Source: Spongiibacter tropicus DSM 19543
GTDB taxonomy: Bacteria; Pseudomonadota; Gammaproteobacteria; Pseudomonadales; Spongiibacteraceae
DNA length: 64,000 nt
Assembly (NCBI RefSeq): GCF_000420325.1
Contig: NZ_ATUS01000001.1
Span: 438,463-502,462, forward strand
Direction: 5' to 3'
Shown one piece after another: positions 1-64,000 of this stretch (position 1 is the first letter of the stretch; every line of letters starts with the position of its first letter). Below the pieces are notes generated by a model that saw only the letters and a list, made by a program, of their open reading frames with translations, was not told the DNA's origin and ran no database searches. The position numbers and the translations under genes were made by a program.

Positions 1-2
1 TG

Positions 3-1508
3 CTCGCCCGAAACTATATTCTTAATCCACACCTGCTCAGTATTGAACGTGAAGCAGACCAACGTGATATAGAACGCTTCACTCACGCCATTGACCATTA
101 TCGCGAAAACCTTGAAAGCCGCATAAAACGCATCTACGCAGCGGCCGGTGTGCTGCAGAATCTCGGCGGCACAATAAACTGGTCCCCGATTGTTCTCGAC
201 CTCGCCCACATCGGCGGTTACGAAGAGCTGGACTATTTCATTCTCGCCGACAAAAGCGGTGACAATGCCGTGATGCGAGTCGGCGAACTGGTCGATAAGG
301 CAGACACACCGCCCTCTCCCCGCGCCTTGAGCGAAGTGCTGAAGAAAATTATCGCCCAGCTCGACAGTACGGATGGCGCTACGACCTCGGGATTGATGGT
401 CAGCCAGGCCGATGGCCCGCTGGTTTATGCGGCGGGACGGGCAAGCTGGAACACCGATAAATTACCCGCAATCTATGCCGCCGTCCGGCGATTAAGCCCA
501 GCGATGATCGAAGAGCTAGGGGAACACCTGGGCTTGTCTGTGGAGGCCCTGAGTCTTGCCGACAGTAAGAACCAGAGAAAGCACTACGGTGTGGGGCTGG
601 GACAACGCAGTGATGCCGATACGCTTTACGCTGAACTGCATGATCGCAATGACAATCACATTCTCTCTCTTAAATTCAACACGGCTCCCCGGGCTTTTGA
701 CGAAAGAACATTCAGCCCCACCATTGTCGCCGCATTGAGTTTCTCGATTCTGGCTTGGGGTCTGATCTTGCTGGTCATGCGCCACAGCATCGTCAAGCCC
801 ATTCAACAACTCACCGCGACTATGCGACGTGTGCGACAGACCAGTAATTACGGAGAACGCTTTGAATACCGGCACCGGGATGAACTGGGCAAGCTGGTGG
901 ACGAATGTAATGAACTGCTCAACCACGTTGGCGGACATACCCAGCAGTTGGAAAACTACTCGTATAAAGACTCGCTGACCGGTATTGGTAATCGACGTCT
1001 GTTCCAGGAGCGTCTGGATTATCAGTGGCGGCTCTCACAGCGCAAACACATGCCGCTCAGCGCAATTGTTTTCGATCTGGACTACTTCAAGCAATACAAT
1101 GATCTGTATGGGCATGAGGGCGGCGACACCGTGCTCAAGGTATTTGCCTCGCTGTTGCAAGAGGTCTTCACACGCGACACCGACGTCGTCGCTCGGACGG
1201 GCGGAGAGGAATTTATCGTGCTGCTGCTCGACGCCGATTACCACTGTGCAGAGTTGATGGCAGAGCGTACGCTGAATGCGCTTCGTCAGCGCCATATTCC
1301 GCATGCCGGGGCAGCTCACCGCGGCCAGGTCTCCGCCAGTGCCGGCGTTTCCAGCCTGACGCCTGACGAGAGCAACAGCCAGGAGCAGCTTATCCGACAG
1401 GCTGACAAAGCGTTGTACCGCGCCAAGCAATTGGGACGTGACAATGTCGCCGTGTACGAGTCCTCATCGCTGCAACTGATCAATAACACGCACAAATCCC
1501 AGCCGTAA
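3..1508 (+). CDS. Diguanylate cyclase with HAMP and GGDEF domains (5' end outside window)
   Basis: Makes cyclic-di-GMP from two GTP at the inner membrane. The reading frame is open to the left edge, so the N-terminus is missing; 501 residues are visible. Seen in order: an extracytoplasmic sensor region, a transmembrane helix near visible residues 240-260, a HAMP linker, then the cyclase domain. The active site is GGEEF (visible residues 400-404). An RDTD inhibitory site lies five residues before it, so the enzyme should be active and product-inhibited. It ends in a bidirectional terminator shared with the opposing wax synthase gene. It lies about 18 kb from the cellulose promoters; any role in activating BcsA is inference. 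Confidence 0.93.
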   Translation, partial: LARNYILNPHLLSIEREADQRDIERFTHAIDHYRENLESRIKRIYAAAGVLQNLGGTINWSPIVLDLAHIGGYEELDYFILADKSGDNAVMRVGELVDKADTPPSPRALSEVLKKIIAQLDSTDGATTSGLMVSQADGPLVYAAGRASWNTDKLPAIYAAVRRLSPAMIEELGEHLGLSVEALSLADSKNQRKHYGVGLGQRSDADTLYAELHDRNDNHILSLKFNTAPRAFDERTFSPTIVAALSFSILAWGLILLVMRHSIVKPIQQLTATMRRVRQTSNYGERFEYRHRDELGKLVDECNELLNHVGGHTQQLENYSYKDSLTGIGNRRLFQERLDYQWRLSQRKHMPLSAIVFDLDYFKQYNDLYGHEGGDTVLKVFASLLQEVFTRDTDVVARTGGEEFIVLLLDADYHCAELMAERTLNALRQRHIPHAGAAHRGQVSASAGVSSLTPDESNSQEQLIRQADKALYRAKQLGRDNVAVYESSSLQLINNTHKSQP

Positions 1509-1511
1509 AAA

Positions 1512-1540
1512 AACCGCTACCCCCAACGGGGATAGCGGTT
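1512..1540. terminator. Bidirectional intrinsic terminator between convergent genes
   Basis: An 8-bp stem (AACCGCTA with TAGCGGTT) extends through one mismatch into CCCC/GGGG around an AAC loop. It is flanked by an A-run on the left and TCTTTT on the right, so it can serve the cyclase gene and the opposing wax synthase gene. Confidence 0.8.
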
Positions 1541-1561
1541 CTCTTTTACTCCAATCACGGC

Positions 1562-3274
1562 TTATTTTTCAGCGCTGAGTGCCACGACATTGCTGGCTGC
1601 GGCGTCGCTGCCGCCAAACAGTGAGCTGACTTTGTCGCCATCCGCTTTAGCGGCTGTTGCCTTGGCCGCGCTGCTCCGCTTGCCGCTCGACGCCGCCTTC
1701 TTGGCTGTGGCACGCTTGGGCGCTGCGGCTTCGCTGCTCTTGCTCGACGATGCCTTACTTGAACGCGCTTTGCGAACGGGGGCCTTAGCTTTGCCAGCGG
1801 CCCGCTTTGGTGCCGGTTTCTTCTTGGCAGCCTCCGCAGCCTCTGCATCCGCCTTCTCTGCCGCTTTCACCGCCGCCAGCAAGTCTGCAAACGCTTCTTC
1901 AGCACACTGGCGATAGAAGGCGGGGTCTGGCATGGAGTCGCGATCGCCGAGAATCGACATCGTCACAACACCACAGGCACTGTAGATCAGATGGAACAAA
2001 CCAACGCCCGGTGTCAGCAGGCCCAAGCCGTAGTAGCGAACCATTTTTGCGCCCGCCGAGTACAGCGGGAACGGCGGCCCCGCCACATTCGACACCACCG
2101 AGCTGATACCCAGCGGCAGGTGCTGTGTCAGCTCGTTGTTAACATAGGTGTTGACCAGCGGGCGGGTCAGCGCGGGAGCCATCACGCCAGCAAGACACAA
2201 AACGTCAACCAGCGGCGAGTTCTCTCCGTAGACCTTGGCATCCTGCGAGCCCTTGTGGACCGCCTTCAAACGCTCCAGCGGATCATCAAGCTCGGTGTGC
2301 ACTTCAACAAATACCGAGCCGATCTGGTTGTTCTCATCAGACACGCCGCGGCGAGTCCGCATATTCAAGGGGATAGATACCGCCAGGCTGTCATCAGGCA
2401 GCTCCTCGTGATGCTTGAGGTACTTGCGCATTGCGCCACCCACCACCGCCAACACCACGTCATTGATTTTTACGTCGGCGTAATTCTTGATGATTTTAAA
2501 ATCATCCAGCGGAAACTCGGCGGCCTCAAAAACGCGATACGGCCCTACCGGTTTGTTGAAGCGGGTTCTGGGCGAGGCAATCGGCGGCATGGGAATCTGT
2601 TTGCGGGCCACACCCCACGCCATCTTGCCGAGGTCTCTCAATGTGCTCGCCGCGCTACCGACCATTTTGACGGTATTCTTGACCTGATTGATCGCCGTCG
2701 CCGTGCCCAGGTACAAGGAACTGGGCGCCACATCGACCATGACGGTATCCGGTCCTTCCGGCACCGCCGCGGGGTCCGCTTCCAAATCGTGAATCACCGA
2801 CATGATTGACGAACCACCGGCGCCATCAACCAGCGAGTGGTGCATCTTGGTATAGATGGCAAAACCACCCTTGGGGACACCCGGAATATTATCCAGCCCC
2901 TCGATGATATAGGCCTCCCACAGCGGACGTGACATATCCAGTGGACGGGCATGCAGACGGGCAATCAAAATACAGAGCTGGCGCCAGTCACCGGGCTGAG
3001 GAAGCGCGAGGTGCCGAATGTGGAATTCCACGTCGAAATTGGCATCTTGCACCCAATAGGGGCGATCAAGATTCCCCGGCACCTTGACGAGGCGCGAGCG
3101 AAAGATCGAGTGCTTCTTGAGTCGACGTTCGAAATTGGCAATCACACCCTTGAAGCGCACGAAGCCACCCGGCGCCGTCGAAGGGTCGTAAATCCCCATA
3201 CCGCCCACATGCTGAGGCGTGTTGGGGTGCTCCAGATTGACAAATGCCGAGTCGAGTATACCTAGTTGCTTCAT
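1562..3274 (-). CDS. Wax ester synthase/diacylglycerol acyltransferase with basic C-terminal tail
   Basis: Transfers an acyl group from acyl-CoA to a fatty alcohol or diacylglycerol, making storage wax esters or triacylglycerol. The family signature HHxxxDG is present as HHSLVDG (residues 145-151), and the remaining sequence to about residue 470 follows the WS/DGAT family. The last 100 residues (471-570) are unusual: a Lys/Ala/Ser-rich segment with AAKKKPAPKRAAG-like blocks, resembling histone H1-like tails of AlgP or the phasin PhaF. Typical family members are roughly 450-480 aa. The start is ATG with AGGTG about 10 nt upstream. It is monocistronic by spacing. Function of the core is secure; the tail function is unknown. 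Confidence 0.93.
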   Translation of the reverse strand: MKQLGILDSAFVNLEHPNTPQHVGGMGIYDPSTAPGGFVRFKGVIANFERRLKKHSIFRSRLVKVPGNLDRPYWVQDANFDVEFHIRHLALPQPGDWRQLCILIARLHARPLDMSRPLWEAYIIEGLDNIPGVPKGGFAIYTKMHHSLVDGAGGSSIMSVIHDLEADPAAVPEGPDTVMVDVAPSSLYLGTATAINQVKNTVKMVGSAASTLRDLGKMAWGVARKQIPMPPIASPRTRFNKPVGPYRVFEAAEFPLDDFKIIKNYADVKINDVVLAVVGGAMRKYLKHHEELPDDSLAVSIPLNMRTRRGVSDENNQIGSVFVEVHTELDDPLERLKAVHKGSQDAKVYGENSPLVDVLCLAGVMAPALTRPLVNTYVNNELTQHLPLGISSVVSNVAGPPFPLYSAGAKMVRYYGLGLLTPGVGLFHLIYSACGVVTMSILGDRDSMPDPAFYRQCAEEAFADLLAAVKAAEKADAEAAEAAKKKPAPKRAAGKAKAPVRKARSSKASSSKSSEAAAPKRATAKKAASSGKRSSAAKATAAKADGDKVSSLFGGSDAAASNVVALSAEK

Positions 3275-3330
3275 GCCTGATCACACCTCGTTAATTATTA
3301 TCCCTGACTGCCTGACCACCTGCGCGGCAG

Positions 3331-3346
3331 GGAAAATCCATTTTCC
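3331..3346. repeat. Perfect 7-2-7 inverted repeat upstream of wax synthase
   Basis: GGAAAAT-CC-ATTTTCC lies about 57 bp upstream of the wax synthase start, in the gap after trhO. It could be an operator. No T-run follows, so it is unlikely to be a terminator. Confidence 0.4.
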
Positions 3347-3487
3347 AACAGCGCGGTGTTGCTTATCGGCCCTAAGGCCAGCCAAGCACCGGGAATGCAC
3401 ATATCATTCCAAAAGTGTAACAGCGCTGCACAAACTAACGGTAGCACACATACCCGTTAACGCGACATAGTGCCCAAAAAGGTGCAC

Positions 3488-4426
3488 TCACTGCGACCGT
3501 CGCTGTCGCTCCGGCGGCGGTGCACCGACATGAGGAACCTGACGCTGACGCGCCAGCTCCACCTGTTTCTGACGATCGCGGAAGCGCTTGCGCTGCTCCT
3601 CGGTCAATGTTTCGTAACAGGACGGACAGCTTACCCCTTCCTCAAATTGCGGGTGCCGGCGGTCCTCGTCACTGATCGGGTGACGACAGCCATGGCACAG
3701 TGCATAACTGCCCACTTCCAGTCCCTGCTTTACGGAGACGCGGTTGTCGAAAACAAAACACTCGCCTTCCCACAGGCTGGACTGCGCATCCACCTCTTCG
3801 AGGTACTTCAGGATGCCACCCTCAAGGTGGTAGACCTCGTCGAAACCTTCCTGTTTCATAAATGCCGAGGCTTTTTCGCAACGAATGCCGCCTGTGCAAA
3901 ACATCGCGACTTTCTTGTGCTTTTCAGGATCGTAATGCTCGCGCACATACTCGGGAAACTCACGGAAGGTCGCCGTTTTGGGATCAACGGCGCCCTTGAA
4001 CGTACCGATTTCCACCTCGTAATCATTGCGCGTATCAATCAACAGCACTTCGGGGTCAGAGATCAGGGCATTCCAGTCGCGGGGTTTCACATAGGTTCCA
4101 ACCACATGGTTGGGATCAATACCCTCGATACCCATGGTCACAATCTCTTTTTTGAGCTTGACCTTCATGCGGTAGAAAGGCTGCGCCTCGTCGTAGGACT
4201 CTTTATGAACAAGATCCACCAGACGCGGATCGCTGCGCAGCTCACTTAACAGGCTGTCGATAGCGTCTCTGGAGCCCGCTACGGTGCCGTTGATCCCCTC
4301 TTCGGCCAGCAGCAAGGTGCCACGAACCCCCAAATCCAGGCAGCGCTGCAACAGCGGTTCGCGCTTCTCCCGGTAATCGGGCAAGGTCACAAATTTATAC
4401 AGGGCAGCAACAACTATCTGACTCAT
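3488..4426 (-). CDS. trhO: Rhodanese-family tRNA uridine(34) hydroxylase TrhO
   Basis: Hydroxylates U34 of certain tRNAs in the cytoplasm, the oxygen-dependent first step towards cmo5U. The 312-residue protein has the YceA N-terminal domain, then a rhodanese domain with the loop CTGGIRC (catalytic C177, second Cys C183), and a C-terminal Cys-rich stretch (CHGC...CPSC). The ATG at 4426 is chosen because the bolA stop overlaps it as ATGA, indicating translational coupling; longer upstream starts would run into bolA. Length and motifs match the family. Confidence 0.93.
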
Positions 4427-4749
4427 TTGGCAGCGGCCTCGCGCTTGCTGCCACCCAGACACTGCGGCGAGTCCGGCACCGTGGACTGCGCCTGCCATTC
4501 ATCCGGAGAGAAGAGGTGCAAAGCCAGTGCGTGCACCGGCCCGGCCAGTTCGTCGGCCAGCGCGGCGTACACGGCTTGATGACGGGCTACGCGTCGTTTG
4601 CCATCAAAAGCCGCGGAAACCAGTACGACCTTGAAATGGGTCTCTGAATTGGCGGGCACACTGTGCATGTGGCTTTCGTTGATGAGTTCGAGGTGAGACG
4701 GGTCAAACCCGGCAAGCAGTTTTTCGCGAATCGCCTGCTCAATCTGCAT
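4423..4749 (-). CDS. bolA: BolA family protein
   Basis: A small cytoplasmic regulator that partners monothiol glutaredoxins in Fe-S metabolism and affects cell shape in stationary phase. The 108-residue product matches BolA along its length, including the [15 protein letters not shown] core and the [11 protein letters not shown]-terminal signature. The ATG at 4749 has AGGAG 8 nt upstream; a start eight codons earlier lacks this support. It forms an ATGA overlap with trhO and probably a two-gene operon. Confidence 0.92.
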
Positions 4750-4819
4750 GGTGGTCAACTCCTGTGAATACACCGGGTATTATACACCCGATTCACAGTG
4801 TAGGCCGCGTCGAATTGAC

Positions 4820-5845
4820 TCAGCTCGGCGCGATCACCGCCCCCAGCCTCGCCTTCAGCAGGCCAGCATCTTCCGCCAGCCCCAAACGCAGATACCCCCA
4901 TTCACCGCAGCGATATACGCGGCTCAGAATGCCCTGTGCAAGCAGTGCCGAGGCCCAGTCGTCCGCACGTCTCAGCGGCAGTCGATAACTGTTAAACAGC
5001 GCTTGAGACTGGCAGGCAACAGCCTCCCCACCGAACAGCGCCGCCCACAGGGCGGCCTGTTCACCGGACGCCCGCAGCAGTCGCCGCTGGTTTGTCTGCT
5101 GCCAGTCGCTGTCAGCAAACAATTGCGCGCCTAGGTATTGGGCCGCCCGGTTAATGGGCCAGGGCCCCAGCAAACGCGCCAGGCGATCGAGACATTCAGG
5201 CGCGGCGAGTGCCGCCCCGAGACGCAGGCCAGGCAAGCCAAAGAATTTCCCGACCGAGCGCAGCAACACTACCCTGCCACTGTCCAGCAAGGCATTGGCC
5301 TGATAGTCCGGGTAACCGTCCACATAGGCCTGATCCACCACCATCAGTCCGTTGTCCGGTAATAAGGCCAACCATTCCCGAAGCTGGGCAACGGGAATGC
5401 AATGTCCATCCGGATTATTCGGGCTGACCAGCACCAGATAGCGAATCGGTTTTTCTATCAGCAGTGCGGCCACGTCGCCGTCATTGTCAAAGCGATGCAG
5501 CCGATGTCCGGCCTGCTGCCAACGGTAGGCATGTTCTTCGTAAGCGACGCTGGGGAGCAACACCTCGCCCAAGGGATACAGCTCTGGCAGCAACTGAATA
5601 ATCGGTTGGCTGCCGCTGCTCAGCAATAGCTGCTCAGGAGCAAGCTGATAGTAGCTCGCCGCAGCACTCTGTAGCACGGGACAGTCATAGGGCAGCTCCT
5701 GCCAGACGTCCTCGGGAATCGGGGGTACAGGCCAGGGCCAGGGATTCACGCCAGTAGCCAGATTCAACAGCGGCTGCGGCATTGCCGCCGGGTATCTCAC
5801 ATAGCGCGGATCACCACCGTGAACGGGCTGCAAGCCATCACTCAC
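4820..5845 (-). CDS. cobD: Threonine-phosphate decarboxylase (Salmonella CobD; Pseudomonas CobC)
   Basis: A PLP enzyme that decarboxylates L-threonine O-3-phosphate to aminopropanol phosphate for the lower loop of cobalamin. The 341-residue protein is a fold-type I aminotransferase. It has SPNNPDG, an Asp in VVDQAYVD for the PLP nitrogen (about D171), and the Schiff-base lysine K200 in SVGKFFGLPGLRLG. The GTG start at 5845 overlaps the cbiB stop as GTGA, so the pair is coupled. The frame extends upstream but only inside cbiB. The pair stands apart from other cob genes here, which suggests a partial or dispersed pathway. Confidence 0.9.
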   Translation of the reverse strand: MSDGLQPVHGGDPRYVRYPAAMPQPLLNLATGVNPWPWPVPPIPEDVWQELPYDCPVLQSAAASYYQLAPEQLLLSSGSQPIIQLLPELYPLGEVLLPSVAYEEHAYRWQQAGHRLHRFDNDGDVAALLIEKPIRYLVLVSPNNPDGHCIPVAQLREWLALLPDNGLMVVDQAYVDGYPDYQANALLDSGRVVLLRSVGKFFGLPGLRLGAALAAPECLDRLARLLGPWPINRAAQYLGAQLFADSDWQQTNQRRLLRASGEQAALWAALFGGEAVACQSQALFNSYRLPLRRADDWASALLAQGILSRVYRCGEWGYLRLGLAEDAGLLKARLGAVIAPS

Positions 5846-6795
5846 AGCTGAATATTCCACAACAGGATCACCAGCAGCCACAGCAGGCAGAGCTGATCCA
5901 CCAGTCGCAAACCACGGCTCAAGTCTCCGGGCGCGGCAGCACGCCCCTGCCCCAGCGTTGCACGCGGCTGCCACTCGCCGTGATAGCGGGCGCCACCACC
6001 CAGTTGAATCCCCAGTGCCGACGCGCCGCTGGCCATCACAGCACCAGCATTAAGGCTTTTCCAGCTCCAGCCCTGCATAAACTGGCGGCGAACGCTGCCG
6101 GGCGACAGGCGAAGCAATGCAAAACCCAGGGCCGTGAGCTGTGCCGGGAAGAAATTCAGCACATCATCCAGACGCGCGGCAAGGCGGCCAAAATATAAAA
6201 AGCGGGTACTGCGATACCCCCACATGGCGTCCAGAGTGTTCGCCAGACGATGCATAATCACCATCACCGGCCCGCCAAGGGCATACCAGAACAGCGAGGC
6301 AAACAGCGCATCGCTGCTGTTTTCCAACAGCGACTCACAGGCCGCCGTCGCGACCTGCTGCTGATCCAGCTCAGCGGTATCGCGGCTGACAATCAGCGAA
6401 AGCGCCTGTCGGGCGCGCGGCTCATCACTGGCAAGAAGCGCCCGTTCAATAGGCCAGATATGCTCGCGCATACTTTGCCAGCCAATTGCCAGATACAGCA
6501 GCGCCGCATCCAGCAAAACACCCAGCACCGGCCAATGTGCCGACACCCAGCGCGTAAGCAGATAGACCAGTGCCAATAACGGCAACACCGCCACAAGCCA
6601 GGCCAGCGCGCCGCGCCAAATCTGTCGTGACGGAGTCTGCCGCTCGGATGCCGGAGAATTCAAACGCGCTTCCAGCCACTGGGCGATACGCCCAAACCAC
6701 ACCAGTGGGTGCGCGCGCGCGGGTTCGCCAAGAAAGCGGTCCAGCAGAACCGCAAGCAATACAGCCGCAGCGGTGGCAGAGATGGATACAGTCAT
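5842..6795 (-). CDS. cbiB: Adenosylcobinamide-phosphate synthase CbiB
   Basis: An integral inner-membrane protein that attaches aminopropanol (phosphate) to adenosylcobyric acid. The 317-residue sequence has the family N-terminus LLDRFLGEPARAHPLVWFGR and several hydrophobic helices. It overlaps the downstream threonine-phosphate decarboxylase gene by four bases, and the two products act in consecutive steps. Oddly, the bases just before the ATG read ATCCCTCCTC: a CCTCC stretch resembling the anti-Shine-Dalgarno sequence, and no purine-rich site is visible. The 94-bp upstream gap is too short for a full cobalamin riboswitch and I see none. Confidence 0.92.
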   Translation of the reverse strand: MTVSISATAAAVLLAVLLDRFLGEPARAHPLVWFGRIAQWLEARLNSPASERQTPSRQIWRGALAWLVAVLPLLALVYLLTRWVSAHWPVLGVLLDAALLYLAIGWQSMREHIWPIERALLASDEPRARQALSLIVSRDTAELDQQQVATAACESLLENSSDALFASLFWYALGGPVMVIMHRLANTLDAMWGYRSTRFLYFGRLAARLDDVLNFFPAQLTALGFALLRLSPGSVRRQFMQGWSWKSLNAGAVMASGASALGIQLGGGARYHGEWQPRATLGQGRAAAPGDLSRGLRLVDQLCLLWLLVILLWNIQL

Positions 6796-6889
6796 GAGGA
6801 GGGATCAACTAACACAACAATCAGGCCGGGACTTTAATCGTCCGCCCAAGCAGGGGTCAAGGCAAAAACATGGCGGCGGTCACCGCAGC

Positions 6890-7645
6890 TCAATTCGGCA
6901 AGCGGTAAAACTCGGCGGCATTTTCCCAGAGCACCCGCCTTGCACCGTCGTCTCCTAAGGTGTTGCCAATGATTTCGATATCCACAGGGTTGAACGGTCT
7001 CGGCGAGCGAGTCGACGGCAGGTCTGTACCGAACATCAACGCCTGAGGATTGATGTCGTAGAGTCGCCTCAGCACTTGGCTCACAGCAAAATCCACCCGT
7101 CCGAACCCGGTGGCCTTCACCCGCACGCCCTTCTCTACCAGACGATACAGCAGCGGCAGGCCTTTTTTGCTCAGCCCGAGATGGTCAATGCTCACCGCAG
7201 GTAATCGATACAAGGCGGTTTCAAGCTCGCCCAAGTGACGACTGTCGCAATAAATCTCGGCGTGCCAACCGAGCATTTCGTGCACGCGCTCGGCAAAATA
7301 GCTCAGGTGTTCAACGGCCTCCCGACCGCCGCGCCGTACATTAAAACGCAGAGCCCGAACCCGGCAGGCATCGAGAGCCATCAGCGATTCGTCGGAGACA
7401 TCGAGAGGCAACTGGGTAACGCCGACAAAGTGCGGGCCAAGATTGGCCAACGCGGCCTGCAGGTAAGACTGATCAAAACTCTGGAAAGAACCGGAGACCA
7501 CGGCTCCACCACCAATCCCCAGCTCGACCGTCTGACCGACGTAGTCATCGACGGTATAGGGATCGGGAAGATAGCCTTCGTTACTGACCAATGGGTACGC
7601 CGGGTCAATAATGTGCAGGTGCGCATCGAAAATCATGTGATCCAT
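6890..7645 (-). CDS. Amidohydrolase-family TIM-barrel metal hydrolase
   Basis: A 251-residue cytoplasmic protein of the amidohydrolase-2 superfamily, which includes lactonases such as 2-pyrone-4,6-dicarboxylate lactonase. Seen: the N-terminal metal motif DAHLHI (residues 5-10), FNVRRGG in the middle, SIDHLG, and MFGTDLPSTR near the C-terminus with the conserved Asp. No signal peptide. The ATG at 7645 has AGGA about 7 nt upstream. It follows the bcs-linked glycosyltransferase by 103 bp and precedes cbiB by 94 bp; neither neighbour reveals the substrate. Confidence 0.82.
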   Translation of the reverse strand: MDHMIFDAHLHIIDPAYPLVSNEGYLPDPYTVDDYVGQTVELGIGGGAVVSGSFQSFDQSYLQAALANLGPHFVGVTQLPLDVSDESLMALDACRVRALRFNVRRGGREAVEHLSYFAERVHEMLGWHAEIYCDSRHLGELETALYRLPAVSIDHLGLSKKGLPLLYRLVEKGVRVKATGFGRVDFAVSQVLRRLYDINPQALMFGTDLPSTRSPRPFNPVDIEIIGNTLGDDGARRVLWENAAEFYRLPN

Positions 7646-7748
7646 GACGCCGTCCTCTTTGCGGGGCAGCACTATTTATTTGATCAAAAAACAGCCAGAC
7701 ACAACAAAATGGCAGAATTCCAAAGGCAATGCAAACCGCAACACTCTG

Positions 7749-8975
7749 CTACTCAGCAGCGGGAAAACGGTTCTTAGCGGCAATCCATTGGGACATATAG
7801 CGGTGGCTGCGCAGGCTGTGGTGACGCAGCATGGCGCCGATGAAATTGGCCTTTCTGCCGGCATCACGCTCGACCGAAAGCGTACTTAAACGCTCTCTAA
7901 GCTGCCGTAAATGGGATTGTCGATCAAAGCGCGTCAGCAGCGCATCACCGCGCTGCTGGGCCTGCTGCCAAGCAGTAGCGTCTCGATACAGGGCGACGCA
8001 GGCGTCAACAAACGCCTCCGGCGTATCGGCAAGGTAACCGCCCCAGGTCTCTGAGTTCCCCATCCCCTCCGCACCCACCGCAGAGGTCACCGAGGGCGTC
8101 CCGCACTCCATCGCCTCCAGCAGCTTACCTTTCTGTCCTGCGCCAAAGCGCAGCGGCGCCAGGCAGAGTTTGGCGTCTCGCATCACTGCTCTGGCATCGG
8201 GCGCCCAGCCCTTAATCAGAAACCCCAGCTTGTCATTGTGTAGTTGCATCGCTTTGGGCGGTGGGTAAGCGCCGTAGACATGGCATTCCGCCTCCGGCAG
8301 GCGCTTGCGCAGCGCGGGCCAGATTTCCCGCCGCAGATACTGCAGGGCATCCCAATTGGGCGCGTGGCGGTAATTGCCAATACACAGACAGTGCTGACGC
8401 TCGTCAAAGTCCGAGGCGGGCTGACGCCCCTCGCTGAGCAAAGGGTAGTAATGAAGCAGCGACGCCGACACGCCGTAGTGCTGTTGCAGCAGTGTCATTT
8501 CGTAGTCGGAAATGATCAGGCTCAGATCACTGCGCCAGATCGCCGCCAGTTCCCGCTGCGCCAGCTCGCTGTGCAGCTCCGGTTCGCCGCCGCGCTTGAT
8601 GGCCTGCTGGCGGGCTTCACGCAGGCTGTGTAAATCCTGAGTATCGAGCACGCGCAACGCTTCTGGACAGACCTCTTCTACCCGCCAGGAAAATTGCTCT
8701 TCACTCAGAAAGCGATCAAAGATCACCAGCTCCGGTTGCAGCTTAGCGAGCTGGGCATTGAAGCTGTCGCAGTTCAGGCGAATTTCCAGCTCGTCGATAC
8801 CCAGTGCAGACAGGTCTGCCCGATGCGGCGACAACTGTGCCGCGCTGGACACCGTCACCTGCCAACCCCAGGCCTGCAGCGCCTGAATCAAATCCATGCT
8901 GCGCGACCCCGCCGCCGATGAGCGGGGTTCGGGCCAGACATGGCCGATAAACAAGGCGCGCTTCACTGGGGACAT
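7749..8975 (-). CDS. Glycosyltransferase (GT4-like) fused into the bcs operon
   Basis: A 408-residue soluble GT-B protein. The N-terminal domain begins ALFIGHVWPEPRSSAAGSR. The C-terminal nucleotide-sugar domain has APLRFGAGQKGKLLEAMECG followed by GTPSVTSAVGAEGM, the pattern of the Glyco_trans_1_4 group. No membrane segment is evident. Its ATG (8973-8975) overlaps the bcsC stop as TGATG, so it is translated from the cellulose-operon transcript. A GT4 enzyme is not part of the E. coli bcs operon. Its acceptor could be the cellulose, a co-produced polysaccharide, or a Bcs protein, and cannot be told from sequence. Confidence 0.88.
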   Translation of the reverse strand: MSPVKRALFIGHVWPEPRSSAAGSRSMDLIQALQAWGWQVTVSSAAQLSPHRADLSALGIDELEIRLNCDSFNAQLAKLQPELVIFDRFLSEEQFSWRVEEVCPEALRVLDTQDLHSLREARQQAIKRGGEPELHSELAQRELAAIWRSDLSLIISDYEMTLLQQHYGVSASLLHYYPLLSEGRQPASDFDERQHCLCIGNYRHAPNWDALQYLRREIWPALRKRLPEAECHVYGAYPPPKAMQLHNDKLGFLIKGWAPDARAVMRDAKLCLAPLRFGAGQKGKLLEAMECGTPSVTSAVGAEGMGNSETWGGYLADTPEAFVDACVALYRDATAWQQAQQRGDALLTRFDRQSHLRQLRERLSTLSVERDAGRKANFIGAMLRHHSLRSHRYMSQWIAAKNRFPAAE

Positions 8976-11900
8976 CAATCAAAATCACTGTAGGGAATCG
9001 GCGCCTCGGGCGGCGTTTCAATCAACTGCCAGCGCTCATCGAACTGATACTTGAGATACAGGGCGATGTGATTCGGCTCGTAAAAGTCGGCGCGGTGAAT
9101 ATCCGCAGCAACGCCGACAAACCACCGCCGTGTCACGCGTTTTTCAATCGCCGCTTCCAGATAATAACCGGCACCGCCGCCATCACCGTCGCTGCCGCCC
9201 AGACGGTACGGAGCATCGGTTTGCGTCCAGGAATGCGACAGCGACGCCCCCAACAGATACGACCAACTGTCAGCCACACGGCCGTAATACCGCACCGGCA
9301 GTGACAGCGACAGATACTGTTGCGGGCTGTAGTAGGCGCCATGCCCCAGACTGTATTCGCTCAGGTTCTTGTCATAGCGCAGATGCATCACATTCACGCC
9401 GACGCGCAGCGTGCGATCCGGCTCATTCAGCAGTCGGCGATAGACGCCCCCCAGCAAACCCATGCGGGTATTGTCTTCAACATCATCGCCCTTCAACAGG
9501 TGATACTGAAGACTGCTCCAGAAGCCGTATTTGCCACCAAGATCGTGACTGAAACCCAGTTTGGCACCACTGAGCATCACGCCGCCCCAGTCGCGGTCGG
9601 CGCCCGTTGCCGCCGCTCCAGGTACGGTCATGCCAGCATAAGACAGGGCCGTGCCGGTCTCAGGTCGACGCGACAATGTCGCCCGCCAGCCAAACTGGCC
9701 GACATCACCGTTCACCGTCACGCCGCCTACCCAGTCGGCAACCTTGAAACCCAGCGGACTGCTGCCGATATCGGCCTGCCAGTTTGCCGCTTGCCAACCC
9801 ACACCGATGGCCGTGCCACTGGCCTTTTCAGAAAACGGAATGCGGGTTATTGACGGCGGCACAGCACCATCGCTGTCTAGGTAATCCTCTCTGCCGGAAT
9901 CGATCGTGACGCGGTCCACTCTGACCAGCAGATGACCGTCGTGGCGGGGCACAGGCCAGCGAAGCTCCACGGGAATCTGCTGCACTCGCGTACCCGAGCG
10001 ACGGTCATTCAGGTCGAAGCCGACTTTCAGATGCCCTTGACGACGCGCACGGTAGCGGTCGATGCTGCCGAGCACATTGCTGCTCAACCAGTAATCTCGG
10101 TCCGCCTGACTATACAGCGCGCGCTGCTCGCGCTTGCTGAGTTGGAGATTGAGTTGCGGCGACCCCGCCGCTTTTTGCAGTGCCGCATACGCAAAGTTTT
10201 CCGCTGCCGTCCAGTCGCCACTGGCCTCAGCCTGTTGCATGGCGCTGCGCAGGCTCTGATCCGACACCTCCGGCCGTCGCAACAGCGTCACCAACAGTTG
10301 CCGCTGCGCCTGCGGCTGCCCGGCTGTGCCCATCGCCTCGGCCAGCGCCAGCAGTTGGCCGTCAGTCAGCGTCTGCTGATGCGCCATCAAATACGCTGAC
10401 TGACTGTCGAATTCAGACGGATTATCCAGTTCCGCGCTCAAACGCAGCAAGGCAATGCGCGCATCAAGCTGATGTTCTCCCGGTTGCGCGGCCGCACGCC
10501 GATAATGCGACCAGGCCAGCACGGCCTTGCCGCGCTGCTCCTCATGACGCCCCAGCGCCAGCTCATACTCACCGCTCAAGGCGTTCAACGTCTGGCGCTG
10601 CTCTGGCGTAAGCGGCTGCCCCAATGCCTGTCGATGCCAGTCTGAAAAGGTCTGAAAATCGTCCAGCGCCAACCAGAGCCGAGCGATTTCCAACTGCCGG
10701 TAAAACGGCTGTGTGGCGACGGGCTCCAAGCCTTTAACAATCCGACGCGCGCGCTCAGGCTCACCGAGGTCGATCCAGCGGCCGGCCAGATTCAGCAGCA
10801 CATCGGGCTGATCGGCAAAGTCCTGCTCCAACTGCCGCAATTGCTGACCGCGCTCGGCATCACTGAGCGTATCGCCACCCGCCAGCGCAAGGCTTCCGCG
10901 CCAACGCGCCAAATTGCGCTGCATGGCCGCACTTCGCTTGGCACTCGGTACGGCTTCCAGACGCGCCACCGCAGCATCGATGCGATTTTGGGAGGCCAGA
11001 TACAAGGCGTAGGAGAATTGCATATCCGGGCTGCGATCATCGTCAGCCCACCGCGCCATCAGGCGGTCGGCGCGCTCCGGCTGCCCCAGTACGCGCAGGC
11101 GTGAGGCGATGTCATTGCGCAACCAGGGCGATGACGGCGCCAGCGCCAGTAAACGCTCGATGGCAGCAAGCTGATCATCAACGCGCTCTGCGGCAGCCAA
11201 CTCGCGCTCCGCTCGGGCGAGTTGCCAATCCTGCCAAGGCTCCGCGACATTTTGTTGCTGAGCCGTGCTCAACTGACGGTAGTAGCGAACTGCCGCCGCG
11301 TCACCATCACGTGCTTCAATGACGGAAAACCGCCCCCACAGTGCCGCAGTATTGCCTGGGTCACGACGGAGAACATCATCGTAATAGCGCTCTGCACTGG
11401 CCCAGTCACCCTGACGCAGAGACAACTGTGCCAGTGCCAGCCGGGCCTCCTCGGCGTCCGGCTTTAAGGCCAGCGCCTGAAGCAGACTCTGTCTCGCCGC
11501 TTCGTAACGGCCGTCGTCCATTTCGGCCTCGCCGCGTCGCAGCGCCTGCCAATACCGGGTCGTCGTGATTAACGACTCCCAGCGGCTCACCTGATCCGGG
11601 TCCTTGTTGTAGCGGGCGGCCAGTTGAAAATAGTTGAGCGCCGGAGAGTGCTCTCCACGACGCAGGGCCAGCAAGCCGAGTCCGCCCAGTATTTCCGCAT
11701 CTTGAGGTCGACCTTTCAGGGCATAGTTCAGGCGTTGTTGGGCCGCCGTATTCCGCTCCTGATCCAGCAAAGCCAAACCCTGAAGTTTTGCTCGGTAATA
11801 CGGGTCTCGAAGGCGCTGGCGTTCAGCCTGCCAGTCGTCCTGCGCCAGTTCAAAGGCCTGCTGAAATTGCAGCGTGTCGGGGAAGCGCTCTGCCAGCAGG

Positions 11901-12691
11901 CGCTGATTCTCCACACGCCGGGCAGTAATCGGCTGGCGCTGCATGGCTGACGACCAGCGGTAGGCTGCCTGCAAGGCCATGGACGGGTTGTCCAGCAGCG
12001 CCCGCAGCATGGTTTGTCCACGCAGACTGGACACATTGACGGACATCAGCTGGTCGGCCAATGCATATTGCAGCGGGCCATTGTCCGGGTACTGACGATT
12101 CAGGCTTTCCAGGCGACGGATGACTTCCGGGCGCCGGCCATCCAACTGCGCCAGAACTCTCAGGTATTCAAGCTCAGTGGAGATCAGTGCGAAACCATTG
12201 GGAAACAACTCGGCATAATGCCGCAGCGCTTCGCGAGAGCGCCCTGCCAGCGCCATCACCCTCGCCTGCTGGAGCGCGCCGCGCTTGCGGGTTTGGGCAG
12301 TAATCAAATCATCGAGTTGCACGACCAGCGGCGATTCGCCCTCCTGACGCTGCAAATGTGCGAGTGCGGCCCGCGCAACATCCTCGCGGTTTTCGCGCAG
12401 CGCGAGCCAGATTTCATACACGGGCAGCAATGTCGATTCGGGCGCCAGCGCCCGGAAGCGCTTGAGACGGTTGGCCAGCAGATCTTCCCGCTCCAGCAAT
12501 TCAGCTTCCAGCAACTGCGCCCGAAAGCGCGCTGTCAGGCCCTCGTCCAGGCGCTCCGCTTTCGGCGCCAGCTCTCGCTCCCCCAGCTCGATGGCATAGT
12601 CATTTTTCATTGTTGACGGCAGCGGCCGCAGCGTTTGCCAGATCAGCAAGGCCACAACAACCAGCAGGCTCCCCCACAGCAGCCGCCTCAT
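8975..12691 (-). CDS. bcsC: Cellulose synthase outer-membrane export protein BcsC
   Basis: A 1238-residue protein that guides cellulose across the periplasm and outer membrane. An N-terminal hydrophobic segment (about residues 3-20) is followed by a long array of tetratricopeptide-like helices to roughly residue 850, with blocks such as GLGLLALRRGEHSPALNYFQ. A C-terminal beta-barrel domain of about 350 residues starts with SIDRYRARRQGHLKVGF and ends in Phe-Asp. The ATG overlaps the bcsZ stop as ATGA, and the stop overlaps the next gene as TGATG. Length and order match BcsC of class II cellulose operons. Confidence 0.95.
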   Translation of the reverse strand: MRRLLWGSLLVVVALLIWQTLRPLPSTMKNDYAIELGERELAPKAERLDEGLTARFRAQLLEAELLEREDLLANRLKRFRALAPESTLLPVYEIWLALRENREDVARAALAHLQRQEGESPLVVQLDDLITAQTRKRGALQQARVMALAGRSREALRHYAELFPNGFALISTELEYLRVLAQLDGRRPEVIRRLESLNRQYPDNGPLQYALADQLMSVNVSSLRGQTMLRALLDNPSMALQAAYRWSSAMQRQPITARRVENQRLLAERFPDTLQFQQAFELAQDDWQAERQRLRDPYYRAKLQGLALLDQERNTAAQQRLNYALKGRPQDAEILGGLGLLALRRGEHSPALNYFQLAARYNKDPDQVSRWESLITTTRYWQALRRGEAEMDDGRYEAARQSLLQALALKPDAEEARLALAQLSLRQGDWASAERYYDDVLRRDPGNTAALWGRFSVIEARDGDAAAVRYYRQLSTAQQQNVAEPWQDWQLARAERELAAAERVDDQLAAIERLLALAPSSPWLRNDIASRLRVLGQPERADRLMARWADDDRSPDMQFSYALYLASQNRIDAAVARLEAVPSAKRSAAMQRNLARWRGSLALAGGDTLSDAERGQQLRQLEQDFADQPDVLLNLAGRWIDLGEPERARRIVKGLEPVATQPFYRQLEIARLWLALDDFQTFSDWHRQALGQPLTPEQRQTLNALSGEYELALGRHEEQRGKAVLAWSHYRRAAAQPGEHQLDARIALLRLSAELDNPSEFDSQSAYLMAHQQTLTDGQLLALAEAMGTAGQPQAQRQLLVTLLRRPEVSDQSLRSAMQQAEASGDWTAAENFAYAALQKAAGSPQLNLQLSKREQRALYSQADRDYWLSSNVLGSIDRYRARRQGHLKVGFDLNDRRSGTRVQQIPVELRWPVPRHDGHLLVRVDRVTIDSGREDYLDSDGAVPPSITRIPFSEKASGTAIGVGWQAANWQADIGSSPLGFKVADWVGGVTVNGDVGQFGWRATLSRRPETGTALSYAGMTVPGAAATGADRDWGGVMLSGAKLGFSHDLGGKYGFWSSLQYHLLKGDDVEDNTRMGLLGGVYRRLLNEPDRTLRVGVNVMHLRYDKNLSEYSLGHGAYYSPQQYLSLSLPVRYYGRVADSWSYLLGASLSHSWTQTDAPYRLGGSDGDGGGAGYYLEAAIEKRVTRRWFVGVAADIHRADFYEPNHIALYLKYQFDERWQLIETPPEAPIPYSDFD

Positions 12692-13791
12692 GAACAGACT
12701 CCCGTTAGCTGACCCTGTGCGTCAAACCGGTAGCGCCCCTGCCACCAGCCGAGGCCAAACAGACTGAGAACCTGACTGTAATAGGCCTGTCTCCCCTTGC
12801 TCTCGCTCTGTGCCTGAACGACGTCCGCAGCAAATCGCGACGCGGCGAGTTCCTGCTCCGCCATTTTGAGCAGTGGCAGCATGGCCGCTTTAAACCCGAA
12901 GGGGCCCCGGCCCCGATACTCACCGGACACCGCATTCCAGCGTTCAGGCACCGCATTTTGTGCCAGCACAGCATCGATCATCGGTGTATAGCCTGCCAGC
13001 AGCGCATCGCGTCCCTCAGCGTCGGCATGCATCATGCCCAACCACAGGTAAACGCGAATCGCATCGTAACTCCCTTGGCTGCCGTGTTTGGGGTCGGGCA
13101 GAATTTGACCGTCACGCCAGCGCAGCCAGTCCGGAGCAAAGCCCTTGGGCGACGCGGCCAGCAACCACCGCTGACTGCTCGCTGCCATGGCGGGCCAAGC
13201 TGAGTGGGGGTAATTGTGCGCAAAAGACTGAAGCAATTGCGGGGGCACATAGCTGGGATTGAGCCGGTAGTCGCCATCCGCCAGAACAAAGCCTTCCGGC
13301 CCGGGCAACAGGAGACGGTCATGCTCGGCTACCACACGGCTCTCGTCGGCCACTATGCGTTTTGCCAGCCAGTAGGCTTTGCTGCGGTAGCGGTGTTCAC
13401 GCCAAAGTCGTCCCGCCTCATTCAAGGCATACACCATCCACAGATCGGCATCCGATGCCGCATTTTGATCGAGCACCCGCCAGCCGCCGTCGGCATCTTG
13501 CCCCCACAGCCAGGCGGGCAAATGACGGCTGAGATCCCCGGCCGCCAAATGGGTCTCCGTCCAGTTCAGTAACTGATCAAACCGGGCGCGATCACCGGCT
13601 ATCAGCGCAAAGAACAAACCATAGGCCTGACCTTCCGAGGTGGTGATCTGCCGGGGATCACTGCCATCTACGACACGCCCCTTGTCGATGTACTGCGCGG
13701 CAAAGGTCTCCCACTGCGGCCAGCGGCAATCGTCGGCTTGCGCTGACACCGCTCCGAGCAAAAAGACACCAAAGACGAGCAGTCGCCTCAC
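12688..13791 (-). CDS. bcsZ: Periplasmic endo-1,4-beta-glucanase BcsZ (GH8)
   Basis: A secreted cellulase needed for proper cellulose fibril output. The 367-residue protein has a signal peptide (about residues 1-19, ending AVSAQA) and the GH8 fold. The acid catalyst is E53 in TTSEGQAYGL, and the second conserved acid site lies in SDADLWMVYAL (D114/D116). The start is GTG at 13791: it overlaps the bcsB stop as GTGA and has GGGAGGGG just upstream. It is coupled in turn to bcsC by ATGA. Confidence 0.94.
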   Translation of the reverse strand: MRRLLVFGVFLLGAVSAQADDCRWPQWETFAAQYIDKGRVVDGSDPRQITTSEGQAYGLFFALIAGDRARFDQLLNWTETHLAAGDLSRHLPAWLWGQDADGGWRVLDQNAASDADLWMVYALNEAGRLWREHRYRSKAYWLAKRIVADESRVVAEHDRLLLPGPEGFVLADGDYRLNPSYVPPQLLQSFAHNYPHSAWPAMAASSQRWLLAASPKGFAPDWLRWRDGQILPDPKHGSQGSYDAIRVYLWLGMMHADAEGRDALLAGYTPMIDAVLAQNAVPERWNAVSGEYRGRGPFGFKAAMLPLLKMAEQELAASRFAADVVQAQSESKGRQAYYSQVLSLFGLGWWQGRYRFDAQGQLTGVCS

Positions 13792-16037
13792 GGCCCCTCC
13801 CGGTACAGGCGACGGCGCGCAACGCCACTGAGAATTCGCCACAGCACAACGGCCAGCATCAGGCAGATGACCGCGCTGATCAGCCCGAGGATGACGGGAT
13901 GGCGGGAGAAGTGGAACCAGATCAGGTCCCATACCCGCAGCTTGCCCACAAAATACTTGTCGCCCACATTAAAGCTGGCTACCTGTTCGCCGCGCACGGT
14001 GACTACGGTGCCATACATAAAGGGCACCTTGCCGCTGTCGGCCAGACTGTCACGCAGATCGGCAAAGTCGCCGGGCGCCGAGGCCAAAAGGGATACCACG
14101 CTGCGGTCGCGATCAAACGGCGAGCGCATTCCCACCATGGCAGAGAACGGCCCATTTGCCCGCACCTGAACCTGAGACACGCTCTTCGCCAGATCGGGTC
14201 CCGAGCCCCCCTCTGGCGCAAACTCGATACGGCGGTTGGAGCGCGGCTGCAACAGGCTGCGATTGGCCTCTTTGATCAGTAGTGGCAACTCATCGTCGGC
14301 AATGTCATCCAGACTGGGGTTGGCGGCGATCAACAGCACGTCTTTGTCCTGCAACTGGCTCTTGTCCCAATCACTGAGCAGCGACACGCCCAGTGCGGGG
14401 TAGCCCGCGCTGGAACCCGCAAAACCCATCATTTGCAGATACGTTTCCACGACTTGTGCATTCTGCGGCTGCGGCAACAGCACCGCCGTCTCCGACAGGT
14501 CTGCCATGCGGGTAAACGGATAGGCGGCATTGCTGAAGGCGCGCAGATTGGGCATTTCTATGTAATGAGGAAAGCCGGTGAAATCCAGCGTCGAGTCCGC
14601 ATCGACCACCGCATAGCGACGCGCCGGCGGGATGCTCTTGCACTCGCCATTGGCAATACCGGCAAAGTCGAACTCAAACAACAGCTGGTTGCGGCTGCCC
14701 ACTTTAAATGCGGGAATACGCAGCAACTGGCTGTTACCCAGCAGGCTGTCGTCCAGCAACGGCACACGCAAACTGTTCAACTCGCCCGACACGCCACTGC
14801 GCGTCAAGTGATAAGCCTCCACAAACTGGCCGTTGACCAGCATGCTCAACTGCGAGCCATTGTCGTCTTCGATTGGCGGGGAATAGTGATATTGCAAATC
14901 CACCGGGATACCGCGGCTGCGCCAAGTGAAGAGGTCCGGCGGTAGCTGGAACGATAAGCTAACCGGCGCCGGAGTACGTCCCGACACCTGCAGTTGAGAG
15001 GGATCGTTGACCAACTCGCCGAAACGCACCGGCCGATCCGTCGGCAGCCAGTTGGGCGCATCATAGGGTTTGCGGGGTTTGAGTTGTTTGACGTTGCGGA
15101 TTTCTGCCACTGAGCCCGACAGCAGCGCGCTGCCAATAGCCAACCCCTTCATGGCCTCAACAAGATCGGCATCGTCGCGCCCCTGTACTAACAGGTATTT
15201 CACTTCAGGACGGTCCGGCAGCGCCATCACTTCCAGCGTCGGCCCCTCTACCGGCGGATAATCCTGCAGCGCTTCAGGCCGCTGACTATTGGTCATCAGC
15301 ACCAGCGCATGCTGCTCCGGCAGTGTATCCGTTACCGGAAAACTCGCGCCTCGCCAGGCTGCCTGGGCACCAAACCACGAGGCACCAATACCCGCCGCCC
15401 GCAGACGTTCCAGACTGTTTTCGCCGCTCATGACAACGGGCAGTTCCAACGGACGATAGTCGTTGCCATCGAAAAACGGCGCGGGCAGCAGTGCCAAATC
15501 ATTCGCCAGCGGCAGTGCCCGGCTGAACAGTCGCAACTCTGTGGACGCCCCCAGCTCACTCCAGATACTGACGTCGTCCGGGCTCCAGCAGTCCTTGTCC
15601 AGATGACCGATCAGCTCTACGCGCAGTTGGTTGAAGTCAGATAGATAACGCGGTTGCAGGGGAATCACCGTGTTGCGTTGCAGGCGCGACTCGTCGTCGA
15701 TAGCCGTCACCCCCATCAATTCGCCATTCAGGTAAACCTTCAGGTGTGACAGTTTGGCCATCAACGCCGGTGACGCAGAATAGTTCAGATGCAACTCAGC
15801 GGCCTCGACCAGCTCGTCAAGGCGCGACCCGAAATTCAGCGAGACGCTGCTTTCGCTGCCTCGCAATTTAGCACTGCGTCCATAGCCCAGGTCCTGAAGG
15901 CTGTAGCGACTTTCCTCCAGAGGAGGCTGCTCAACATCCACGCCCTGTGCCTGAGCCGGGGAAAAACCGCTCAGCACCAGCAGGGCTGCCAGCGTTTGTA
16001 ATGGCCGCAAATAAGCGCTTTGGCGTTTCGTCGTCAT
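13788..16037 (-). CDS. bcsB: Cellulose synthase periplasmic subunit BcsB
   Basis: The periplasmic, membrane-anchored partner that guides the nascent glucan emerging from BcsA. It has 749 residues: a signal peptide ending near SPAQAQG (residue 31), repeated carbohydrate-binding and flavodoxin-like domains across the middle, and one C-terminal transmembrane helix (PVILGLISAVICLMLAVVL) followed by a basic cytoplasmic tail. The ATG overlaps the bcsA stop as ATGA, and the stop overlaps the bcsZ GTG. Length matches the E. coli protein. Confidence 0.94.
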   Translation of the reverse strand: MTTKRQSAYLRPLQTLAALLVLSGFSPAQAQGVDVEQPPLEESRYSLQDLGYGRSAKLRGSESSVSLNFGSRLDELVEAAELHLNYSASPALMAKLSHLKVYLNGELMGVTAIDDESRLQRNTVIPLQPRYLSDFNQLRVELIGHLDKDCWSPDDVSIWSELGASTELRLFSRALPLANDLALLPAPFFDGNDYRPLELPVVMSGENSLERLRAAGIGASWFGAQAAWRGASFPVTDTLPEQHALVLMTNSQRPEALQDYPPVEGPTLEVMALPDRPEVKYLLVQGRDDADLVEAMKGLAIGSALLSGSVAEIRNVKQLKPRKPYDAPNWLPTDRPVRFGELVNDPSQLQVSGRTPAPVSLSFQLPPDLFTWRSRGIPVDLQYHYSPPIEDDNGSQLSMLVNGQFVEAYHLTRSGVSGELNSLRVPLLDDSLLGNSQLLRIPAFKVGSRNQLLFEFDFAGIANGECKSIPPARRYAVVDADSTLDFTGFPHYIEMPNLRAFSNAAYPFTRMADLSETAVLLPQPQNAQVVETYLQMMGFAGSSAGYPALGVSLLSDWDKSQLQDKDVLLIAANPSLDDIADDELPLLIKEANRSLLQPRSNRRIEFAPEGGSGPDLAKSVSQVQVRANGPFSAMVGMRSPFDRDRSVVSLLASAPGDFADLRDSLADSGKVPFMYGTVVTVRGEQVASFNVGDKYFVGKLRVWDLIWFHFSRHPVILGLISAVICLMLAVVLWRILSGVARRRLYREGP

Positions 16038-18604
16038 CCATCTGTCCTTATCGACACAGGCTGGGGGCGCAGACTGACCACCCAGTGAATCATTGAGAGT
16101 AATGCATCTAACATGCGGGGAATCGGCTGAGGGGCTGCACGCAGCAGACGGCGATAACCCATCAGGCTCACGTCCATCACGGCACGCATGCTCTCTAACG
16201 GTCGGTCAGAACGCATGCTGCGCTTCCAGCGCACCCAGTTATCGGCGCGAGCAAAGGTGCACTGCACGTAATTGATCATGCTGGCGGGCGAACGGTCTCG
16301 CAGTTGCAGCCCCAAGGTCTCTCGCCCTTTGTAAACCACCGAAACGGGAAAACTGTATTCGCGCCCAGCGCGATCCAGAACCACGGTGGCGTGGTGACCA
16401 ATGCCCTCGCAGGCACGGGGAGAAAGTTGCACCCGCAATCCGCTGAGAGAGAAATCCCGCAACCGCGCCTGCAGCACATGGCCATCTTCCAGACGCAGAC
16501 TGATTGGCAGGGACAGCTCCACGCGATGATCTCGACGCTGCTGCTTGGCCTCAGCGGCAACCGCAACAGCGCCGCCGAGAATCAGCAAATTGTAAAAAGT
16601 CCAAGATAGATTGAGCAGCACCGCGCCGGTTTCCTCACCGGCACCACGGAGCAGCCAGCCGATGCCCACCGCCAATCCGATCACATTGGCGACAACCAGC
16701 AGTATGTAGGGCCGGGACATCACCCAATCAAAATACTTTTCATAAATCAGCCCGCCTTTGGCCGTGACATTAAAACTGCCCTTATTCGGCGCAAACAGCG
16801 CCACTGCTGTCGGCCGGGCGATATACCAGGACAATACCGTTTCGTAGACCTCACCCCAGAACGAGTGCCGGTATCGCCCTTGAATGCGCGCGTTCACCAC
16901 CGAGGCATACACCATGTGTGGCAGCACATACAGGAACAGCATGGCCGCGGGTGCATAGATGATGTAAGTATGCAGCAATAGAAATGCCAGCGGCGCCACC
17001 AGAAAAATCAGGCGCGGAATTCCCGACAGGAAGTGCAGCATGGCATTGAAATAGCACAGCCGCTGCGGCCACTGCAGGCCCTTGCCCTTCAGCGGATTGT
17101 CGATACGCAGAATCTGGCTCATACCGCGCGCCCAGCGAATGCGCTGGCCGATATGGGCCGACAAGGTTTCGGTAGCCAGCCCCGCTGCGACCGGTGCGCG
17201 CACATACGAGGAACGGTAGCCACGCCGATGCAAGCGCAACGAGGTGTGGGCATCTTCGGTCACCGTCTCGACGGCGATACCGCCGATTTCATCCAAGGGT
17301 GCGCGACGGATAATCGCGCAGGAACCACAGAAAAAGGTGCCATTCCAGAGGTCGTTCCCGTTCTGAATCAGACCGTAAAACAGTCCGCCCTCATTGGGGA
17401 CCTTGCGGAAATTACTCAGGTTACGCTCGAAGGGATCGGGCGAAAAAAAGTGGTGCGGCGTCTGCACCAGCGCCAGCTTTGAATCCTGCAGAAAGCCGCC
17501 CATCGCCACCTGCAGAAACGCTCGAGTGGGAATGTGGTCGCAATCAAAAATAGCCACAAACTCGCCGTCTATCTGCTTGAGGGCGTGATTGATATTCCCC
17601 GCCTTGGCATGACGGTTGTCAGTACGGGTTATATATTTCACCCCGACGTCACTGGCGAACGCCCGAAAGCTCTCGCGGCGACCATCGTCCAGAATGTAAA
17701 TATTCAATTTGTCCGCCGGCCAATCCAACCCCAGACAGGCGTAAATGGTTGCCCGAACAACATCCAACTCTTCGTTGTAGGTCGGCACCAGAATATCAAC
17801 CGTGGGCCACTTCTGGCGGTCCTCAGGCAAGGCGGCCAGCGGACGGTTAAGTGGCCAGATATTCTGAAAATACCCCAGCACCAGTACCACCCAGGCATAC
17901 AGTTCAGCCAACAGCAGTAGAATACCCAGCGCCAAACCCAGGGGGTCATCGAAATTAAGCGTATTGGTGCAACGCCACCAGATGTAGCGACAGGACGCCA
18001 GCAGCGACAGCACAATCATCAGCATGCGGGGAAAGCGTCCCGGCAGACGATTACAGATCAACAAAACGACAAACAGCGACGCGCCCAGTGCAAATTGTCC
18101 GGCCAGTTCCAGAGGCACGGTAATACAGAGCAGCGCAAGACAAACGATCAGCAGCGCCTTTAGTCCCTTGGACCGGCCACTGCCGGGCTTTTGCCACGGC
18201 GGAACATCCAGCCCCCTGCGCGCCAACTCCTCACTGAATTGCGCGCGATAGGCCGCAATCGCACGCAAGGACAGCCGCCTCATGTTTAAACGCAGCCAGC
18301 GCCTCAGCCGGGAAATAGCTCCCCATAGATCGATGTAACCGGGCGCAGCCTGCCGACGAACAAACAGCAACCACCCCACCTGAACCAATGCACGGAGAGG
18401 GTCACTCCAGCGCGGCTGTAACAAATCCACTTGCGGAAAAAGGTAACGCGGCAACTGCCAGCTCGGCAGTCCGCCGATGCGATTTTGCAAAAACAGCGCC
18501 GACAGCCATAACCAGCTCCACAGCAGGAGCTTGCCCGCCGCGCTGGGTCGACGTCCCGCGCAGTAGGCCTCGTACCGCTCTCGCAACAAGCCTCTCAAAC
18601 TCAC
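16034..18604 (-). CDS. bcsA: Cellulose synthase catalytic subunit BcsA (UDP-forming, PilZ)
   Basis: The processive inner-membrane GT2 enzyme that polymerises UDP-glucose into cellulose and extrudes it. The 856-residue protein has N-terminal helices and a GT domain with ILDDGR, FDCDHIP (the DxD), TEDAHTSLRL (catalytic base region) and QRIRWARG (QxxRW). Further helices and a C-terminal PilZ domain with RRDHR and DFSLSGLRV bind cyclic-di-GMP and relieve the gating loop. The start is GTG overlapping the bcsQ stop as GTGA; bcsB follows by ATGA. All signature residues are intact. Confidence 0.97.
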   Translation of the reverse strand: MSLRGLLRERYEAYCAGRRPSAAGKLLLWSWLWLSALFLQNRIGGLPSWQLPRYLFPQVDLLQPRWSDPLRALVQVGWLLFVRRQAAPGYIDLWGAISRLRRWLRLNMRRLSLRAIAAYRAQFSEELARRGLDVPPWQKPGSGRSKGLKALLIVCLALLCITVPLELAGQFALGASLFVVLLICNRLPGRFPRMLMIVLSLLASCRYIWWRCTNTLNFDDPLGLALGILLLLAELYAWVVLVLGYFQNIWPLNRPLAALPEDRQKWPTVDILVPTYNEELDVVRATIYACLGLDWPADKLNIYILDDGRRESFRAFASDVGVKYITRTDNRHAKAGNINHALKQIDGEFVAIFDCDHIPTRAFLQVAMGGFLQDSKLALVQTPHHFFSPDPFERNLSNFRKVPNEGGLFYGLIQNGNDLWNGTFFCGSCAIIRRAPLDEIGGIAVETVTEDAHTSLRLHRRGYRSSYVRAPVAAGLATETLSAHIGQRIRWARGMSQILRIDNPLKGKGLQWPQRLCYFNAMLHFLSGIPRLIFLVAPLAFLLLHTYIIYAPAAMLFLYVLPHMVYASVVNARIQGRYRHSFWGEVYETVLSWYIARPTAVALFAPNKGSFNVTAKGGLIYEKYFDWVMSRPYILLVVANVIGLAVGIGWLLRGAGEETGAVLLNLSWTFYNLLILGGAVAVAAEAKQQRRDHRVELSLPISLRLEDGHVLQARLRDFSLSGLRVQLSPRACEGIGHHATVVLDRAGREYSFPVSVVYKGRETLGLQLRDRSPASMINYVQCTFARADNWVRWKRSMRSDRPLESMRAVMDVSLMGYRRLLRAAPQPIPRMLDALLSMIHWVVSLRPQPVSIRTDG

Positions 18605-19350
18605 GCTGGGCGCCCTCGCGCCACCGTCAGATAAAATCGCGCCAATGCCTGAAAATCCTTCGTCGCCTGACTGTCTACGGCGGTTTCCAATACGGTGGCG
18701 AACAGCGCCTGCGCTTCGGCTACAGCGAGGTCTTCGTGTATGCCGTTGGGCGTCAACGCGGTCGCAAAATCCTGTTTAAGCAGACCGGCAATATCCTGCT
18801 CCAGAGGAATATGAGGAGACAGGCGATTGATCAGTAGATGGCTTTTGCTGTCCAGGCTGTCGCCCAACCACGACTCTCCATAGCGCTTCAACATGGCGTA
18901 GGCGCCAGCAGATGGCGTTGTCACCCACAGGCGGTTGCTGACTTGGGCCACCTCTGCAAACTGAAACGCAGCCGGACCATCAATCAATACGCAGTCGTAG
19001 GCCATATCGCGCAGCGCCGCGAGCATCACCTCGAGTCGTTCAACAATAGCGCTGGCATCTAAGTGGTATTCACGCACTTCCGCCGCCGACAACTCGCCAA
19101 AGGGCAGAACTGTCACGCCGTGGTGCGCGGCATAGGCCGCCTCTTGCCAGGGCTTACCGTCAACGCTGGCGCGCGCCCAGCCAGCCTTTTCATCATGACG
19201 AATCGCAAAGCTGTAGCGGAGTACATTTGCCGGATTGAGATCCAGTACCAGGCAGCGCATACCCTGCAGCTGCATCGCCGCGGCCAGATTCGCGGTCACG
19301 GACGTTACCCCCGCTCCGCCACAGACTCCGGTAATCAGCAGGGTATACAA
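18601..19350 (-). CDS. bcsQ: Cellulose biosynthesis protein BcsQ (ParA/MinD-like)
   Basis: A MinD/ParA-fold protein which, with BcsR, binds the synthase and promotes its activity and polar placement in enterobacteria. It has 249 residues. The P-loop is GVCGGAGVTSVTAN: the canonical signature Lys and the Walker A Lys of KGGxGKT are replaced (C and V). E. coli BcsQ is, from memory, also degenerate here. DPA-type switch regions follow (VLDLNPAN, CVLIDGPA). The only in-frame start after an upstream stop is TTG at 19350, with GGGGG 7 nt before it. It ends as GTGA with bcsA. Confidence 0.88.
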   Translation of the reverse strand: MYTLLITGVCGGAGVTSVTANLAAAMQLQGMRCLVLDLNPANVLRYSFAIRHDEKAGWARASVDGKPWQEAAYAAHHGVTVLPFGELSAAEVREYHLDASAIVERLEVMLAALRDMAYDCVLIDGPAAFQFAEVAQVSNRLWVTTPSAGAYAMLKRYGESWLGDSLDSKSHLLINRLSPHIPLEQDIAGLLKQDFATALTPNGIHEDLAVAEAQALFATVLETAVDSQATKDFQALARFYLTVARGRPA

Positions 19351-19400
19351 GGCACTGCCCCCAAGCGATCAGATAACATGTGGAAGTCCTGCACAGTCAC

Positions 19401-19631
19401 TTAACCTGCTTCCGAGGAATTGGCAGCGCCATCGATGTCCGCCAGCAGCGGCCAGCGGGCCAGAACGTCATCCCGTTCGGAAATGCGGCGACTCTCAAAA
19501 TAGGCGAAGTCATCACCGGCATCCAGCGCGCGAACCACGCGCTGAATATCGCGACTGATCGCCGGCTTTGCGTTCGCGCTTTCGGCAATAGCGTCCTGCT
19601 GATTGGGTGGTGACGGCGTTTGCGAAGTCAT
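19401..19631 (-). CDS. bcsR: Cellulose biosynthesis protein BcsR
   Basis: A 76-residue protein, first gene of the leftward bcs operon. Its C-terminal half (residues 37-69, containing DDFAYFESRRISERDD and VLARWPLLADI) aligns with E. coli BcsR, where the pattern is a Tyr-containing segment then RWPLLAE. The N-terminal 35 residues are Pro/Gln/Ala-rich and probably disordered. BcsR stabilises BcsQ as a heterocomplex in enterobacteria. ATG at 19631 has AGGAG 9 nt upstream. The 50-bp gap to bcsQ is the only non-overlapping junction in the operon. Confidence 0.85.
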   Translation of the reverse strand: MTSQTPSPPNQQDAIAESANAKPAISRDIQRVVRALDAGDDFAYFESRRISERDDVLARWPLLADIDGAANSSEAG

Positions 19632-19846
19632 GCGTCCAATTCTCCTGAAACCGCACCCTTTTCCCCGACATACTGCACATTGAAGTGAGGAATATTCACT
19701 AGGAAAAAAGGGGCTTAGCGGGTATTGCTACTACAATGCCATAAAAGTGTGATGCTAGTCATTGATATAACGCATGGGCTATAGTTGACGCCAGTTTACG
19801 CGAAACCGTTTCTCTCCAGCCATATCGTCACGGAGCCAATGCGCTG
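19632..19846. promoter_or_regulatory. Divergent control region of bcsR-QABZC-GT and bcsEFG
   Basis: This 215-bp gap must hold both cellulose promoters. A TATAGT hexamer at 19780-19785 is a possible -10 for bcsE, without a convincing -35. A weak FleQ-box-like element GTCATTGATATAAC sits at 19758-19771 (8 of 13 on the minus strand). No confident operator can be called by eye. Confidence 0.6.
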
Positions 19847-21424
19847 ATGCCGACAGCCCCGCCGCAGGAAATCTTACAACGCACCCTGTTGCAGCCTGGC
19901 CTCTATTGCGTGCTGGCAAACGAGCGTAAAGATTTTATCGGCACGCTGAATCTGGTTAAAGACAGCCATCACTGTCTGGTCTTTCAGGAAAAGCAGGCCG
20001 AGGTGTTTGGCGACCTCTCCGAGGGGGAGTCCGAGCGACTCGACACCCTGTGCAACAGCCGACGACTTGGCAGTTTTTTTGGCGATCGCTCCGCCTTTGA
20101 ACCGGCCCTGCAGCTACGTAGCCTGTTGCGCGACTGCCGGCGCCTGAAACTGCCAAAAGCATCAGGACTGTGCCTGGTGATCAATGAAACCAGTCTTGGG
20201 CACAGTGGTCCTGCCCGGCTGGGGGACATACTCGCGGCATGGCGCCGCTTTTGTGATCAGCGACAATTGCGCCTGCTGCTGCTGATACATGGCTCCTGTC
20301 ATACCCTGCGTCCCATGTTGCGTTTGCACAGCCGCGTGCTGTCCGGACTTGCCAGTCAAACCCCTGTGGGCGACTACCAATACTCACTGCTGGTGGAACA
20401 CTGGCAACTCCCCGACGCACTGTTCACCCGTCAGGAATTGTTTCTTGAGCTGGACAAGCACTTTCAAGCCAGACAACTCAGTCGACTGCACCCTCCCCGG
20501 CAGCACCTCGAGGCCATGCCCGCCGATGTGGACGTCATTTATACGCTCAAGGGCCTGGGCGAAGAACTGCACAGCCGGGTGGAAACACTTGCGGAATATG
20601 GCAGCAACAGCGAACTGGCCGCGCATCTCAACGAGGCGGTCGCAGCAACGGTGGTATTCGGTCTGCGCAGTGCCGGGGAGATCGATGCCCTTGCTGCAAT
20701 CGTCTACCAACTGCGTTGCGCCCGGGGGGAGCAGCTGAAAATCGTCATCAGAGAGACCCGGCGCTGTCTTCGCTCCGCTGACGAAGGTTACCTGCTGCGC
20801 GCGGGCTGCAATCTGCTGATTCCCCACACCTTGCGGGGGCACAATCTGCGCAGCATGATCAGCGCCGTACAGGGACAGGTTTTTCGTCGGCCACTCCCTC
20901 CCAGCATGGCCCAGCTTATGGAGAGCCGGCCGGATGCTCAGCACCAGGGCTATGCCGAGCCCAGCACCTTCTCACGTATTGCACGGCGCGCCTTTGACAG
21001 CAGCCACTTCAGCGAGCTGCAACACCTGATTGTCGAATTGGAACCGCTCCCCGATCTAGGACTTCAGCAAGCTCTGGGCCTGTGTCGCCTGAGACGGGGC
21101 GGCGACCTCCTCACCGTTGCCAACGGCCGTATTCTGCTGTTTTTCTACGCCTGCAACCCCGATGACGTGGATATCGCATTGCGTAACAGCATGGACTTAC
21201 CGGTCAACGACATCTTTGCCCGACGGCAACTCCATTACGATGCCGCCACGGTGGATGAATTGCTTATTCGCTTGGAGACCACAAAGCCGGAGATCGACAG
21301 CCACTACATGGAAACGCTGAACCACAGAATGGCCGCCGCCAGCCCACAACAAAGTATGCCGCGAAGCAACATCCATTTTGCGCAGCGAATCACGCTGAAC
21401 CGCGGACCGGAGCACTCGGCATGA
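19847..21424 (+). CDS. bcsE: Cyclic-di-GMP-binding cellulose regulator BcsE
   Basis: A cytoplasmic subunit that binds cyclic-di-GMP and recruits other Bcs proteins for full cellulose output in E. coli-type systems. The 525-residue protein has a degenerate N-terminal region and a C-terminal GIL domain. Two ligand motifs known from E. coli BcsE appear conserved: RSAD (R309-D312, matching RxxD) and RGGD (R417-D420, matching RxGD). ATG at 19847 has GGAG about 11 nt upstream. It opens the rightward operon and overlaps bcsF as ATGA. Confidence 0.92.
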   Translation: MPTAPPQEILQRTLLQPGLYCVLANERKDFIGTLNLVKDSHHCLVFQEKQAEVFGDLSEGESERLDTLCNSRRLGSFFGDRSAFEPALQLRSLLRDCRRLKLPKASGLCLVINETSLGHSGPARLGDILAAWRRFCDQRQLRLLLLIHGSCHTLRPMLRLHSRVLSGLASQTPVGDYQYSLLVEHWQLPDALFTRQELFLELDKHFQARQLSRLHPPRQHLEAMPADVDVIYTLKGLGEELHSRVETLAEYGSNSELAAHLNEAVAATVVFGLRSAGEIDALAAIVYQLRCARGEQLKIVIRETRRCLRSADEGYLLRAGCNLLIPHTLRGHNLRSMISAVQGQVFRRPLPPSMAQLMESRPDAQHQGYAEPSTFSRIARRAFDSSHFSELQHLIVELEPLPDLGLQQALGLCRLRRGGDLLTVANGRILLFFYACNPDDVDIALRNSMDLPVNDIFARRQLHYDAATVDELLIRLETTKPEIDSHYMETLNHRMAAASPQQSMPRSNIHFAQRITLNRGPEHSA

Positions 21425-21609
21425 ATCTGGAAGACTTCCTGATTACGCTTGGCGGCGGCTTGCTGGCAGGCGCCTTGGCCGGCTACTTTTTTCGAGAGCT
21501 GTTAAGCCGCGGACAACACTGGCTGCTAAGCCGCCTCAAGCCACGATCTCTGAAGCCCTACAAACCCCGTCGTGGCGCGTTACCGGCGCAGGAGTCCCAG
21601 TCAAAATGA
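21421..21609 (+). CDS. bcsF: Cellulose biosynthesis protein BcsF
   Basis: A 62-residue single-pass membrane peptide that links BcsE and BcsG at the inner membrane. The hydrophobic segment LITLGGGLLAGALAGYFF occupies residues 7-24 and is followed by a strongly basic cytoplasmic tail. Position and size match E. coli BcsF. Both ends overlap neighbours as ATGA (bcsE stop, bcsG start). Confidence 0.88.
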   Translation: MNLEDFLITLGGGLLAGALAGYFFRELLSRGQHWLLSRLKPRSLKPYKPRRGALPAQESQSK

Positions 21610-23222
21610 TGGAACGCACCCAAGCCACCGACATCAGTAACGTTAAGTTGCCGGAACTTGCTGCCTGGAATCTCTATTTTCTTGCCAAACTCGGCTTCCA
21701 CTTTACCGGCAGACTGGATTTCCTGCCGCTGGAGAATCTGGCACTGGCGTTATTTCTTGTCCTGCCGATGTCTGCGCCACTACTCAGGATCGCCAAGCAC
21801 AGCATTGGCATTGTTGCCGCTGTTTATCTCCTGCAACTTGAGAGCAATTTGCCCCCCATCTCTCGCCTGTTCGCACAACTGGATCAACTGCTGACATTCG
21901 ATGCAGGCTATCTGTTCGAACTGACCCTGCGGCTGATTCCCCAGGACACTCTGCTGCCATTAGCGGTAGGGCTGGCGATCTACCTCTTTGTGAGTCGCTT
22001 CCTGCGGATAAGCTCCTTCGTACTGCTCACCCTGCTCGGGATTACGATCGCCAATATCACGCCCACCGAGGTCGATATTCCGCGCCCCGTTGCAGCAACC
22101 TCGCAGATGCCGAGGTCCGCCATCCCCGAATCGACCTCGCTGAGTGGCGATGCCTCACTCAACGCCTACCTGGAAAATTTCTTCAGCAAGGAACAGCAAC
22201 GTCGCGTTGCCCTTCCTGCAGTGGATCCCGAGCAAGCGGCCTTCGATATCATTTTTCTCAGTGTTTGTTCACTGGGTTGGGACGATCTGGAAGCGGTGAA
22301 TCAACAACGCCATCCGCTGCTGCAGCGCTTCGATATGGTGTTCGAACAATTTAACTCTGCCACCTCTTACAGCGGCCCGGCCGTTTTGAGACTCAGCCAC
22401 GCCAGCTGTGGCCAGCTTCCCCATAGTGACCTCTATCAGGAAAGCCCTGCCGAATGTCAGCTGTTTTCCCAGTTGTCGGAACGCGGCTACGAGCATGCGC
22501 TGCTGATGAACCACGACGGGCGGTTCGACAGCTTTCTCGAGCGCACCCGCCGATACGGCCATATTCAGTCTGAACTTCTCCCTCACACCGGTGCGCCTCA
22601 AAGCCAGAAAGCCTTCAATGGCGACCCGATATACCGGGATCGGGATGTGCTGACCCAGTGGTGGCAACAGCGACAGCTTAGTGGCAGCGAGCGGACCATG
22701 GCGCTGTACAACACCATCAGTTTGCACGATGGCAACCGGCTGCTGAGCGACAGCTCACTGCGCGATGAAGCCAGCTACCGTCGGCGCCTGAATATTCTGT
22801 TTGAGGATATCGGCGCCTTTATCGATCAGTTGGAAAAGAGCGGCCGCAACGTTGTTGTCGTGATGATTCCTGAGCACGGCGCCGCCCTGCGCGGTGACGC
22901 CATGCAAATTTCAGGTATGCGGGAAATCCCCAGTCCTGCTCTGACTCGCGTTCCCACTGCGGTGAAGTTAATCGGACCGGATACCCGGCGCGAGGGCGAC
23001 ACGGTGTATACCGATAAGCCTGTCAGTTTCCTGGCCTTAGCCAGCATCCTCGCCCGAGTTTTTGATGAGCAGTTATTCTCACAAGCCAGTTTCGCCCCCG
23101 GCGATTGGCTGTCCGGCATGCCGGAAACCGAGCGGGTATCCCAGAATGAAGGCAGCACCGTCATACAGGTGAAAGGCCAAACCTATTTATCGCTGGATGA
23201 GAAAACCTGGAGCGAGTACTGA
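21606..23222 (+). CDS. bcsG: Cellulose phosphoethanolamine transferase BcsG
   Basis: An inner-membrane enzyme that decorates nascent cellulose with phosphoethanolamine taken from phosphatidylethanolamine. The 538-residue protein has about four to five N-terminal helices (residues 25-150) and a periplasmic alkaline-phosphatase-fold domain. Predicted catalytic residues are C221 (in SVCSLGW), the nucleophile S256 (TSYSGPA) and E423/H424 (IPEHG), matching C243, S278, E442 and H443 of E. coli BcsG with consistent offsets. This implies the organism makes pEtN-cellulose. ATG overlaps the bcsF stop. Confidence 0.93.
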   Translation: MMERTQATDISNVKLPELAAWNLYFLAKLGFHFTGRLDFLPLENLALALFLVLPMSAPLLRIAKHSIGIVAAVYLLQLESNLPPISRLFAQLDQLLTFDAGYLFELTLRLIPQDTLLPLAVGLAIYLFVSRFLRISSFVLLTLLGITIANITPTEVDIPRPVAATSQMPRSAIPESTSLSGDASLNAYLENFFSKEQQRRVALPAVDPEQAAFDIIFLSVCSLGWDDLEAVNQQRHPLLQRFDMVFEQFNSATSYSGPAVLRLSHASCGQLPHSDLYQESPAECQLFSQLSERGYEHALLMNHDGRFDSFLERTRRYGHIQSELLPHTGAPQSQKAFNGDPIYRDRDVLTQWWQQRQLSGSERTMALYNTISLHDGNRLLSDSSLRDEASYRRRLNILFEDIGAFIDQLEKSGRNVVVVMIPEHGAALRGDAMQISGMREIPSPALTRVPTAVKLIGPDTRREGDTVYTDKPVSFLALASILARVFDEQLFSQASFAPGDWLSGMPETERVSQNEGSTVIQVKGQTYLSLDEKTWSEY

Positions 23223-23236
23223 ATCGGTACTCGCTC
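23210..23236. terminator. Hairpin spanning the bcsG stop codon
   Basis: A perfect 10-bp stem, GAGCGAGTAC with GTACTCGCTC, has a 7-base loop that contains most of the bcsG TGA. The last codons of bcsG form the left arm. A TTTT run follows only on the minus-strand side, so termination for the opposing TM2 gene is better supported. Confidence 0.55.
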
Positions 23237-23237
23237 G

Positions 23238-23663
23238 CTAACTGAATAACATCGCATTTCTTTCGCTGATTTGGCGGTTCAATGTCCAGTAATCGTAGAT
23301 CACGCCGAGCAGGAAAAAGCCGCCCGTAAACAGATAAATTACCCCCGTAACCCACTTGCCCATATAAAAACGGTGCAGGCCGAATACCCCTAAAAACGTC
23401 AGCAGCACCCAGGCGACCGTGTAACTGGTCGCTCCTGAGCGATAGCGAAAGTCCGCATCGCGCTCCATCATCGGCATCAGGAACAGGTCGACAATCCAAC
23501 CGATGAGGAACAGCCCAAGGGTAAAGAAATACAGGGTCCCACTGATGGGGCGCCCCAGATAAAAGCGGTGCGCCCCCATAAAGCCGAACAACCACAGCAC
23601 GTAGGCAACCGCCAGACTGTGCGTGTCATCAACACGGGCGGGGCTGTTATGGGCGCTGGACAT
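23238..23663 (-). CDS. Membrane protein with two TM2 domains
   Basis: A 141-residue integral membrane protein with tandem TM2 units. Each has the hallmark Gly-x-His-RFY-x-Gly turn between helices: FGFMGAHRFYLGR (about residues 26-38) and LGVFGLHRFYMGK (about 90-102). Such proteins are widespread and their function is not established. ATG at 23663 has GAGGAG 8 nt upstream. It lies 17 bp after the methyltransferase gene and probably forms an operon with it. Confidence 0.85.
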   Translation of the reverse strand: MSSAHNSPARVDDTHSLAVAYVLWLFGFMGAHRFYLGRPISGTLYFFTLGLFLIGWIVDLFLMPMMERDADFRYRSGATSYTVAWVLLTFLGVFGLHRFYMGKWVTGVIYLFTGGFFLLGVIYDYWTLNRQISERNAMLFS

Positions 23664-23680
23664 GATCAGGCTCCTCTTTC

Positions 23681-24382
23681 TCAGGGGGTTGGTAGCAATT
23701 GAAAAATGATGGATACCGCTGGATCGCCCGGCTGACTGGACGGCTCAACACAACGTTCAATCAACAGACCGGATTCACAGAATAGCTCGCTCCAGGCAGA
23801 CAGTGGGCGAAAGAACCACGGTGCCGCTGATTTGAACTGCTTTTGCAGTGCGGGTTCCAGTCCCTGCCAACTTCCCGCCTGCCAGGCAGACTGATAGCGC
23901 TCGGGACGACTGAATACCGGATGTAAGGTTTGCACCAGAACGCGCCCGCCGGGGGCGAGCCGTCCCACCAGCGCCGCCAGCAGCGATTGCAGCGACTCGC
24001 CTAATAACGAGAAGTTACAGACGATAACATCGTAATCTGGCGATGCGGGGCGACGAGCCAATGCCTCGTAGCTCACACACTCACATTGCGCGCCTCGACG
24101 CCGGGCTGCGTCGATCAGCTCCGGCACCACGTCCACGCCCTCAGCAGAAATGCCCTGCTCTGCCAGTGCTTGCAATAACCAGCCCTCACCACAACCAATA
24201 TCCAACACGCGGCGGGGCCGCAGTCGGCAAATCGCATCAATAATGGCCTGATTGGTGATCGCTTCGCGGCTTTTGATCGCCCCGCTCGCCAAGGCCGCAC
24301 ACCAGGGTTCAGCGTTCTCTTGCCACGCCTCAATAATGGCCTGCTCAGAAAATTCCGACACGGCGCTCTCCTCCACAGTCAT
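23681..24382 (-). CDS. Class I SAM-dependent methyltransferase
   Basis: A 233-residue soluble methyltransferase of unknown substrate. Motif I is VLDIGCGEGWLLQAL (about residues 60-74). The acidic end of strand 2 is GVDVVPELI, motif II lies around DYDVIVCNFSLLG, and motif III is LAPGGRVLVQTLHP. The fold is that of the UbiE/small-molecule group. It is divergent from the ferredoxin reductase gene, 64 bp apart, and followed by the TM2 gene. No neighbour identifies a substrate. Confidence 0.85.
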   Translation of the reverse strand: MTVEESAVSEFSEQAIIEAWQENAEPWCAALASGAIKSREAITNQAIIDAICRLRPRRVLDIGCGEGWLLQALAEQGISAEGVDVVPELIDAARRRGAQCECVSYEALARRPASPDYDVIVCNFSLLGESLQSLLAALVGRLAPGGRVLVQTLHPVFSRPERYQSAWQAGSWQGLEPALQKQFKSAAPWFFRPLSAWSELFCESGLLIERCVEPSSQPGDPAVSIIFQLLPTP

Positions 24383-24446
24383 GCCCCAGTATACCGACGT
24401 AGCGGTTTGGCCGCTTGCTCAGTACCATAACAAGCTCAACCCTGCG

Positions 24447-25400
24447 ATGAACGAGTCCATGCCTATCCTCACCTTCAAAGGCCAGACCTATAGCTGCGAG
24501 CCGGGCGAAACCGTGCTCGGCTGCCTGCTTCGCCACCAGCAAGCCATTCCGCATGGCTGCCTGGCCGGGGTATGCCAGAGCTGTTGCCTGCAAAGTCACC
24601 GGGTCCCAACAGACAGGCTTGTCGAAGCCCAACAAGGACTGAGTGAAGCGCAATGTCACAACGGCGAGTTTCTCGCCTGTCAGTTACCGGCAGACCACTC
24701 GCTGGAGGTCAGCCTGCCCGCTCAAAAGCCCTGGCACACAGCAACACTTGCTCGCTCAGAGCAACTCAGCGACACCGTCTGGCGGCTTGAGTTTGACAGC
24801 AGCCTGCGCTGGCAACCGGGACAATATTTCAGCCTGTCATTGAATGGCATCGACACGCGCTGCTACTCGGCAGCACTGCCCGCCAGCCAAGGCCCATTGG
24901 TTTTTCATATCCAGCGCCACCCTGAGGGCAGACTCAGTGACGCCCTTTGCCGATTGAGCGCAGGTGATACGCTGCAGCTTCAGGGGCCATTCGGCGACTT
25001 CCGGCTGCGCGAGGACAGCACACCGCGACGCCTGTTGCTGATCGGCAGCGGCACGGGCCTCGCACCGCTGCTGGCCATCGCCGGCGCAGCGACCGAGGAC
25101 GATCAGTACGACAATATCGTGCTGCTGCGCTGCGCTCGCGGCAACACCGGCCTGTATGAGTCACCGGAACTATCCAGGCTCATCAATAAAGGCATTCATG
25201 TTGAAACGGCGCTGTGGGACGACAACGATAGCCTTGAATCCACCCTGCGAGCACTGGCACCACTGCGCGGCGACCATGTCTATCTCAGCGGCAGTGCGCG
25301 TTTTGTTCAGCAGTTTGAACGACGTTGCTTTATGCACGGCGCGTCGCGCAGCGATATCCACAAGGAAATGTTTCTGGACTTCAGTCAGACAAAGGCTTAA
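24447..25400 (+). CDS. 2Fe-2S ferredoxin/FAD/NAD(P)H oxidoreductase (oxygenase reductase type)
   Basis: A 317-residue electron-transfer flavoprotein. The N-terminal plant-type ferredoxin domain holds C38-x4-C43-x2-C46 and C78. The FAD domain has RCYSAALP (RxYS motif), and the NAD(P)H domain has LLLIGSGTGLAPLL. The order ferredoxin-FAD-NAD matches reductases of ring-hydroxylating dioxygenases and CDP-glucoseen reductase-like proteins. No oxygenase lies nearby, so the partner is unknown. The start is ambiguous: ATG at 24447 or 24459, neither with a strong ribosome site; the open frame continues upstream inside the divergent methyltransferase gene. Confidence 0.85.
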   Translation: MNESMPILTFKGQTYSCEPGETVLGCLLRHQQAIPHGCLAGVCQSCCLQSHRVPTDRLVEAQQGLSEAQCHNGEFLACQLPADHSLEVSLPAQKPWHTATLARSEQLSDTVWRLEFDSSLRWQPGQYFSLSLNGIDTRCYSAALPASQGPLVFHIQRHPEGRLSDALCRLSAGDTLQLQGPFGDFRLREDSTPRRLLLIGSGTGLAPLLAIAGAATEDDQYDNIVLLRCARGNTGLYESPELSRLINKGIHVETALWDDNDSLESTLRALAPLRGDHVYLSGSARFVQQFERRCFMHGASRSDIHKEMFLDFSQTKA

Positions 25401-25454
25401 GCACTTGAGCGGGCCCAGCCCTCTGATATGAGCGAGAAAAAATAACCATAAAAA

Positions 25455-25477
25455 AAGGGCCGGCAATGCCGACCCTT
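25455..25477 (-). terminator. Intrinsic terminator after the beta-oxidation gene
   Basis: The stem is AAGGG/CCCTT then CGGC/GCCG with one mismatch and an AAT loop. On the minus strand it is followed directly by a run of T residues, fitting termination of the leftward beta-oxidation transcript. Confidence 0.8.
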
Positions 25478-25497
25478 GATCGCTAAAACGCTGTCGC

Positions 25498-27672
25498 TCA
25501 GACGAAGGTCTGTCCCTGCTCGGCACGCTGTGCCAGCAATGCCGGTACCGCAAAGACCTCACCGTAGCGCGCTTCCAGTTCACGGGCACGCTCAACAAAG
25601 GCTTTCAGGCCGTAGGCATTGATCGCCTGGAATGCACCGCCGGTCTGTGCCGGGAAGCCAATGCCCATGATCGAGCCAATATTGCCATCGCCGACGATTT
25701 CAATAACGCCCTCTTCCATGGCGCGAACCGCTTCCAGACACTGGCTGAATACCAGACGGTCCTTGATATCCTGATACGGAATTTCGGTATAGCCATTCGG
25801 CGCAAAGGCTTCTTTCAGGCCGGGCCAAATGTGCTTCTGACCACCCTGCGGGTACTCGTAGTAACCACCACCGTGGATCTTACCGCGACGCCCGAATTCA
25901 TTAACCATGCGATCCAGTACCCGAGACGCCGCATTGGCCGCGACCGGTTTGCCCTGCGCTTCCGCATCGGCTTTGGCCTGTTGACCGTTTTTATAAGCCG
26001 TTTCCTGACTGATCTCATCAATGGCCGCCAAGGGACCAACCGGAGAACCGTTATCGCGGGCTGCCGACTCGATCAGTACGGGGTTAATGCCTTCTTCCAG
26101 CATCGCCGCACCCTGAGTCACCGTTTGCGCAATCACACGAGTAGTGAAGAAGCCGGGCGCATCATTAACCACAATCGGGGTTTTACCCAGCTGCTGGGCC
26201 AGATCAAAGGCTTTAGCCAGCGATTCATCGCTGGTTTTTTCACCGCGGATAATTTCCACCAGCGGCATTTTCTCGGCAGGCGAGAAGAAGTGCATGCCAA
26301 TAAAGTTATCCGCGCGACTGCTTGCCACAGCCAGTTCGGTAATCGGCAGTGCCGACGTATTCGATGCAAACACGGCTGAGTCATCCAGCACCGCTTCTGC
26401 CTCCTGAGTCACCGCCGCTTTGATCTTGCGATCCTCGAAAACCGCTTCAATCACCAGTTCACAGCCCGCCAGATCGGCGTAATCGGCAGTGGCTTTGATA
26501 CGACCGAGGTATTCCGCCTTCTGCTCCTCACTCATTTTTCCCTTGCTGATGCCCTTATCGTAAAAGGCTTCGGCATAGGCTTTCCCGCGATCGGCGTTTT
26601 CCTGGCTGATGTCTTTCAACACCACTTCGATACCCTTCTGAGCAGCCGTGGTGGCAATGCCTGCGCCCATCTGACCTGCGCCAAGAATACCCAACTTGCG
26701 GCACTGGAATTTCTCCGGGCCCTGGGGGCGGCTGGCGCCGCGGTTGAGCGCTTCCATCTGCACGAAGAAGGTGGTCATCATATTGCGCGCGACCTGATCC
26801 AGCAGCAGGCTGAGGAAATAGCGGCCTTCGATTTTTTGTGCGGTGTCGAAGTCGACACGCGCCGCATCGACCACACAGGCAAAAATCGCGTTCTGCGCAG
26901 GCATCAGGTTCTTGGTCTGGACCATGACATTGGCCGGGCCAAAGAAGGTCAAGCCCTGGTTGGCGGCATCCTCTGGACCACCGCCGGGCATTTGATAACC
27001 CTCGCTGTCCCAAGGCTGCTTCACACCGCCTTCTTTGTTGGTATTTTCCTTAATCCAGGCCTTGGCCTGGGCATGCATATCAGCCTCGTCCTCTGCCAGC
27101 GCGTTCAGCAGCCCTTTCTTCAAGGCCTGATCCGCTTTCAGACGGCGCCCTTGGCTGATCAAGCCGATGGCTTCCTGCATTCCCAACAGATAGGTCATGC
27201 GCACTACACCGCCCGCGCCGGGCATCAGGCCGATCATGGCCTCCGGCAGGCCCATTTGAATGCCTTTCACCGCCACGCGGTAGTGGCAGGCCAGAGCAAT
27301 TTCAAAACCGCCGCCCAGCGCCGGGCCGTTCATTCCGACCGCAACCGGCACGCCCAGTGTCTCCAGAATACGCAGCGGCGCTTTGGTCGCCATCACGCCT
27401 TCGTACATGCGGGCTTTTTCTTCTGCCGGAGGGTTCAGATCCATTTCCAGCATTTCTTTAATATCGCCACCAGCAAAAAACTGGTTTGGCTTGCCACTGC
27501 GAAGGTAGATACCGGTAACGCCGCCCTCGGCCACCATCGCCTGCAGCTCGGCCACCGCCGCGCGCATGGCCTCATCGTATTCCTGACCCATGGTATTTAC
27601 GGTTTTGCCGGGCTGGTCAAAAATCAGCTCGACGATGCCATCAGCGTCTTTTTCTAAACGAATATATCCCAT
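25498..27672 (-). CDS. Multifunctional enoyl-CoA hydratase/3-hydroxyacyl-CoA dehydrogenase (FadJ-like)
   Basis: Carries out the hydratase and dehydrogenase steps of fatty-acid beta-oxidation. It has 724 residues. The N-terminal crotonase domain has an oxyanion-hole region GPALGGGFEIALA and catalytic glutamates in GGGFE and GLPEAMIG. The dehydrogenase domain follows with the NAD motif LGILGAGQMGAGIA (near residue 328) and the conserved His in GMHFFSPAEKMPLVE. Full-length for the family. It lies 63 bp after the thiolase gene in the same direction, so the two likely form one operon and one enzyme complex. No frameshift or missing residue seen. Confidence 0.94.
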   Translation of the reverse strand: MGYIRLEKDADGIVELIFDQPGKTVNTMGQEYDEAMRAAVAELQAMVAEGGVTGIYLRSGKPNQFFAGGDIKEMLEMDLNPPAEEKARMYEGVMATKAPLRILETLGVPVAVGMNGPALGGGFEIALACHYRVAVKGIQMGLPEAMIGLMPGAGGVVRMTYLLGMQEAIGLISQGRRLKADQALKKGLLNALAEDEADMHAQAKAWIKENTNKEGGVKQPWDSEGYQMPGGGPEDAANQGLTFFGPANVMVQTKNLMPAQNAIFACVVDAARVDFDTAQKIEGRYFLSLLLDQVARNMMTTFFVQMEALNRGASRPQGPEKFQCRKLGILGAGQMGAGIATTAAQKGIEVVLKDISQENADRGKAYAEAFYDKGISKGKMSEEQKAEYLGRIKATADYADLAGCELVIEAVFEDRKIKAAVTQEAEAVLDDSAVFASNTSALPITELAVASSRADNFIGMHFFSPAEKMPLVEIIRGEKTSDESLAKAFDLAQQLGKTPIVVNDAPGFFTTRVIAQTVTQGAAMLEEGINPVLIESAARDNGSPVGPLAAIDEISQETAYKNGQQAKADAEAQGKPVAANAASRVLDRMVNEFGRRGKIHGGGYYEYPQGGQKHIWPGLKEAFAPNGYTEIPYQDIKDRLVFSQCLEAVRAMEEGVIEIVGDGNIGSIMGIGFPAQTGGAFQAINAYGLKAFVERARELEARYGEVFAVPALLAQRAEQGQTFV

Positions 27673-27735
27673 TGTTCTGTACTCTCTTTGTGGCTGACAG
27701 CCGCGCCGCCAGCCCTTGTTCAGTTCAGTGCTTGC

Positions 27736-28935
27736 TTACACGCGCTCGATGATGGTGGCGATACCGATGCCGCCGCCGGCACACAGGGTGACCAGCCCGC
27801 GCTGCAGATCGCGACGCTCCAGCTCATCCAAAACCGTGCCGAGAATCATCGCGCCTGTGGCACCGATGGGATGCCCCATGGCGATGGCGCCGCCGTTGAC
27901 GTTCAGCTTGTCATCGGGAATTGATAGACGGCGCTGATAGCGCAGCACTACCGAGGCAAAGGCTTCGTTGAGTTCGAACAGATCAATATCGTCCAGCGTC
28001 ATGCCGGCCTTTTTCAGGGCTTTCTGGGTGGCGGGTACCGGACCATCGAGCATGATCGTCGGCTCGCTGCCGACCAGCGCACAGCTCACAATACGGGCGC
28101 GGGGTTTGAGGCCCTGAGCCTTGCCAGCGGACTCATTGCCGATCAGCACCAGCCCGGCACCATCGACGATGCCGGAGGAGTTACCGGGAGTGTGCACGCA
28201 GTTGATATTTTCCAGATCCGGGTATCTCAACTTGGCAACGCCGCCGTGGCCGAAATCGTTAAACATCTGGAAGGCGGGTTTCAGTTTTGCCAGCCCCTCG
28301 GCGCTGGTATCCGCACGGATAAATTCATCGTGATCCAGAATGGCCACACCATTCATGTCGCAAACCGGCACCAGTGATTTGAAATAGCCGTTGTCGCGGG
28401 CATGTGCGGCGCGTTGCTGAGAGCGCAGCGCGTAGGCGTCCACTTCTTCGCGAGTGATACCATCTTGCGTAGCAATAATATCAGCGCCCAAACCCTGAGA
28501 AATGAAGTAGGACTTCATCGCCACCCAAGGGTCGCCGGTCGCGCCACCACTGGCGCCAATTCCCAGACGGGACATGGACTCCACACCCCCTGCGGCGACC
28601 ATGTCTTCAAAACCCGCGGCCACTTTGGCGGCGGCCATATTTACGGCGTCCAGACCACCGGCACAGAAACGATGAAGCTGTGCGCCGGTAGTGATGTCAT
28701 CCCAGCTTGAGTAGACCAGTGCAGCTTTGGCGATGTTCTGACCCTGCTCTTTGACCGGCTCGCCGCAAGCCAGAATCAGATCTTCTACCTGGGTAGTGTC
28801 CAGGTCCAGGCGCTCTTTCATCGCCTCGAGAAGATTGGTCACCAGATCGATGGGTTTAACTTCATAGAGCGAACCACCCTGTTTACCCTTTCCACGGGGG
28901 GTGCGAATCGCATCGTAAATAAACGCGTCTGCCAT
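27736..28935 (-). CDS. Acetyl-CoA C-acyltransferase (thiolase)
   Basis: Cleaves 3-ketoacyl-CoA with CoA in the last step of beta-oxidation. The 399-residue protein has nucleophile C91 ([11 protein letters not shown]), the His motif [15 protein letters not shown] and the second Cys in [13 protein letters not shown] at 28935 has AGGA 6 nt upstream; an earlier in-frame start lacks this. It lies directly upstream of the FadJ-like gene, and its leader carries two repeat elements that may be targets of the adjacent AraC regulator. Confidence 0.94.
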
Positions 28936-28944
28936 GCTGTGTCC

Positions 28945-28975
28945 TGCCAATTAATGGGGTTGCTTCAAATTGGCA
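28945..28975. repeat. Inverted repeat in the thiolase leader
   Basis: TGCCAATT and AATTGGCA form perfect 8-bp arms 15 bp apart, starting 10 bp before the thiolase ATG and adjoining its ribosome site. It could be an operator or an RNA hairpin masking translation. Confidence 0.5.
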
Positions 28976-29008
28976 AAGCATGGCGCCTGAGCAGTTGTTC
29001 CGGCAATA

Positions 29009-29036
29009 ACATATCCGGTCAACCCACTGACATATC
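29009..29036. promoter_or_regulatory. Direct repeats ACATATC 21 bp apart, candidate AraC-type operator
   Basis: ACATATC at 29009-29015 and 29030-29036 are followed by CGGT and TGTT. The 21-bp period equals two DNA turns, the classic geometry of AraC-family half-sites. They lie 74-101 bp upstream of the thiolase start and just after the AraC-type gene. Binding by that regulator is inference. Confidence 0.5.
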
Positions 29037-29079
29037 TGTTATTTCGTTTTGTGTGTCAACGACTTAGCAAGAGGCGCGA

Positions 29080-30132
29080 TTAATCGGTCTCGCGCTCACG
29101 CAGGCGGAATTCACCGGGCGTCATCCCCGTCCACTTTTTGAAGCAGCGGTGAAACGCGGAAGGGTCGGTAAAGCCCATCAGAGCGGCGACTGCATTGATC
29201 GACAGCTCGGAGCTGCTGAGGTACGCCATTGCGGCGTCGCGGCGGCATTCGTCCTTGAGTTGCTGGAAGGTCGTCCCCTCCTTTTTCAGCCGTCGACGCA
29301 GAGTGGGCGCCGACATATTCAGCGCCTCGGTAATGCGCTCGAAACTCGGGAAACCCTGACTGAAATCCTGACCGATCATGGCCCGCACCCGCGCCACAAG
29401 GCTGCTGTCATCGCGTCCGTTGTTGAGCACCATCAGCGGATAAGGCGCATTTTTGAGGAAGTCTTTCAGCGTGCGCTCATTCTGGACAAGCGGAAAATTG
29501 AGGTAGCGCGTGTCAAAGACAAACTCGTCACGCAGTTGACCGTAGTAGACGGGGCATTCAAACATCTGCTGGTAACGGGCCACTCGGCGACGTTCTTTCG
29601 GAGCCTGACCGGCGAATCGCACCTCTTTCAATTCGATATTACTGCCCACCAGCCAGCAGAAAAAGCGGTGCCAGATCGACAGACCGTAGAGATCAGAGGC
29701 ATCCACATGATCGCCCGCGAAGCCTTTTTTAATGCTGCCATATCCCACAATGGCGCTATCGACACGCGTATCCAGATGAATATGGGTGTCGGCGTCATAG
29801 AAAGTGCGGAAAAATTCACAGGCGCGACTGATCGCCTTGCCCAGGTTTTCGCAACCCAGCAGGCAGTAACACATCATTCGGAAGGCGCCGGGGGTGACCT
29901 CGTGTCCCAGCATCAGACCAAATGCCTCATCCTGTATCAGGCTCATCACCTGCTGATACAGACGGGTGTACTGCATCGCCGTCACATGAGCCTGATAGCC
30001 CTGACTGCGGCTGTCGGCGGGGTTAAAGGGGATTTGCGCGGCACGAAGGAGTTTATCCTGATCGTAACCACGTTCGATTGCCAGGTTCATCAGCGAGCGG
30101 GCAAAGCGGCTTGGAACAGCTTCGAGGTCCAT
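29080..30132 (-). CDS. AraC-family transcriptional regulator (Arabinose_bd/HTH_18 type)
   Basis: A 350-residue DNA-binding regulator. The N-terminal 200 residues match the ligand-sensing domain of the OruR/ArgR-like AraC branch. The C-terminal AraC HTH pair covers about residues 245-345, with FQQLKDECRRDAAMAYL and the signature MGFTDPSAFHRCFKKWTGMTPGEFR. It is transcribed towards the thiolase/FadJ-like operon, 144 bp away, with a 21-bp-spaced direct repeat in the gap. It is therefore a plausible regulator of these beta-oxidation genes, perhaps sensing a fatty acid or sterol intermediate (inference). Confidence 0.9.
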   Translation of the reverse strand: MDLEAVPSRFARSLMNLAIERGYDQDKLLRAAQIPFNPADSRSQGYQAHVTAMQYTRLYQQVMSLIQDEAFGLMLGHEVTPGAFRMMCYCLLGCENLGKAISRACEFFRTFYDADTHIHLDTRVDSAIVGYGSIKKGFAGDHVDASDLYGLSIWHRFFCWLVGSNIELKEVRFAGQAPKERRRVARYQQMFECPVYYGQLRDEFVFDTRYLNFPLVQNERTLKDFLKNAPYPLMVLNNGRDDSSLVARVRAMIGQDFSQGFPSFERITEALNMSAPTLRRRLKKEGTTFQQLKDECRRDAAMAYLSSSELSINAVAALMGFTDPSAFHRCFKKWTGMTPGEFRLRERETD

Positions 30133-30256
30133 ATATGTCGCCGTGGTCTCCGATCACATCACACATTCGAGCCGGAATCTTAACACTCCTGCGCTCAGTC
30201 TGCTAAGTTGCGTAAAGAAGCCTCAGCGAGTAGAAAAGAACTCGGCAGGCGCGGGG

Positions 30257-30841
30257 ATGCATGTGGCAAAAAACATGGCAGATGAACACTACGATTTATT
30301 TTTGACCGGGCAGTTGGCGGTGGGCGCCGACCGCGAGCGCGCGGTTAAACAACTGGCCGCCCTGTTTAAACGTCCCCCCGAGCAGATGGCAAAACTGCTG
30401 CAGGGGAGAACCAGTCGCATCCGCAAAAACCTCGATGTCGAGCAGCTGCAGCGCTTACAGCGCGGCTTCGACAAGCTCGGCATTCTCACTGAATCCCGAC
30501 CGTCCTCCACCACAAGCCCGCAAAAACAGGCGATTGAGCAACACGCCGAGGCGGGCGAACAGGCGCTCAGCCTGAGCCCCGTCGGCAGCCCGGTATTGAG
30601 AGAGCAGGAACGACGGAGAATTGATCCCGTGAACGTCGATATCAGCGGCCTGCGACTGGATGCATTGGGCGCCCCCCTCCAGTCGCCGTCCAAGCCGGCG
30701 GCTCACAGCCCAGACACCAGCCACCTGCAGATCGCCCCGCAAGACGACGGCACGCCATTGAGCCCGTCTCGCGCCGCGCCTAAGCTGGACCTGGACGAGC
30801 TCTGCGGTCACCTCAGCCTGGCTGAGCGTCCCGCATCCTGA
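30257..30841 (+). CDS. Hypothetical protein with a recurring N-terminal domain
   Basis: A 194-residue protein of unknown function. Residues 7-75 (YDLFLTGQLAVGADRERAV, then AALFKRPPEQMAKLLQG and a KLGIL ending) resemble an unnamed N-terminal module I recall at the front of varied gammaproteobacterial proteins, with the pattern F-x-G-x-L-x-x-GAD...LFK...LL-x-G. The rest is Pro/Ser/Gln-rich and likely disordered, except a short acidic end. Start choice is uncertain: ATG at 30257 (weak GGCAGGCG upstream) or 30275. Its stop abuts the sensor kinase stop as TGATCA. Confidence 0.7.
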   Translation: MHVAKNMADEHYDLFLTGQLAVGADRERAVKQLAALFKRPPEQMAKLLQGRTSRIRKNLDVEQLQRLQRGFDKLGILTESRPSSTTSPQKQAIEQHAEAGEQALSLSPVGSPVLREQERRRIDPVNVDISGLRLDALGAPLQSPSKPAAHSPDTSHLQIAPQDDGTPLSPSRAAPKLDLDELCGHLSLAERPAS

Positions 30842-32239
30842 TCAGGCCTTGGCCTGCGCAGCATCCCGAGGCAAACGAATCACCACGCGCAAGCCGGGGT
30901 GATTATCTTCGAGAGAAATACTGCCATCGTGAAGGCGAACAACCGCCTGTACCAGACTCAATCCCAAGCCATTGCCGGGGTGACAACCGCGGCTGCTTTC
31001 CACCCTAAAAAAGCGCTGGAATACTTTTTCGCGATCCGCTTCTGGAACCCCCATTCCCGTGTCGGCCACGTAGATACGGTAAGCGTCCGGCTCGATGGAG
31101 ACGCCAACCATGACCTCTCCCCCTTCCGGGGTGTATTTGATCGCGTTATCCACCAGGTTCGCCACCGCCTGAAACAGCAGGTTCCGATCGCCGATGACCT
31201 TACCCACACGAGCCAGCGCCGTTTTGAAGTGCTGTTCCTTGTCACTGGCAAGCGGCTCATACAATTCGATCACGTCCGAAACCACGGTACAGAGATCGAC
31301 CTCGGCGAATCCTGAGCGTCGGTTGCCGGACTCCACCTGAGCAATGCGCAACAAAGCACTGAAAGTGCCCAACAGGCCGTCAGCCTCGTCGATCAGCGCT
31401 TCCACCTGTTCACGGGTGGCCGAATCATCACAGTTGTCATGAAGATCACTGAGCTTGTTTCGCAATCGCGTCAGCGGGGTACGCAAGTCGTGGGCGATGT
31501 TATCCGAGACCTGCCTCACCCCGGTCATCAACACCTCGATCCTGTCCAACATCTGGTTAACGTTTTCCGACAGTCGCCGGAAGTCGCCGCTGCTGTGACT
31601 GACTTCAATCCGCTCGGAAAAATCACCCGACATGATGCGCCGCAGTGAGGTGTTGATCCCCTCTATTCGACGCATACTCAAGGCGGCAGTAATCGCACCG
31701 CCGATAGTGCCCAGAACAATCGTCGCCACCATCGAGCGGGTCAGCGCACCGGCCACCAGCTTGGTGCTATTGAGGACATCGGCATAGTGCCGGGCAACCA
31801 GAATATGTTCGCCGCTGGGCAGTTGCATGGAACGGGCGATAAATTCGTTGCCCACCGGATCGACAATACTGCCGGCCAAGGATTCGAAGTCAAAACCCAG
31901 CCAGCCGTTGCGATATTCCTTGGTACTCGGCCACTCGTGAAGATTGCCCGCGATCTTGTTGTAGCTGTCATCGCCGACAAAGTAGAAAAAACGTATCAAC
32001 CGCGACGGTCCGCTGTGTTCTTCCACGAAGGCATCCACTGCGGCAACACCACCGTCTTCATAGGCCTCGCTCAAATCCTGCAGCTCGGCCTTTACCGAAC
32101 GGTGTACTTCACTGAAAAAATCGTAGGCAATAACGGCGTAAATCAGCGCCAGTACCATAAACACCGCCACGCTGAGCCAGGCGACGTAGCTGACCAGGAA
32201 GCGGAACGTGAAACTGGTGAAAATTCTACTCAGAATCAT
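30842..32239 (-). CDS. Two-component sensor histidine kinase
   Basis: A 465-residue inner-membrane kinase. There are two helices (about residues 10-36 and 160-185) with a periplasmic sensor domain of about 120 residues, then HAMP, HisKA with the phosphoacceptor in SDNIAHDLRTPLTRLR, and HATPase_c with NLVDNAIKYTP, DTGMGVP and GNGLGLSL boxes. All boxes are intact. The ATG at 32239 overlaps the response-regulator stop by 14 bp, so the kinase is translated from the same leftward message. The input signal is unknown. Confidence 0.92.
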   Translation of the reverse strand: MILSRIFTSFTFRFLVSYVAWLSVAVFMVLALIYAVIAYDFFSEVHRSVKAELQDLSEAYEDGGVAAVDAFVEEHSGPSRLIRFFYFVGDDSYNKIAGNLHEWPSTKEYRNGWLGFDFESLAGSIVDPVGNEFIARSMQLPSGEHILVARHYADVLNSTKLVAGALTRSMVATIVLGTIGGAITAALSMRRIEGINTSLRRIMSGDFSERIEVSHSSGDFRRLSENVNQMLDRIEVLMTGVRQVSDNIAHDLRTPLTRLRNKLSDLHDNCDDSATREQVEALIDEADGLLGTFSALLRIAQVESGNRRSGFAEVDLCTVVSDVIELYEPLASDKEQHFKTALARVGKVIGDRNLLFQAVANLVDNAIKYTPEGGEVMVGVSIEPDAYRIYVADTGMGVPEADREKVFQRFFRVESSRGCHPGNGLGLSLVQAVVRLHDGSISLEDNHPGLRVVIRLPRDAAQAKA

Positions 32240-32903
32240 CCAACATATACCCGGCACCGCGAACGGTATTCAGAAGCTGACGATCAAAGCCCTTGTCGAT
32301 TTTCTGACGCAGGCGACTGATATGCACATCGATCACATTGGTCTGCGGATCAAAGTGATAGTCCCACACGTTTTCAAGCAGCATGGTGCGCGTCACGACC
32401 TGTCCGGCATGGCGCATCAGGTATTCGAGCAGCTTGTACTCGCGGGGCTGCAGGTTAAAAACCTGACCGCCGCGGGTCACCTTGTGCGCCAGCAGGTCCA
32501 TCTCCAGATCGCCAACTTTCAACCGCGTCACCGCCGAGCTGGACTCGTGACGCCGCAGTATGACTTCTATACGGGCCAGCAACTCGGCAAAGGCAAAGGG
32601 CTTCACCAGGTAGTCATCCCCGCCGGCCTTCAGCCCCTTCACGCGGTCATCCACCTCGCCCAACGCACTCAGTATCAATGCCGGGGTGCTATCGTTCGAT
32701 GCCCGCAGTGTTTTGATAATGGTCAGGCCATCCACATTGGGCAGCATGCGATCGACGATAAGAGCATCGAACTCTTCGGTCGTTGCCTTTACCAGCCCGG
32801 ATTTGCCATCGGCAACATGTTCAACCTGATAGCCGCTCTCCTTGAGTCCCTTGACGATGTACTCCGCGACGCTCAGATCATCTTCAATCAGTAATATGCG
32901 CAT
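32226..32903 (-). CDS. OmpR/PhoB-family response regulator
   Basis: A 225-residue regulator. The receiver domain has acidic residues E7/D8/D9, phosphorylation site D51 (ALIVDRMLPN), a conserved Thr/Ser position and Lys in DDYLVKPF. The C-terminal winged helix (about residues 128-222) has the alpha-loop LQPREYKLLEYLM and recognition region NVIDVHISRLRQKID. It partners the overlapping kinase. The upstream gap holds a TAAAAT/GATAAT-like A/T stretch but no confident promoter. The targets are unknown; the next genes encode a secreted protein and an RDD protein on the other strand. Confidence 0.93.
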   Translation of the reverse strand: MRILLIEDDLSVAEYIVKGLKESGYQVEHVADGKSGLVKATTEEFDALIVDRMLPNVDGLTIIKTLRASNDSTPALILSALGEVDDRVKGLKAGGDDYLVKPFAFAELLARIEVILRRHESSSAVTRLKVGDLEMDLLAHKVTRGGQVFNLQPREYKLLEYLMRHAGQVVTRTMLLENVWDYHFDPQTNVIDVHISRLRQKIDKGFDRQLLNTVRGAGYMLDDSE

Positions 32904-33109
32904 TGCAGACTGCTTCCTTCCCCTATTTTATTATCGCGAAAACCCAATGGCCGTCACTTAACGCCAAGCATTGTAGACGAGTGACTGACCAACACCATGC
33001 TCTATATGGCATATCCCCGATCGTATATCTACTGATTATCAATCATCCAGCTCATCGCTAGCCTGTTAAGCATCCTCAGCAAAAGAATAATTTCAGGCGA
33101 GGCAACGGT

Positions 33110-33574
33110 ATGACAGCTCGGCACAGAGATACAACAAGCAGAACAATATCGCGCTGCGCGCTGTTCGCCTTGTTCAGCGTAGCGATGTCGTCGGCCGTCC
33201 ATGCCCAGCAGGGCGGCCATTGGCTTACCTTGCCCTCAGACCATGAGCCCGGCTATCGCCCCACTCTGCGCTACTGTGTTGAATTGGATGAAGTCTCCGG
33301 CAACTTCGTTGCTTACAATGCCAACGAAGCCCGCTTTAACCGCATCTGGATGGATCAGCACCAGGCAAAAACGGGCTCCGCGGCCCAGAAAGAGTTGCTG
33401 AAACTCGGCGCAAAAGCGCTCTACCGAATGATTCACCGCCGCATGTCGCTCAGCTATCTGCCAGACGAAGAGGGCCGTGTGCAACTGGCACAGCAACGGC
33501 AGTCAGTAGATATCGACTACCGCGTACACCTCCGCAGCAGCTCACTCGCATTGGGCTTCGAGCTGAACTTCTAA
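33110..33574 (+). CDS. Hypothetical secreted protein
   Basis: A 154-residue protein that I do not recognise. Residues 1-32 form a signal peptide with a basic start, hydrophobic core CALFALFSVAM and cleavage near AVHAQ. The mature part is about 120 residues with one Cys, a central helix-rich segment and an alternating C-terminal strand (VDIDYRVHLRSSSLALGFELNF) ending in Phe, as in outer-membrane-associated proteins. AGGCGAGG lies upstream of the ATG. It is divergent from the response-regulator gene and may be its target (inference). Confidence 0.7.
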   Translation: MTARHRDTTSRTISRCALFALFSVAMSSAVHAQQGGHWLTLPSDHEPGYRPTLRYCVELDEVSGNFVAYNANEARFNRIWMDQHQAKTGSAAQKELLKLGAKALYRMIHRRMSLSYLPDEEGRVQLAQQRQSVDIDYRVHLRSSSLALGFELNF

Positions 33575-33590
33575 AGGCGGCGACCTCTGC

Positions 33591-33596
33591 TACAAT
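33591..33596 (+). promoter_or_regulatory. Candidate -10 element for the RDD gene
   Basis: TACAAT (5 of 6 to TATAAT) is followed by a GC-rich discriminator, 32 bp before the RDD start codon. No good -35 is visible, so it is weak evidence. Confidence 0.35.
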
Positions 33597-33627
33597 AGGC
33601 GCCGTTTTCCGACGGATCGCCCGAAGC

Positions 33628-34137
33628 ATGAAAAACAGCACGAAAAAACCCTCTCCCGACGCCACCGAAAACTACCCGACAGCAGGCGCCTGGCGCCGCA
33701 TTGCCGCGGCTATCTACGATGGCTTTTTGCTGTTTGCCGTGCTGTTTGTTGCCTCACTGATCCCCACCCTGATTGTCAGTCGCGATGCGCTGGGCGCGTC
33801 ACCCGGCACCAATTCAGTGGTTCACGAACTCAATACGCCCCTGCAAGGCTGGCCGTATACGATCTACCTGCTGGCAATCACGGTGGCATTTTACGGTTGG
33901 TTCTGGCGCAAAACCGGACAAACACTGGGCATGCAGGCCTGGCGATTGAAACTGGAGTCCAATGACGGACAGCGTGTTGGCTGGACACAGGTGCTTCGTC
34001 GCCTGCCCGTGGCCGCCGCAGCGTTTTTTATGGGCGGCTTGGGCTACTGGTGGATATGGCTGGACCGCGAGGGGCGTAGCTGGCAGGACATCGCCTCCAA
34101 CACCCGCGTATTGCAGCTTCCCAAACAGAAAAAGTAG
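33628..34137 (+). CDS. RDD family membrane protein
   Basis: A 169-residue inner-membrane protein with the RDD fold: the Arg in AWRRIAAAIYDGFLLFAVLF (helix 1), a Pro-rich loop, helix 2 (YTIYLLAITVAFYGWFW) with KTGQTLGMQAWRLKL after it, then helix 3 and an Asp-containing end (WIWLDREGRSWQDIAS). The family has been linked to transport and ion homeostasis in some bacteria, but no specific role is known here. It stops 8 bp from the convergent lptG stop. Confidence 0.85.
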   Translation: MKNSTKKPSPDATENYPTAGAWRRIAAAIYDGFLLFAVLFVASLIPTLIVSRDALGASPGTNSVVHELNTPLQGWPYTIYLLAITVAFYGWFWRKTGQTLGMQAWRLKLESNDGQRVGWTQVLRRLPVAAAAFFMGGLGYWWIWLDREGRSWQDIASNTRVLQLPKQKK

Positions 34138-34144
34138 GCCCGGC

Positions 34145-35212
34145 TCAACTGCGCCGCAACATGAGCAGCAGCCCCGCAACAAAGCAGATCGCGATTGGTC
34201 CCACGCTGGCATAGATGGGATCGAAGCCGTAAACGAGGCTGGACGGCCCGAGGATATCCTGCAAGGTACGGAAGATAATCCCCACCATCACCCCGACAAA
34301 AATACGGTAACCCATCGTCACGTCTCGCAACGGACCGAAGATAAACGAGATCGCGACAAACACCATGCCCATAATGGTTAGGGGCTGCAAAATCTTATTC
34401 CAGAACGCGAGTTCATAGTCTCCCGCATTCAGCCCCTGCTGTTTCAAATAGCTGGCATAGCGCCACAGCCCGGAGATCGACAGGTCATCGGGGTCCAACA
34501 CCAGAATATTCAGCAATTCCGGCGACAAGCCCGAGTCCCACTCCTTCTGAGAAGCCGAGCTTGATGTCGCCTTGTCGTCGGCAAACTGCACCTGTCGCAC
34601 ATCTTCCAGCGACCAGCGCCCATCACTGTAATTGGCTCGGTTCGCGTAGGTGCTTTGCAGCAGGTTACGATCATCATCAAAGCGGTAAATACTTACGCCA
34701 TACAACACGCCGTTCGGTTGTACCGCGTTGAAGTGCATGAAGTCATTGCCCTCTCGATGCCACATGCCGTGGCGAGAGTGACTGCTTTCGGATTTCTGCA
34801 GGGCGATTGCCCGCTGACTCTCGGCGATCTGCATCGCGGCGGGCGCCACGTATTCAGCAACCAGCAATCCCATCAGGGTGATGAACAGTGTCGGCTTGAC
34901 CACTGCCATCACCAGGCGGTAAGTCGAGACTCCTGCCGCACGCATGACGACCAGCTCGCTGGAACTGGCCAGCGACCCCAGTCCCGCCAGGCAGCCGACG
35001 AGGGCCGCGAAGGGCAGGTATTTGTAGATGGCATCAGGGGCGATCAGCCCCACATATTTGAGAACCCCGACGAAGTCGTAATCTCCGCGAATCTCTTTGA
35101 GTTCGTCAATCAACGCCGACAGTAGATCAATACCCACAATGACAAGCAGCACCATAAACACCGCCGCAGCCACAGTTCGCCCGATATAGCGATTGAGCTT
35201 ACGCATCGCCAT
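34145..35212 (-). CDS. lptG: LPS export ABC transporter permease LptG
   Basis: One of two permeases of the LptB2FG complex that extracts lipopolysaccharide from the inner membrane and feeds the LptC-A-D bridge. The 355-residue protein has six helices, three near each end (starting VAAAVFMVLLVIVGIDLL), and a periplasmic jellyroll domain between them. The coupling region SSSELVVMRAAGVS contacts LptB. Its ATG overlaps the lptF stop as TGATG. Order and lengths are standard. Confidence 0.94.
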   Translation of the reverse strand: MAMRKLNRYIGRTVAAAVFMVLLVIVGIDLLSALIDELKEIRGDYDFVGVLKYVGLIAPDAIYKYLPFAALVGCLAGLGSLASSSELVVMRAAGVSTYRLVMAVVKPTLFITLMGLLVAEYVAPAAMQIAESQRAIALQKSESSHSRHGMWHREGNDFMHFNAVQPNGVLYGVSIYRFDDDRNLLQSTYANRANYSDGRWSLEDVRQVQFADDKATSSSASQKEWDSGLSPELLNILVLDPDDLSISGLWRYASYLKQQGLNAGDYELAFWNKILQPLTIMGMVFVAISFIFGPLRDVTMGYRIFVGVMVGIIFRTLQDILGPSSLVYGFDPIYASVGPIAICFVAGLLLMLRRS

Positions 35213-36324
35213 CAGTTACGCCCACGCCGCCAAGACAGCCACCAATGCCGGTGAACGCTGTCGGAATAGAGCAAAATCAGCCCCAGTATCAGGAAGATGG
35301 CATGGATGACCCACATGCCGGGAAACACCGGCCACTCCCCTTTCGCCATGGCGTCGCGCACGGCATTGAGACCAACCAGATAAAACATATACAGCATAAA
35401 CGCCGGAAACATTTTGCCGTAGCGGCCGCGACGATGATCCGTTTTGCTCATCGACACGGCCAGCAAGGCAGCAATGGGCACCAGCACACTGAGCGAGATC
35501 CGCCACTGCACGGCGGCAATGTCCTCCAGTGAATCGCTGCCCCACAACTCGGCGGTGGACTTACCGTCCAGTTCCTGACGATAGGTTTTCACCTCCGGAT
35601 CACGCAGTAACTGACTCAGCCGGTCAAAGCTGGTTACTTGATAGTCGGCCATTCCGGGCTCGCCCACGTAGCGCACGCCCTTATCCAGTACCAGGTGACG
35701 CTCACCCGTCTCCTCGTCAATGCGGAAGCGTCCACTGTCTGCGGTGACCAGAGAAACCAGCGAGCGCTCCGGCCTGTCCGTCGCTTCTGCCTGCGCGAGA
35801 AACACGCTGTACATGGTTTGCTCGTTGCGATCCGTTCTTTCTATATAGGTCACTCGACCACTGCTTTTATCGATGCGAAACCGTCCCTCTACCGCTGCTT
35901 TCACCCCGATCTCCGCCCGGCTCTCGGCCAGCTTGTCAGCATAGGCCTGAATACCGGCGGGCGTAATTACCATGCTGAGATACGCCACGATCGCGGCCAC
36001 AAATAGTGCGGGAATCTGTGTGTAGAGAAGCAGACGACGGCGACTCATGCCACAGGCACTCATCACCGTCATCTCGCTGTCGACATAGAGGCGACCATAA
36101 GAAAGCAGGATGCTGATAAACAAGCCGAGGGGTAATACCACTTCCAGAAAACCGGGAAGGCGGTACAGCATGATCAGAAACAGCACGTCGGGAGAGAAGT
36201 CACCCGCGGCAACCTGCGCCAGGTATTTGACAAAGCGACCGCTCATGATGATCGCCAGCAACACCAGGGTCACGGCGAACACCGACTTCAGCACTTCACC
36301 GGCGAGGTAACGAAATAGAATCAC
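35212..36324 (-). CDS. lptF: LPS export ABC transporter permease LptF
   Basis: Second permease of LptB2FG, 370 residues. Helices 1-3 are in the first 120 residues, including LPLGLFISILLSYGRLYVDSE and the LptB coupling helix MTVMSACGMSRRRLL. A periplasmic jellyroll (about residues 125-255) and helices 4-6 follow. The start is GTG at 36324 (V-I-L-F-R-Y-L, matching MIIIRYL of E. coli) with GGGGAG close upstream. It is divergent from pepA, as in many gammaproteobacteria, and coupled to lptG. Confidence 0.94.
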   Translation of the reverse strand: MILFRYLAGEVLKSVFAVTLVLLAIIMSGRFVKYLAQVAAGDFSPDVLFLIMLYRLPGFLEVVLPLGLFISILLSYGRLYVDSEMTVMSACGMSRRRLLLYTQIPALFVAAIVAYLSMVITPAGIQAYADKLAESRAEIGVKAAVEGRFRIDKSSGRVTYIERTDRNEQTMYSVFLAQAEATDRPERSLVSLVTADSGRFRIDEETGERHLVLDKGVRYVGEPGMADYQVTSFDRLSQLLRDPEVKTYRQELDGKSTAELWGSDSLEDIAAVQWRISLSVLVPIAALLAVSMSKTDHRRGRYGKMFPAFMLYMFYLVGLNAVRDAMAKGEWPVFPGMWVIHAIFLILGLILLYSDSVHRHWWLSWRRGRN

Positions 36325-36365
36325 AGCTCCCCGCTCTCCTGTCTGGCAAATAGTTTCACGCGCAG

Positions 36366-36394
36366 ATAATACCCTTTACACTAGCCATTGATAA
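36366..36394 (-). promoter_or_regulatory. Candidate sigma-70 promoter for lptFG
   Basis: On the minus strand, TTATCA (4 of 6) lies 17 nt before TATTAT (5 of 6), followed by a GC-rich discriminator. This places the start about 50 nt before the lptF GTG. Confidence 0.5.
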
Positions 36395-36527
36395 AATGAC
36401 AGATACGTCTGTTACAGCACCGCCATGGTCGACTGATCAGTGCGTCGTCCAGTCAGTGTCCACAGCACTGGCGCGCATTATTACTTATCATGGCGTCCTC
36501 TGCGAATAGTTGTCAGCGAGATTATCC

Positions 36528-38006
36528 ATGCAAATCAGCCTCAAGCCCTGTAAAGACCCCAGCACCCTGGCCAGCGACTGTCTGGTCGTCGTCTGTAACA
36601 CCCATTTTGGCGATGTCGCCAAAGCCGTAGACCAGGCCACGGAAGGCACGCTGTCGGCGCTGATTGAAAGGGGGGATTTCAAAGGCAAGGTAGGCAGCGC
36701 ACTGCTGCTGCCAGTGGTCAACGGGCTTCGCGCCAAACGCCTGCTGCTCATCGGTCGCGGCAGTAAAGACAGCATCAGCGACGCCGATTTCGACAAGCTG
36801 TTGACGACCATGATCAATACCCTCGACAAGCAGCAGGGTAAAGACGCCTGCGTGTTGTTCGATAACCTGCAGGTTGACGGCCGAAAACCGACGCAGCTTC
36901 TGCAGCGCTGCGCGCAACTGCTGGTTGCTGCACAGTATCGCTACACCGAAACACTGAGCAAACCCAAACCGGCCAGTACCCTGCGCCGGGTCACCCTGCA
37001 GGGCAGTAATACCGAAGCCAACCGTCAGGCGGTCGATCGCGGCCTTGCCGAAGGCTTGGGGGTGAATGTGGCCAAGCGCTTGGGCGACCTGCCGGGCAAT
37101 ATCTGCACCCCCGACTTCCTCGCCAAGGAGGCCCGCAAGCTGGGCCGCAAATATGAAGCGGTCAAAGTCAGCGTTCTCGATGAAAAGAAAATGCAGCAAC
37201 TGGGCATGGGATCACTACTGTCGGTATCGGCGGGCAGCGACCAGCCCGCACGCCTGATTGTGGTGGAGTACCAGGGCGGCAAAAAAGGCGATCAACCCCA
37301 TGTGTTGGTAGGCAAGGGCATCACTTTCGACACCGGCGGCATCAGCCTTAAGCCCGGTGCCAAAATGGATGAAATGAAATATGACATGTGCGGCGCTTCC
37401 AGCGTGATGGGCACCATGAACGCCGTCGCCGAAATGGGACTCAACCTGAATGTGGTCGGCATTATCGCCGCTGCAGAGAACATGCCCAGCGGCCGCGCCA
37501 CGAAGCCCGGTGACATTGTCACCAGCATGTCTGGCCAGACAATTGAAATCCTGAACACCGACGCGGAAGGGCGACTGGTGCTGTGCGACGCCCTCACCTA
37601 TGCCGGTCGTTTCAAACCCGCTTCGGTCATCGATATTGCCACCCTGACCGGCGCCTGCATCGTCGCACTGGGTAGCAAGGCCATTGGCCTGTACAGCAAT
37701 CAGGATGATTTCGCTCAGGAACTGCGCGACTGTGGCGAAGCCGCCCGAGACCGCGCCTGGCATATGCCACTGTGGGATGAGTACCAGTCCCAGCTCGACA
37801 GCAATTTTGCCGACATGGCCAATATCGGTGGTCCGGAAGCAGGCAGCGTCACAGCCGCCTGCTTCCTGTCTCGCTTCTGCAAAGACTACCGCTGGGCGCA
37901 CCTCGACATTGCCGGTGTCGCCTGGCGGATGAGTGGCTCCAAAGGCGCCACCGGTCGCCCGGTCGGCCTGCTGTGCCATTACCTGGAAAGCAAGGCGGCG
38001 AACTGA
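36528..38006 (+). CDS. pepA: Leucyl aminopeptidase PepA (M17)
   Basis: A cytosolic hexameric two-metal aminopeptidase releasing N-terminal residues; in E. coli it also binds DNA. It has 492 residues. The C-terminal catalytic domain holds the metal and substrate motifs VGKGITFDTGGISLKPG, YDMCGASSV and the signature NTDAEGRLVLCDALTYA. ATG at 36528 is preferred over a TTG six codons earlier. It heads a rightward set: pepA, holC, a small acidic gene and valS, the order also found in pseudomonads. Confidence 0.95.
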   Translation: MQISLKPCKDPSTLASDCLVVVCNTHFGDVAKAVDQATEGTLSALIERGDFKGKVGSALLLPVVNGLRAKRLLLIGRGSKDSISDADFDKLLTTMINTLDKQQGKDACVLFDNLQVDGRKPTQLLQRCAQLLVAAQYRYTETLSKPKPASTLRRVTLQGSNTEANRQAVDRGLAEGLGVNVAKRLGDLPGNICTPDFLAKEARKLGRKYEAVKVSVLDEKKMQQLGMGSLLSVSAGSDQPARLIVVEYQGGKKGDQPHVLVGKGITFDTGGISLKPGAKMDEMKYDMCGASSVMGTMNAVAEMGLNLNVVGIIAAAENMPSGRATKPGDIVTSMSGQTIEILNTDAEGRLVLCDALTYAGRFKPASVIDIATLTGACIVALGSKAIGLYSNQDDFAQELRDCGEAARDRAWHMPLWDEYQSQLDSNFADMANIGGPEAGSVTAACFLSRFCKDYRWAHLDIAGVAWRMSGSKGATGRPVGLLCHYLESKAAN

Positions 38007-38011
38007 GCACT

Positions 38012-38446
38012 GTGACCAGGATCGACTTCTATATTCTCAACAGCCCCTCACCGGAGGAGGCCCTGCTGTTCTGCTGTCGCCTGGCCGAAAAGGCCTGGCG
38101 CAGCGGTCACCGGGTGCTGATCCACAGCGACAACAGCGCCGCCACCGAGCAGCTCGACAAGCTGCTCTGGGACAGTCGCCCCAGCGCCTTTGTGCCCCAC
38201 TCTACCGACACCGGCGACGCAATCACCCTCTGCCATCCCGGTAACGGCAATACCCCGGCGGAGATGGGCGAGCACTGCGATGTGCTGATTAATACCTCCG
38301 CGCATCTGCCCGAGGCATTCAGCCGTTTCCGGCGAATGGCAGAAGTGGTGGTACAACAGGACAAGGCGCTGACCGCATCGCGGGAACGCTATCGTTTTTA
38401 CAAACAGCGCGGCTACCCGCTGCACAATCACCAGATTGCCTTCTGA
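38012..38446 (+). CDS. holC: DNA polymerase III subunit chi
   Basis: A clamp-loader accessory subunit that links the holoenzyme to single-stranded-DNA-binding protein. The 144-residue product has the chi pattern: IDFYIL at the N-terminus, CRLAEKAWRSGHRVLIHS, LDKLLWDSRPSAFVPHS and a C-terminal SRERYRFYKQRGYPLHNH. The start is GTG at 38012, six bases after the pepA stop, which matches the usual N-terminus. The location between pepA and valS is conserved. Confidence 0.92.
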   Translation: MTRIDFYILNSPSPEEALLFCCRLAEKAWRSGHRVLIHSDNSAATEQLDKLLWDSRPSAFVPHSTDTGDAITLCHPGNGNTPAEMGEHCDVLINTSAHLPEAFSRFRRMAEVVVQQDKALTASRERYRFYKQRGYPLHNHQIAF

Positions 38447-38455
38447 GGGCCGACC

Positions 38456-38797
38456 ATGCCGGATCCAGACAACCCCAATGTACCGCTGCTCAGCGAACTG
38501 GAAGCCCTGCAAACCCTGTTGAAGGAACAATCTGATCACGACGACATTCCGGTTCTGGATGATATTCTCGAGCCCTCTCCCCGGCTCGCCGAGCGCTTCG
38601 GAGAGTCGCTGGACGATGAGTTTGAAACCGAGGAATCGCCTGCCGACTGGGACGAGAATGACCACAGCCGCGAAGTGTTTCTTCAGGCGTTGATCGATGA
38701 TTTGCTGCCACAAATCGAAGCCGAGCTCCGGCAACGTCTGCTGAAGCTCGACCAGCAACTTCTCGAGCAGTGGTACCAACAGAGCCGCCGCCCCTAA
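38456..38797 (+). CDS. Small acidic protein of the holC-valS gap
   Basis: A 113-residue, strongly acidic cytoplasmic protein I cannot name. The N-terminal half is Asp/Glu/Pro-rich with a DIPVLDDILEPSP segment; the C-terminal third (HSREVFLQALIDDLLPQIEAELRQRLLKL) is a helical, leucine-rich stretch likely to form a coiled coil. It begins nine bases after holC. A small unknown gene occupies the same place in pseudomonads (from memory), which suggests a link to holC or DNA polymerase III, but no evidence shows this. Confidence 0.72.
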   Translation: MPDPDNPNVPLLSELEALQTLLKEQSDHDDIPVLDDILEPSPRLAERFGESLDDEFETEESPADWDENDHSREVFLQALIDDLLPQIEAELRQRLLKLDQQLLEQWYQQSRRP

Positions 38798-38801
38798 GGC
38801 T

Positions 38802-38831
38802 TTGCCCCGACAAGCAAAAACTCAGTATACT
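38802..38831 (+). promoter_or_regulatory. Candidate valS promoter
   Basis: TTGCCC (4 of 6) and TATACT (5 of 6) are separated by 18 bp, giving a leader of about 75 nt before the valS ATG. Confidence 0.5.
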
Positions 38832-38872
38832 TAGCCCCTTTTCTCGACGCTGCCGCCCTGGCGGTGTCGCGC

Positions 38873-38902
38873 TCAGCCAGTGCCAATTCAGCCAGTGCCA
38901 AT
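38873..38902 (+). repeat. Perfect 15-bp tandem duplication in the valS leader
   Basis: TCAGCCAGTGCCAAT occurs twice without a gap, ending 10 bp before the valS ATG and next to its ribosome site. Confidence 0.9.
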
Positions 38903-38912
38903 ACGGAAACCC

Positions 38913-41777
<2,865 letters not shown>

Positions 41778-41791
41778 TGCGACCCTGTTCA

Positions 41792-41824
41792 CGCCTTTTC
41801 GCCGCCATTTCGCGCGAAAAGGCG
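41792..41824 (+). terminator. Hairpin downstream of valS
   Basis: An 11-bp perfect stem, CGCCTTTTCGC with GCGAAAAGGCG, has an 11-base loop, 15 bp after the valS stop. There is no clear T-run, so a terminator or 3'-protecting hairpin is possible. Confidence 0.55.
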
Positions 41825-42073
41825 TAGACAAGCCTCGCGCAATCGTTATAGTAAACAGCAGTCTGGCACAACAATCCGATTTAGCGTGATGTTTGCATCG
41901 CTTTGCACAGCCCACCCAGCGTGGTTCCCGAAGCAGGCGGGCAGTTTAAAACTGTCGGCATCACCCTCCTATCCTTTCCCCCTTTTCACCCAAACTGCCT
42001 CAGTGATTGGCGCCAAACCGGCCGCCCCACTGAAGCTACTGCCCCACCCCGCCCATCATCAAGAGGATCTGTA
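41825..42073 (+). promoter_or_regulatory. Promoter and long 5' leader of the cold-shock gene
   Basis: TAGACA (41825-41830) and TATAGT (41847-41852) are 16 bp apart and match sigma-70 5 of 6 each. The start would be near 41859, leaving a leader of about 215 nt before the cold-shock ATG. Long leaders in cspA-type genes act as temperature-sensing RNA; here this is inference. Nothing else is coded in this 296-bp gap. Confidence 0.5.
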
Positions 42074-42283
42074 ATGAGCGAACGTGTAACCGGGACTGTG
42101 AAATGGTTTAACAACGCCAAGGGTTTTGGCTTTATCACGCGCAATGAGGGAGATGATGTATTCGTACATTTCCGCTCAATTCGCGGCGATGGCTACCGGA
42201 CGCTGGACGAAGGCCAGAGTGTCGAATTCAATCTGGTTGAAGGCCCGAAAGGCCTGCAGGCTGAAGACGTTCTGAAAGTCTGA
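42074..42283 (+). CDS. Cold-shock domain protein (CspA family)
   Basis: A 69-residue single cold-shock domain that binds single-stranded nucleic acid and melts RNA structure. RNP1 is KGFGFITRN and RNP2 is [10 protein letters not shown], both intact. ATG at 42074 has AGGA 7 nt upstream. Its TGA and the stop of the opposing kinase gene form one palindrome, TGATCA. The long leader suggests post-transcriptional control. A second, membrane-anchored cold-shock gene lies 4 kb away. Confidence 0.94.
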
Positions 42284-44860
42284 TCAGCCAGCATTCAGCA
42301 AGCGCTGCACCTCACCGCAAAGCCGTGAGGGCAACAAGGGATTGATGTACACCACGCCAGGTGGCGCGGTAACCGGTCCACCAGCGGGGCAAAGCTGCAG
42401 ACTGATCAATTTAACGGACTCCTGCTCCAGCGCTTCTGGCAAGGCATTGACGGCATCGCTGACAATCAGCGTTTTTGCCGCCGGGTTCAGTTTGACGGTG
42501 TCGATATGAGTCGCGTACCGGGCCCGCCACCCCTTCCGGCCCAATGCCGCCGACACCGCCAAGCGCAGGGTGTCGTTATTGATGACCACCCATAGGTGGC
42601 TGGCATCATGGTCTGGCAAGGCGGTCTCTGAATCCTCGCGCTCCTCGAAGCCGTCAATGGGGAGCAAAACCTTGAAGCAGCTTCCCTGCTGCTCAGCAGC
42701 ATCAACGCTGATCTCGCCCTCCATCAGCGACACCAGTTTTTCTGCGACCGCCAGCCCCAGACCGACGCCACCAAAGCGTCGACTATGCGAGCTCTCCGCC
42801 TGAACGAAAGGACGGAACATATCCCTGCCAATTTCCTCGGGAATGCCGACGCCGTTGTCGCGAATCTCAAACGCGACAGCAGCCCAGCCATGCTGATGTT
42901 TCTCCGACTCATTAACAGGGCGGGCAAGCAGTTCTATCTCCCCCCTGGGTTTGCTCTGAGCGGAAAATTTGATGGCATTTTCGAGCAGGGCAATCAGTAG
43001 CTGCCGCACACGCAAAGGGTCCAAACAAATACGCTCAGGCATGCAGGGATCGAGATTCAATATCAGTTGCTGACCATTGCTCATTACCTCATCCGCAAGC
43101 CCCAGCAAAACCCCTTCCAGATAATCTTGCAGCATAATCTGCTCGACCTGCAGGGTGACACTGCCAGTCTCGAGCATTGAGTAATCGAGCACCCGGTCCA
43201 ATATGGCCAGCAGCGACTGGGATGAACGACCAATGGTATCGAGCATCAATTTTTGCTCGCTGTTCAGCGGCGATCGCTGTAGCAGATCCGTCATTCCCAC
43301 AACGGCGTTCATCGGCGTTCTGAATTCGTGCCCGACTACCGACAGAAACGCCGACCTGGCTTTATTCGCCTGTTCCGCTTCAGCTTCCGCTGCTTCCAGC
43401 TTCATGCTCATCAGCCGCAGCCGATCTTCGACGCTGTGCTTATCTGCCGCCAGCTGCCGTGTGGTCGTTTTGGCAGCGGTAATATCGCCATGCACGCCGA
43501 CCATCCTGATCGCACGGCCATCGGCGTCACGCTTCACCGCCGCGCGGCAGCTGACGTCAACAATCGCGCCATCGCGGCGCTGTAATTGGTGTTCACAGGT
43601 AAAAAGCAGACTCTTGCTGCGCAGAAAATCTTTCATGATTTTCTTCAGCTTCCGCTGTTCTGGCTCGGGGATACAACTGAGCAGCACGCGTTTGGTATCG
43701 GACTCCGCGACATTGCCGCCGATCCCCACCATCGCCAGCCAGCCCGGACTGAGATACAGCTTGTCAGCGCGCATATCCCAGTCCCAAATACCGTCGCGCG
43801 ATGCCATCACCGCCAGGTCAAAGCGCTGTTGGCTATACAGAAACTGTTCGTGAAGCAGGTATTGGTCACCAACGTCCCGCAGTGTCACCAGCAGCCTTGG
43901 CCCCATGGGCCCGGCATCAAACCAGCTAAGCATCAGCTCCACCGGCACATCGCTGCCGGAATGGCTGACCATCATCAACTCCTGACCTTCCGCTTTCCCT
44001 TCAGCATCGCGCACATTGCGCAACAGGCGCTGGTATTGGGGTTGGAAGCGAGGGGAAATCAGACTCTCGATATCCCGCTGAGTAAGTTCTTCACGATCAA
44101 AGCCCAACAATTGTGAGGCGCTGTCGCTGACAGCACACAGCTTGCCCATATCATCGGCGATCAATACCGCGCCAGGAATCGCGGCCAGCATGCGCTGACA
44201 TCGCTGTCGCTCCTCGTGCAGGGCCTTATCCAAGGCCATTACCCGGCGACGCTTGCTGATAAGTAAAGGCACGGCAACCAATCCCGCCAACGCCATGAGA
44301 ACCAGCACACCCAGCAGCCAGAATTGCCGATTAAGTGCCGCCGACAAGGCGATTTCCGTATTGAGGACCGCGTCGGTATTTTGTTGCTGCAACAGCATCA
44401 GGCTATCGTTGACGGCCTGCTGGTCGAGCCTGGGATTCAATGGAAACTCGGCTGACTCGCCGATGCGATAGCCACCATACAGTGACAACAACGCTCCCAG
44501 CGTGGTGGTTGCGGCAGGATCTGCACCGGCGTCGCGCAGCGCGCCGAGAGATTGCTCCGCCTCGCGGAGCTGCTGCTGCAGACGCTGAAAATCGCCGAAC
44601 TCCGGACGAGCCAGTTCTTCATGGAAATGGCCAATCACGCCCCCCCGCTCAAGCAGGCGATCAAGCTGTTGAAAATGCTCGGCAAATGCCTGTTGCTCGA
44701 GGATGCGTGCCTGTATTTCAGACTTTGCTGACTGGTTGTAAAGACCTGCGACAATAGCAAAAACAACCCCCAGTACACAGACGACAGCAAGCGTCGCCAC
44801 CACCTTTCCGGCAATGCGATCAGCGAACACCCTTTCTAAACCGCCACAGCGGATTGTCAT
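42284..44860 (-). CDS. PAS-containing hybrid-like sensor histidine kinase
   Basis: An 858-residue membrane kinase. A helix (about residues 18-40), an extracytoplasmic helical sensor domain and a second helix near residue 190 are followed by two PAS domains, a coiled coil, HisKA with the phosphoacceptor in VVGHEFRTPMNAVVGM, and HATPase_c with LLENAIKFS, DNGVGIP and GGVGLGLAVA. The C-terminal 110 residues look like a receiver fold (LWVVINNDTLRLAVSAALG, then TLIVSDAV) but lack the usual acidic cluster and Lys, so are probably a pseudo-receiver. ATG at 44860 has a strong GGGGAGT; a longer frame lacks this. No cognate regulator is adjacent. Confidence 0.88.
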   Translation of the reverse strand: MTIRCGGLERVFADRIAGKVVATLAVVCVLGVVFAIVAGLYNQSAKSEIQARILEQQAFAEHFQQLDRLLERGGVIGHFHEELARPEFGDFQRLQQQLREAEQSLGALRDAGADPAATTTLGALLSLYGGYRIGESAEFPLNPRLDQQAVNDSLMLLQQQNTDAVLNTEIALSAALNRQFWLLGVLVLMALAGLVAVPLLISKRRRVMALDKALHEERQRCQRMLAAIPGAVLIADDMGKLCAVSDSASQLLGFDREELTQRDIESLISPRFQPQYQRLLRNVRDAEGKAEGQELMMVSHSGSDVPVELMLSWFDAGPMGPRLLVTLRDVGDQYLLHEQFLYSQQRFDLAVMASRDGIWDWDMRADKLYLSPGWLAMVGIGGNVAESDTKRVLLSCIPEPEQRKLKKIMKDFLRSKSLLFTCEHQLQRRDGAIVDVSCRAAVKRDADGRAIRMVGVHGDITAAKTTTRQLAADKHSVEDRLRLMSMKLEAAEAEAEQANKARSAFLSVVGHEFRTPMNAVVGMTDLLQRSPLNSEQKLMLDTIGRSSQSLLAILDRVLDYSMLETGSVTLQVEQIMLQDYLEGVLLGLADEVMSNGQQLILNLDPCMPERICLDPLRVRQLLIALLENAIKFSAQSKPRGEIELLARPVNESEKHQHGWAAVAFEIRDNGVGIPEEIGRDMFRPFVQAESSHSRRFGGVGLGLAVAEKLVSLMEGEISVDAAEQQGSCFKVLLPIDGFEEREDSETALPDHDASHLWVVINNDTLRLAVSAALGRKGWRARYATHIDTVKLNPAAKTLIVSDAVNALPEALEQESVKLISLQLCPAGGPVTAPPGVVYINPLLPSRLCGEVQRLLNAG

Positions 44861-45100
44861 TGATACTCCCCTGTCAGCTTCCCTGCGCAACACATTGCCA
44901 AGGGCTTTTTTGATATAAAGCATCATCCCTTGGGGCGTCCAACGATAGAATGCGTAATTCCACTAACGGGTGCCTCGCAAACAGTGCGTATTAACACCGT
45001 GTATAGTCAGCATTCTGCTTAAAATAGCTGAGCAATGGCCGGAGGCAAGAAGCCGTCCTCCCTCGCCCAAAAAACCAACATATATGACGAGGATATCGCT

Positions 45101-45943
45101 ATGTCTGCTCCCTACCGCGTGGCCCTGATTACCGGCTGCTCCAGTGGCCTCGGCGAAGCCCTGGCACGAGAATGCCTCGACCAGGGTTACCACGTTATCG
45201 CCACTGCAAGGCGCCCTGAGCATATTTCTCTCGACCACCCCCATTTGCACAAGCGAGCCCTGGACCTGAACGACGCTGAGCACCTCGCCGCCATGAGCCA
45301 ACAGCTTGTCGAGGAATTTGGGGAGTTAGCACTGCTGATCAACAATGCCGGTTACGGCTTGATGGGCCCCTTGCTGGAAGTGGACCCCAGCAAGCTTGCC
45401 GCACAGCTGCAGACTAACAGCATCGCCCCGCTGGAACTGGTGCAAAACCTGCTGCCGATGTTAAAGCGCGGCAGCACGGTGGTGAATATCGGCAGCGTTT
45501 CTGCGCATCTTGTCACCCCGTTCGCGGGCAGCTATTGCGCCAGCAAAGCCGCCCTGCACGCGCTGAGCGATGCCCTGCGGCTTGAGCTGGCCCCGTTCGG
45601 CATTCGCGTCATGGTCGTCAGAGCAGGTGCAATACGCTCACGCTTCGCCGACCGGGCCGAAACTGAACTCCAGACACCAAACGCGCAAAGCCCCTACGCC
45701 AGCCTGAGTGATGCCATTGCTGAACGGGCCCGCCTCTCCCAGAAAAGTGCCAGCGATGCCTCAGAGGTCGCACGGGACATTCTGGCCGCGGCACAACGGG
45801 ACAACTGCCCTGCCTACATTGGGGTCGCCAAAGGCAACCGTATGTTGTACCGCCTGAGCAAGCTGCCCGCTGAGCTGCGCGACCGCATTCTGAGCCGCCG
45901 CTTTGGCCTGAGTCGTCTCAGCGGCGACGAACTGCGCCGCTGA
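45101..45943 (+). CDS. Classical short-chain dehydrogenase/reductase
   Basis: A 280-residue NAD(P)-dependent oxidoreductase. TGCSSGLG (residues 11-18) binds the cofactor, NNAG is at 81-84, and the catalytic set is a Ser in IGSVSAH (S132 or S134), Y145 and K149 (YCASK). It resembles SDRs acting on lipids or retinol-like alcohols; the substrate is not evident. ATG at 45101 has AGGA 8 nt upstream. Monocistronic by position. Confidence 0.88.
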   Translation: MSAPYRVALITGCSSGLGEALARECLDQGYHVIATARRPEHISLDHPHLHKRALDLNDAEHLAAMSQQLVEEFGELALLINNAGYGLMGPLLEVDPSKLAAQLQTNSIAPLELVQNLLPMLKRGSTVVNIGSVSAHLVTPFAGSYCASKAALHALSDALRLELAPFGIRVMVVRAGAIRSRFADRAETELQTPNAQSPYASLSDAIAERARLSQKSASDASEVARDILAAAQRDNCPAYIGVAKGNRMLYRLSKLPAELRDRILSRRFGLSRLSGDELRR

Positions 45944-45952
45944 TGCTATAAT
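45944..45952 (+). promoter_or_regulatory. Extended -10 promoter (TGCTATAAT)
   Basis: A perfect TATAAT (45947-45952) carries the TGn extension and is followed by a GCGCG discriminator, right after the dehydrogenase stop. It would start transcription about 65 nt before the membrane cold-shock gene. No -35 is needed for this class. Confidence 0.7.
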
Positions 45953-46023
45953 GCGCGTTTTGCGGTATTGCTCAACAGCTTTGCAATGCCCTGTTTTTAT
46001 TAACGATTTGGTTTTTTATCCGC

Positions 46024-46422
46024 ATGCTTTTAACAATTAGACTGATCACCGCTGCCTTGCTTGCCGCTCTGGCGGTGTTTTCCTTATCACAACTGAATAT
46101 CGCCGTTACCAGCGCCCTGCCAGCGGCGGTTATCTTTGCGGCCATTTTAGCCGCCACGCTTGTCTCACCTCGCCTGCCCGCGCTGCTGGATGCGATGGCC
46201 AGCACTCGCGAACGCGGCACAGTCAAATGGTTTAATGTCAGCAAAGGCTACGGCTTTATCACCCGCGAGAATGGCGATGATGTCTTCGTTCACTTTCGCG
46301 CCATACGTGGAAAAGGCCGAGGACGTCGCAGCCTGATGGAAGGCCAGGTCGTGGAATTTGTGCTGACCGAAGGGGAAAAAGGCCCCCAGGCAGATGAAGT
46401 TGCGATTATCGACAAAGGCTGA
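46024..46422 (+). CDS. Membrane-anchored cold-shock domain protein
   Basis: A 132-residue protein with two hydrophobic helices (about residues 3-23 and 28-50) joined to a complete cold-shock domain (about 60-131), with RNP1 KGYGFITRE and RNP2 [10 protein letters not shown]. The RNA-binding domain should face the cytoplasm. No clear Shine-Dalgarno precedes the ATG at 46024, but the frame is hydrophobic and continuous, a consensus promoter stands upstream, and the internal ATG at 46195 also lacks a ribosome site. This is unlike ordinary Csp proteins, which are soluble. Confidence 0.82.
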
Positions 46423-46436
46423 TTGCCAGTAGGGCA

Positions 46437-46673
46437 TCAGTAGTGTGGCGGGCGCTCCATTTGAGCGGCCAGCCCCGGCTCGCTGATTCCCCGCTCTTCC
46501 ATGGCGTCGCGCATCTGGCGACTCATACGGGCGAGCTGTTGCAGTTGCTGGCGCAGCAGCCGTATTTCGGCATCCTGCTCTGTTACCCTGATATCCAGCG
46601 CTGTCAGCAAATCTTCCTGAAAAGCGAGCTGGGTTTGAAGATCAATCATTTGTTGCTGCTCGTCAGCCGTCAT
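46437..46673 (-). CDS. slyX: SlyX family protein
   Basis: A 78-residue coiled-coil protein of unknown function, conserved in gammaproteobacteria and often near slyD/fkpA. Heptad-rich MIDLQTQLAFQEDLLTALD and the C-terminal signature ending PPHY identify it. ATG at 46673 follows an AGAGAG ribosome site. Divergent from the SUI1 gene. Confidence 0.9.
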   Translation of the reverse strand: MTADEQQQMIDLQTQLAFQEDLLTALDIRVTEQDAEIRLLRQQLQQLARMSRQMRDAMEERGISEPGLAAQMERPPHY

Positions 46674-46773
46674 CACCACTCTCTCTTTCTAAAGCTATGG
46701 AACACAGCGCTATCTGGATAATTCGGCGCTAGTATACCGATCCTGAACCTTTTTGCCCGGGAAGCTGAAGTTT

Positions 46774-47133
46774 ATGTCACGTCTTGTCTACTCCACCGAC
46801 CAGGGACGTCTCTGCCCTGAGTGCTCGCAACCCCAGTCCCAATGTCGCTGCAAGACACTGGAAAAACAAGCCGACGCGGAAGCACGTCGCGGCGACGGCA
46901 TCGTGCGCATCTTTCGCGAAACCAAGGGTCGCAAAGGGAAAGGGGTCAGCCTGGTGAAAGGACTGGATCTCGACGACGCTGCGCTTAAAAAACTCGGCAA
47001 GGAGCTCAAACAGAAGCTGAGCATCGGCGGCGCGGTTAAAGATGGCTGCCTGGAGTTTCAGGGCGACCAGCGCAGCGCACTAAAAACCTTGCTCGAAGCC
47101 AAAGGCTACACGGTTAAACTCGCCGGCGGCTGA
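46774..47133 (+). CDS. SUI1/YciH-type translation initiation factor homologue
   Basis: A 119-residue stress-response translation factor related to eukaryotic eIF1 (E. coli YciH). The N-terminal zinc-like site LCPECSQPQSQCRCK is followed by the SUI1 domain with ETKGRKGKGVSLVKGL and the C-terminal GDQRSALKTLLEAKGY. ATG at 46774 is preferred over an upstream frame extension by the family N-terminus (MSRLVYSTDQG). Confidence 0.92.
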   Translation: MSRLVYSTDQGRLCPECSQPQSQCRCKTLEKQADAEARRGDGIVRIFRETKGRKGKGVSLVKGLDLDDAALKKLGKELKQKLSIGGAVKDGCLEFQGDQRSALKTLLEAKGYTVKLAGG

Positions 47134-47159
47134 CACTCTCGCGACGGAGACCACATAAA

Positions 47160-47705
47160 TCAGTGGTCCGCAGAGACACCGCCATCCGAGGCAAACCATG
47201 CGGCTGAGGGATCGCTGAGGCAGTCTGCCCCCGTCGCCGCCCCGACAAACATTGGCCCCGTAAAATCGGTCCGGCTGGGGCGTATTTCATTCCAGTCCGC
47301 CACGATTTTACGGTAGCTGAAGCGCCACTCACCCTGTCGCTGCTCGTAGCGATCCAGATAGCGACCACCAACGACCAGCTCTTCCATCCCTTCCTCACCC
47401 GGATAACGGTGATAGGCCTGGCAATACACCTCACCCACCGCCGTGTCGCCGCTAATTTCAATCAGGTGATTGCTCACGGAATGCACCGTGGCCTCCATGG
47501 CTTCGAGCATCTCGGGTAGCCACGCAATGAAATCGCCAGCCAGCCCCTTAAACATCGCACCGTGGTCATCGATAGCATCGGGGTGGTAGAGCGCAGACAA
47601 AGCGGCGTAGTCTTTTCGGTCAATCGCCCGACAGTAACGCAGCACCAGGTCACGAATGGCCTCTCTCGCCTGGAGTTGCTGCAATACTTCACTCTCGCCT
47701 GCCAT
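47160..47705 (-). CDS. SnoaL/NTF2-like protein
   Basis: A 181-residue protein of the SnoaL_4 group (cone-shaped alpha+beta fold used by polyketide cyclases, dehydratases and small ligand-binding proteins). Seen: IRDLVLRYCRAIDRKDY, LYHPDAIDDHG with the conserved Asp/His positions, HSVSNHLIEISGDTA and GGRYLDRYEQRQGEWRFSYRKI. ATG at 47705 has AGGT upstream. The substrate is unknown; it is divergent from a VOC protein gene, 128 bp away. Confidence 0.85.
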   Translation of the reverse strand: MAGESEVLQQLQAREAIRDLVLRYCRAIDRKDYAALSALYHPDAIDDHGAMFKGLAGDFIAWLPEMLEAMEATVHSVSNHLIEISGDTAVGEVYCQAYHRYPGEEGMEELVVGGRYLDRYEQRQGEWRFSYRKIVADWNEIRPSRTDFTGPMFVGAATGADCLSDPSAAWFASDGGVSADH

Positions 47706-47833
47706 TGCTCACCTCTGCGGATCGATCAACTTTTTATACCAGCGCCCGAACATAGCACAGCACTGCCACGCGCCACACTCTTCCGGCGAGCAATCTGCTA
47801 GCCTTAGCGATCAACACAATAACGAGAGCAACT

Positions 47834-48232
47834 ATGAGCACACAATTTGGCGAAACGGTGGAAGTCGGCATCGTCACCAACAATTTGGACGCGATGCGGC
47901 ACTTCTACGGTGAATTACTGGCATTGCCGCTGGAGGGCAGACTGGAGTTTCCCGGCGGCAGCATGGAGCGCTACCGCGTTGGCGGCAACATCATCAAGCT
48001 GGTGAACTACGGCGACGACACCCCCGCCAAGGGCGTGCCCGGTGGCGGCTATGCCGCCTGCGGCTACCGTTACTTCAGTCTGGCGGCAAACGATCTGACG
48101 GCAACCGTGGCCCTGTTGAAAGCAGCCGGCACCGACATCGCATTAGACGTCACCCCGTTTGGCGGCGGCATCGGCTTTGCCTTTGTTTGCGACCCCGATG
48201 GCAATTGGATCGAGCTGTTTGGCGCCTGCTAA
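47834..48232 (+). CDS. VOC (glyoxalase/dioxygenase fold) family protein
   Basis: A 132-residue two-module beta-alpha-beta-beta-beta protein. EVGIVTNNLDAMRHFYGELLALPL opens the fold and FVCDPDGNWIELFG closes it with the conserved Glu metal ligand. The substrate cannot be told. Its stop overlaps the sigma-54 regulator stop by four bases (CTAA/TTAG). Confidence 0.86.
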   Translation: MSTQFGETVEVGIVTNNLDAMRHFYGELLALPLEGRLEFPGGSMERYRVGGNIIKLVNYGDDTPAKGVPGGGYAACGYRYFSLAANDLTATVALLKAAGTDIALDVTPFGGGIGFAFVCDPDGNWIELFGAC

Positions 48233-49545
48233 GCGGCAGCGATACCGTATTTGCGCATCTTCTCGATGAGTGTTGTCCGCCGCAGCCCCAACCGCTCGGC
48301 CGCGCGACTGACGACCTGTCCAGAGGCTTCCAGCGCCTGCGTGATCCGGCGCCGCTCCAGTGCAGCGAGTTCTTCCTTCAGCGATAGCCCAGAGTCAGGC
48401 GAAGGTAGCTCGCCGCCGCCAGACGGCGCGGTCCACGCTGAGAGATCTCCGCGACAATACCCCGGCAAGTCATGCACGCCAACGAGCTTGTCGGGGTAGC
48501 TCACCGCCAGTCGCTCCAACAGATTAGCCAGCTCACGTACGTTCCCCGGCCAATCATAGCCCTGCAAGGCATCCAGCGCGGCAGGCGTGAACCGGGGCAG
48601 TGGCAAGCCCTCTTCTGCCAGGCGTACCGACAGGCTGTCGATCAAGGCTGGAATATCCTCGCGGCGCTCAGAAAGTGGCGGTATAGAAAGTGGAAAAACG
48701 TTGAGGCGATAATAAAGATCTTCACGAAACTGACCGTCAGCAATCATCGAGGGAAGATCGCGGTGCGTCGCCGCAACAATCCGAACATCTGCCGTACGGC
48801 TCTCACAGGAACCGACCCGCTCAAAACTCCGCTCTTGAATAGCACGCAGAATTTTCACCTGCATATCCAGCGGCATATCCCCTATTTCATCCAGAAACAA
48901 CGTACCGCCATGGGCGAGTTCAAAACGCCCCGCCCGACTGGAAATCGCGCCGGTGAATGCGCCTCGTTCATGACCGAACAGCTCTGACTCCAATAACTCT
49001 CGGGGAATAGCACCACAATTGATGGGTACAAACGGTCCCTGCGCGCGCTCAGACATACGATGAATTGCCCGAGCAACCAGCTCCTTGCCCGCTCCGGAAG
49101 GGCCGGTAATCATTACCGTAACGGGCTTGCCCGCGAGCTGCGCCACGGTATTTCTCAGTTGTCGCATGAGCGGACTGATGGCCACCAGTCCATCGCGGTG
49201 ATCGCCCGTCTGAGGCCCGTTTTCGTTCAGCAGGCTCTGCAACCGAGATAAGCCCTCCAACAGTGAGGGGTACTCCGGTGCCACTACCGTGCCCACACAA
49301 CGGGGCAACAGCGACGCCAACTCGGGCTCGGCAAGTCCTGGCAAGCTGGCATCCAGCAAAGACTCGCCGCCCTCCGCCAGCAACACCGCATCGGCGTCGC
49401 CCCGTTCAACCAGCATCAAGCCCGGCAGACCGATAGCCTCCAGCAACTGCCGGTAATACGCCTGTCGAGCTGGAGACGCTGCGATAAATAGCTGAACAGC
49501 ACAATGGGCCATAGGAATGATCGGTGAGCACAATGAAGCCGTCAT
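48229..49545 (-). CDS. FleQ-like sigma-54-dependent transcriptional activator
   Basis: A 438-residue enhancer-binding protein. The N-terminal 120 residues are a receiver-like domain without a recognisable phosphorylation site, as in FleQ. The AAA+ domain has Walker A GPSGAGKE, the sigma-54 loop GAFTGA and Walker B LFLDEIGD. The C-terminal Fis-type HTH ([21 protein letters not shown]) is nearly identical to that of FleQ. The LFRS cyclic-di-GMP motif of Pseudomonas FleQ is not seen; the aligned region reads RDGLVA. ATG at 49545 has GGTGAG 9 nt upstream. Two FleQ-box-like palindromes flank the start. No flagellar genes are in view. Confidence 0.88.
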
Positions 49546-49554
49546 TTTATTGAC
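49541..49554 (-). promoter_or_regulatory. FleQ-box-like palindrome over the start codon
   Basis: On the minus strand, GTCAATAAAATGAC matches the FleQ consensus GTCaNTAAAtTGAC at 12 of 13 defined bases and includes the ATG of the FleQ-like gene. Confidence 0.55.
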
Positions 49555-49591
49555 TCACCAAGGGAAAAACAGCCCCAACCGGCAACAAACC

Positions 49592-49605
49592 GTCATTTTA
49601 ACGAC
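49592..49605 (-). promoter_or_regulatory. Second FleQ-box-like element
   Basis: On the minus strand, GTCGTTAAAATGAC matches 11 of 13 defined bases, 51 bp upstream of the first box, close to five DNA turns. The copies share the 11-mer TAAAATGACGG. Confidence 0.5.
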
Positions 49606-49614
49606 ACTTCACAC

Positions 49615-51783
49615 TCAGGGCGTCAGCGTCTCCAGCCAGCATTCAAGTTCCGTCGCGGGCATCGGCCGGGCAAAATAGAAGCCTTGCATCTGGTCACAGC
49701 CCAGCGACTGCAGGGCCTGCCAGTCCGCAATGTCTTCAACCCCTTCGGCCACAACGTCCATCTTCAACGTGTGAGCCAACTGCGTCACGGCGCCGACAAC
49801 GGCCGCCTTCTCGGTCTCCTGACTGATCTGCCGAACAAAGCTGCGATCGAGTTTGACCGCAGTTATCGGGAAACGCAGCAGGTAACTGAGGGAACAGTAG
49901 CCTGTCCCGAAATCGTCCAGGGAAATCCCCAGACCCAGGGCCCGCAGTGCTCCCAGGGCATCCCCCGCCAGCTGGCTGTCGATCAATACGCCTTCGGTGA
50001 TCTCAAGCTCAATGCGCGAGGGCTCCACCCCGCTGCGCCGCAGTTGGTCCGCGCAGTGGTCGACAAACCCCGGCGTTCGCAATTGCCTGGCCGATACATT
50101 CACTGACAGCTTGCATTGCGCAAGGGGCCCTTGCTTCCAGGCGACCAGTTGCTGACAGGCCTGCTCGAACACCCAGTCGCCAATTTCGACAATCTGACCG
50201 CTTTCCTCTGCCAGAGGGATAAAGGTTGCCGGCGGCACCATCCCCATCTCGGGACTGTTCCAGCGCAGCAGGGCCTCCAGCGCCAGAAGACGACGGCCGT
50301 CCGCCGACACGCGAGGCTGGTAGAACAGCGAAAACTCGCGCCGCATCAGTGCCTGTTTCATACCATCGAGATACTGCAGACTCTGACTCAAGCGCGGCAT
50401 CATATCCGGCAGATAATAGCGGCTGCAGCATCGCCCGGCGGCTTTGGCCTCGTGCAATGCCAGATCCGCCTGTTGAATCAGCTCCCGAGCAGTGTCTCCC
50501 GACCGGGAAACACTGATACCGATACTGGCCGCGAGATATATGGCTTGTCCATTGTGCAGAAACGGCTCGTTAAACAGTGCCAGCAGTTCATCAGCCATCG
50601 CATCGACGGTTTCCCTGCAGACCGACTCCTCCTCTGCTACACGGAAAAACAGACCGAACGAGTCCGCGGCCAGGCGACCCAGGCCTTTTTTCCTGCACCC
50701 GGCCCCCTCAAAATAGCCCGCCGCGAGGCTATCGAGCATATCGTCGGTAGGCGTACCGCAGGCCTTAAAGTGCTCACACAATCTCGCCGCCAACAAACGC
50801 AGCAGTTCATCGCCAGCGTCATGGCCAAGGACATTATTTATGCGACTGAAGTGGTCAATATCGAAGTAGAAAAAGGCGACCTTGCTGCTGCCGCCTTCGG
50901 TTTCAGCAAGCAGCTCATCAACACAGCGTTCGAGCAGCACCCGATTCCGCAAGCCGGTCAGCGGATCGTAATAGGCCATCCGCGTGACCTCACGCTGGTT
51001 CTGGTAGCGTTCGGAAACATCGACGCAAAGCCCGTTGATCTGCAATAGCGGGCCATCACTGCGCGTCAGCTGCATTTCCACCCAGCGCCACTGACCATCG
51101 TCATGATGCCAGCGATAATGACAGAACGATTCCTGACCATCGCTTATCGCCTGACGAAAACTGTTGGTAATGCGTTTCAAATCCGCAGCAGGTACGCGCG
51201 CCGATAGCGATCGGGTCAGACTGATGGGGTCGAGCTGACTGTGTTCCAGCCCCTCCAGGCCAAACACTTCCCCGTTAAACATGCGAAAGCGCTTGTTCTC
51301 CAGGTCGTAATGCCAGTGAGCGATCTTGAGCATCCGGCGCGCCTGGTCCTGCACAACCTGCGCATCGCGCATCACTGCCAAATGCCGACGGTCCTCGACC
51401 AGGCGCCGCAAACCGTGCAGCAGCGAGGCGAGATGAAAACAGGGTAGCAGCAGATCAGCCCCGGCCTGACTCAGCGTTTCGAGCTCACTCCCGGCACCCT
51501 CGCCCTCCGCCAGAATAACCAGCAGCGGCAGGTCGCGCTCTTGAGCGCTGCGGCACAGTGACTGCTTCTCGGCAAGGGAAAATTCCGCAGCAATGACCAC
51601 CGCATCGCAAGCCGGTGTGTCCTCGCTGCTATCGAGCGCCGTCGCCACGTGCACCGACATATCTGGCGGAAGATCTGTTGCGCACAGCGGTATGTCACTA
51701 CCGGCTGGTGCAATCCACCACAGCACTATCGCGGATCGTTTATCAGGGTTCCAAAAATCAGGAGGCATTACCACTTGCTCCAT
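49615..51783 (-). CDS. PAS-GGDEF-EAL protein, predicted cyclic-di-GMP phosphodiesterase
   Basis: A 722-residue cytoplasmic protein. The N-terminal 130 residues are receiver-like, followed by a PAS domain (about 150-255), a GGDEF domain (about 265-430) and an EAL domain (about 455-715). The cyclase signature is degenerate (LAADSFGLFF in place of GGDEF) with an inserted Cys/Gly-rich stretch before it. The EAL half keeps EALLRW, SVNVSARQL, DDFGTGYCSLSYL and AEGVED, so hydrolysis is likely. It lies 69 bp upstream of the FleQ-like gene on the same strand; the two may be co-transcribed. Confidence 0.92.
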   Translation of the reverse strand: MEQVVMPPDFWNPDKRSAIVLWWIAPAGSDIPLCATDLPPDMSVHVATALDSSEDTPACDAVVIAAEFSLAEKQSLCRSAQERDLPLLVILAEGEGAGSELETLSQAGADLLLPCFHLASLLHGLRRLVEDRRHLAVMRDAQVVQDQARRMLKIAHWHYDLENKRFRMFNGEVFGLEGLEHSQLDPISLTRSLSARVPAADLKRITNSFRQAISDGQESFCHYRWHHDDGQWRWVEMQLTRSDGPLLQINGLCVDVSERYQNQREVTRMAYYDPLTGLRNRVLLERCVDELLAETEGGSSKVAFFYFDIDHFSRINNVLGHDAGDELLRLLAARLCEHFKACGTPTDDMLDSLAAGYFEGAGCRKKGLGRLAADSFGLFFRVAEEESVCRETVDAMADELLALFNEPFLHNGQAIYLAASIGISVSRSGDTARELIQQADLALHEAKAAGRCCSRYYLPDMMPRLSQSLQYLDGMKQALMRREFSLFYQPRVSADGRRLLALEALLRWNSPEMGMVPPATFIPLAEESGQIVEIGDWVFEQACQQLVAWKQGPLAQCKLSVNVSARQLRTPGFVDHCADQLRRSGVEPSRIELEITEGVLIDSQLAGDALGALRALGLGISLDDFGTGYCSLSYLLRFPITAVKLDRSFVRQISQETEKAAVVGAVTQLAHTLKMDVVAEGVEDIADWQALQSLGCDQMQGFYFARPMPATELECWLETLTP

Positions 51784-51990
51784 GCACCCACTTACCCAGG
51801 CTACATCTTGTATGTGAGTTTTTTGTTATCACGCAAGTCACGTTACACAGGCGCGCCGCAAAATCATAGCGCGACGGCAAAAAGAAAAGAAGCCAAACTG
51901 CCGCTTCGCGATAAGGCATCAAGGGCTTGCCCACCCGAGAGCCATGCTGCAAAATCGCAGCGTTTCAGCTATTTCCCAACAGGATCAACC

Positions 51991-52452
51991 ATGTCAGACA
52001 GCCAACCGGTGTACTACCTCACCTGGGATGAATTGCACCGGGACACCCGCAACCTCGCCCGAAACCTAACAGACAAATCATGGCGCGGCATTATCAGCAT
52101 TGCCCGCGGCGGTCTGGTACCCGGCGCCATCCTGGCAAGAGAACTTAATCTGCGTGTGGTGGATACTCTCTGCATCGCCAGTTACGACCACGACCAGCAG
52201 GGTGATATCCAGATTCTCAAATCCGTGGACGGCGACGGCGACGGCTACCTGCTTGTCGATGATCTGGTCGATACTGGCGGCACCGCCAAAATCGCCCGAC
52301 AGTTATTGCCCAAAGCCACGTTTGTCACCATCTACGCCAAACCGCAAGCCCGTGATCTGGCGGAGCATTACAGCCGGGAATTCGCCCAGGAAACCTGGAT
52401 TCACTTTCCCTGGGATATCGAGCATTGCTACAGCGAGCCTCTGGTGCGCTGA
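51991..52452 (+). CDS. gpt: Xanthine-guanine phosphoribosyltransferase
   Basis: Salvages xanthine and guanine with PRPP to XMP and GMP. The 153-residue protein follows E. coli Gpt closely: TWDELHRDTRNLARNL, IISIARGGLVPGAILARELN, CIASYDHD and the PRPP loop LLVDDLVDTGGTA, then FVTIYAKP and TWIHFPWD. ATG at 51991 has AGGA 6 nt upstream. The 207-bp upstream gap holds no other gene. Confidence 0.94.
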   Translation: MSDSQPVYYLTWDELHRDTRNLARNLTDKSWRGIISIARGGLVPGAILARELNLRVVDTLCIASYDHDQQGDIQILKSVDGDGDGYLLVDDLVDTGGTAKIARQLLPKATFVTIYAKPQARDLAEHYSREFAQETWIHFPWDIEHCYSEPLVR

Positions 52453-52456
52453 GCCT

Positions 52457-52485
52457 TTGCCCTGTCAGGCCGTACAAAGTAAACT
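52457..52485 (+). promoter_or_regulatory. Candidate promoter of tRNA-Arg
   Basis: TTGCCC (4 of 6) and TAAACT (4 of 6) lie 17 bp apart, followed by a GC-rich CTCGGCC discriminator typical of stable-RNA genes, about 19 bp before the tRNA. Confidence 0.45.
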
Positions 52486-52503
52486 CTCGGCCTCGCAATT
52501 TCT

Positions 52504-52580
52504 GCCCCGGTGGCACAGCTGGATAGCGCGGCCCCCTCCTAAGGGGCAGGTCACAGGTTCGAATCCTGTCCGGGGCACCA
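52504..52580 (+). tRNA. tRNA-Arg (anticodon CCT)
   Basis: The cloverleaf is visible: acceptor GCCCCGG pairing with CCGGGGC, anticodon stem GCCCC/GGGGC around loop CTCCTAA (anticodon CCT, reading AGG), T-arm ACAGG-TTCGAAT-CCTGT, and an encoded CCA end. The D-stem GCAC/GCGC has one A-C mismatch. The rare Arg codon AGG is its target. No duplicated 3' end or integrase is seen nearby. Confidence 0.95.
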
Positions 52581-52588
52581 CTTCTCCT

Positions 52589-53305
52589 TCATTCACATCC
52601 GCAGTTCGTTGACGCCTGCAGCCAATCACGCATGCTCTCCGCCTCTTCCCGATAGGTTCTCCGCTCGGCCCTATCCAGGGCACAAAACCGCAAGGCATTC
52701 ATCAGATAGCGATCCAGCCGCCCCGGCAACAGTGACGCGCCCGGCGTACAACAGATGTGATGCCAGTGCAGCAGTTGCCGGGCAGCATCCCAATGAAGCA
52801 GCTCTCCATTGGGATTGAGGGTATAGGCCAAAATGGCAGAATCAGGCAGTACCGGCCCACAGTCTACCGAGCGGGCAACAACAACAGCCGTCGCCGCATC
52901 CGGGTACCCGAGGGAGACTAACTGACGGTAATAACGCGGCTGCCCAAGACCGAGATCAAACGTTGCCCAGCAGAGCTGATGCTGCTCGACCCCATCACCG
53001 GGCACTATCGAAACGGCTTCGCTCTGCCCACCCAAGAACGCCGGATACCAGGGTAACGCTGGCTGCGACGCCGTGTGGTAAAACAGCTCGGCCAGCCGAG
53101 TGAGCGTCCCCTCATGCTGCCCGCTGATAGCGATATGCGTGTGATACACATGGCTCTTCAGGCCACTCAGCCACTGCCGCTCAGTCCTGCAGCGGTCAAT
53201 TTCCCGATGTCGTTGTTGCATGGCTTGCGCCATCGTGTGCATGGCCCTGAACGACTGCGGCGCCTCGGCTACAGCCTCATCCAGAGAGCATTCCCAAGCG
53301 TCCAT
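52589..53305 (-). CDS. Hypothetical protein coupled to the TonB receptor gene
   Basis: A 238-residue protein I do not recognise. It has no signal peptide or membrane helix. The N-terminal third is helical with QQRHREIDRCRTERQWL; the rest is rich in His, Trp, Tyr and Cys (HVYHTHIAISGQHEG, LLHWHHICCTPGAS). The ATG at 53305 lies four bases after the receptor stop, so it is probably translated from the receptor mRNA. The frame extends further upstream but only inside the receptor gene. Its place suggests a role in handling the imported ligand, which is inference. Confidence 0.72.
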   Translation of the reverse strand: MDAWECSLDEAVAEAPQSFRAMHTMAQAMQQRHREIDRCRTERQWLSGLKSHVYHTHIAISGQHEGTLTRLAELFYHTASQPALPWYPAFLGGQSEAVSIVPGDGVEQHQLCWATFDLGLGQPRYYRQLVSLGYPDAATAVVVARSVDCGPVLPDSAILAYTLNPNGELLHWDAARQLLHWHHICCTPGASLLPGRLDRYLMNALRFCALDRAERRTYREEAESMRDWLQASTNCGCE

Positions 53306-53309
53306 TCTT

Positions 53310-55811
53310 TCAGGGCCACTGATAGGCCACTTCCACTCCGTAGTGGCGCGGAGGCAGCGGCGCTTTCGTTGTTGTACCGAGATTGTCTCCCAGTGCAACA
53401 CCGCCGCCAAAGTAGACGTCATCCTTGAGGTTGTTCACATACGCGCTGATTCGCCACTGCTCATCGGGCAACCAGTTCACACGAGCGTTGTAAAGCTCCT
53501 GCCCACCCAGTGTGGCGCCTTCATAAAGACTGGCCATGGCATCCAGCCCCACAAAGATCTCGGAGCGATAGGAATAGTGCAGACGCGGAATGATCAGCCC
53601 CACCGGTGTCATAAACTGGTATTGAATAGCGATTGAACGCGTGTGCTCTGGCACCACGGCAAAAGGCTCGTCGCTGCGATCGAATTGTGAGCCATCGGCA
53701 AGAAACACCGTGTAGTCACGATAATAGGCGTCGGTGTACCCCGCGTTGGCATCGATCCGCAGCGCATCCAGTACCAGCGTCGCCTCCAGCTCCGCCCCCT
53801 GAACGATCGCCGCACCGGCATTGTCGAGAAACAGGATCACATCCGTCGGTCCACCCGGCCCCGTTTCCGCCTGCTGAACCTGAATCTGGTCGTAGTCCAT
53901 GCGGTATACCGCGCCATTCAGCCGCAGGCGCGAACCCAGTGCATCGATCTTGAAACCGAGTTCCGTGTTATTGACGATCTCAGGCTCAAAGGCATTCAAG
54001 CGCCGTCCGCGCAGGCCGATCCCCCCGGATTTATAGCCTTCGCTGACGGTTGCATAGGCCATAAAGCTGTCGATAGCCAGCGCGTCCATCCAGGCGCCCC
54101 GGCCAAAATACGTCAACGTCGCCGCCGGAGACAGTTGCTCAAAAGCCAACGACGTTTCATTAATCTCCGGGTCAAGAAACGGGATCGGCTGCGCAAAGTC
54201 GATGCCATCGAAGACCACTCGCGGCACCGGCGCGTAGATACCTCCCTGTGCGTGAATCAGCCCTTCGCGCATACCAAAAGCCGCAAAATCAGGGTTGTAG
54301 AGAACAATCTCCCGCTGCTTGTCATCTTCGGTGTAGCGCAGGCCCAGCGTCAGTTGCCATGACTCGGTAAAATCGTAACTCCCCTGTATAAACACCGCCC
54401 GAGTTTCATTTTCGATATTGCTCAGATTGACCGACGCCGACAGCAGCGGAAACACCAGATTGTCAGTCAAGTCGCCAATCGGCCCCAGGTCCGGAAATAA
54501 GCCGCCGGGCAACAGGCTGCCCGCCAGAAAAGTCGGCGGAATACCCAGGACGCCGTTGGCGCCGATAATCTGCGGATAGGGAAAGCCCTTGATGCTCTCC
54601 GTGGAGTAAAAGGCACCGAAGGTCAGATCGAGCTTATTGTCGAAAAACCGGCCATTGGCCTTCAACTCCTGACTGAGTTGATAGCGCGCCTCATCACCGG
54701 GATCAATGCCGGAAGCGCGCAGTGCCTTGGTCGCATATTTTTCACCGTTGTGTACCAGACTGAAGTCGCTGGCATCCACATCTTCCTGCTTACCCAGATC
54801 ATATTGACGGCTGTAGGCCGTTATCGATTCAACATCCAGGCTCTCGCCGCGCCAGCGCCAGGTCATTGCGTGCAGTTCAGAGGTCTGCTTGTAAAAACTG
54901 GCCTCGGCATTAATGGCCACCTTACGCTGCTCGGCGAGATCTTCCTGCGCCGCGCAGCGCTGAGCGTAGTTATCACTGGCACCGGGAATGAAGAAGGTGG
55001 CAGCCGCCGCATCGGGGTTAATGACCTCGCAATTACTGCCCTGCCCCTTTTCATCCTGATGACTCCAAAACGAAAACCAGTCCAGCGTTAGGTGATCAGA
55101 AATATCCCACAGAAAGCGCCCCGCAATCGCCTGCCGATCCTCATCGGCAAACACGCTGTTGTCCGCGATATTTTCAAAATAGCCATCGAGTCGACGCACG
55201 GAGGCACTGAGGCGAAGCGCCATATTGCGTCCCTCAACAGGGATATTCACGCTGGCTTTGAGATCTTCCCGCCCGTAATTACCCACGGTAACGGTGGTCG
55301 CCCCTTCCCAGGCATCAAAGGACGGGGCCTTTGTGGTGACCAACATCGCGCCACCGGTATTGTTTTTGCCAAACAGCGTGCCCTGTGGGCCGCGCAATAC
55401 CTGAATGCTGGCCACATCCACCGCGTCGAGGAGCTGGGAATCCTGTCGAGCAATAAAAATACCGTTCAGGTATTGCCCTACGCCGGGGTCCAGCTCCGGC
55501 GTCGAGGCACGCTGGCCAATGCCACGCACAAAGATCGCCTGACTTTTCGTGGCGGTAGGCGCCACCTGCAAGTTCGGCACAATATTCTTGATATCCGCCA
55601 GGGTACTGATCCCCGAGCGCTCCAAGTCACTGCTACCCAATGCCGATACCGACACCGGCGTATCCTGCAGGCTTTCCTCCCTGCGCCGCGCCGTGACCAC
55701 CACTTCTTCAAGTTGTGCCATGACCGGCGAAGAATACAGGGGTGCAACGGATAGTGAGCACCACGCTGCCGTCGATAATAGCGACGACAAAAACACAGCT
55801 CTTTTTGTCAC
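53310..55811 (-). CDS. TonB-dependent outer-membrane receptor
   Basis: An 833-residue ligand-gated outer-membrane channel driven by TonB-ExbB-ExbD. A signal peptide (to about residue 32, SPVMAQ) is followed by a TonB box region EEVVVTARRR. The plug domain has IFVRGIGQR and QVLRGPQGTLFGKNNTGGAM, and the beta-barrel ends in YGVEVAYQWP. The opening EEVVVTARRREESLQDTPVS is that of receptors common in sterol-, hydrocarbon- and siderophore-using marine bacteria; the ligand is not identifiable. The start is GTG at 55811 with AGAGAGG 5 nt upstream. A Fur-box-like promoter lies about 280 bp upstream. Confidence 0.93.
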   Translation of the reverse strand: MTKRAVFLSSLLSTAAWCSLSVAPLYSSPVMAQLEEVVVTARRREESLQDTPVSVSALGSSDLERSGISTLADIKNIVPNLQVAPTATKSQAIFVRGIGQRASTPELDPGVGQYLNGIFIARQDSQLLDAVDVASIQVLRGPQGTLFGKNNTGGAMLVTTKAPSFDAWEGATTVTVGNYGREDLKASVNIPVEGRNMALRLSASVRRLDGYFENIADNSVFADEDRQAIAGRFLWDISDHLTLDWFSFWSHQDEKGQGSNCEVINPDAAAATFFIPGASDNYAQRCAAQEDLAEQRKVAINAEASFYKQTSELHAMTWRWRGESLDVESITAYSRQYDLGKQEDVDASDFSLVHNGEKYATKALRASGIDPGDEARYQLSQELKANGRFFDNKLDLTFGAFYSTESIKGFPYPQIIGANGVLGIPPTFLAGSLLPGGLFPDLGPIGDLTDNLVFPLLSASVNLSNIENETRAVFIQGSYDFTESWQLTLGLRYTEDDKQREIVLYNPDFAAFGMREGLIHAQGGIYAPVPRVVFDGIDFAQPIPFLDPEINETSLAFEQLSPAATLTYFGRGAWMDALAIDSFMAYATVSEGYKSGGIGLRGRRLNAFEPEIVNNTELGFKIDALGSRLRLNGAVYRMDYDQIQVQQAETGPGGPTDVILFLDNAGAAIVQGAELEATLVLDALRIDANAGYTDAYYRDYTVFLADGSQFDRSDEPFAVVPEHTRSIAIQYQFMTPVGLIIPRLHYSYRSEIFVGLDAMASLYEGATLGGQELYNARVNWLPDEQWRISAYVNNLKDDVYFGGGVALGDNLGTTTKAPLPPRHYGVEVAYQWP

Positions 55812-55886
55812 TGAGGCCTCTCTTATTATTATTTATCACACACTCTCAATGACACACATTTACACGAACGCGAATTAACATCCAGC

Positions 55887-55901
55887 TCCGTACGTAACGG
55901 A
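55887..55901. repeat. Inverted repeat upstream of the TonB receptor
   Basis: TCCGT-ACGTA-ACGGA has 5-bp arms and lies 76 bp before the receptor start codon. It is a possible operator; no regulator is identified. Confidence 0.3.
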
Positions 55902-55973
55902 CCGATGAAAACCGACGGGGGTCTACATTGACATACTGCCTCAGAATGCCGGAACGAGCAGAAATGACAGACG

Positions 55974-56079
55974 AAAAAAACCCCGGCAGGACAAACACTG
56001 CCGGGGCTAATACGGAGAGATAATCGCGACGGGGCCGTAACGTCAGAGAGAGGGGGTAGACATCGCCCCGCCGCGACAT
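55974..56079 (-). ncRNA. Candidate Fur-regulated small RNA with anti-Shine-Dalgarno loop
   Basis: Predicted transcript of about 106 nt on the minus strand, from near 56079 to the T-run at 55974-55980. Seen: a 12-bp stem (56065-56076 with 56024-56035, one G-U pair), an inner 5-bp stem, and a 14-base apical loop UACCCCCUCUCUCU (56045-56058). A short U-rich linker and a 9-bp terminator hairpin with seven T follow. It lies between pycB and the TonB receptor, with no credible reading frame. It has the layout of iron-responsive sRNAs such as RyhB or PrrF, but I do not recognise its sequence. Alternatively it is an attenuated leader of the receptor gene or a pycB 3' end. Confidence 0.55.
55981..56006 (-). 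terminator. Strong intrinsic terminator
   Basis: A perfect 9-bp stem, CCCCGGCAG/CTGCCGGGG, has an 8-base loop, with seven T residues directly after it on the minus strand. It ends the candidate small RNA and any message from pycBA. Confidence 0.9.
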
Positions 56080-56085
56080 GACTTA

Positions 56086-56114
56086 ACAATAATCATTCTC
56101 ATTTTTATTTGCAA
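56086..56114 (-). promoter_or_regulatory. Promoter overlapped by a Fur-box-like sequence
   Basis: On the minus strand, TTGCAA (56109-56114) and TATTGT (56086-56091) are 17 bp apart. Between and over them, 56088-56106 reads AAAAATGAGAATGATTATT, matching the 19-bp Fur consensus at 14 positions. Spacer-to-minus-10 overlap is the usual geometry for Fur repression. It lies 26 bp after the pycB stop. Confidence 0.6.
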
Positions 56115-56140
56115 GCAATTTGCAAAAAATATTTTCAAAC

Positions 56141-57964
56141 TCAGGGCTCAATCTCGATCAACACCTCACCTGGCGTCACGCGGTCCCCTTTGGCGACGTG
56201 AATATCCATAACAGTACCGGCGATAGGTGCCTGTACCTCCGCTTCCATTTTCATGGCTTCGGTTACCAGCACCGCCTGCCCCGCCTTGACGACATCGCCC
56301 TGTGCGACCAGTACATCGACAATATTGCCCGGCATATTGGTAGTCACGTGGCCCGGCTTGCTGGCCTGCTTGCGACCACTGCCACCTTCAGCCTGGTATT
56401 CATTCAGCGCCTCGAACACCACCTCCTCAGGCATTCCGTCGAGGGTCATATAAAGATGCCGCTTGCCTTTACCCTTGATACCGACGCCGGTAATCGCGAC
56501 CTGATAGCTTTCGCCGTGAACATCGATGACAAACTCCGTAGGCACACCACCCTCGCTGACGGGACGCGGTGTCTCGGCAGCAGATTCCAGCACCTCGGGT
56601 TGCAGCGTGCCATCAGCGCGCTGCTGCAGGAAGCCCCACCCCAGATCCGGAAACATGGCATAGGTCAGCACGTCTTCTTCACTGTCGGCCAGCCCAGCAA
56701 TTTCACCGCGCAGCTTATCCATTTCATTGGGCAACAGGTCTGCGGGACGCACATCAATCACGTCCTCGGTTCCAATCGCCTTGGCGCGCAGCTCTTCATT
56801 AACCTGCCCCAATGCCGCCCCGTAGTGCCCCTGCAAATAGCGCTTCACCTCATTGGTGATGGTGGTGTAGGGCTTGTCGGCCAGAATATTCATCACCGCC
56901 TGAGTACCGACAATCTGGGAGGTCGGGGTGACCAGAGGCGGATAGCCCAGGTCTTTGCGCACACGGGGAATCTCGGCAAACACATCGTCGATACGATTCA
57001 GCGCGCCCTGCTCTTTCAACTGGTTCGCCAGATTCGACATCATGCCGCCGGGCACCTGATTAATCTGCACGCCGACATCTTCACGGGTGAATTCACTTTC
57101 AAACTGGTGGTATTTCTTGCGCACCACCCACAGTTTTTTGGCAATGCCCTGCAAGGCGGTCAGGTCCAGCCCCGTGTCATAAGGCGTACCTTTCAGCGCG
57201 GCCACCATGGTTTCCGTGGCGGGATGGCTGGTGCCATTGGCAAACGCGGAAATCGCCGTGTCGATCACATCCACACCGGCTTCCACGGCTTTGAGCTGGC
57301 AGAGACCGGCGAGACCGGACGTCATATGCGAGTGCAGCGCCAATGGCAGGTCGAACTCGGCTTTCAGCGCCTGCACCAGCTCCTCAGTAGCCGTGGGTGT
57401 CAGCAAGCCGGCCATATCCTTAATCGCGATGGAATCGATGCCCATGTTCACCATATCCCGCGCCTGCTGGACAAAGGTCTCAGTGCTGTGCACCGGGCTG
57501 GTGGTGTAGCAAATGGTGCCCTGGGCGTGCTTACCGGCCTTTTTCACTGCCGCGATGGCAGTTTCCAGATTCCGCACATCGTTCATGGCATCGAATATCC
57601 GAAAGATATCCATACCGTTGTCGGCAGACTTCTGTACAAAGGCCGACACCACATCGTCGGCATAGTGGCGGTAACCCAGCAGGTTCTGACCGCGCAGCAG
57701 CATTTGCAGCGGCGTGTTGGGCAAGGCCTCACGCAATTTACGCAGCCGCTCCCAGGGATCTTCCTTCAAAAAGCGCACGCAGGCGTCGAAGGTGGCGCCA
57801 CCCCAGACTTCCAGCGACCAGTAGCCGACGGCATCCAGCTCGGCGCAGACCGGCAGCATGTCTTCGGTGCGAAGGCGCGTCGCGATCAGTGACTGATGGC
57901 CATCGCGCAATGCCACATCGGTGATTTTCACAGGCTTGGCAGAAGATGGTGAAGAAGAAGTCAT
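56141..57964 (-). CDS. pycB: Pyruvate carboxylase subunit B (carboxyltransferase plus biotin carrier)
   Basis: Transfers CO2 from biotin to pyruvate, giving oxaloacetate. The 607-residue protein has the DRE-TIM carboxyltransferase barrel (ITDVALRDGHQSL, DIFRIFDAMND, HSHMTSGLA), a PYC_OADA linker domain and a C-terminal biotinyl domain with AMKM (biotinylated K572). It is often annotated as oxaloacetate decarboxylase alpha (OadA). The adjacent biotin carboxylase and the absence of sodium-pump beta and gamma subunits favour two-subunit pyruvate carboxylase. ATG at 57964 has AGGA 7 nt upstream. Confidence 0.93.
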   Translation of the reverse strand: MTSSSPSSAKPVKITDVALRDGHQSLIATRLRTEDMLPVCAELDAVGYWSLEVWGGATFDACVRFLKEDPWERLRKLREALPNTPLQMLLRGQNLLGYRHYADDVVSAFVQKSADNGMDIFRIFDAMNDVRNLETAIAAVKKAGKHAQGTICYTTSPVHSTETFVQQARDMVNMGIDSIAIKDMAGLLTPTATEELVQALKAEFDLPLALHSHMTSGLAGLCQLKAVEAGVDVIDTAISAFANGTSHPATETMVAALKGTPYDTGLDLTALQGIAKKLWVVRKKYHQFESEFTREDVGVQINQVPGGMMSNLANQLKEQGALNRIDDVFAEIPRVRKDLGYPPLVTPTSQIVGTQAVMNILADKPYTTITNEVKRYLQGHYGAALGQVNEELRAKAIGTEDVIDVRPADLLPNEMDKLRGEIAGLADSEEDVLTYAMFPDLGWGFLQQRADGTLQPEVLESAAETPRPVSEGGVPTEFVIDVHGESYQVAITGVGIKGKGKRHLYMTLDGMPEEVVFEALNEYQAEGGSGRKQASKPGHVTTNMPGNIVDVLVAQGDVVKAGQAVLVTEAMKMEAEVQAPIAGTVMDIHVAKGDRVTPGEVLIEIEP

Positions 57965-58013
57965 GGTGCGTTCCTTTACTGTTTGCACGGGTATTCGCTG
58001 ACGGCAGAAAAAT

Positions 58014-59429
58014 TTAGAGTCCGGCATGGGCGGCTATGGCTGCCGCCACCGCCAGTGCCAGTTCTTCGGGCCGGGTTTTATCGGAGTAATGGGTCAGCTC
58101 CGGGTGGTTCTCGACAAAGCTGGTATCGAAATGCCCTGCCCGAAAATCCGGATGTTTCAGAATTTGCTGGTAGTACGGCGCGGTCGTTCGCACCCCCTGA
58201 ACCCGCATATCGTTCAGGGCCCGGGCGCCGCGATTCAGGGTCTCTTCCCAGGTCAGCCCCCACACCACCAGTTTCAGACACATGGAGTCAAAATACGGCG
58301 GAATACTGTAGCCGGTGTAAATCGCCGTGTCGGTGCGCACACCGGGGCCACCGGGTGCGTAATACCGGCTGATTTTGCCGAAGCTGGGGAGAAAATCGTT
58401 TTTCGGATCCTCGGCATTTACCCGAAATTGCAGGGCGTAGCCGCGATAGCTGATGTCTTCCTGCCGATAACCCAGCGTGAGCCCGGAGGCAATGCGGATT
58501 TGCTCGCGCACAATATCCACACCGGTAATCTGCTCGGTAATCGTGTGTTCAACCTGCACACGGGTATTCATTTCCATGAAGTAAATCTGGTTGTCAGCCA
58601 GCAAAAACTCCACGGTCCCGGCATTTTCATAGCCCACGGCCTCGGCGGCGCGCACGGCCAGCTCACCAATATAACTGCGCTGTTCCGGAGTGAGCTGCGG
58701 TGACGGCGCGATCTCAATCAACTTTTGATTGCGGCGCTGAATCGAGCAGTCGCGCTCATAGAGGTGAATCACATTGCCGTGACTGTCGGCGAGAATCTGC
58801 GCCTCGATGTGACGCGGATTAACGATGCACTTTTCCAGAAAAACATCGGCGCGACCGAAGGCTTTGGTCGCCTCCGAGACCACACGGCCAAACTGCCGAC
58901 GCAAGTCGTCTTCGCTGTCGCAGCGGCGAATACCTCGCCCACCACCGCCGGAGGTTGCCTTCAGCATGACGGGATAGCCGATCTGCGCCGCGACGTCGAC
59001 AGCTTCGTCAACACCGGCCAGATTGTCTTCCGTCCCCGGTGTGACCGGCACGCCCGCCTCTTTCATCGCCCGGCGCGCTTCGGTTTTGTCCCCCATGCGA
59101 CGAATCACTTCAGCGCTGGGCCCGATAAAGGTAATCCCTCGCTCGGCGCAGATTTCCGCCAACTCCGGATTCTCCGACAAAAAACCGTAACCGGGATGGA
59201 GGCCGTCACAGCCGGTCTCCACCGCCAGTGCCACCAGTTTTCGGGGATTGAGATAGCCTTCCAGTGGATCGCTGCCCACATTGTAGGCCTCGTCAGCACG
59301 CTTGACGTGCAGAGAGAAACGATCGGGCTCGGTGTAAATCGCCGCCGAGCGAATACCCATTTCGGCGCAGGCCCGAACGATACGCACCGCAATCTCACCG
59401 CGATTGGCAATGAGGATTTTTTTCAACAT
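58014..59429 (-). CDS. pycA: Pyruvate carboxylase subunit A (biotin carboxylase)
   Basis: ATP-grasp enzyme that carboxylates the biotin on PycB. The 471-residue protein starts MLKKILIANRGEIAVRIVRA and has the glycine-rich ATP loop MLKATSGGGGRGIRRC. Metal-binding residues lie around FMEMNTRVQVEH, followed by the C-terminal domain. ATG at 59429 has GGGAGT 6 nt upstream; an 18-codon longer frame has no such site. It is followed by pycB after 49 bp and divergent from the LysR gene. Confidence 0.94.
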   Translation of the reverse strand: MLKKILIANRGEIAVRIVRACAEMGIRSAAIYTEPDRFSLHVKRADEAYNVGSDPLEGYLNPRKLVALAVETGCDGLHPGYGFLSENPELAEICAERGITFIGPSAEVIRRMGDKTEARRAMKEAGVPVTPGTEDNLAGVDEAVDVAAQIGYPVMLKATSGGGGRGIRRCDSEDDLRRQFGRVVSEATKAFGRADVFLEKCIVNPRHIEAQILADSHGNVIHLYERDCSIQRRNQKLIEIAPSPQLTPEQRSYIGELAVRAAEAVGYENAGTVEFLLADNQIYFMEMNTRVQVEHTITEQITGVDIVREQIRIASGLTLGYRQEDISYRGYALQFRVNAEDPKNDFLPSFGKISRYYAPGGPGVRTDTAIYTGYSIPPYFDSMCLKLVVWGLTWEETLNRGARALNDMRVQGVRTTAPYYQQILKHPDFRAGHFDTSFVENHPELTHYSDKTRPEELALAVAAAIAAHAGL

Positions 59430-59542
59430 TCGCGCACTCCCTTCAACGCTGGCGGGCCGACCGAGGGTCGTCCAGCCCTTCACTGCTTCCTACCCTAAAC
59501 AAAAGCTGACACAATAAAAAATTAATAATAGTTTGAGTATTT

Positions 59543-59558
59543 ATAAGCAATTACTTAT
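59543..59558. promoter_or_regulatory. Inverted repeat between pycA and pycR
   Basis: ATAAG-CAATTA-CTTAT lies in an A/T-rich stretch midway in the 168-bp divergent gap, 39 bp before the pycR start. Position and symmetry suit a LysR-type operator. Confidence 0.45.
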
Positions 59559-59597
59559 GAGCAACCCTCTCACCAACGTGGCACAGGGCATCGACCA

Positions 59598-60536
59598 ATG
59601 AAACTCAGCTACCTGCACCGACTGACACTGCGCCAGGTCGATGTGTTTCTGGCCGTTTGCCGCCACCGCAGCTATTCCAAAGCCGCCAGCCAGCTCGCCC
59701 TGACGCAGCCCGCTGTCAGCAGCCAGATCCGCAGCCTGGAAGACCTGATCGGGCACGCCTTGTTCGATTACATTGGCAAACAGCTCTACCTCACCCCTGC
59801 CGGAGAACTGCTGGAACAGGCGGCCAGAGACATCAAGCAAAGACTGGTCCACCTGGAAATTGAATTGGCAGAAATGCACGGCCAGCTATCGGGCACACTG
59901 AACATTGCGATTGAAAGCAGCGCCGAATACCTGCTGCCCCGCTATATTCTGCCGTTCTGCCAAAAATACCGGGAAGCCGACATCGTGCTTCATGTAGAAA
60001 ATCACCAGCGTCTGATGACCCGGCTCAAGAAAAACCTCGATGATCTCGCCATCATGACCCAGGTACCCGGCGACCGCAGTCTGAACTACACACCGTTTGC
60101 CGAACACCAGCTACTGGCCGTTGCCCGACCCGACCACCCACTGGCCAACAGCCAGCAACTGAGCCTGCTGGACTTGATGGAATACCGGCTGCTGCAACGG
60201 GAACCCGGTTCCGGTACACGCCAGATCTTTGAGAGTTTCTGTCGGGAAAACAGCCTGCTGATCCGGCACAGCCGCCAACTGGGCAGCCACCAGGCTATCC
60301 TCGCCGCACTGGAAATGCCCGGCGAAAACAGTGGCGAGTACGCCGTGCTGCCGCGACCGCTGGTCGACGAAAAAGTCCATACCGGCGCCCTGGTCAGGCT
60401 CCCGGTCAGCAGCTTTCCCATCCGACGCTCATGGTGCAGCGCCTACCCCAGAGGCAAGCATCTCAACCCGCTCGCCAGTGCGTTTCTGGACGCCCTGCAT
60501 CTGCCAACCGCTGGTTTAGAGGGCACCGGGCAATAA
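59598..60536 (+). CDS. pycR: LysR-family regulator, PycR-like
   Basis: A 312-residue LysR-type regulator. The winged HTH covers residues 8-68 (TLRQVDVFLAVCRHRSYSKAA, LTQPAVSSQIRSLED) and is followed by a periplasmic-binding-like effector domain (SGTLNIAIESSAEYLLPRYI onward). It stands divergent to pycA, the arrangement of PycR with pyruvate carboxylase genes in Pseudomonas. The effector is unknown. The ATG at 59598 gives the usual LysR N-terminus; the upstream ribosome site is weak. Confidence 0.88.
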   Translation: MKLSYLHRLTLRQVDVFLAVCRHRSYSKAASQLALTQPAVSSQIRSLEDLIGHALFDYIGKQLYLTPAGELLEQAARDIKQRLVHLEIELAEMHGQLSGTLNIAIESSAEYLLPRYILPFCQKYREADIVLHVENHQRLMTRLKKNLDDLAIMTQVPGDRSLNYTPFAEHQLLAVARPDHPLANSQQLSLLDLMEYRLLQREPGSGTRQIFESFCRENSLLIRHSRQLGSHQAILAALEMPGENSGEYAVLPRPLVDEKVHTGALVRLPVSSFPIRRSWCSAYPRGKHLNPLASAFLDALHLPTAGLEGTGQ

Positions 60537-60641
60537 GCCGTTTCGGGAACCCGGTGTGACCTCCCCGGTCTCAGCCTGCGAGGCCGGCGCCGTCATTCAC
60601 CGACCGATGCGGCCATAACAGTATCGCCAACAGGAGACACT

Positions 60642-61664
60642 ATGGGTCGCATCCCCCGGATCACACTGACCACTCTGCTACTCATCAGCGCCGCAACAAG
60701 CCTGGCTGCTGACTACCGTTTCAGCGACAGTCACCTACATATCGTTGATTTTTTCCAACAGGGTGAACCCCTCGATGCTCTGCTGGAACAAATGGATGCA
60801 CACCATATTGAGCACGCCATGATCAGCGGCATTCCACTGATGAAAAAATGGCATGAGGACGAGCCCAAGCGCCCGCGCTATTACAGCGGCGACAACGGCG
60901 GTCTTTACTGGTATAGCGCGACAGATAACTACCTCATTGAGGCGCTGAGCGAACTTGAGGAAACGGATCGTCAGCGCCTGCATCCTTTTCTGGTGGGCTT
61001 TAACCCCACCGACAAAAATGCCGCTGAACAGATAGAAAAGTTACTGCGACTGTACCCCGGCATTTGGCAGGGCATTGGCGAGATCCTCACCCGTCACGAC
61101 GATTTGACCGCTCTCACGCAAGACGAACCTGCCCGCGCCAACAGCGAGGCGATGCACCGCATCTACCGGCTCGCGGCACGCCATAATCTGCCAGTGCTGC
61201 TGCACTCGAACATCACATCCAAGCGTGAACGCAACCCGCTGTATCTGGAAGAATTGCAGGAAGCGCTGAGTGAACACCCCAAGGTGAAGATCATCTGGGC
61301 GCATGCGGGCACCAGTAAAACCCTGCATCGCTATCAGGGAAAAATGGATTTCTTGCTGCCGACGGTAAAAGCCCTGCTGGCCGAACACGATAATCTCTAT
61401 ATCGACCTGTCGTGGACGGTATTGCAGCCCTATCTGCTCGACGACAAGAAGCAGCCCGACCCGCAGTGGCTGGCATTGGTCAACGCCTATCCGACGCGAT
61501 TTTTAATCGGCTCGGATGCGCTGGGCAGCTACGACAGCATCGGCGAAAAGCTTGAGGGCTTCACCCCGTTTCTGGATGCCCTGCCCCGCGATATCGCCGA
61601 CGGACTGGCAGGAGAGAACTTTCTGAGCCTTCTCCCGGACCCAGTTCGACTGACAGACGACTAG
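60642..61664 (+). CDS. Secreted amidohydrolase-family protein
   Basis: A 340-residue amidohydrolase-2 family protein with a signal peptide (residues 1-22, ending SLAAD). Metal motif SDSHLHI (about 28-34), LHSNI (about 188), IIWAHAGTS (about 218) and FLIGSDALG (about 289) supply the expected ligands, so a periplasmic metal-dependent hydrolase is likely. The substrate is unknown. ATG at 60642 has AGGAG 5 nt upstream. Its stop overlaps that of the opposing methyltransferase as CTAG. Confidence 0.82.
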
Positions 61665-62335
61665 CGATGCGCCGCTTGATCGGCCTCACCGAGATACAGA
61701 TTGATACGGGAAAACTCCTCCGACTCCGACAAGTCGGGAATGGTCGTCGCATGCTGAAACTGGATATGCCGATAGCCCGGCACCGAAAAGTTCTTCACCC
61801 GAGAATCGGCCACCAACACGGTGTCTGCCCGCTGACGGAAACAATCCAGCAGCGGGAGGTTGGCGCGGTCATACAGTACATCCGCGACCAGAATCACATC
61901 GTAATGCCGCTCATCGGCAAAAAAATCAGCGCTGTACTCCAGCTCGACGGCATTCAGTTCGGCATTGAGATAGCTGGACAATATGGCGTCGGGGTCCAGA
62001 TCACAGGCCACGACCGAGGCCGCTCCGGCTTTGGCCGCCGCAATGGCCGCGACCGCAGAACCACAACCAAAATCCACCACCGACTTACCTCGGACTAACT
62101 CGGGATGATCCAACAGATAGCGCGCCATGACCTGCCCGCTGCCCCAGCAAAAACACCAGTAGGCGGGGTAATTCATAATGCGCTGAATCTGCTCACTGTC
62201 CAGCAGGTGCTGCGGATAGCATTCATCCAGCAGCCAAAGCTGCAATTCCGGCGCCAACGGCAAGGTTTGCGCACTCAGATCGGCGCCGGGAATAAAGTCG
62301 CGCAGGCGCGACTGCAATTGCTCGAAACTGTTCAC
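61661..62335 (-). CDS. Class I methyltransferase, protein-lysine type (ETF-beta-like)
   Basis: A 224-residue soluble methyltransferase. Motif I is [15 protein letters not shown] (about residues 86-100), the acidic loop is ACDLDPDA and the post-I motif is [16 protein letters not shown], which resembles the DxxY region of family-16 protein lysine methyltransferases. The N-terminal [19 protein letters not shown] also fits that group. The start is GTG at 62335 without a clear ribosome site. The target protein is unknown. Confidence 0.8.
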
Positions 62336-62393
62336 AATAGCTGTTTACAATACCTCTATCCGGCAAGGTCGTTTTCAGGCAGGAATCCCTACT

Positions 62394-62765
62394 ATGTCAG
62401 ACACTCCCGTTGATCCCGCCCTGTCAAAATGGCTGGAAACCCTCGACGAGGGCGACGAGCATTACCTGTATTGCCAACAGTGCGCGGCCGCCATCACCCG
62501 AGAAAATGCCAGACAGGAGATCAACGGTCAGCACCGCCACCGCTTCATCAATCCGGCGGCGGTAGTATACGAGGTCTGCTGCTTCGCGTCGGCCCCAGGT
62601 GTGGATATCAGTGGCGAGGCCACCCGTGAACACAGTTGGTTTCCCACACACAGCTGGCAGTACGCCCACTGTATTGACTGCGCCAGCCACCTGGGCTGGT
62701 ATTTTGAGCGCGATGGTCAGCAGGCATTTTTCGCGCTGATTGATGCCCGCATCACCAGCCACTGA
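62394..62765 (+). CDS. Stand-alone CULT-domain protein (bacterial cereblon-like)
   Basis: A 123-residue protein made almost entirely of one CULT domain, the thalidomide-binding fold of cereblon. Zinc cysteines are C27/C30 (YCQQC) and C93/C96 (CIDC). The aromatic cage residues W82, W88 and W102 lie in HSWFPTHSW and ASHLGWYF, which read almost like human cereblon HSWFPGYAW and ASHIGWKF. Bacterial single-domain homologues such as the one from Magnetospirillum are about 124 aa. The natural ligand and role are unknown. It lies 17 bp before an RluA-type gene, so may be co-transcribed. Confidence 0.88.
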   Translation: MSDTPVDPALSKWLETLDEGDEHYLYCQQCAAAITRENARQEINGQHRHRFINPAAVVYEVCCFASAPGVDISGEATREHSWFPTHSWQYAHCIDCASHLGWYFERDGQQAFFALIDARITSH

Positions 62766-62782
62766 ACGATCACAGGTAACAC

Positions 62783-63445
62783 GTGCCCGAGTCCTCCGAA
62801 TTTATCGTCCCGCCCTGCCATGACGCCGTCCGCCTGCTCTATGAAGACGAGCAGTTACTCGCCGTCGACAAGCCCGCCGGACTGCTGTCGGTGCCGGGTC
62901 GCCACCCCGCCAACCGCGATTGTCTGATTACGCGCCTGCAGCAGGATTACCCCAGCGCGCGCATTGTCCATCGTCTCGATATGGCCACATCAGGGCTGAT
63001 GCTGATCGCCCTCAACCCCGATAGCCACCGAGCCTTGAGCCGCCTCTTTGAGCAACGGCAAATTCACAAGGAATACCACGCCGTAGTCGCCGGACAGGTC
63101 GCAGCCCACGAGGGCGTCATCGACCTGCCGCTCGCCTGTAACTGGCCGCGCCGCCCCCGGCAACACATCAACTTCGGGCACGGCAAACCTGCCCACACCC
63201 ACTATCGGCGACTGGACACCAGCACCACCCAAAGTCGTCTGTTGCTCACCCCCTATACCGGGCGCTCTCATCAATTGCGCGTGCACTGCGCCAGCCTCGG
63301 CCACCCGATTTTGGGCTGTGAATTCTATGCAGACGCCAGCACGCGAGATGCCTCTCCCCGCTTGCTGCTGCACGCCTCGGCACTACAGCTTCTGCACCCC
63401 GTGAGCGGAGAAGCGCTGTCGTTGCACTGCGAGCCACCGTTTTAA
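62783..63445 (+). CDS. RluA-family pseudouridine synthase
   Basis: Isomerises uridine to pseudouridine in tRNA or rRNA. The 220-residue protein has the catalytic motif HRLDMATSGLML (D66), VDKPAGLLSVPGR and the C-terminal PYTGRSHQLRVH. It lacks an S4 domain, as RluA itself does, which modifies 23S U746 and tRNA U32; the exact target is inference. The start is GTG at 62783 with AGGT upstream. It probably follows the CULT gene in one transcript. Confidence 0.9.
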   Translation: MPESSEFIVPPCHDAVRLLYEDEQLLAVDKPAGLLSVPGRHPANRDCLITRLQQDYPSARIVHRLDMATSGLMLIALNPDSHRALSRLFEQRQIHKEYHAVVAGQVAAHEGVIDLPLACNWPRRPRQHINFGHGKPAHTHYRRLDTSTTQSRLLLTPYTGRSHQLRVHCASLGHPILGCEFYADASTRDASPRLLLHASALQLLHPVSGEALSLHCEPPF

Positions 63446-63558
63446 CCACTCTCGCTCAGAACATCGCCCAAGGCCATCACCTGCGTATCACAACAGTCAG
63501 CCATTGCCTGCAAGGCAAGCGCTGAACTAGACTGATTTCAGCAAGAGAGAGTCTGCCC

Positions 63559-64000
63559 GTGGTCAGTACTGAAACGCTCAATCAGGTCTCGCGCATTATT
63601 CTGCGCCCCAATTGCTCTGCCAGCTGGGAGAGCAACCGGCGTATTATTTTAGGTATTGGACTGGCCAATCTCATCGCCGCGTCGGGCATGCTGTCCATCG
63701 GCGCCTGGCTGGTACTGCCCTTTATGGGGCTGGAGCTTTTTCTGCTGTGGTATTTGCTGCGGCGGGTATTCGGTAAATTACAAATCCAGCAAGTCGTCAG
63801 TATTGAAGGTAACGCGCTTACCGTCGAGATGGGTTACTTCTGCGCTGAACGCCGCTGGCTGTGGCCCCTTGCTGACAGCCGCGTGCTCGTCACCCAGCAC
63901 GACCCCCCCTGGACGCCGCTGGAAATCAGCCTCTGCCACCACGGCGAAGCCGTTCGTCTGGGCGCCTTCCTCAATAAAGAAGACTGTGAAAAACTGCTGG
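63559..64000 (+). CDS. DUF2244 membrane protein (3' end outside window)
   Basis: The first 147 codons are visible and open to the right edge. The product starts near VVSTETLNQVSRIILRPN. Two helices follow (IILGIGLANLIAASGMLSIG and WLVLPFMGLELFLLWYLL) with the family hallmark GAWLVLPFMGLEL, then a soluble region. DUF2244 proteins are inner-membrane proteins of unknown function, often near cytochrome oxidase genes. The start is GTG at 63559 with AGAGAG upstream. The short upstream gap shows no other gene. Confidence 0.85.
   Translation, partial: MVSTETLNQVSRIILRPNCSASWESNRRIILGIGLANLIAASGMLSIGAWLVLPFMGLELFLLWYLLRRVFGKLQIQQVVSIEGNALTVEMGYFCAERRWLWPLADSRVLVTQHDPPWTPLEISLCHHGEAVRLGAFLNKEDCEKLL

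What the first reader, a model, noticed from the sequence alone, without database searches (positions are those of the whole stretch)
55974..56114. Candidate Fur-repressed small RNA between pycB and a TonB receptor
Minus strand: TTGCAA-17 bp-TATTGT, overlapped by a 19-bp stretch matching the Fur consensus at 14 positions, then about 106 nt to a perfect 9-bp terminator with seven T. Between them a 12-bp stem closes on an inner 5-bp stem and a 14-base loop UACCCCCUCUCUCU. Promoter, operator, structured body and terminator are all at the right distances for an iron-starvation sRNA. The exposed C/U loop is complementary to purine-rich ribosome sites. I do not recognise the sequence as RyhB or PrrF.
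Basis: partly seen in the sequence, partly recalled or inferred. Interest (0 to 1): 0.8.

Follow-up and report, generated by a model that had tools for sequence, protein, structure and literature searches.

The report
Fur-controlled iron-sparing small RNA family
The spot holds what looks like a real, uncatalogued small RNA gene of a marine bacterial genus that should switch on when iron runs out and block production of the iron enzyme superoxide dismutase, and its pairing site seems to have changed in step with that target.

Summary
On the minus strand at 55974-56114 lie a promoter, an overlapping Fur box, a long hairpin with a C/U loop, a 14-nt single-stranded linker and a terminator. The same unit is intact in 13 of 18 genomes of the genus (Zhongshania/Spongiibacter/Neomelitea group), in 11 directly downstream of pycB. 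The gene downstream differs between species, so it is not the TonB receptor's leader. Helices are kept by compensatory changes (21 of 27 pairs; 94% of cells paired). Rfam has no family for it; the nearest, PrrF, scores 26.7 bits against a cut-off of 90. The likely main target is sodB (iron superoxide dismutase). In all 12 genomes with both genes, loop or linker pairs with the sodB ribosome site (-15.8 to -21.0 kcal/mol). sodB is the only gene found with the linker complement at its start in 8 of 8 genomes scanned. The pairing site differs by clade: linker in eight genomes, loop in four, including this one, with sodB leaders that differ to match. No expression data exist here. It works like PrrF/RyhB, and is a new family or a far-diverged PrrF relative: a new member of a known kind.

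The parts
56109..56114 (-). -35 element TTGCAA
   Evidence: TTG with 17-bp spacer to the -10 in 12 of 13 homologues by scan, the 13th by eye
56086..56091 (-). -10 element TATTGT (TAT[CT][AG]T in 12 of 13 homologues)
56082..56106 (-). Fur box, two overlapping 19-bp registers, each 14 of 19 on its better strand; covers most of the spacer and the -10
   Evidence: 14-16 of 19 in 13 of 13 homologues
55974..56079 (-). predicted sRNA, about 106 nt (start inferred from the -10)
   Evidence: inference; covariance models R1/R2
56023..56077 (-). hairpin 1: 13-bp outer and 6-bp inner helix
   Evidence: fold; covariation
56045..56058 (-). 14-nt C/U-rich loop UACCCCCUCUCUCU; a CCCCC run is present in 13 of 13 homologues
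56039..56052 (-). predicted sodB-pairing site in this species, CUCUC(U)CUGACGUU, 13 bp with one bulge, from loop into inner helix
56009..56022 (-). single-stranded linker with UCUCUCC (56013-56019; in 13 of 13 homologues); predicted sodB-pairing site in eight relatives
55974..56008 (-). intrinsic terminator with T7
56141..58027 (-). pycB, upstream neighbour on the same strand (26 bp between its stop and the -35); a landmark, not part of the unit
   Evidence: directly upstream in 11 of the 13 genomes with an intact sRNA and about 1.9 kb upstream in the other two
53310..55811 (-). TonB-dependent receptor, downstream gene; by eye such a receptor follows in 3 of 13 genomes, so probably not part of the unit

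Best explanation
It is the gene of a Fur-repressed, iron-sparing trans-acting small RNA. With iron, Fur covers the promoter. Without iron, an RNA of about 106 nt is made. Its loop CCCCCUCUCUCUGACGUU in this species, or its linker (GA)UUCUCUCC / UGUCUCUCC in relatives, pairs with the ribosome site of sodB mRNA, blocks translation of iron superoxide dismutase and probably leads to mRNA decay with Hfq, so that iron is spared. Shown by comparison: the gene unit, its conservation, the RNA structure, the Fur box and the matched complementarity to sodB. Inferred: transcription, the Fur effect, Hfq dependence, translational block and any further targets.
For: R2 model hits of 58.6-99.5 bits in 13 of 18 genus genomes; R1, built from 4 sequences, found 7 further loci at E 4e-13 to 1.4e-4. 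Pair counts on 13 rows: 94.4% of cells paired, 21 of 27 pairs with change on both sides, 0 of 500 shuffles, slid controls 41-50%. Fur box in 13 of 13. Downstream gene not conserved. sodB duplexes in 12 of 12 genomes: loop -20.4 to -21.0 in four, linker -15.8 to -18.8 in eight. Rank against other gene starts of the same genome: G000 loop 6 of 337 as low; G007 linker 1 of 328; G011 linker 14 of 337. Whole-genome pattern scans in 8 genomes: sodB is the only gene recurring in all 8. The sRNA-less G009 has lost the complement (GGAGGATAGC). A Fur-family protein (147 bits) is encoded in this genome, and Hfq in 17 of 18 of the genus.
Against: No transcript evidence. Three genomes without an intact sRNA (G002, G010, G015) and G006 (a remnant) keep GGAGAGAATC in sodB, so the complement alone does not prove regulation. 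G011 ranks worse when the better of loop and linker is taken for every gene (26 of 337 as low), and G004 is weak (57 of 500 shuffled segments as low). Some sRNAs pair better with another species' sodB than with their own. sdhC, a classical target, is not predicted in G000 or G011 and only weakly in G007 (17 of 328 as low for the loop). GGAGAGA is itself a good ribosome site: what I take by eye for rpsC carries it in 3 of 4 genomes of the first scan. Pair counts use alignments fitted to the structure; the unfitted 4-row alignment shows 4 double-change pairs, a level that 13 of 500 shuffles reach.
Confidence: 0.85

Rival explanations
1. It is the 5' leader or attenuator of the TonB receptor gene: Fur controls the receptor and the terminator is a conditional one.
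For: Same strand, upstream of the receptor; by eye a TonB receptor follows in G000, G012 and G013.
Against: In a crude reading-frame list, other or oppositely oriented genes follow in the other 10 of 13 genomes; the minimum-energy and centroid folds agree and keep hairpin 1 and terminator apart; G000, G012 and G013 are close kin.
Confidence: 0.05
2. It is the terminator / 3' UTR of pycAB, and any small RNA is processed from that mRNA.
For: It lies directly after pycB in 11 of 18 genomes and its terminator could serve pycB.
Against: A conserved promoter and Fur box lie before the RNA in 13 of 13; in G005 and G007 about 1.9 kb of other sequence separates it from pycB.
Confidence: 0.06
3. It is a true PrrF orthologue, diverged beyond the Rfam cut-off, not an independent family. 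(This rival concerns descent and is compatible with the mechanism above.)
For: PrrF is the best Rfam match and spans Fur box, hairpin and terminator (26.7 bits); G011 reaches 35.4 bits, E 3.7e-4; the order holds a series of PrrF-like RNAs of 36-148 bits with the same layout, some with cores such as UCUCUCUCAUCA; R2 gives 12-17 bits inside PrrF matches of five of the eight such loci tried (L146, L148, L155, L156, L158; not L151, L153, L154).
Against: Below the cut-off of 90; the PrrF core CUCAUCARGCUAAUCACGG is absent; part of the score is Fur box and terminator; no PycB within the flanks (about 1.5 kb) of the 16 other PrrF-search loci tested.
Confidence: 0.4
4. The sRNA is real, but sodB complementarity is only a by-product of a ribosome site meeting an anti-SD sequence.
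For: GGAGAGA occurs at other starts; some genomes without an intact sRNA keep it.
Against: Complementarity extends beyond the ribosome site (AACGUCAGGAGAG; GGAGAGAAUC) and is mostly clade-matched; sodB alone recurs in 8 of 8.
Confidence: 0.12

Closest known systems
PrrF1/PrrF2 (Pseudomonas; Rfam RF00444)
   Same: Fur box over the promoter, hairpin, pyrimidine-rich single-stranded core, terminator; sodB among the targets (PMC13104616, abstract and passages).
   Different: Core sequence absent, score 26.7 of 90 bits, one strong copy per genome here, CCCCC loop as a second pairing site, next to pycB.
RyhB (enterobacteria)
   Same: Fur-repressed, acts on sodB (passages of PMC7377471).
   Different: No RyhB match among the 21 Rfam matches at E <= 10.
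BrrF (Burkholderia)
   Same: Iron-sparing sRNA with sodB as target, without sequence similarity to other Fur-regulated sRNAs (PMC7377471, passages).
IsrR (Staphylococcus) and FsrA (Bacillus)
   Same: Fur-repressed IsrR has three C-rich single-stranded regions that contribute differently by target; FsrA binds Shine-Dalgarno sequences by a C-rich motif (PMC9410917, passages).
   Different: Other phylum; neither is among the Rfam matches at E <= 10; whether Rfam holds models of them was not checked.

Membership tests
PrrF (RF00444) | covariance-model score over the gathering cut-off of 90 bits | tested here: not met
   26.7 bits in the window; best in the genus 35.4
PrrF (RF00444) | core CUCCUCAUCARGCUAAUCACGG between hairpin and terminator | tested here: not met
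   only the UCUC part is shared
PrrF (RF00444) | Fur box over the promoter | tested here: met
PrrF (RF00444) | common descent (synteny or intermediates) | tested here: inconclusive
   weak mutual model hits; no PycB beside the 16 other PrrF-search loci
RyhB | match to the Rfam model | tested here: not met
   not among the 21 matches at E <= 10
Fur-repressed iron-sparing sRNAs (functional class) | Fur operator at own promoter | tested here: met
   13 of 13 homologues; sequence only, no binding assay
Fur-repressed iron-sparing sRNAs (functional class) | pairing with the start region of mRNAs of iron proteins | tested here: met
   sodB, 12 of 12 genomes, by prediction only; sdhC not met in G000 and G011
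Fur-repressed iron-sparing sRNAs (functional class) | induction by iron starvation and repression of targets | not testable with these tools
   no expression data

The most novel reading that the evidence does not exclude
One Fur sRNA family carries two interchangeable anti-ribosome-site elements (loop and linker), and within one genus the site that pairs with the same target, sodB, has moved from the linker to the loop while the sodB leader changed in step: a pairing-site hand-over caught in living species.
Probability: 0.55. Interest if true: 0.6.

Novelty: new member of a known kind. Interest (0 to 1): 0.5.

Why it matters
It would extend iron-sparing RNA control to a marine group of the Pseudomonadales in which my searches of open-access papers showed no such RNA (of which I saw 10 of 80 listed, 69 and 70), and it gives a covariance-model seed for a family missing from Rfam. 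Its linker-to-loop difference, with matching differences in sodB, makes the question of how an sRNA keeps a target while its sequence turns over directly testable by swapping loops, linkers and leaders between species. The graded series of PrrF-like RNAs across the order may show how PrrF and this RNA are related.

Tried and rejected
Leader of the TonB receptor: rejected, since by eye such a gene follows in only 3 of 13 genomes. Rfam membership: no match at gathering other than a tRNA elsewhere; at E <= 10 PrrF leads, and trpB, Spot 42, Esr41 and others look like chance or terminator matches. Exact subtype-a linker pattern over 390 genomes of the order: 7 hits, all in the own genus; the pattern misses subtype b, whose linker is one base shorter. 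R2 gave matches at E <= 1 in 32 genomes outside the genus, the best being G021 at 34.3 bits, E 1.3e-6, about as high as the G006 remnant. I looked at 7 of the 32 (G021, G027, G080, G067, G065, G030, G079): none shows what I would call a Fur box before the match, though G030 has an AT-rich stretch, and I treat them as unrelated; the other 25 I did not look at. Those of G021 and G065 resemble each other and may be another sRNA. The search used Infernal's stricter filters, so weak copies in G002, G015 or elsewhere could be missed. sdhC as a target: rejected for G000 and G011, weak for G007 (start codon assumed). First multiple alignments with wrongly oriented loci and with divergent stems were misaligned and not used for pair counts. 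Single-genome linker-complement starts that code for two 2Fe-2S ferredoxins (G000), a ferritin-like protein resembling Dps (G001), rubredoxin (G017), a Rieske oxygenase (G008), a P450 and a molybdopterin Fe4S4 enzyme (G005) and a class-V aminotransferase that I take for IscS (G007) are leads that I picked by eye from the lists; no enrichment test was made.

Full report
What is there. On the minus strand between pycB (56141-58027) and a TonB receptor gene (53310-55811) the sequence reads TTGCAA, 17 bp, TATTGT, with a Fur box over most of the spacer and the -10, then about 106 nt to the end of a terminator. The RNA folds into a 19-bp hairpin (13 outer, 6 inner, a 3-nt bulge) with a 14-nt loop UACCCCCUCUCUCU, a 14-nt single-stranded linker containing UCUCUCC, and the terminator; z = -6.65 against dinucleotide shuffles, 0 of 200 as stable. 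The Fur-box stretch is the only place in the 64-kb window with 14 of 19 matches (consensus recalled).

It is a conserved gene. A DNA search of 96 relatives gave matches over most of the unit in five other genomes of the genus (E 9.5e-25 to 0.002). All 18 genomes of the genus have pycB. Reading the DNA behind pycB, 11 of 18 have the unit there; G006 has a remnant without Fur box and 5' strand; 6 lack it at that spot. Model R1, made from 4 sequences, found all 11, of which 7 were not used to build it, with E 4e-13 to 1.4e-4 in 63 kb. It also found a copy in Zhongshania sp. BJYM1 (L070), 1.9 kb behind pycB. Model R2, made from 11, gave 58.6-99.5 bits in 13 of 18 genomes, adding G005 and G007. It gave 35 bits for the G006 remnant and 28.6 bits for a truncated match in G010; G002 and G015 had none at E <= 1 and G009 only 15.3 bits, under the tool's stricter filters. 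Of 78 genomes outside the genus, 32 had a match at E <= 1, the best at 34.3 bits (G021); I looked at seven and found none with a Fur box, so I know of no member outside the genus, but 25 were not looked at. The exact subtype-a linker pattern hit 7 of 390 genomes of the order, all in the genus. Named relatives by PycB are Neomelitea salexigens, Spongiibacter thalassae, S. pelagi, Zhongshania aquimaris, Z. marina and Z. antarctica.

Structure. On the 13-row alignment fitted to the model, 94.4% of 319 cells form standard pairs, 21 of 27 pairs have a change on both sides (79 cells), and 0 of 500 shuffles reach any of the five measures; slid partners give 41-50%. The 11-row version agrees. The unfitted 4-row alignment shows 4 double-change pairs, a level 13 of 500 shuffles reach. 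Stems differ strongly between species yet pair, for example G011 and G014. The conserved sequence is elsewhere: a CCCCC run in the loop and UCUCUCC in the linker, each in 13 of 13.

Control region. The best 19-mer before the RNA matches the Fur consensus at 14-16 of 19 in 13 of 13 homologues, and TTG-17-TAT[CT][AG]T is found in 12 of 13, the last reading TTGCAC-17-TACTAT by eye. A Fur-family protein of 147 bits is encoded in this genome, with two weaker ones of 48 bits, and Hfq in 17 of 18 genomes; the 18th, G003, is 84% complete.

Target. I tested sodB and sdhC first because PrrF, RyhB and BrrF act on such genes (PMC13104616, abstract and passages; PMC7377471, passages). The sodB ribosome site of G000, G012, G013 and G001 reads ACGUCAGGAGAGAC, while the leader around it differs between G000, G001 and the G012/G013 pair. 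It pairs with the loop CUCUC(U)CUGACGUU, at -20.4 to -21.0 kcal/mol. In G011, G014 and G004 the site is GGAGAGAC, and in G005, G007, G008, G016 and G017 GGAGAGAAUC; these pair with the linkers UGUCUCUCC and GAUUCUCUCC, at -15.8 to -18.8. That is 12 of 12 genomes having both; G003 had no sodB match. Against about 330 roughly called gene starts from 400 kb of the same genome, sodB is beaten or equalled by 6 of 337 (G000, loop), 1 of 328 (G007, linker) and 14 of 337 (G011, linker; 26 of 337 when the better of loop and linker is taken for every gene). Letter-shuffled segments reach the observed energy in 0-10 of 500 for 11 genomes and in 57 of 500 for G004. In the cross table the sRNAs of G000, G012, G013, G001, G008 and G005 pair best with sodB of their own clade. 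The others do not in full: G011 and G004 pair better with G001's sodB (-22.5 and -23.0) than with their own, G004 also with those of several other genomes, G014 slightly better with G011's (-18.9 against -18.5), and G007, G016 and G017 better with G010's (-21.0), the last two also with G002's (-19.6), than with their own (-18.7).

Scan without choosing genes. The linker complement at a start codon (GGAGAGAY or GGAGAGAA before ATG) has 23, 14, 20 and 19 matches in G000, G013, G001 and G011 (reversed-pattern control 4, 12, 9, 12) and 16, 15, 16 and 17 in G007, G008, G017 and G005 (control 4, 6, 6, 9). I read reading frames of at least 40 residues behind all matches except the sodB places of G000 and G001, already known, and one place overlapping another. 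sodB is among the matches in 8 of 8: six from clustering, plus G000:C1:1099127 and G001:C12:37111, which are the sodB sites. The next most frequent are a group that I take by eye for rpsC, in 3 of 8, and a regulator-like group with 3 members. Single-genome matches include several iron or Fe-S proteins; these are leads only.

Evolution. On a PycB tree the four loop users form a clade (support 0.73) among linker users, so the linker is the likely older site and the loop the newer one; the deepest branch of the genus is poorly supported (0.25). G009, beside that clade, has no detectable copy of the RNA and has GGAGGAUAGC at sodB. G002, G010, G015 and G006, without an intact RNA, keep GGAGAGAAUC, which may mean recent loss or another use.

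Relation to the known. Only PrrF comes near in Rfam (26.7 bits against 90; G011 35.4 bits, E 3.7e-4). Across the order there is a graded series of PrrF-like RNAs with the same layout, most with a core like CUCAUCARGCUAAUC; some have UCUCUCUCAUCA cores. R2 gives weak hits (12-17 bits) inside PrrF matches of five of eight such loci. Common descent with PrrF is therefore possible but not shown, and by the cut-off and the missing core it is not a PrrF member. In manner it also resembles IsrR, with several C-rich single-stranded regions used by different targets (PMC9410917, passages). I found no paper with Zhongshania, Fur and sRNA together, and one paper with Spongiibacter and small RNA, on another subject by its title and abstract start; a broader search listed 10 of 80 papers, none on such an RNA in this group by title. 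Only open-access papers are held.

Verdict. A real sRNA gene by comparative evidence, ordinary in kind, new as a family, with an unusually clear case for one target and for movement of the pairing site. Transcription, Fur binding and repression of sodB remain to be shown at the bench.

Noticed in passing
L180 (G021) and L185 (G065), match at 1501 onward: Two genomes of another family (f2) share a long stem, a linker GUAUCUCCGCAUU and a terminator, without a Fur-box-like stretch before the match: possibly another uncatalogued sRNA with the same linker-terminator style.
   Followed up: partly
L151 and L153 (G068, G026); L156 and L158 (G079, G039); L155 (G057): PrrF-like RNAs below the Rfam cut-off, some with a much shortened hairpin or a UCUCUCUCAUCA-like core, spread over the order; they suggest that PrrF is wider and more varied than its Rfam model.
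   Followed up: partly
L049 / L179 (G006), behind pycB: A remnant of the sRNA: loop, linker and terminator kept, Fur box and 5' strand gone.
   Followed up: yes
L162 (G071) and L187 (G030): Two genomes of family f11 share a structured RNA-like stretch ending in GUAUCUCCCUAAUU and a terminator.
   Followed up: no
window 52504-52577 +: A tRNA gene, the only Rfam match in the window at gathering score.
   Followed up: no
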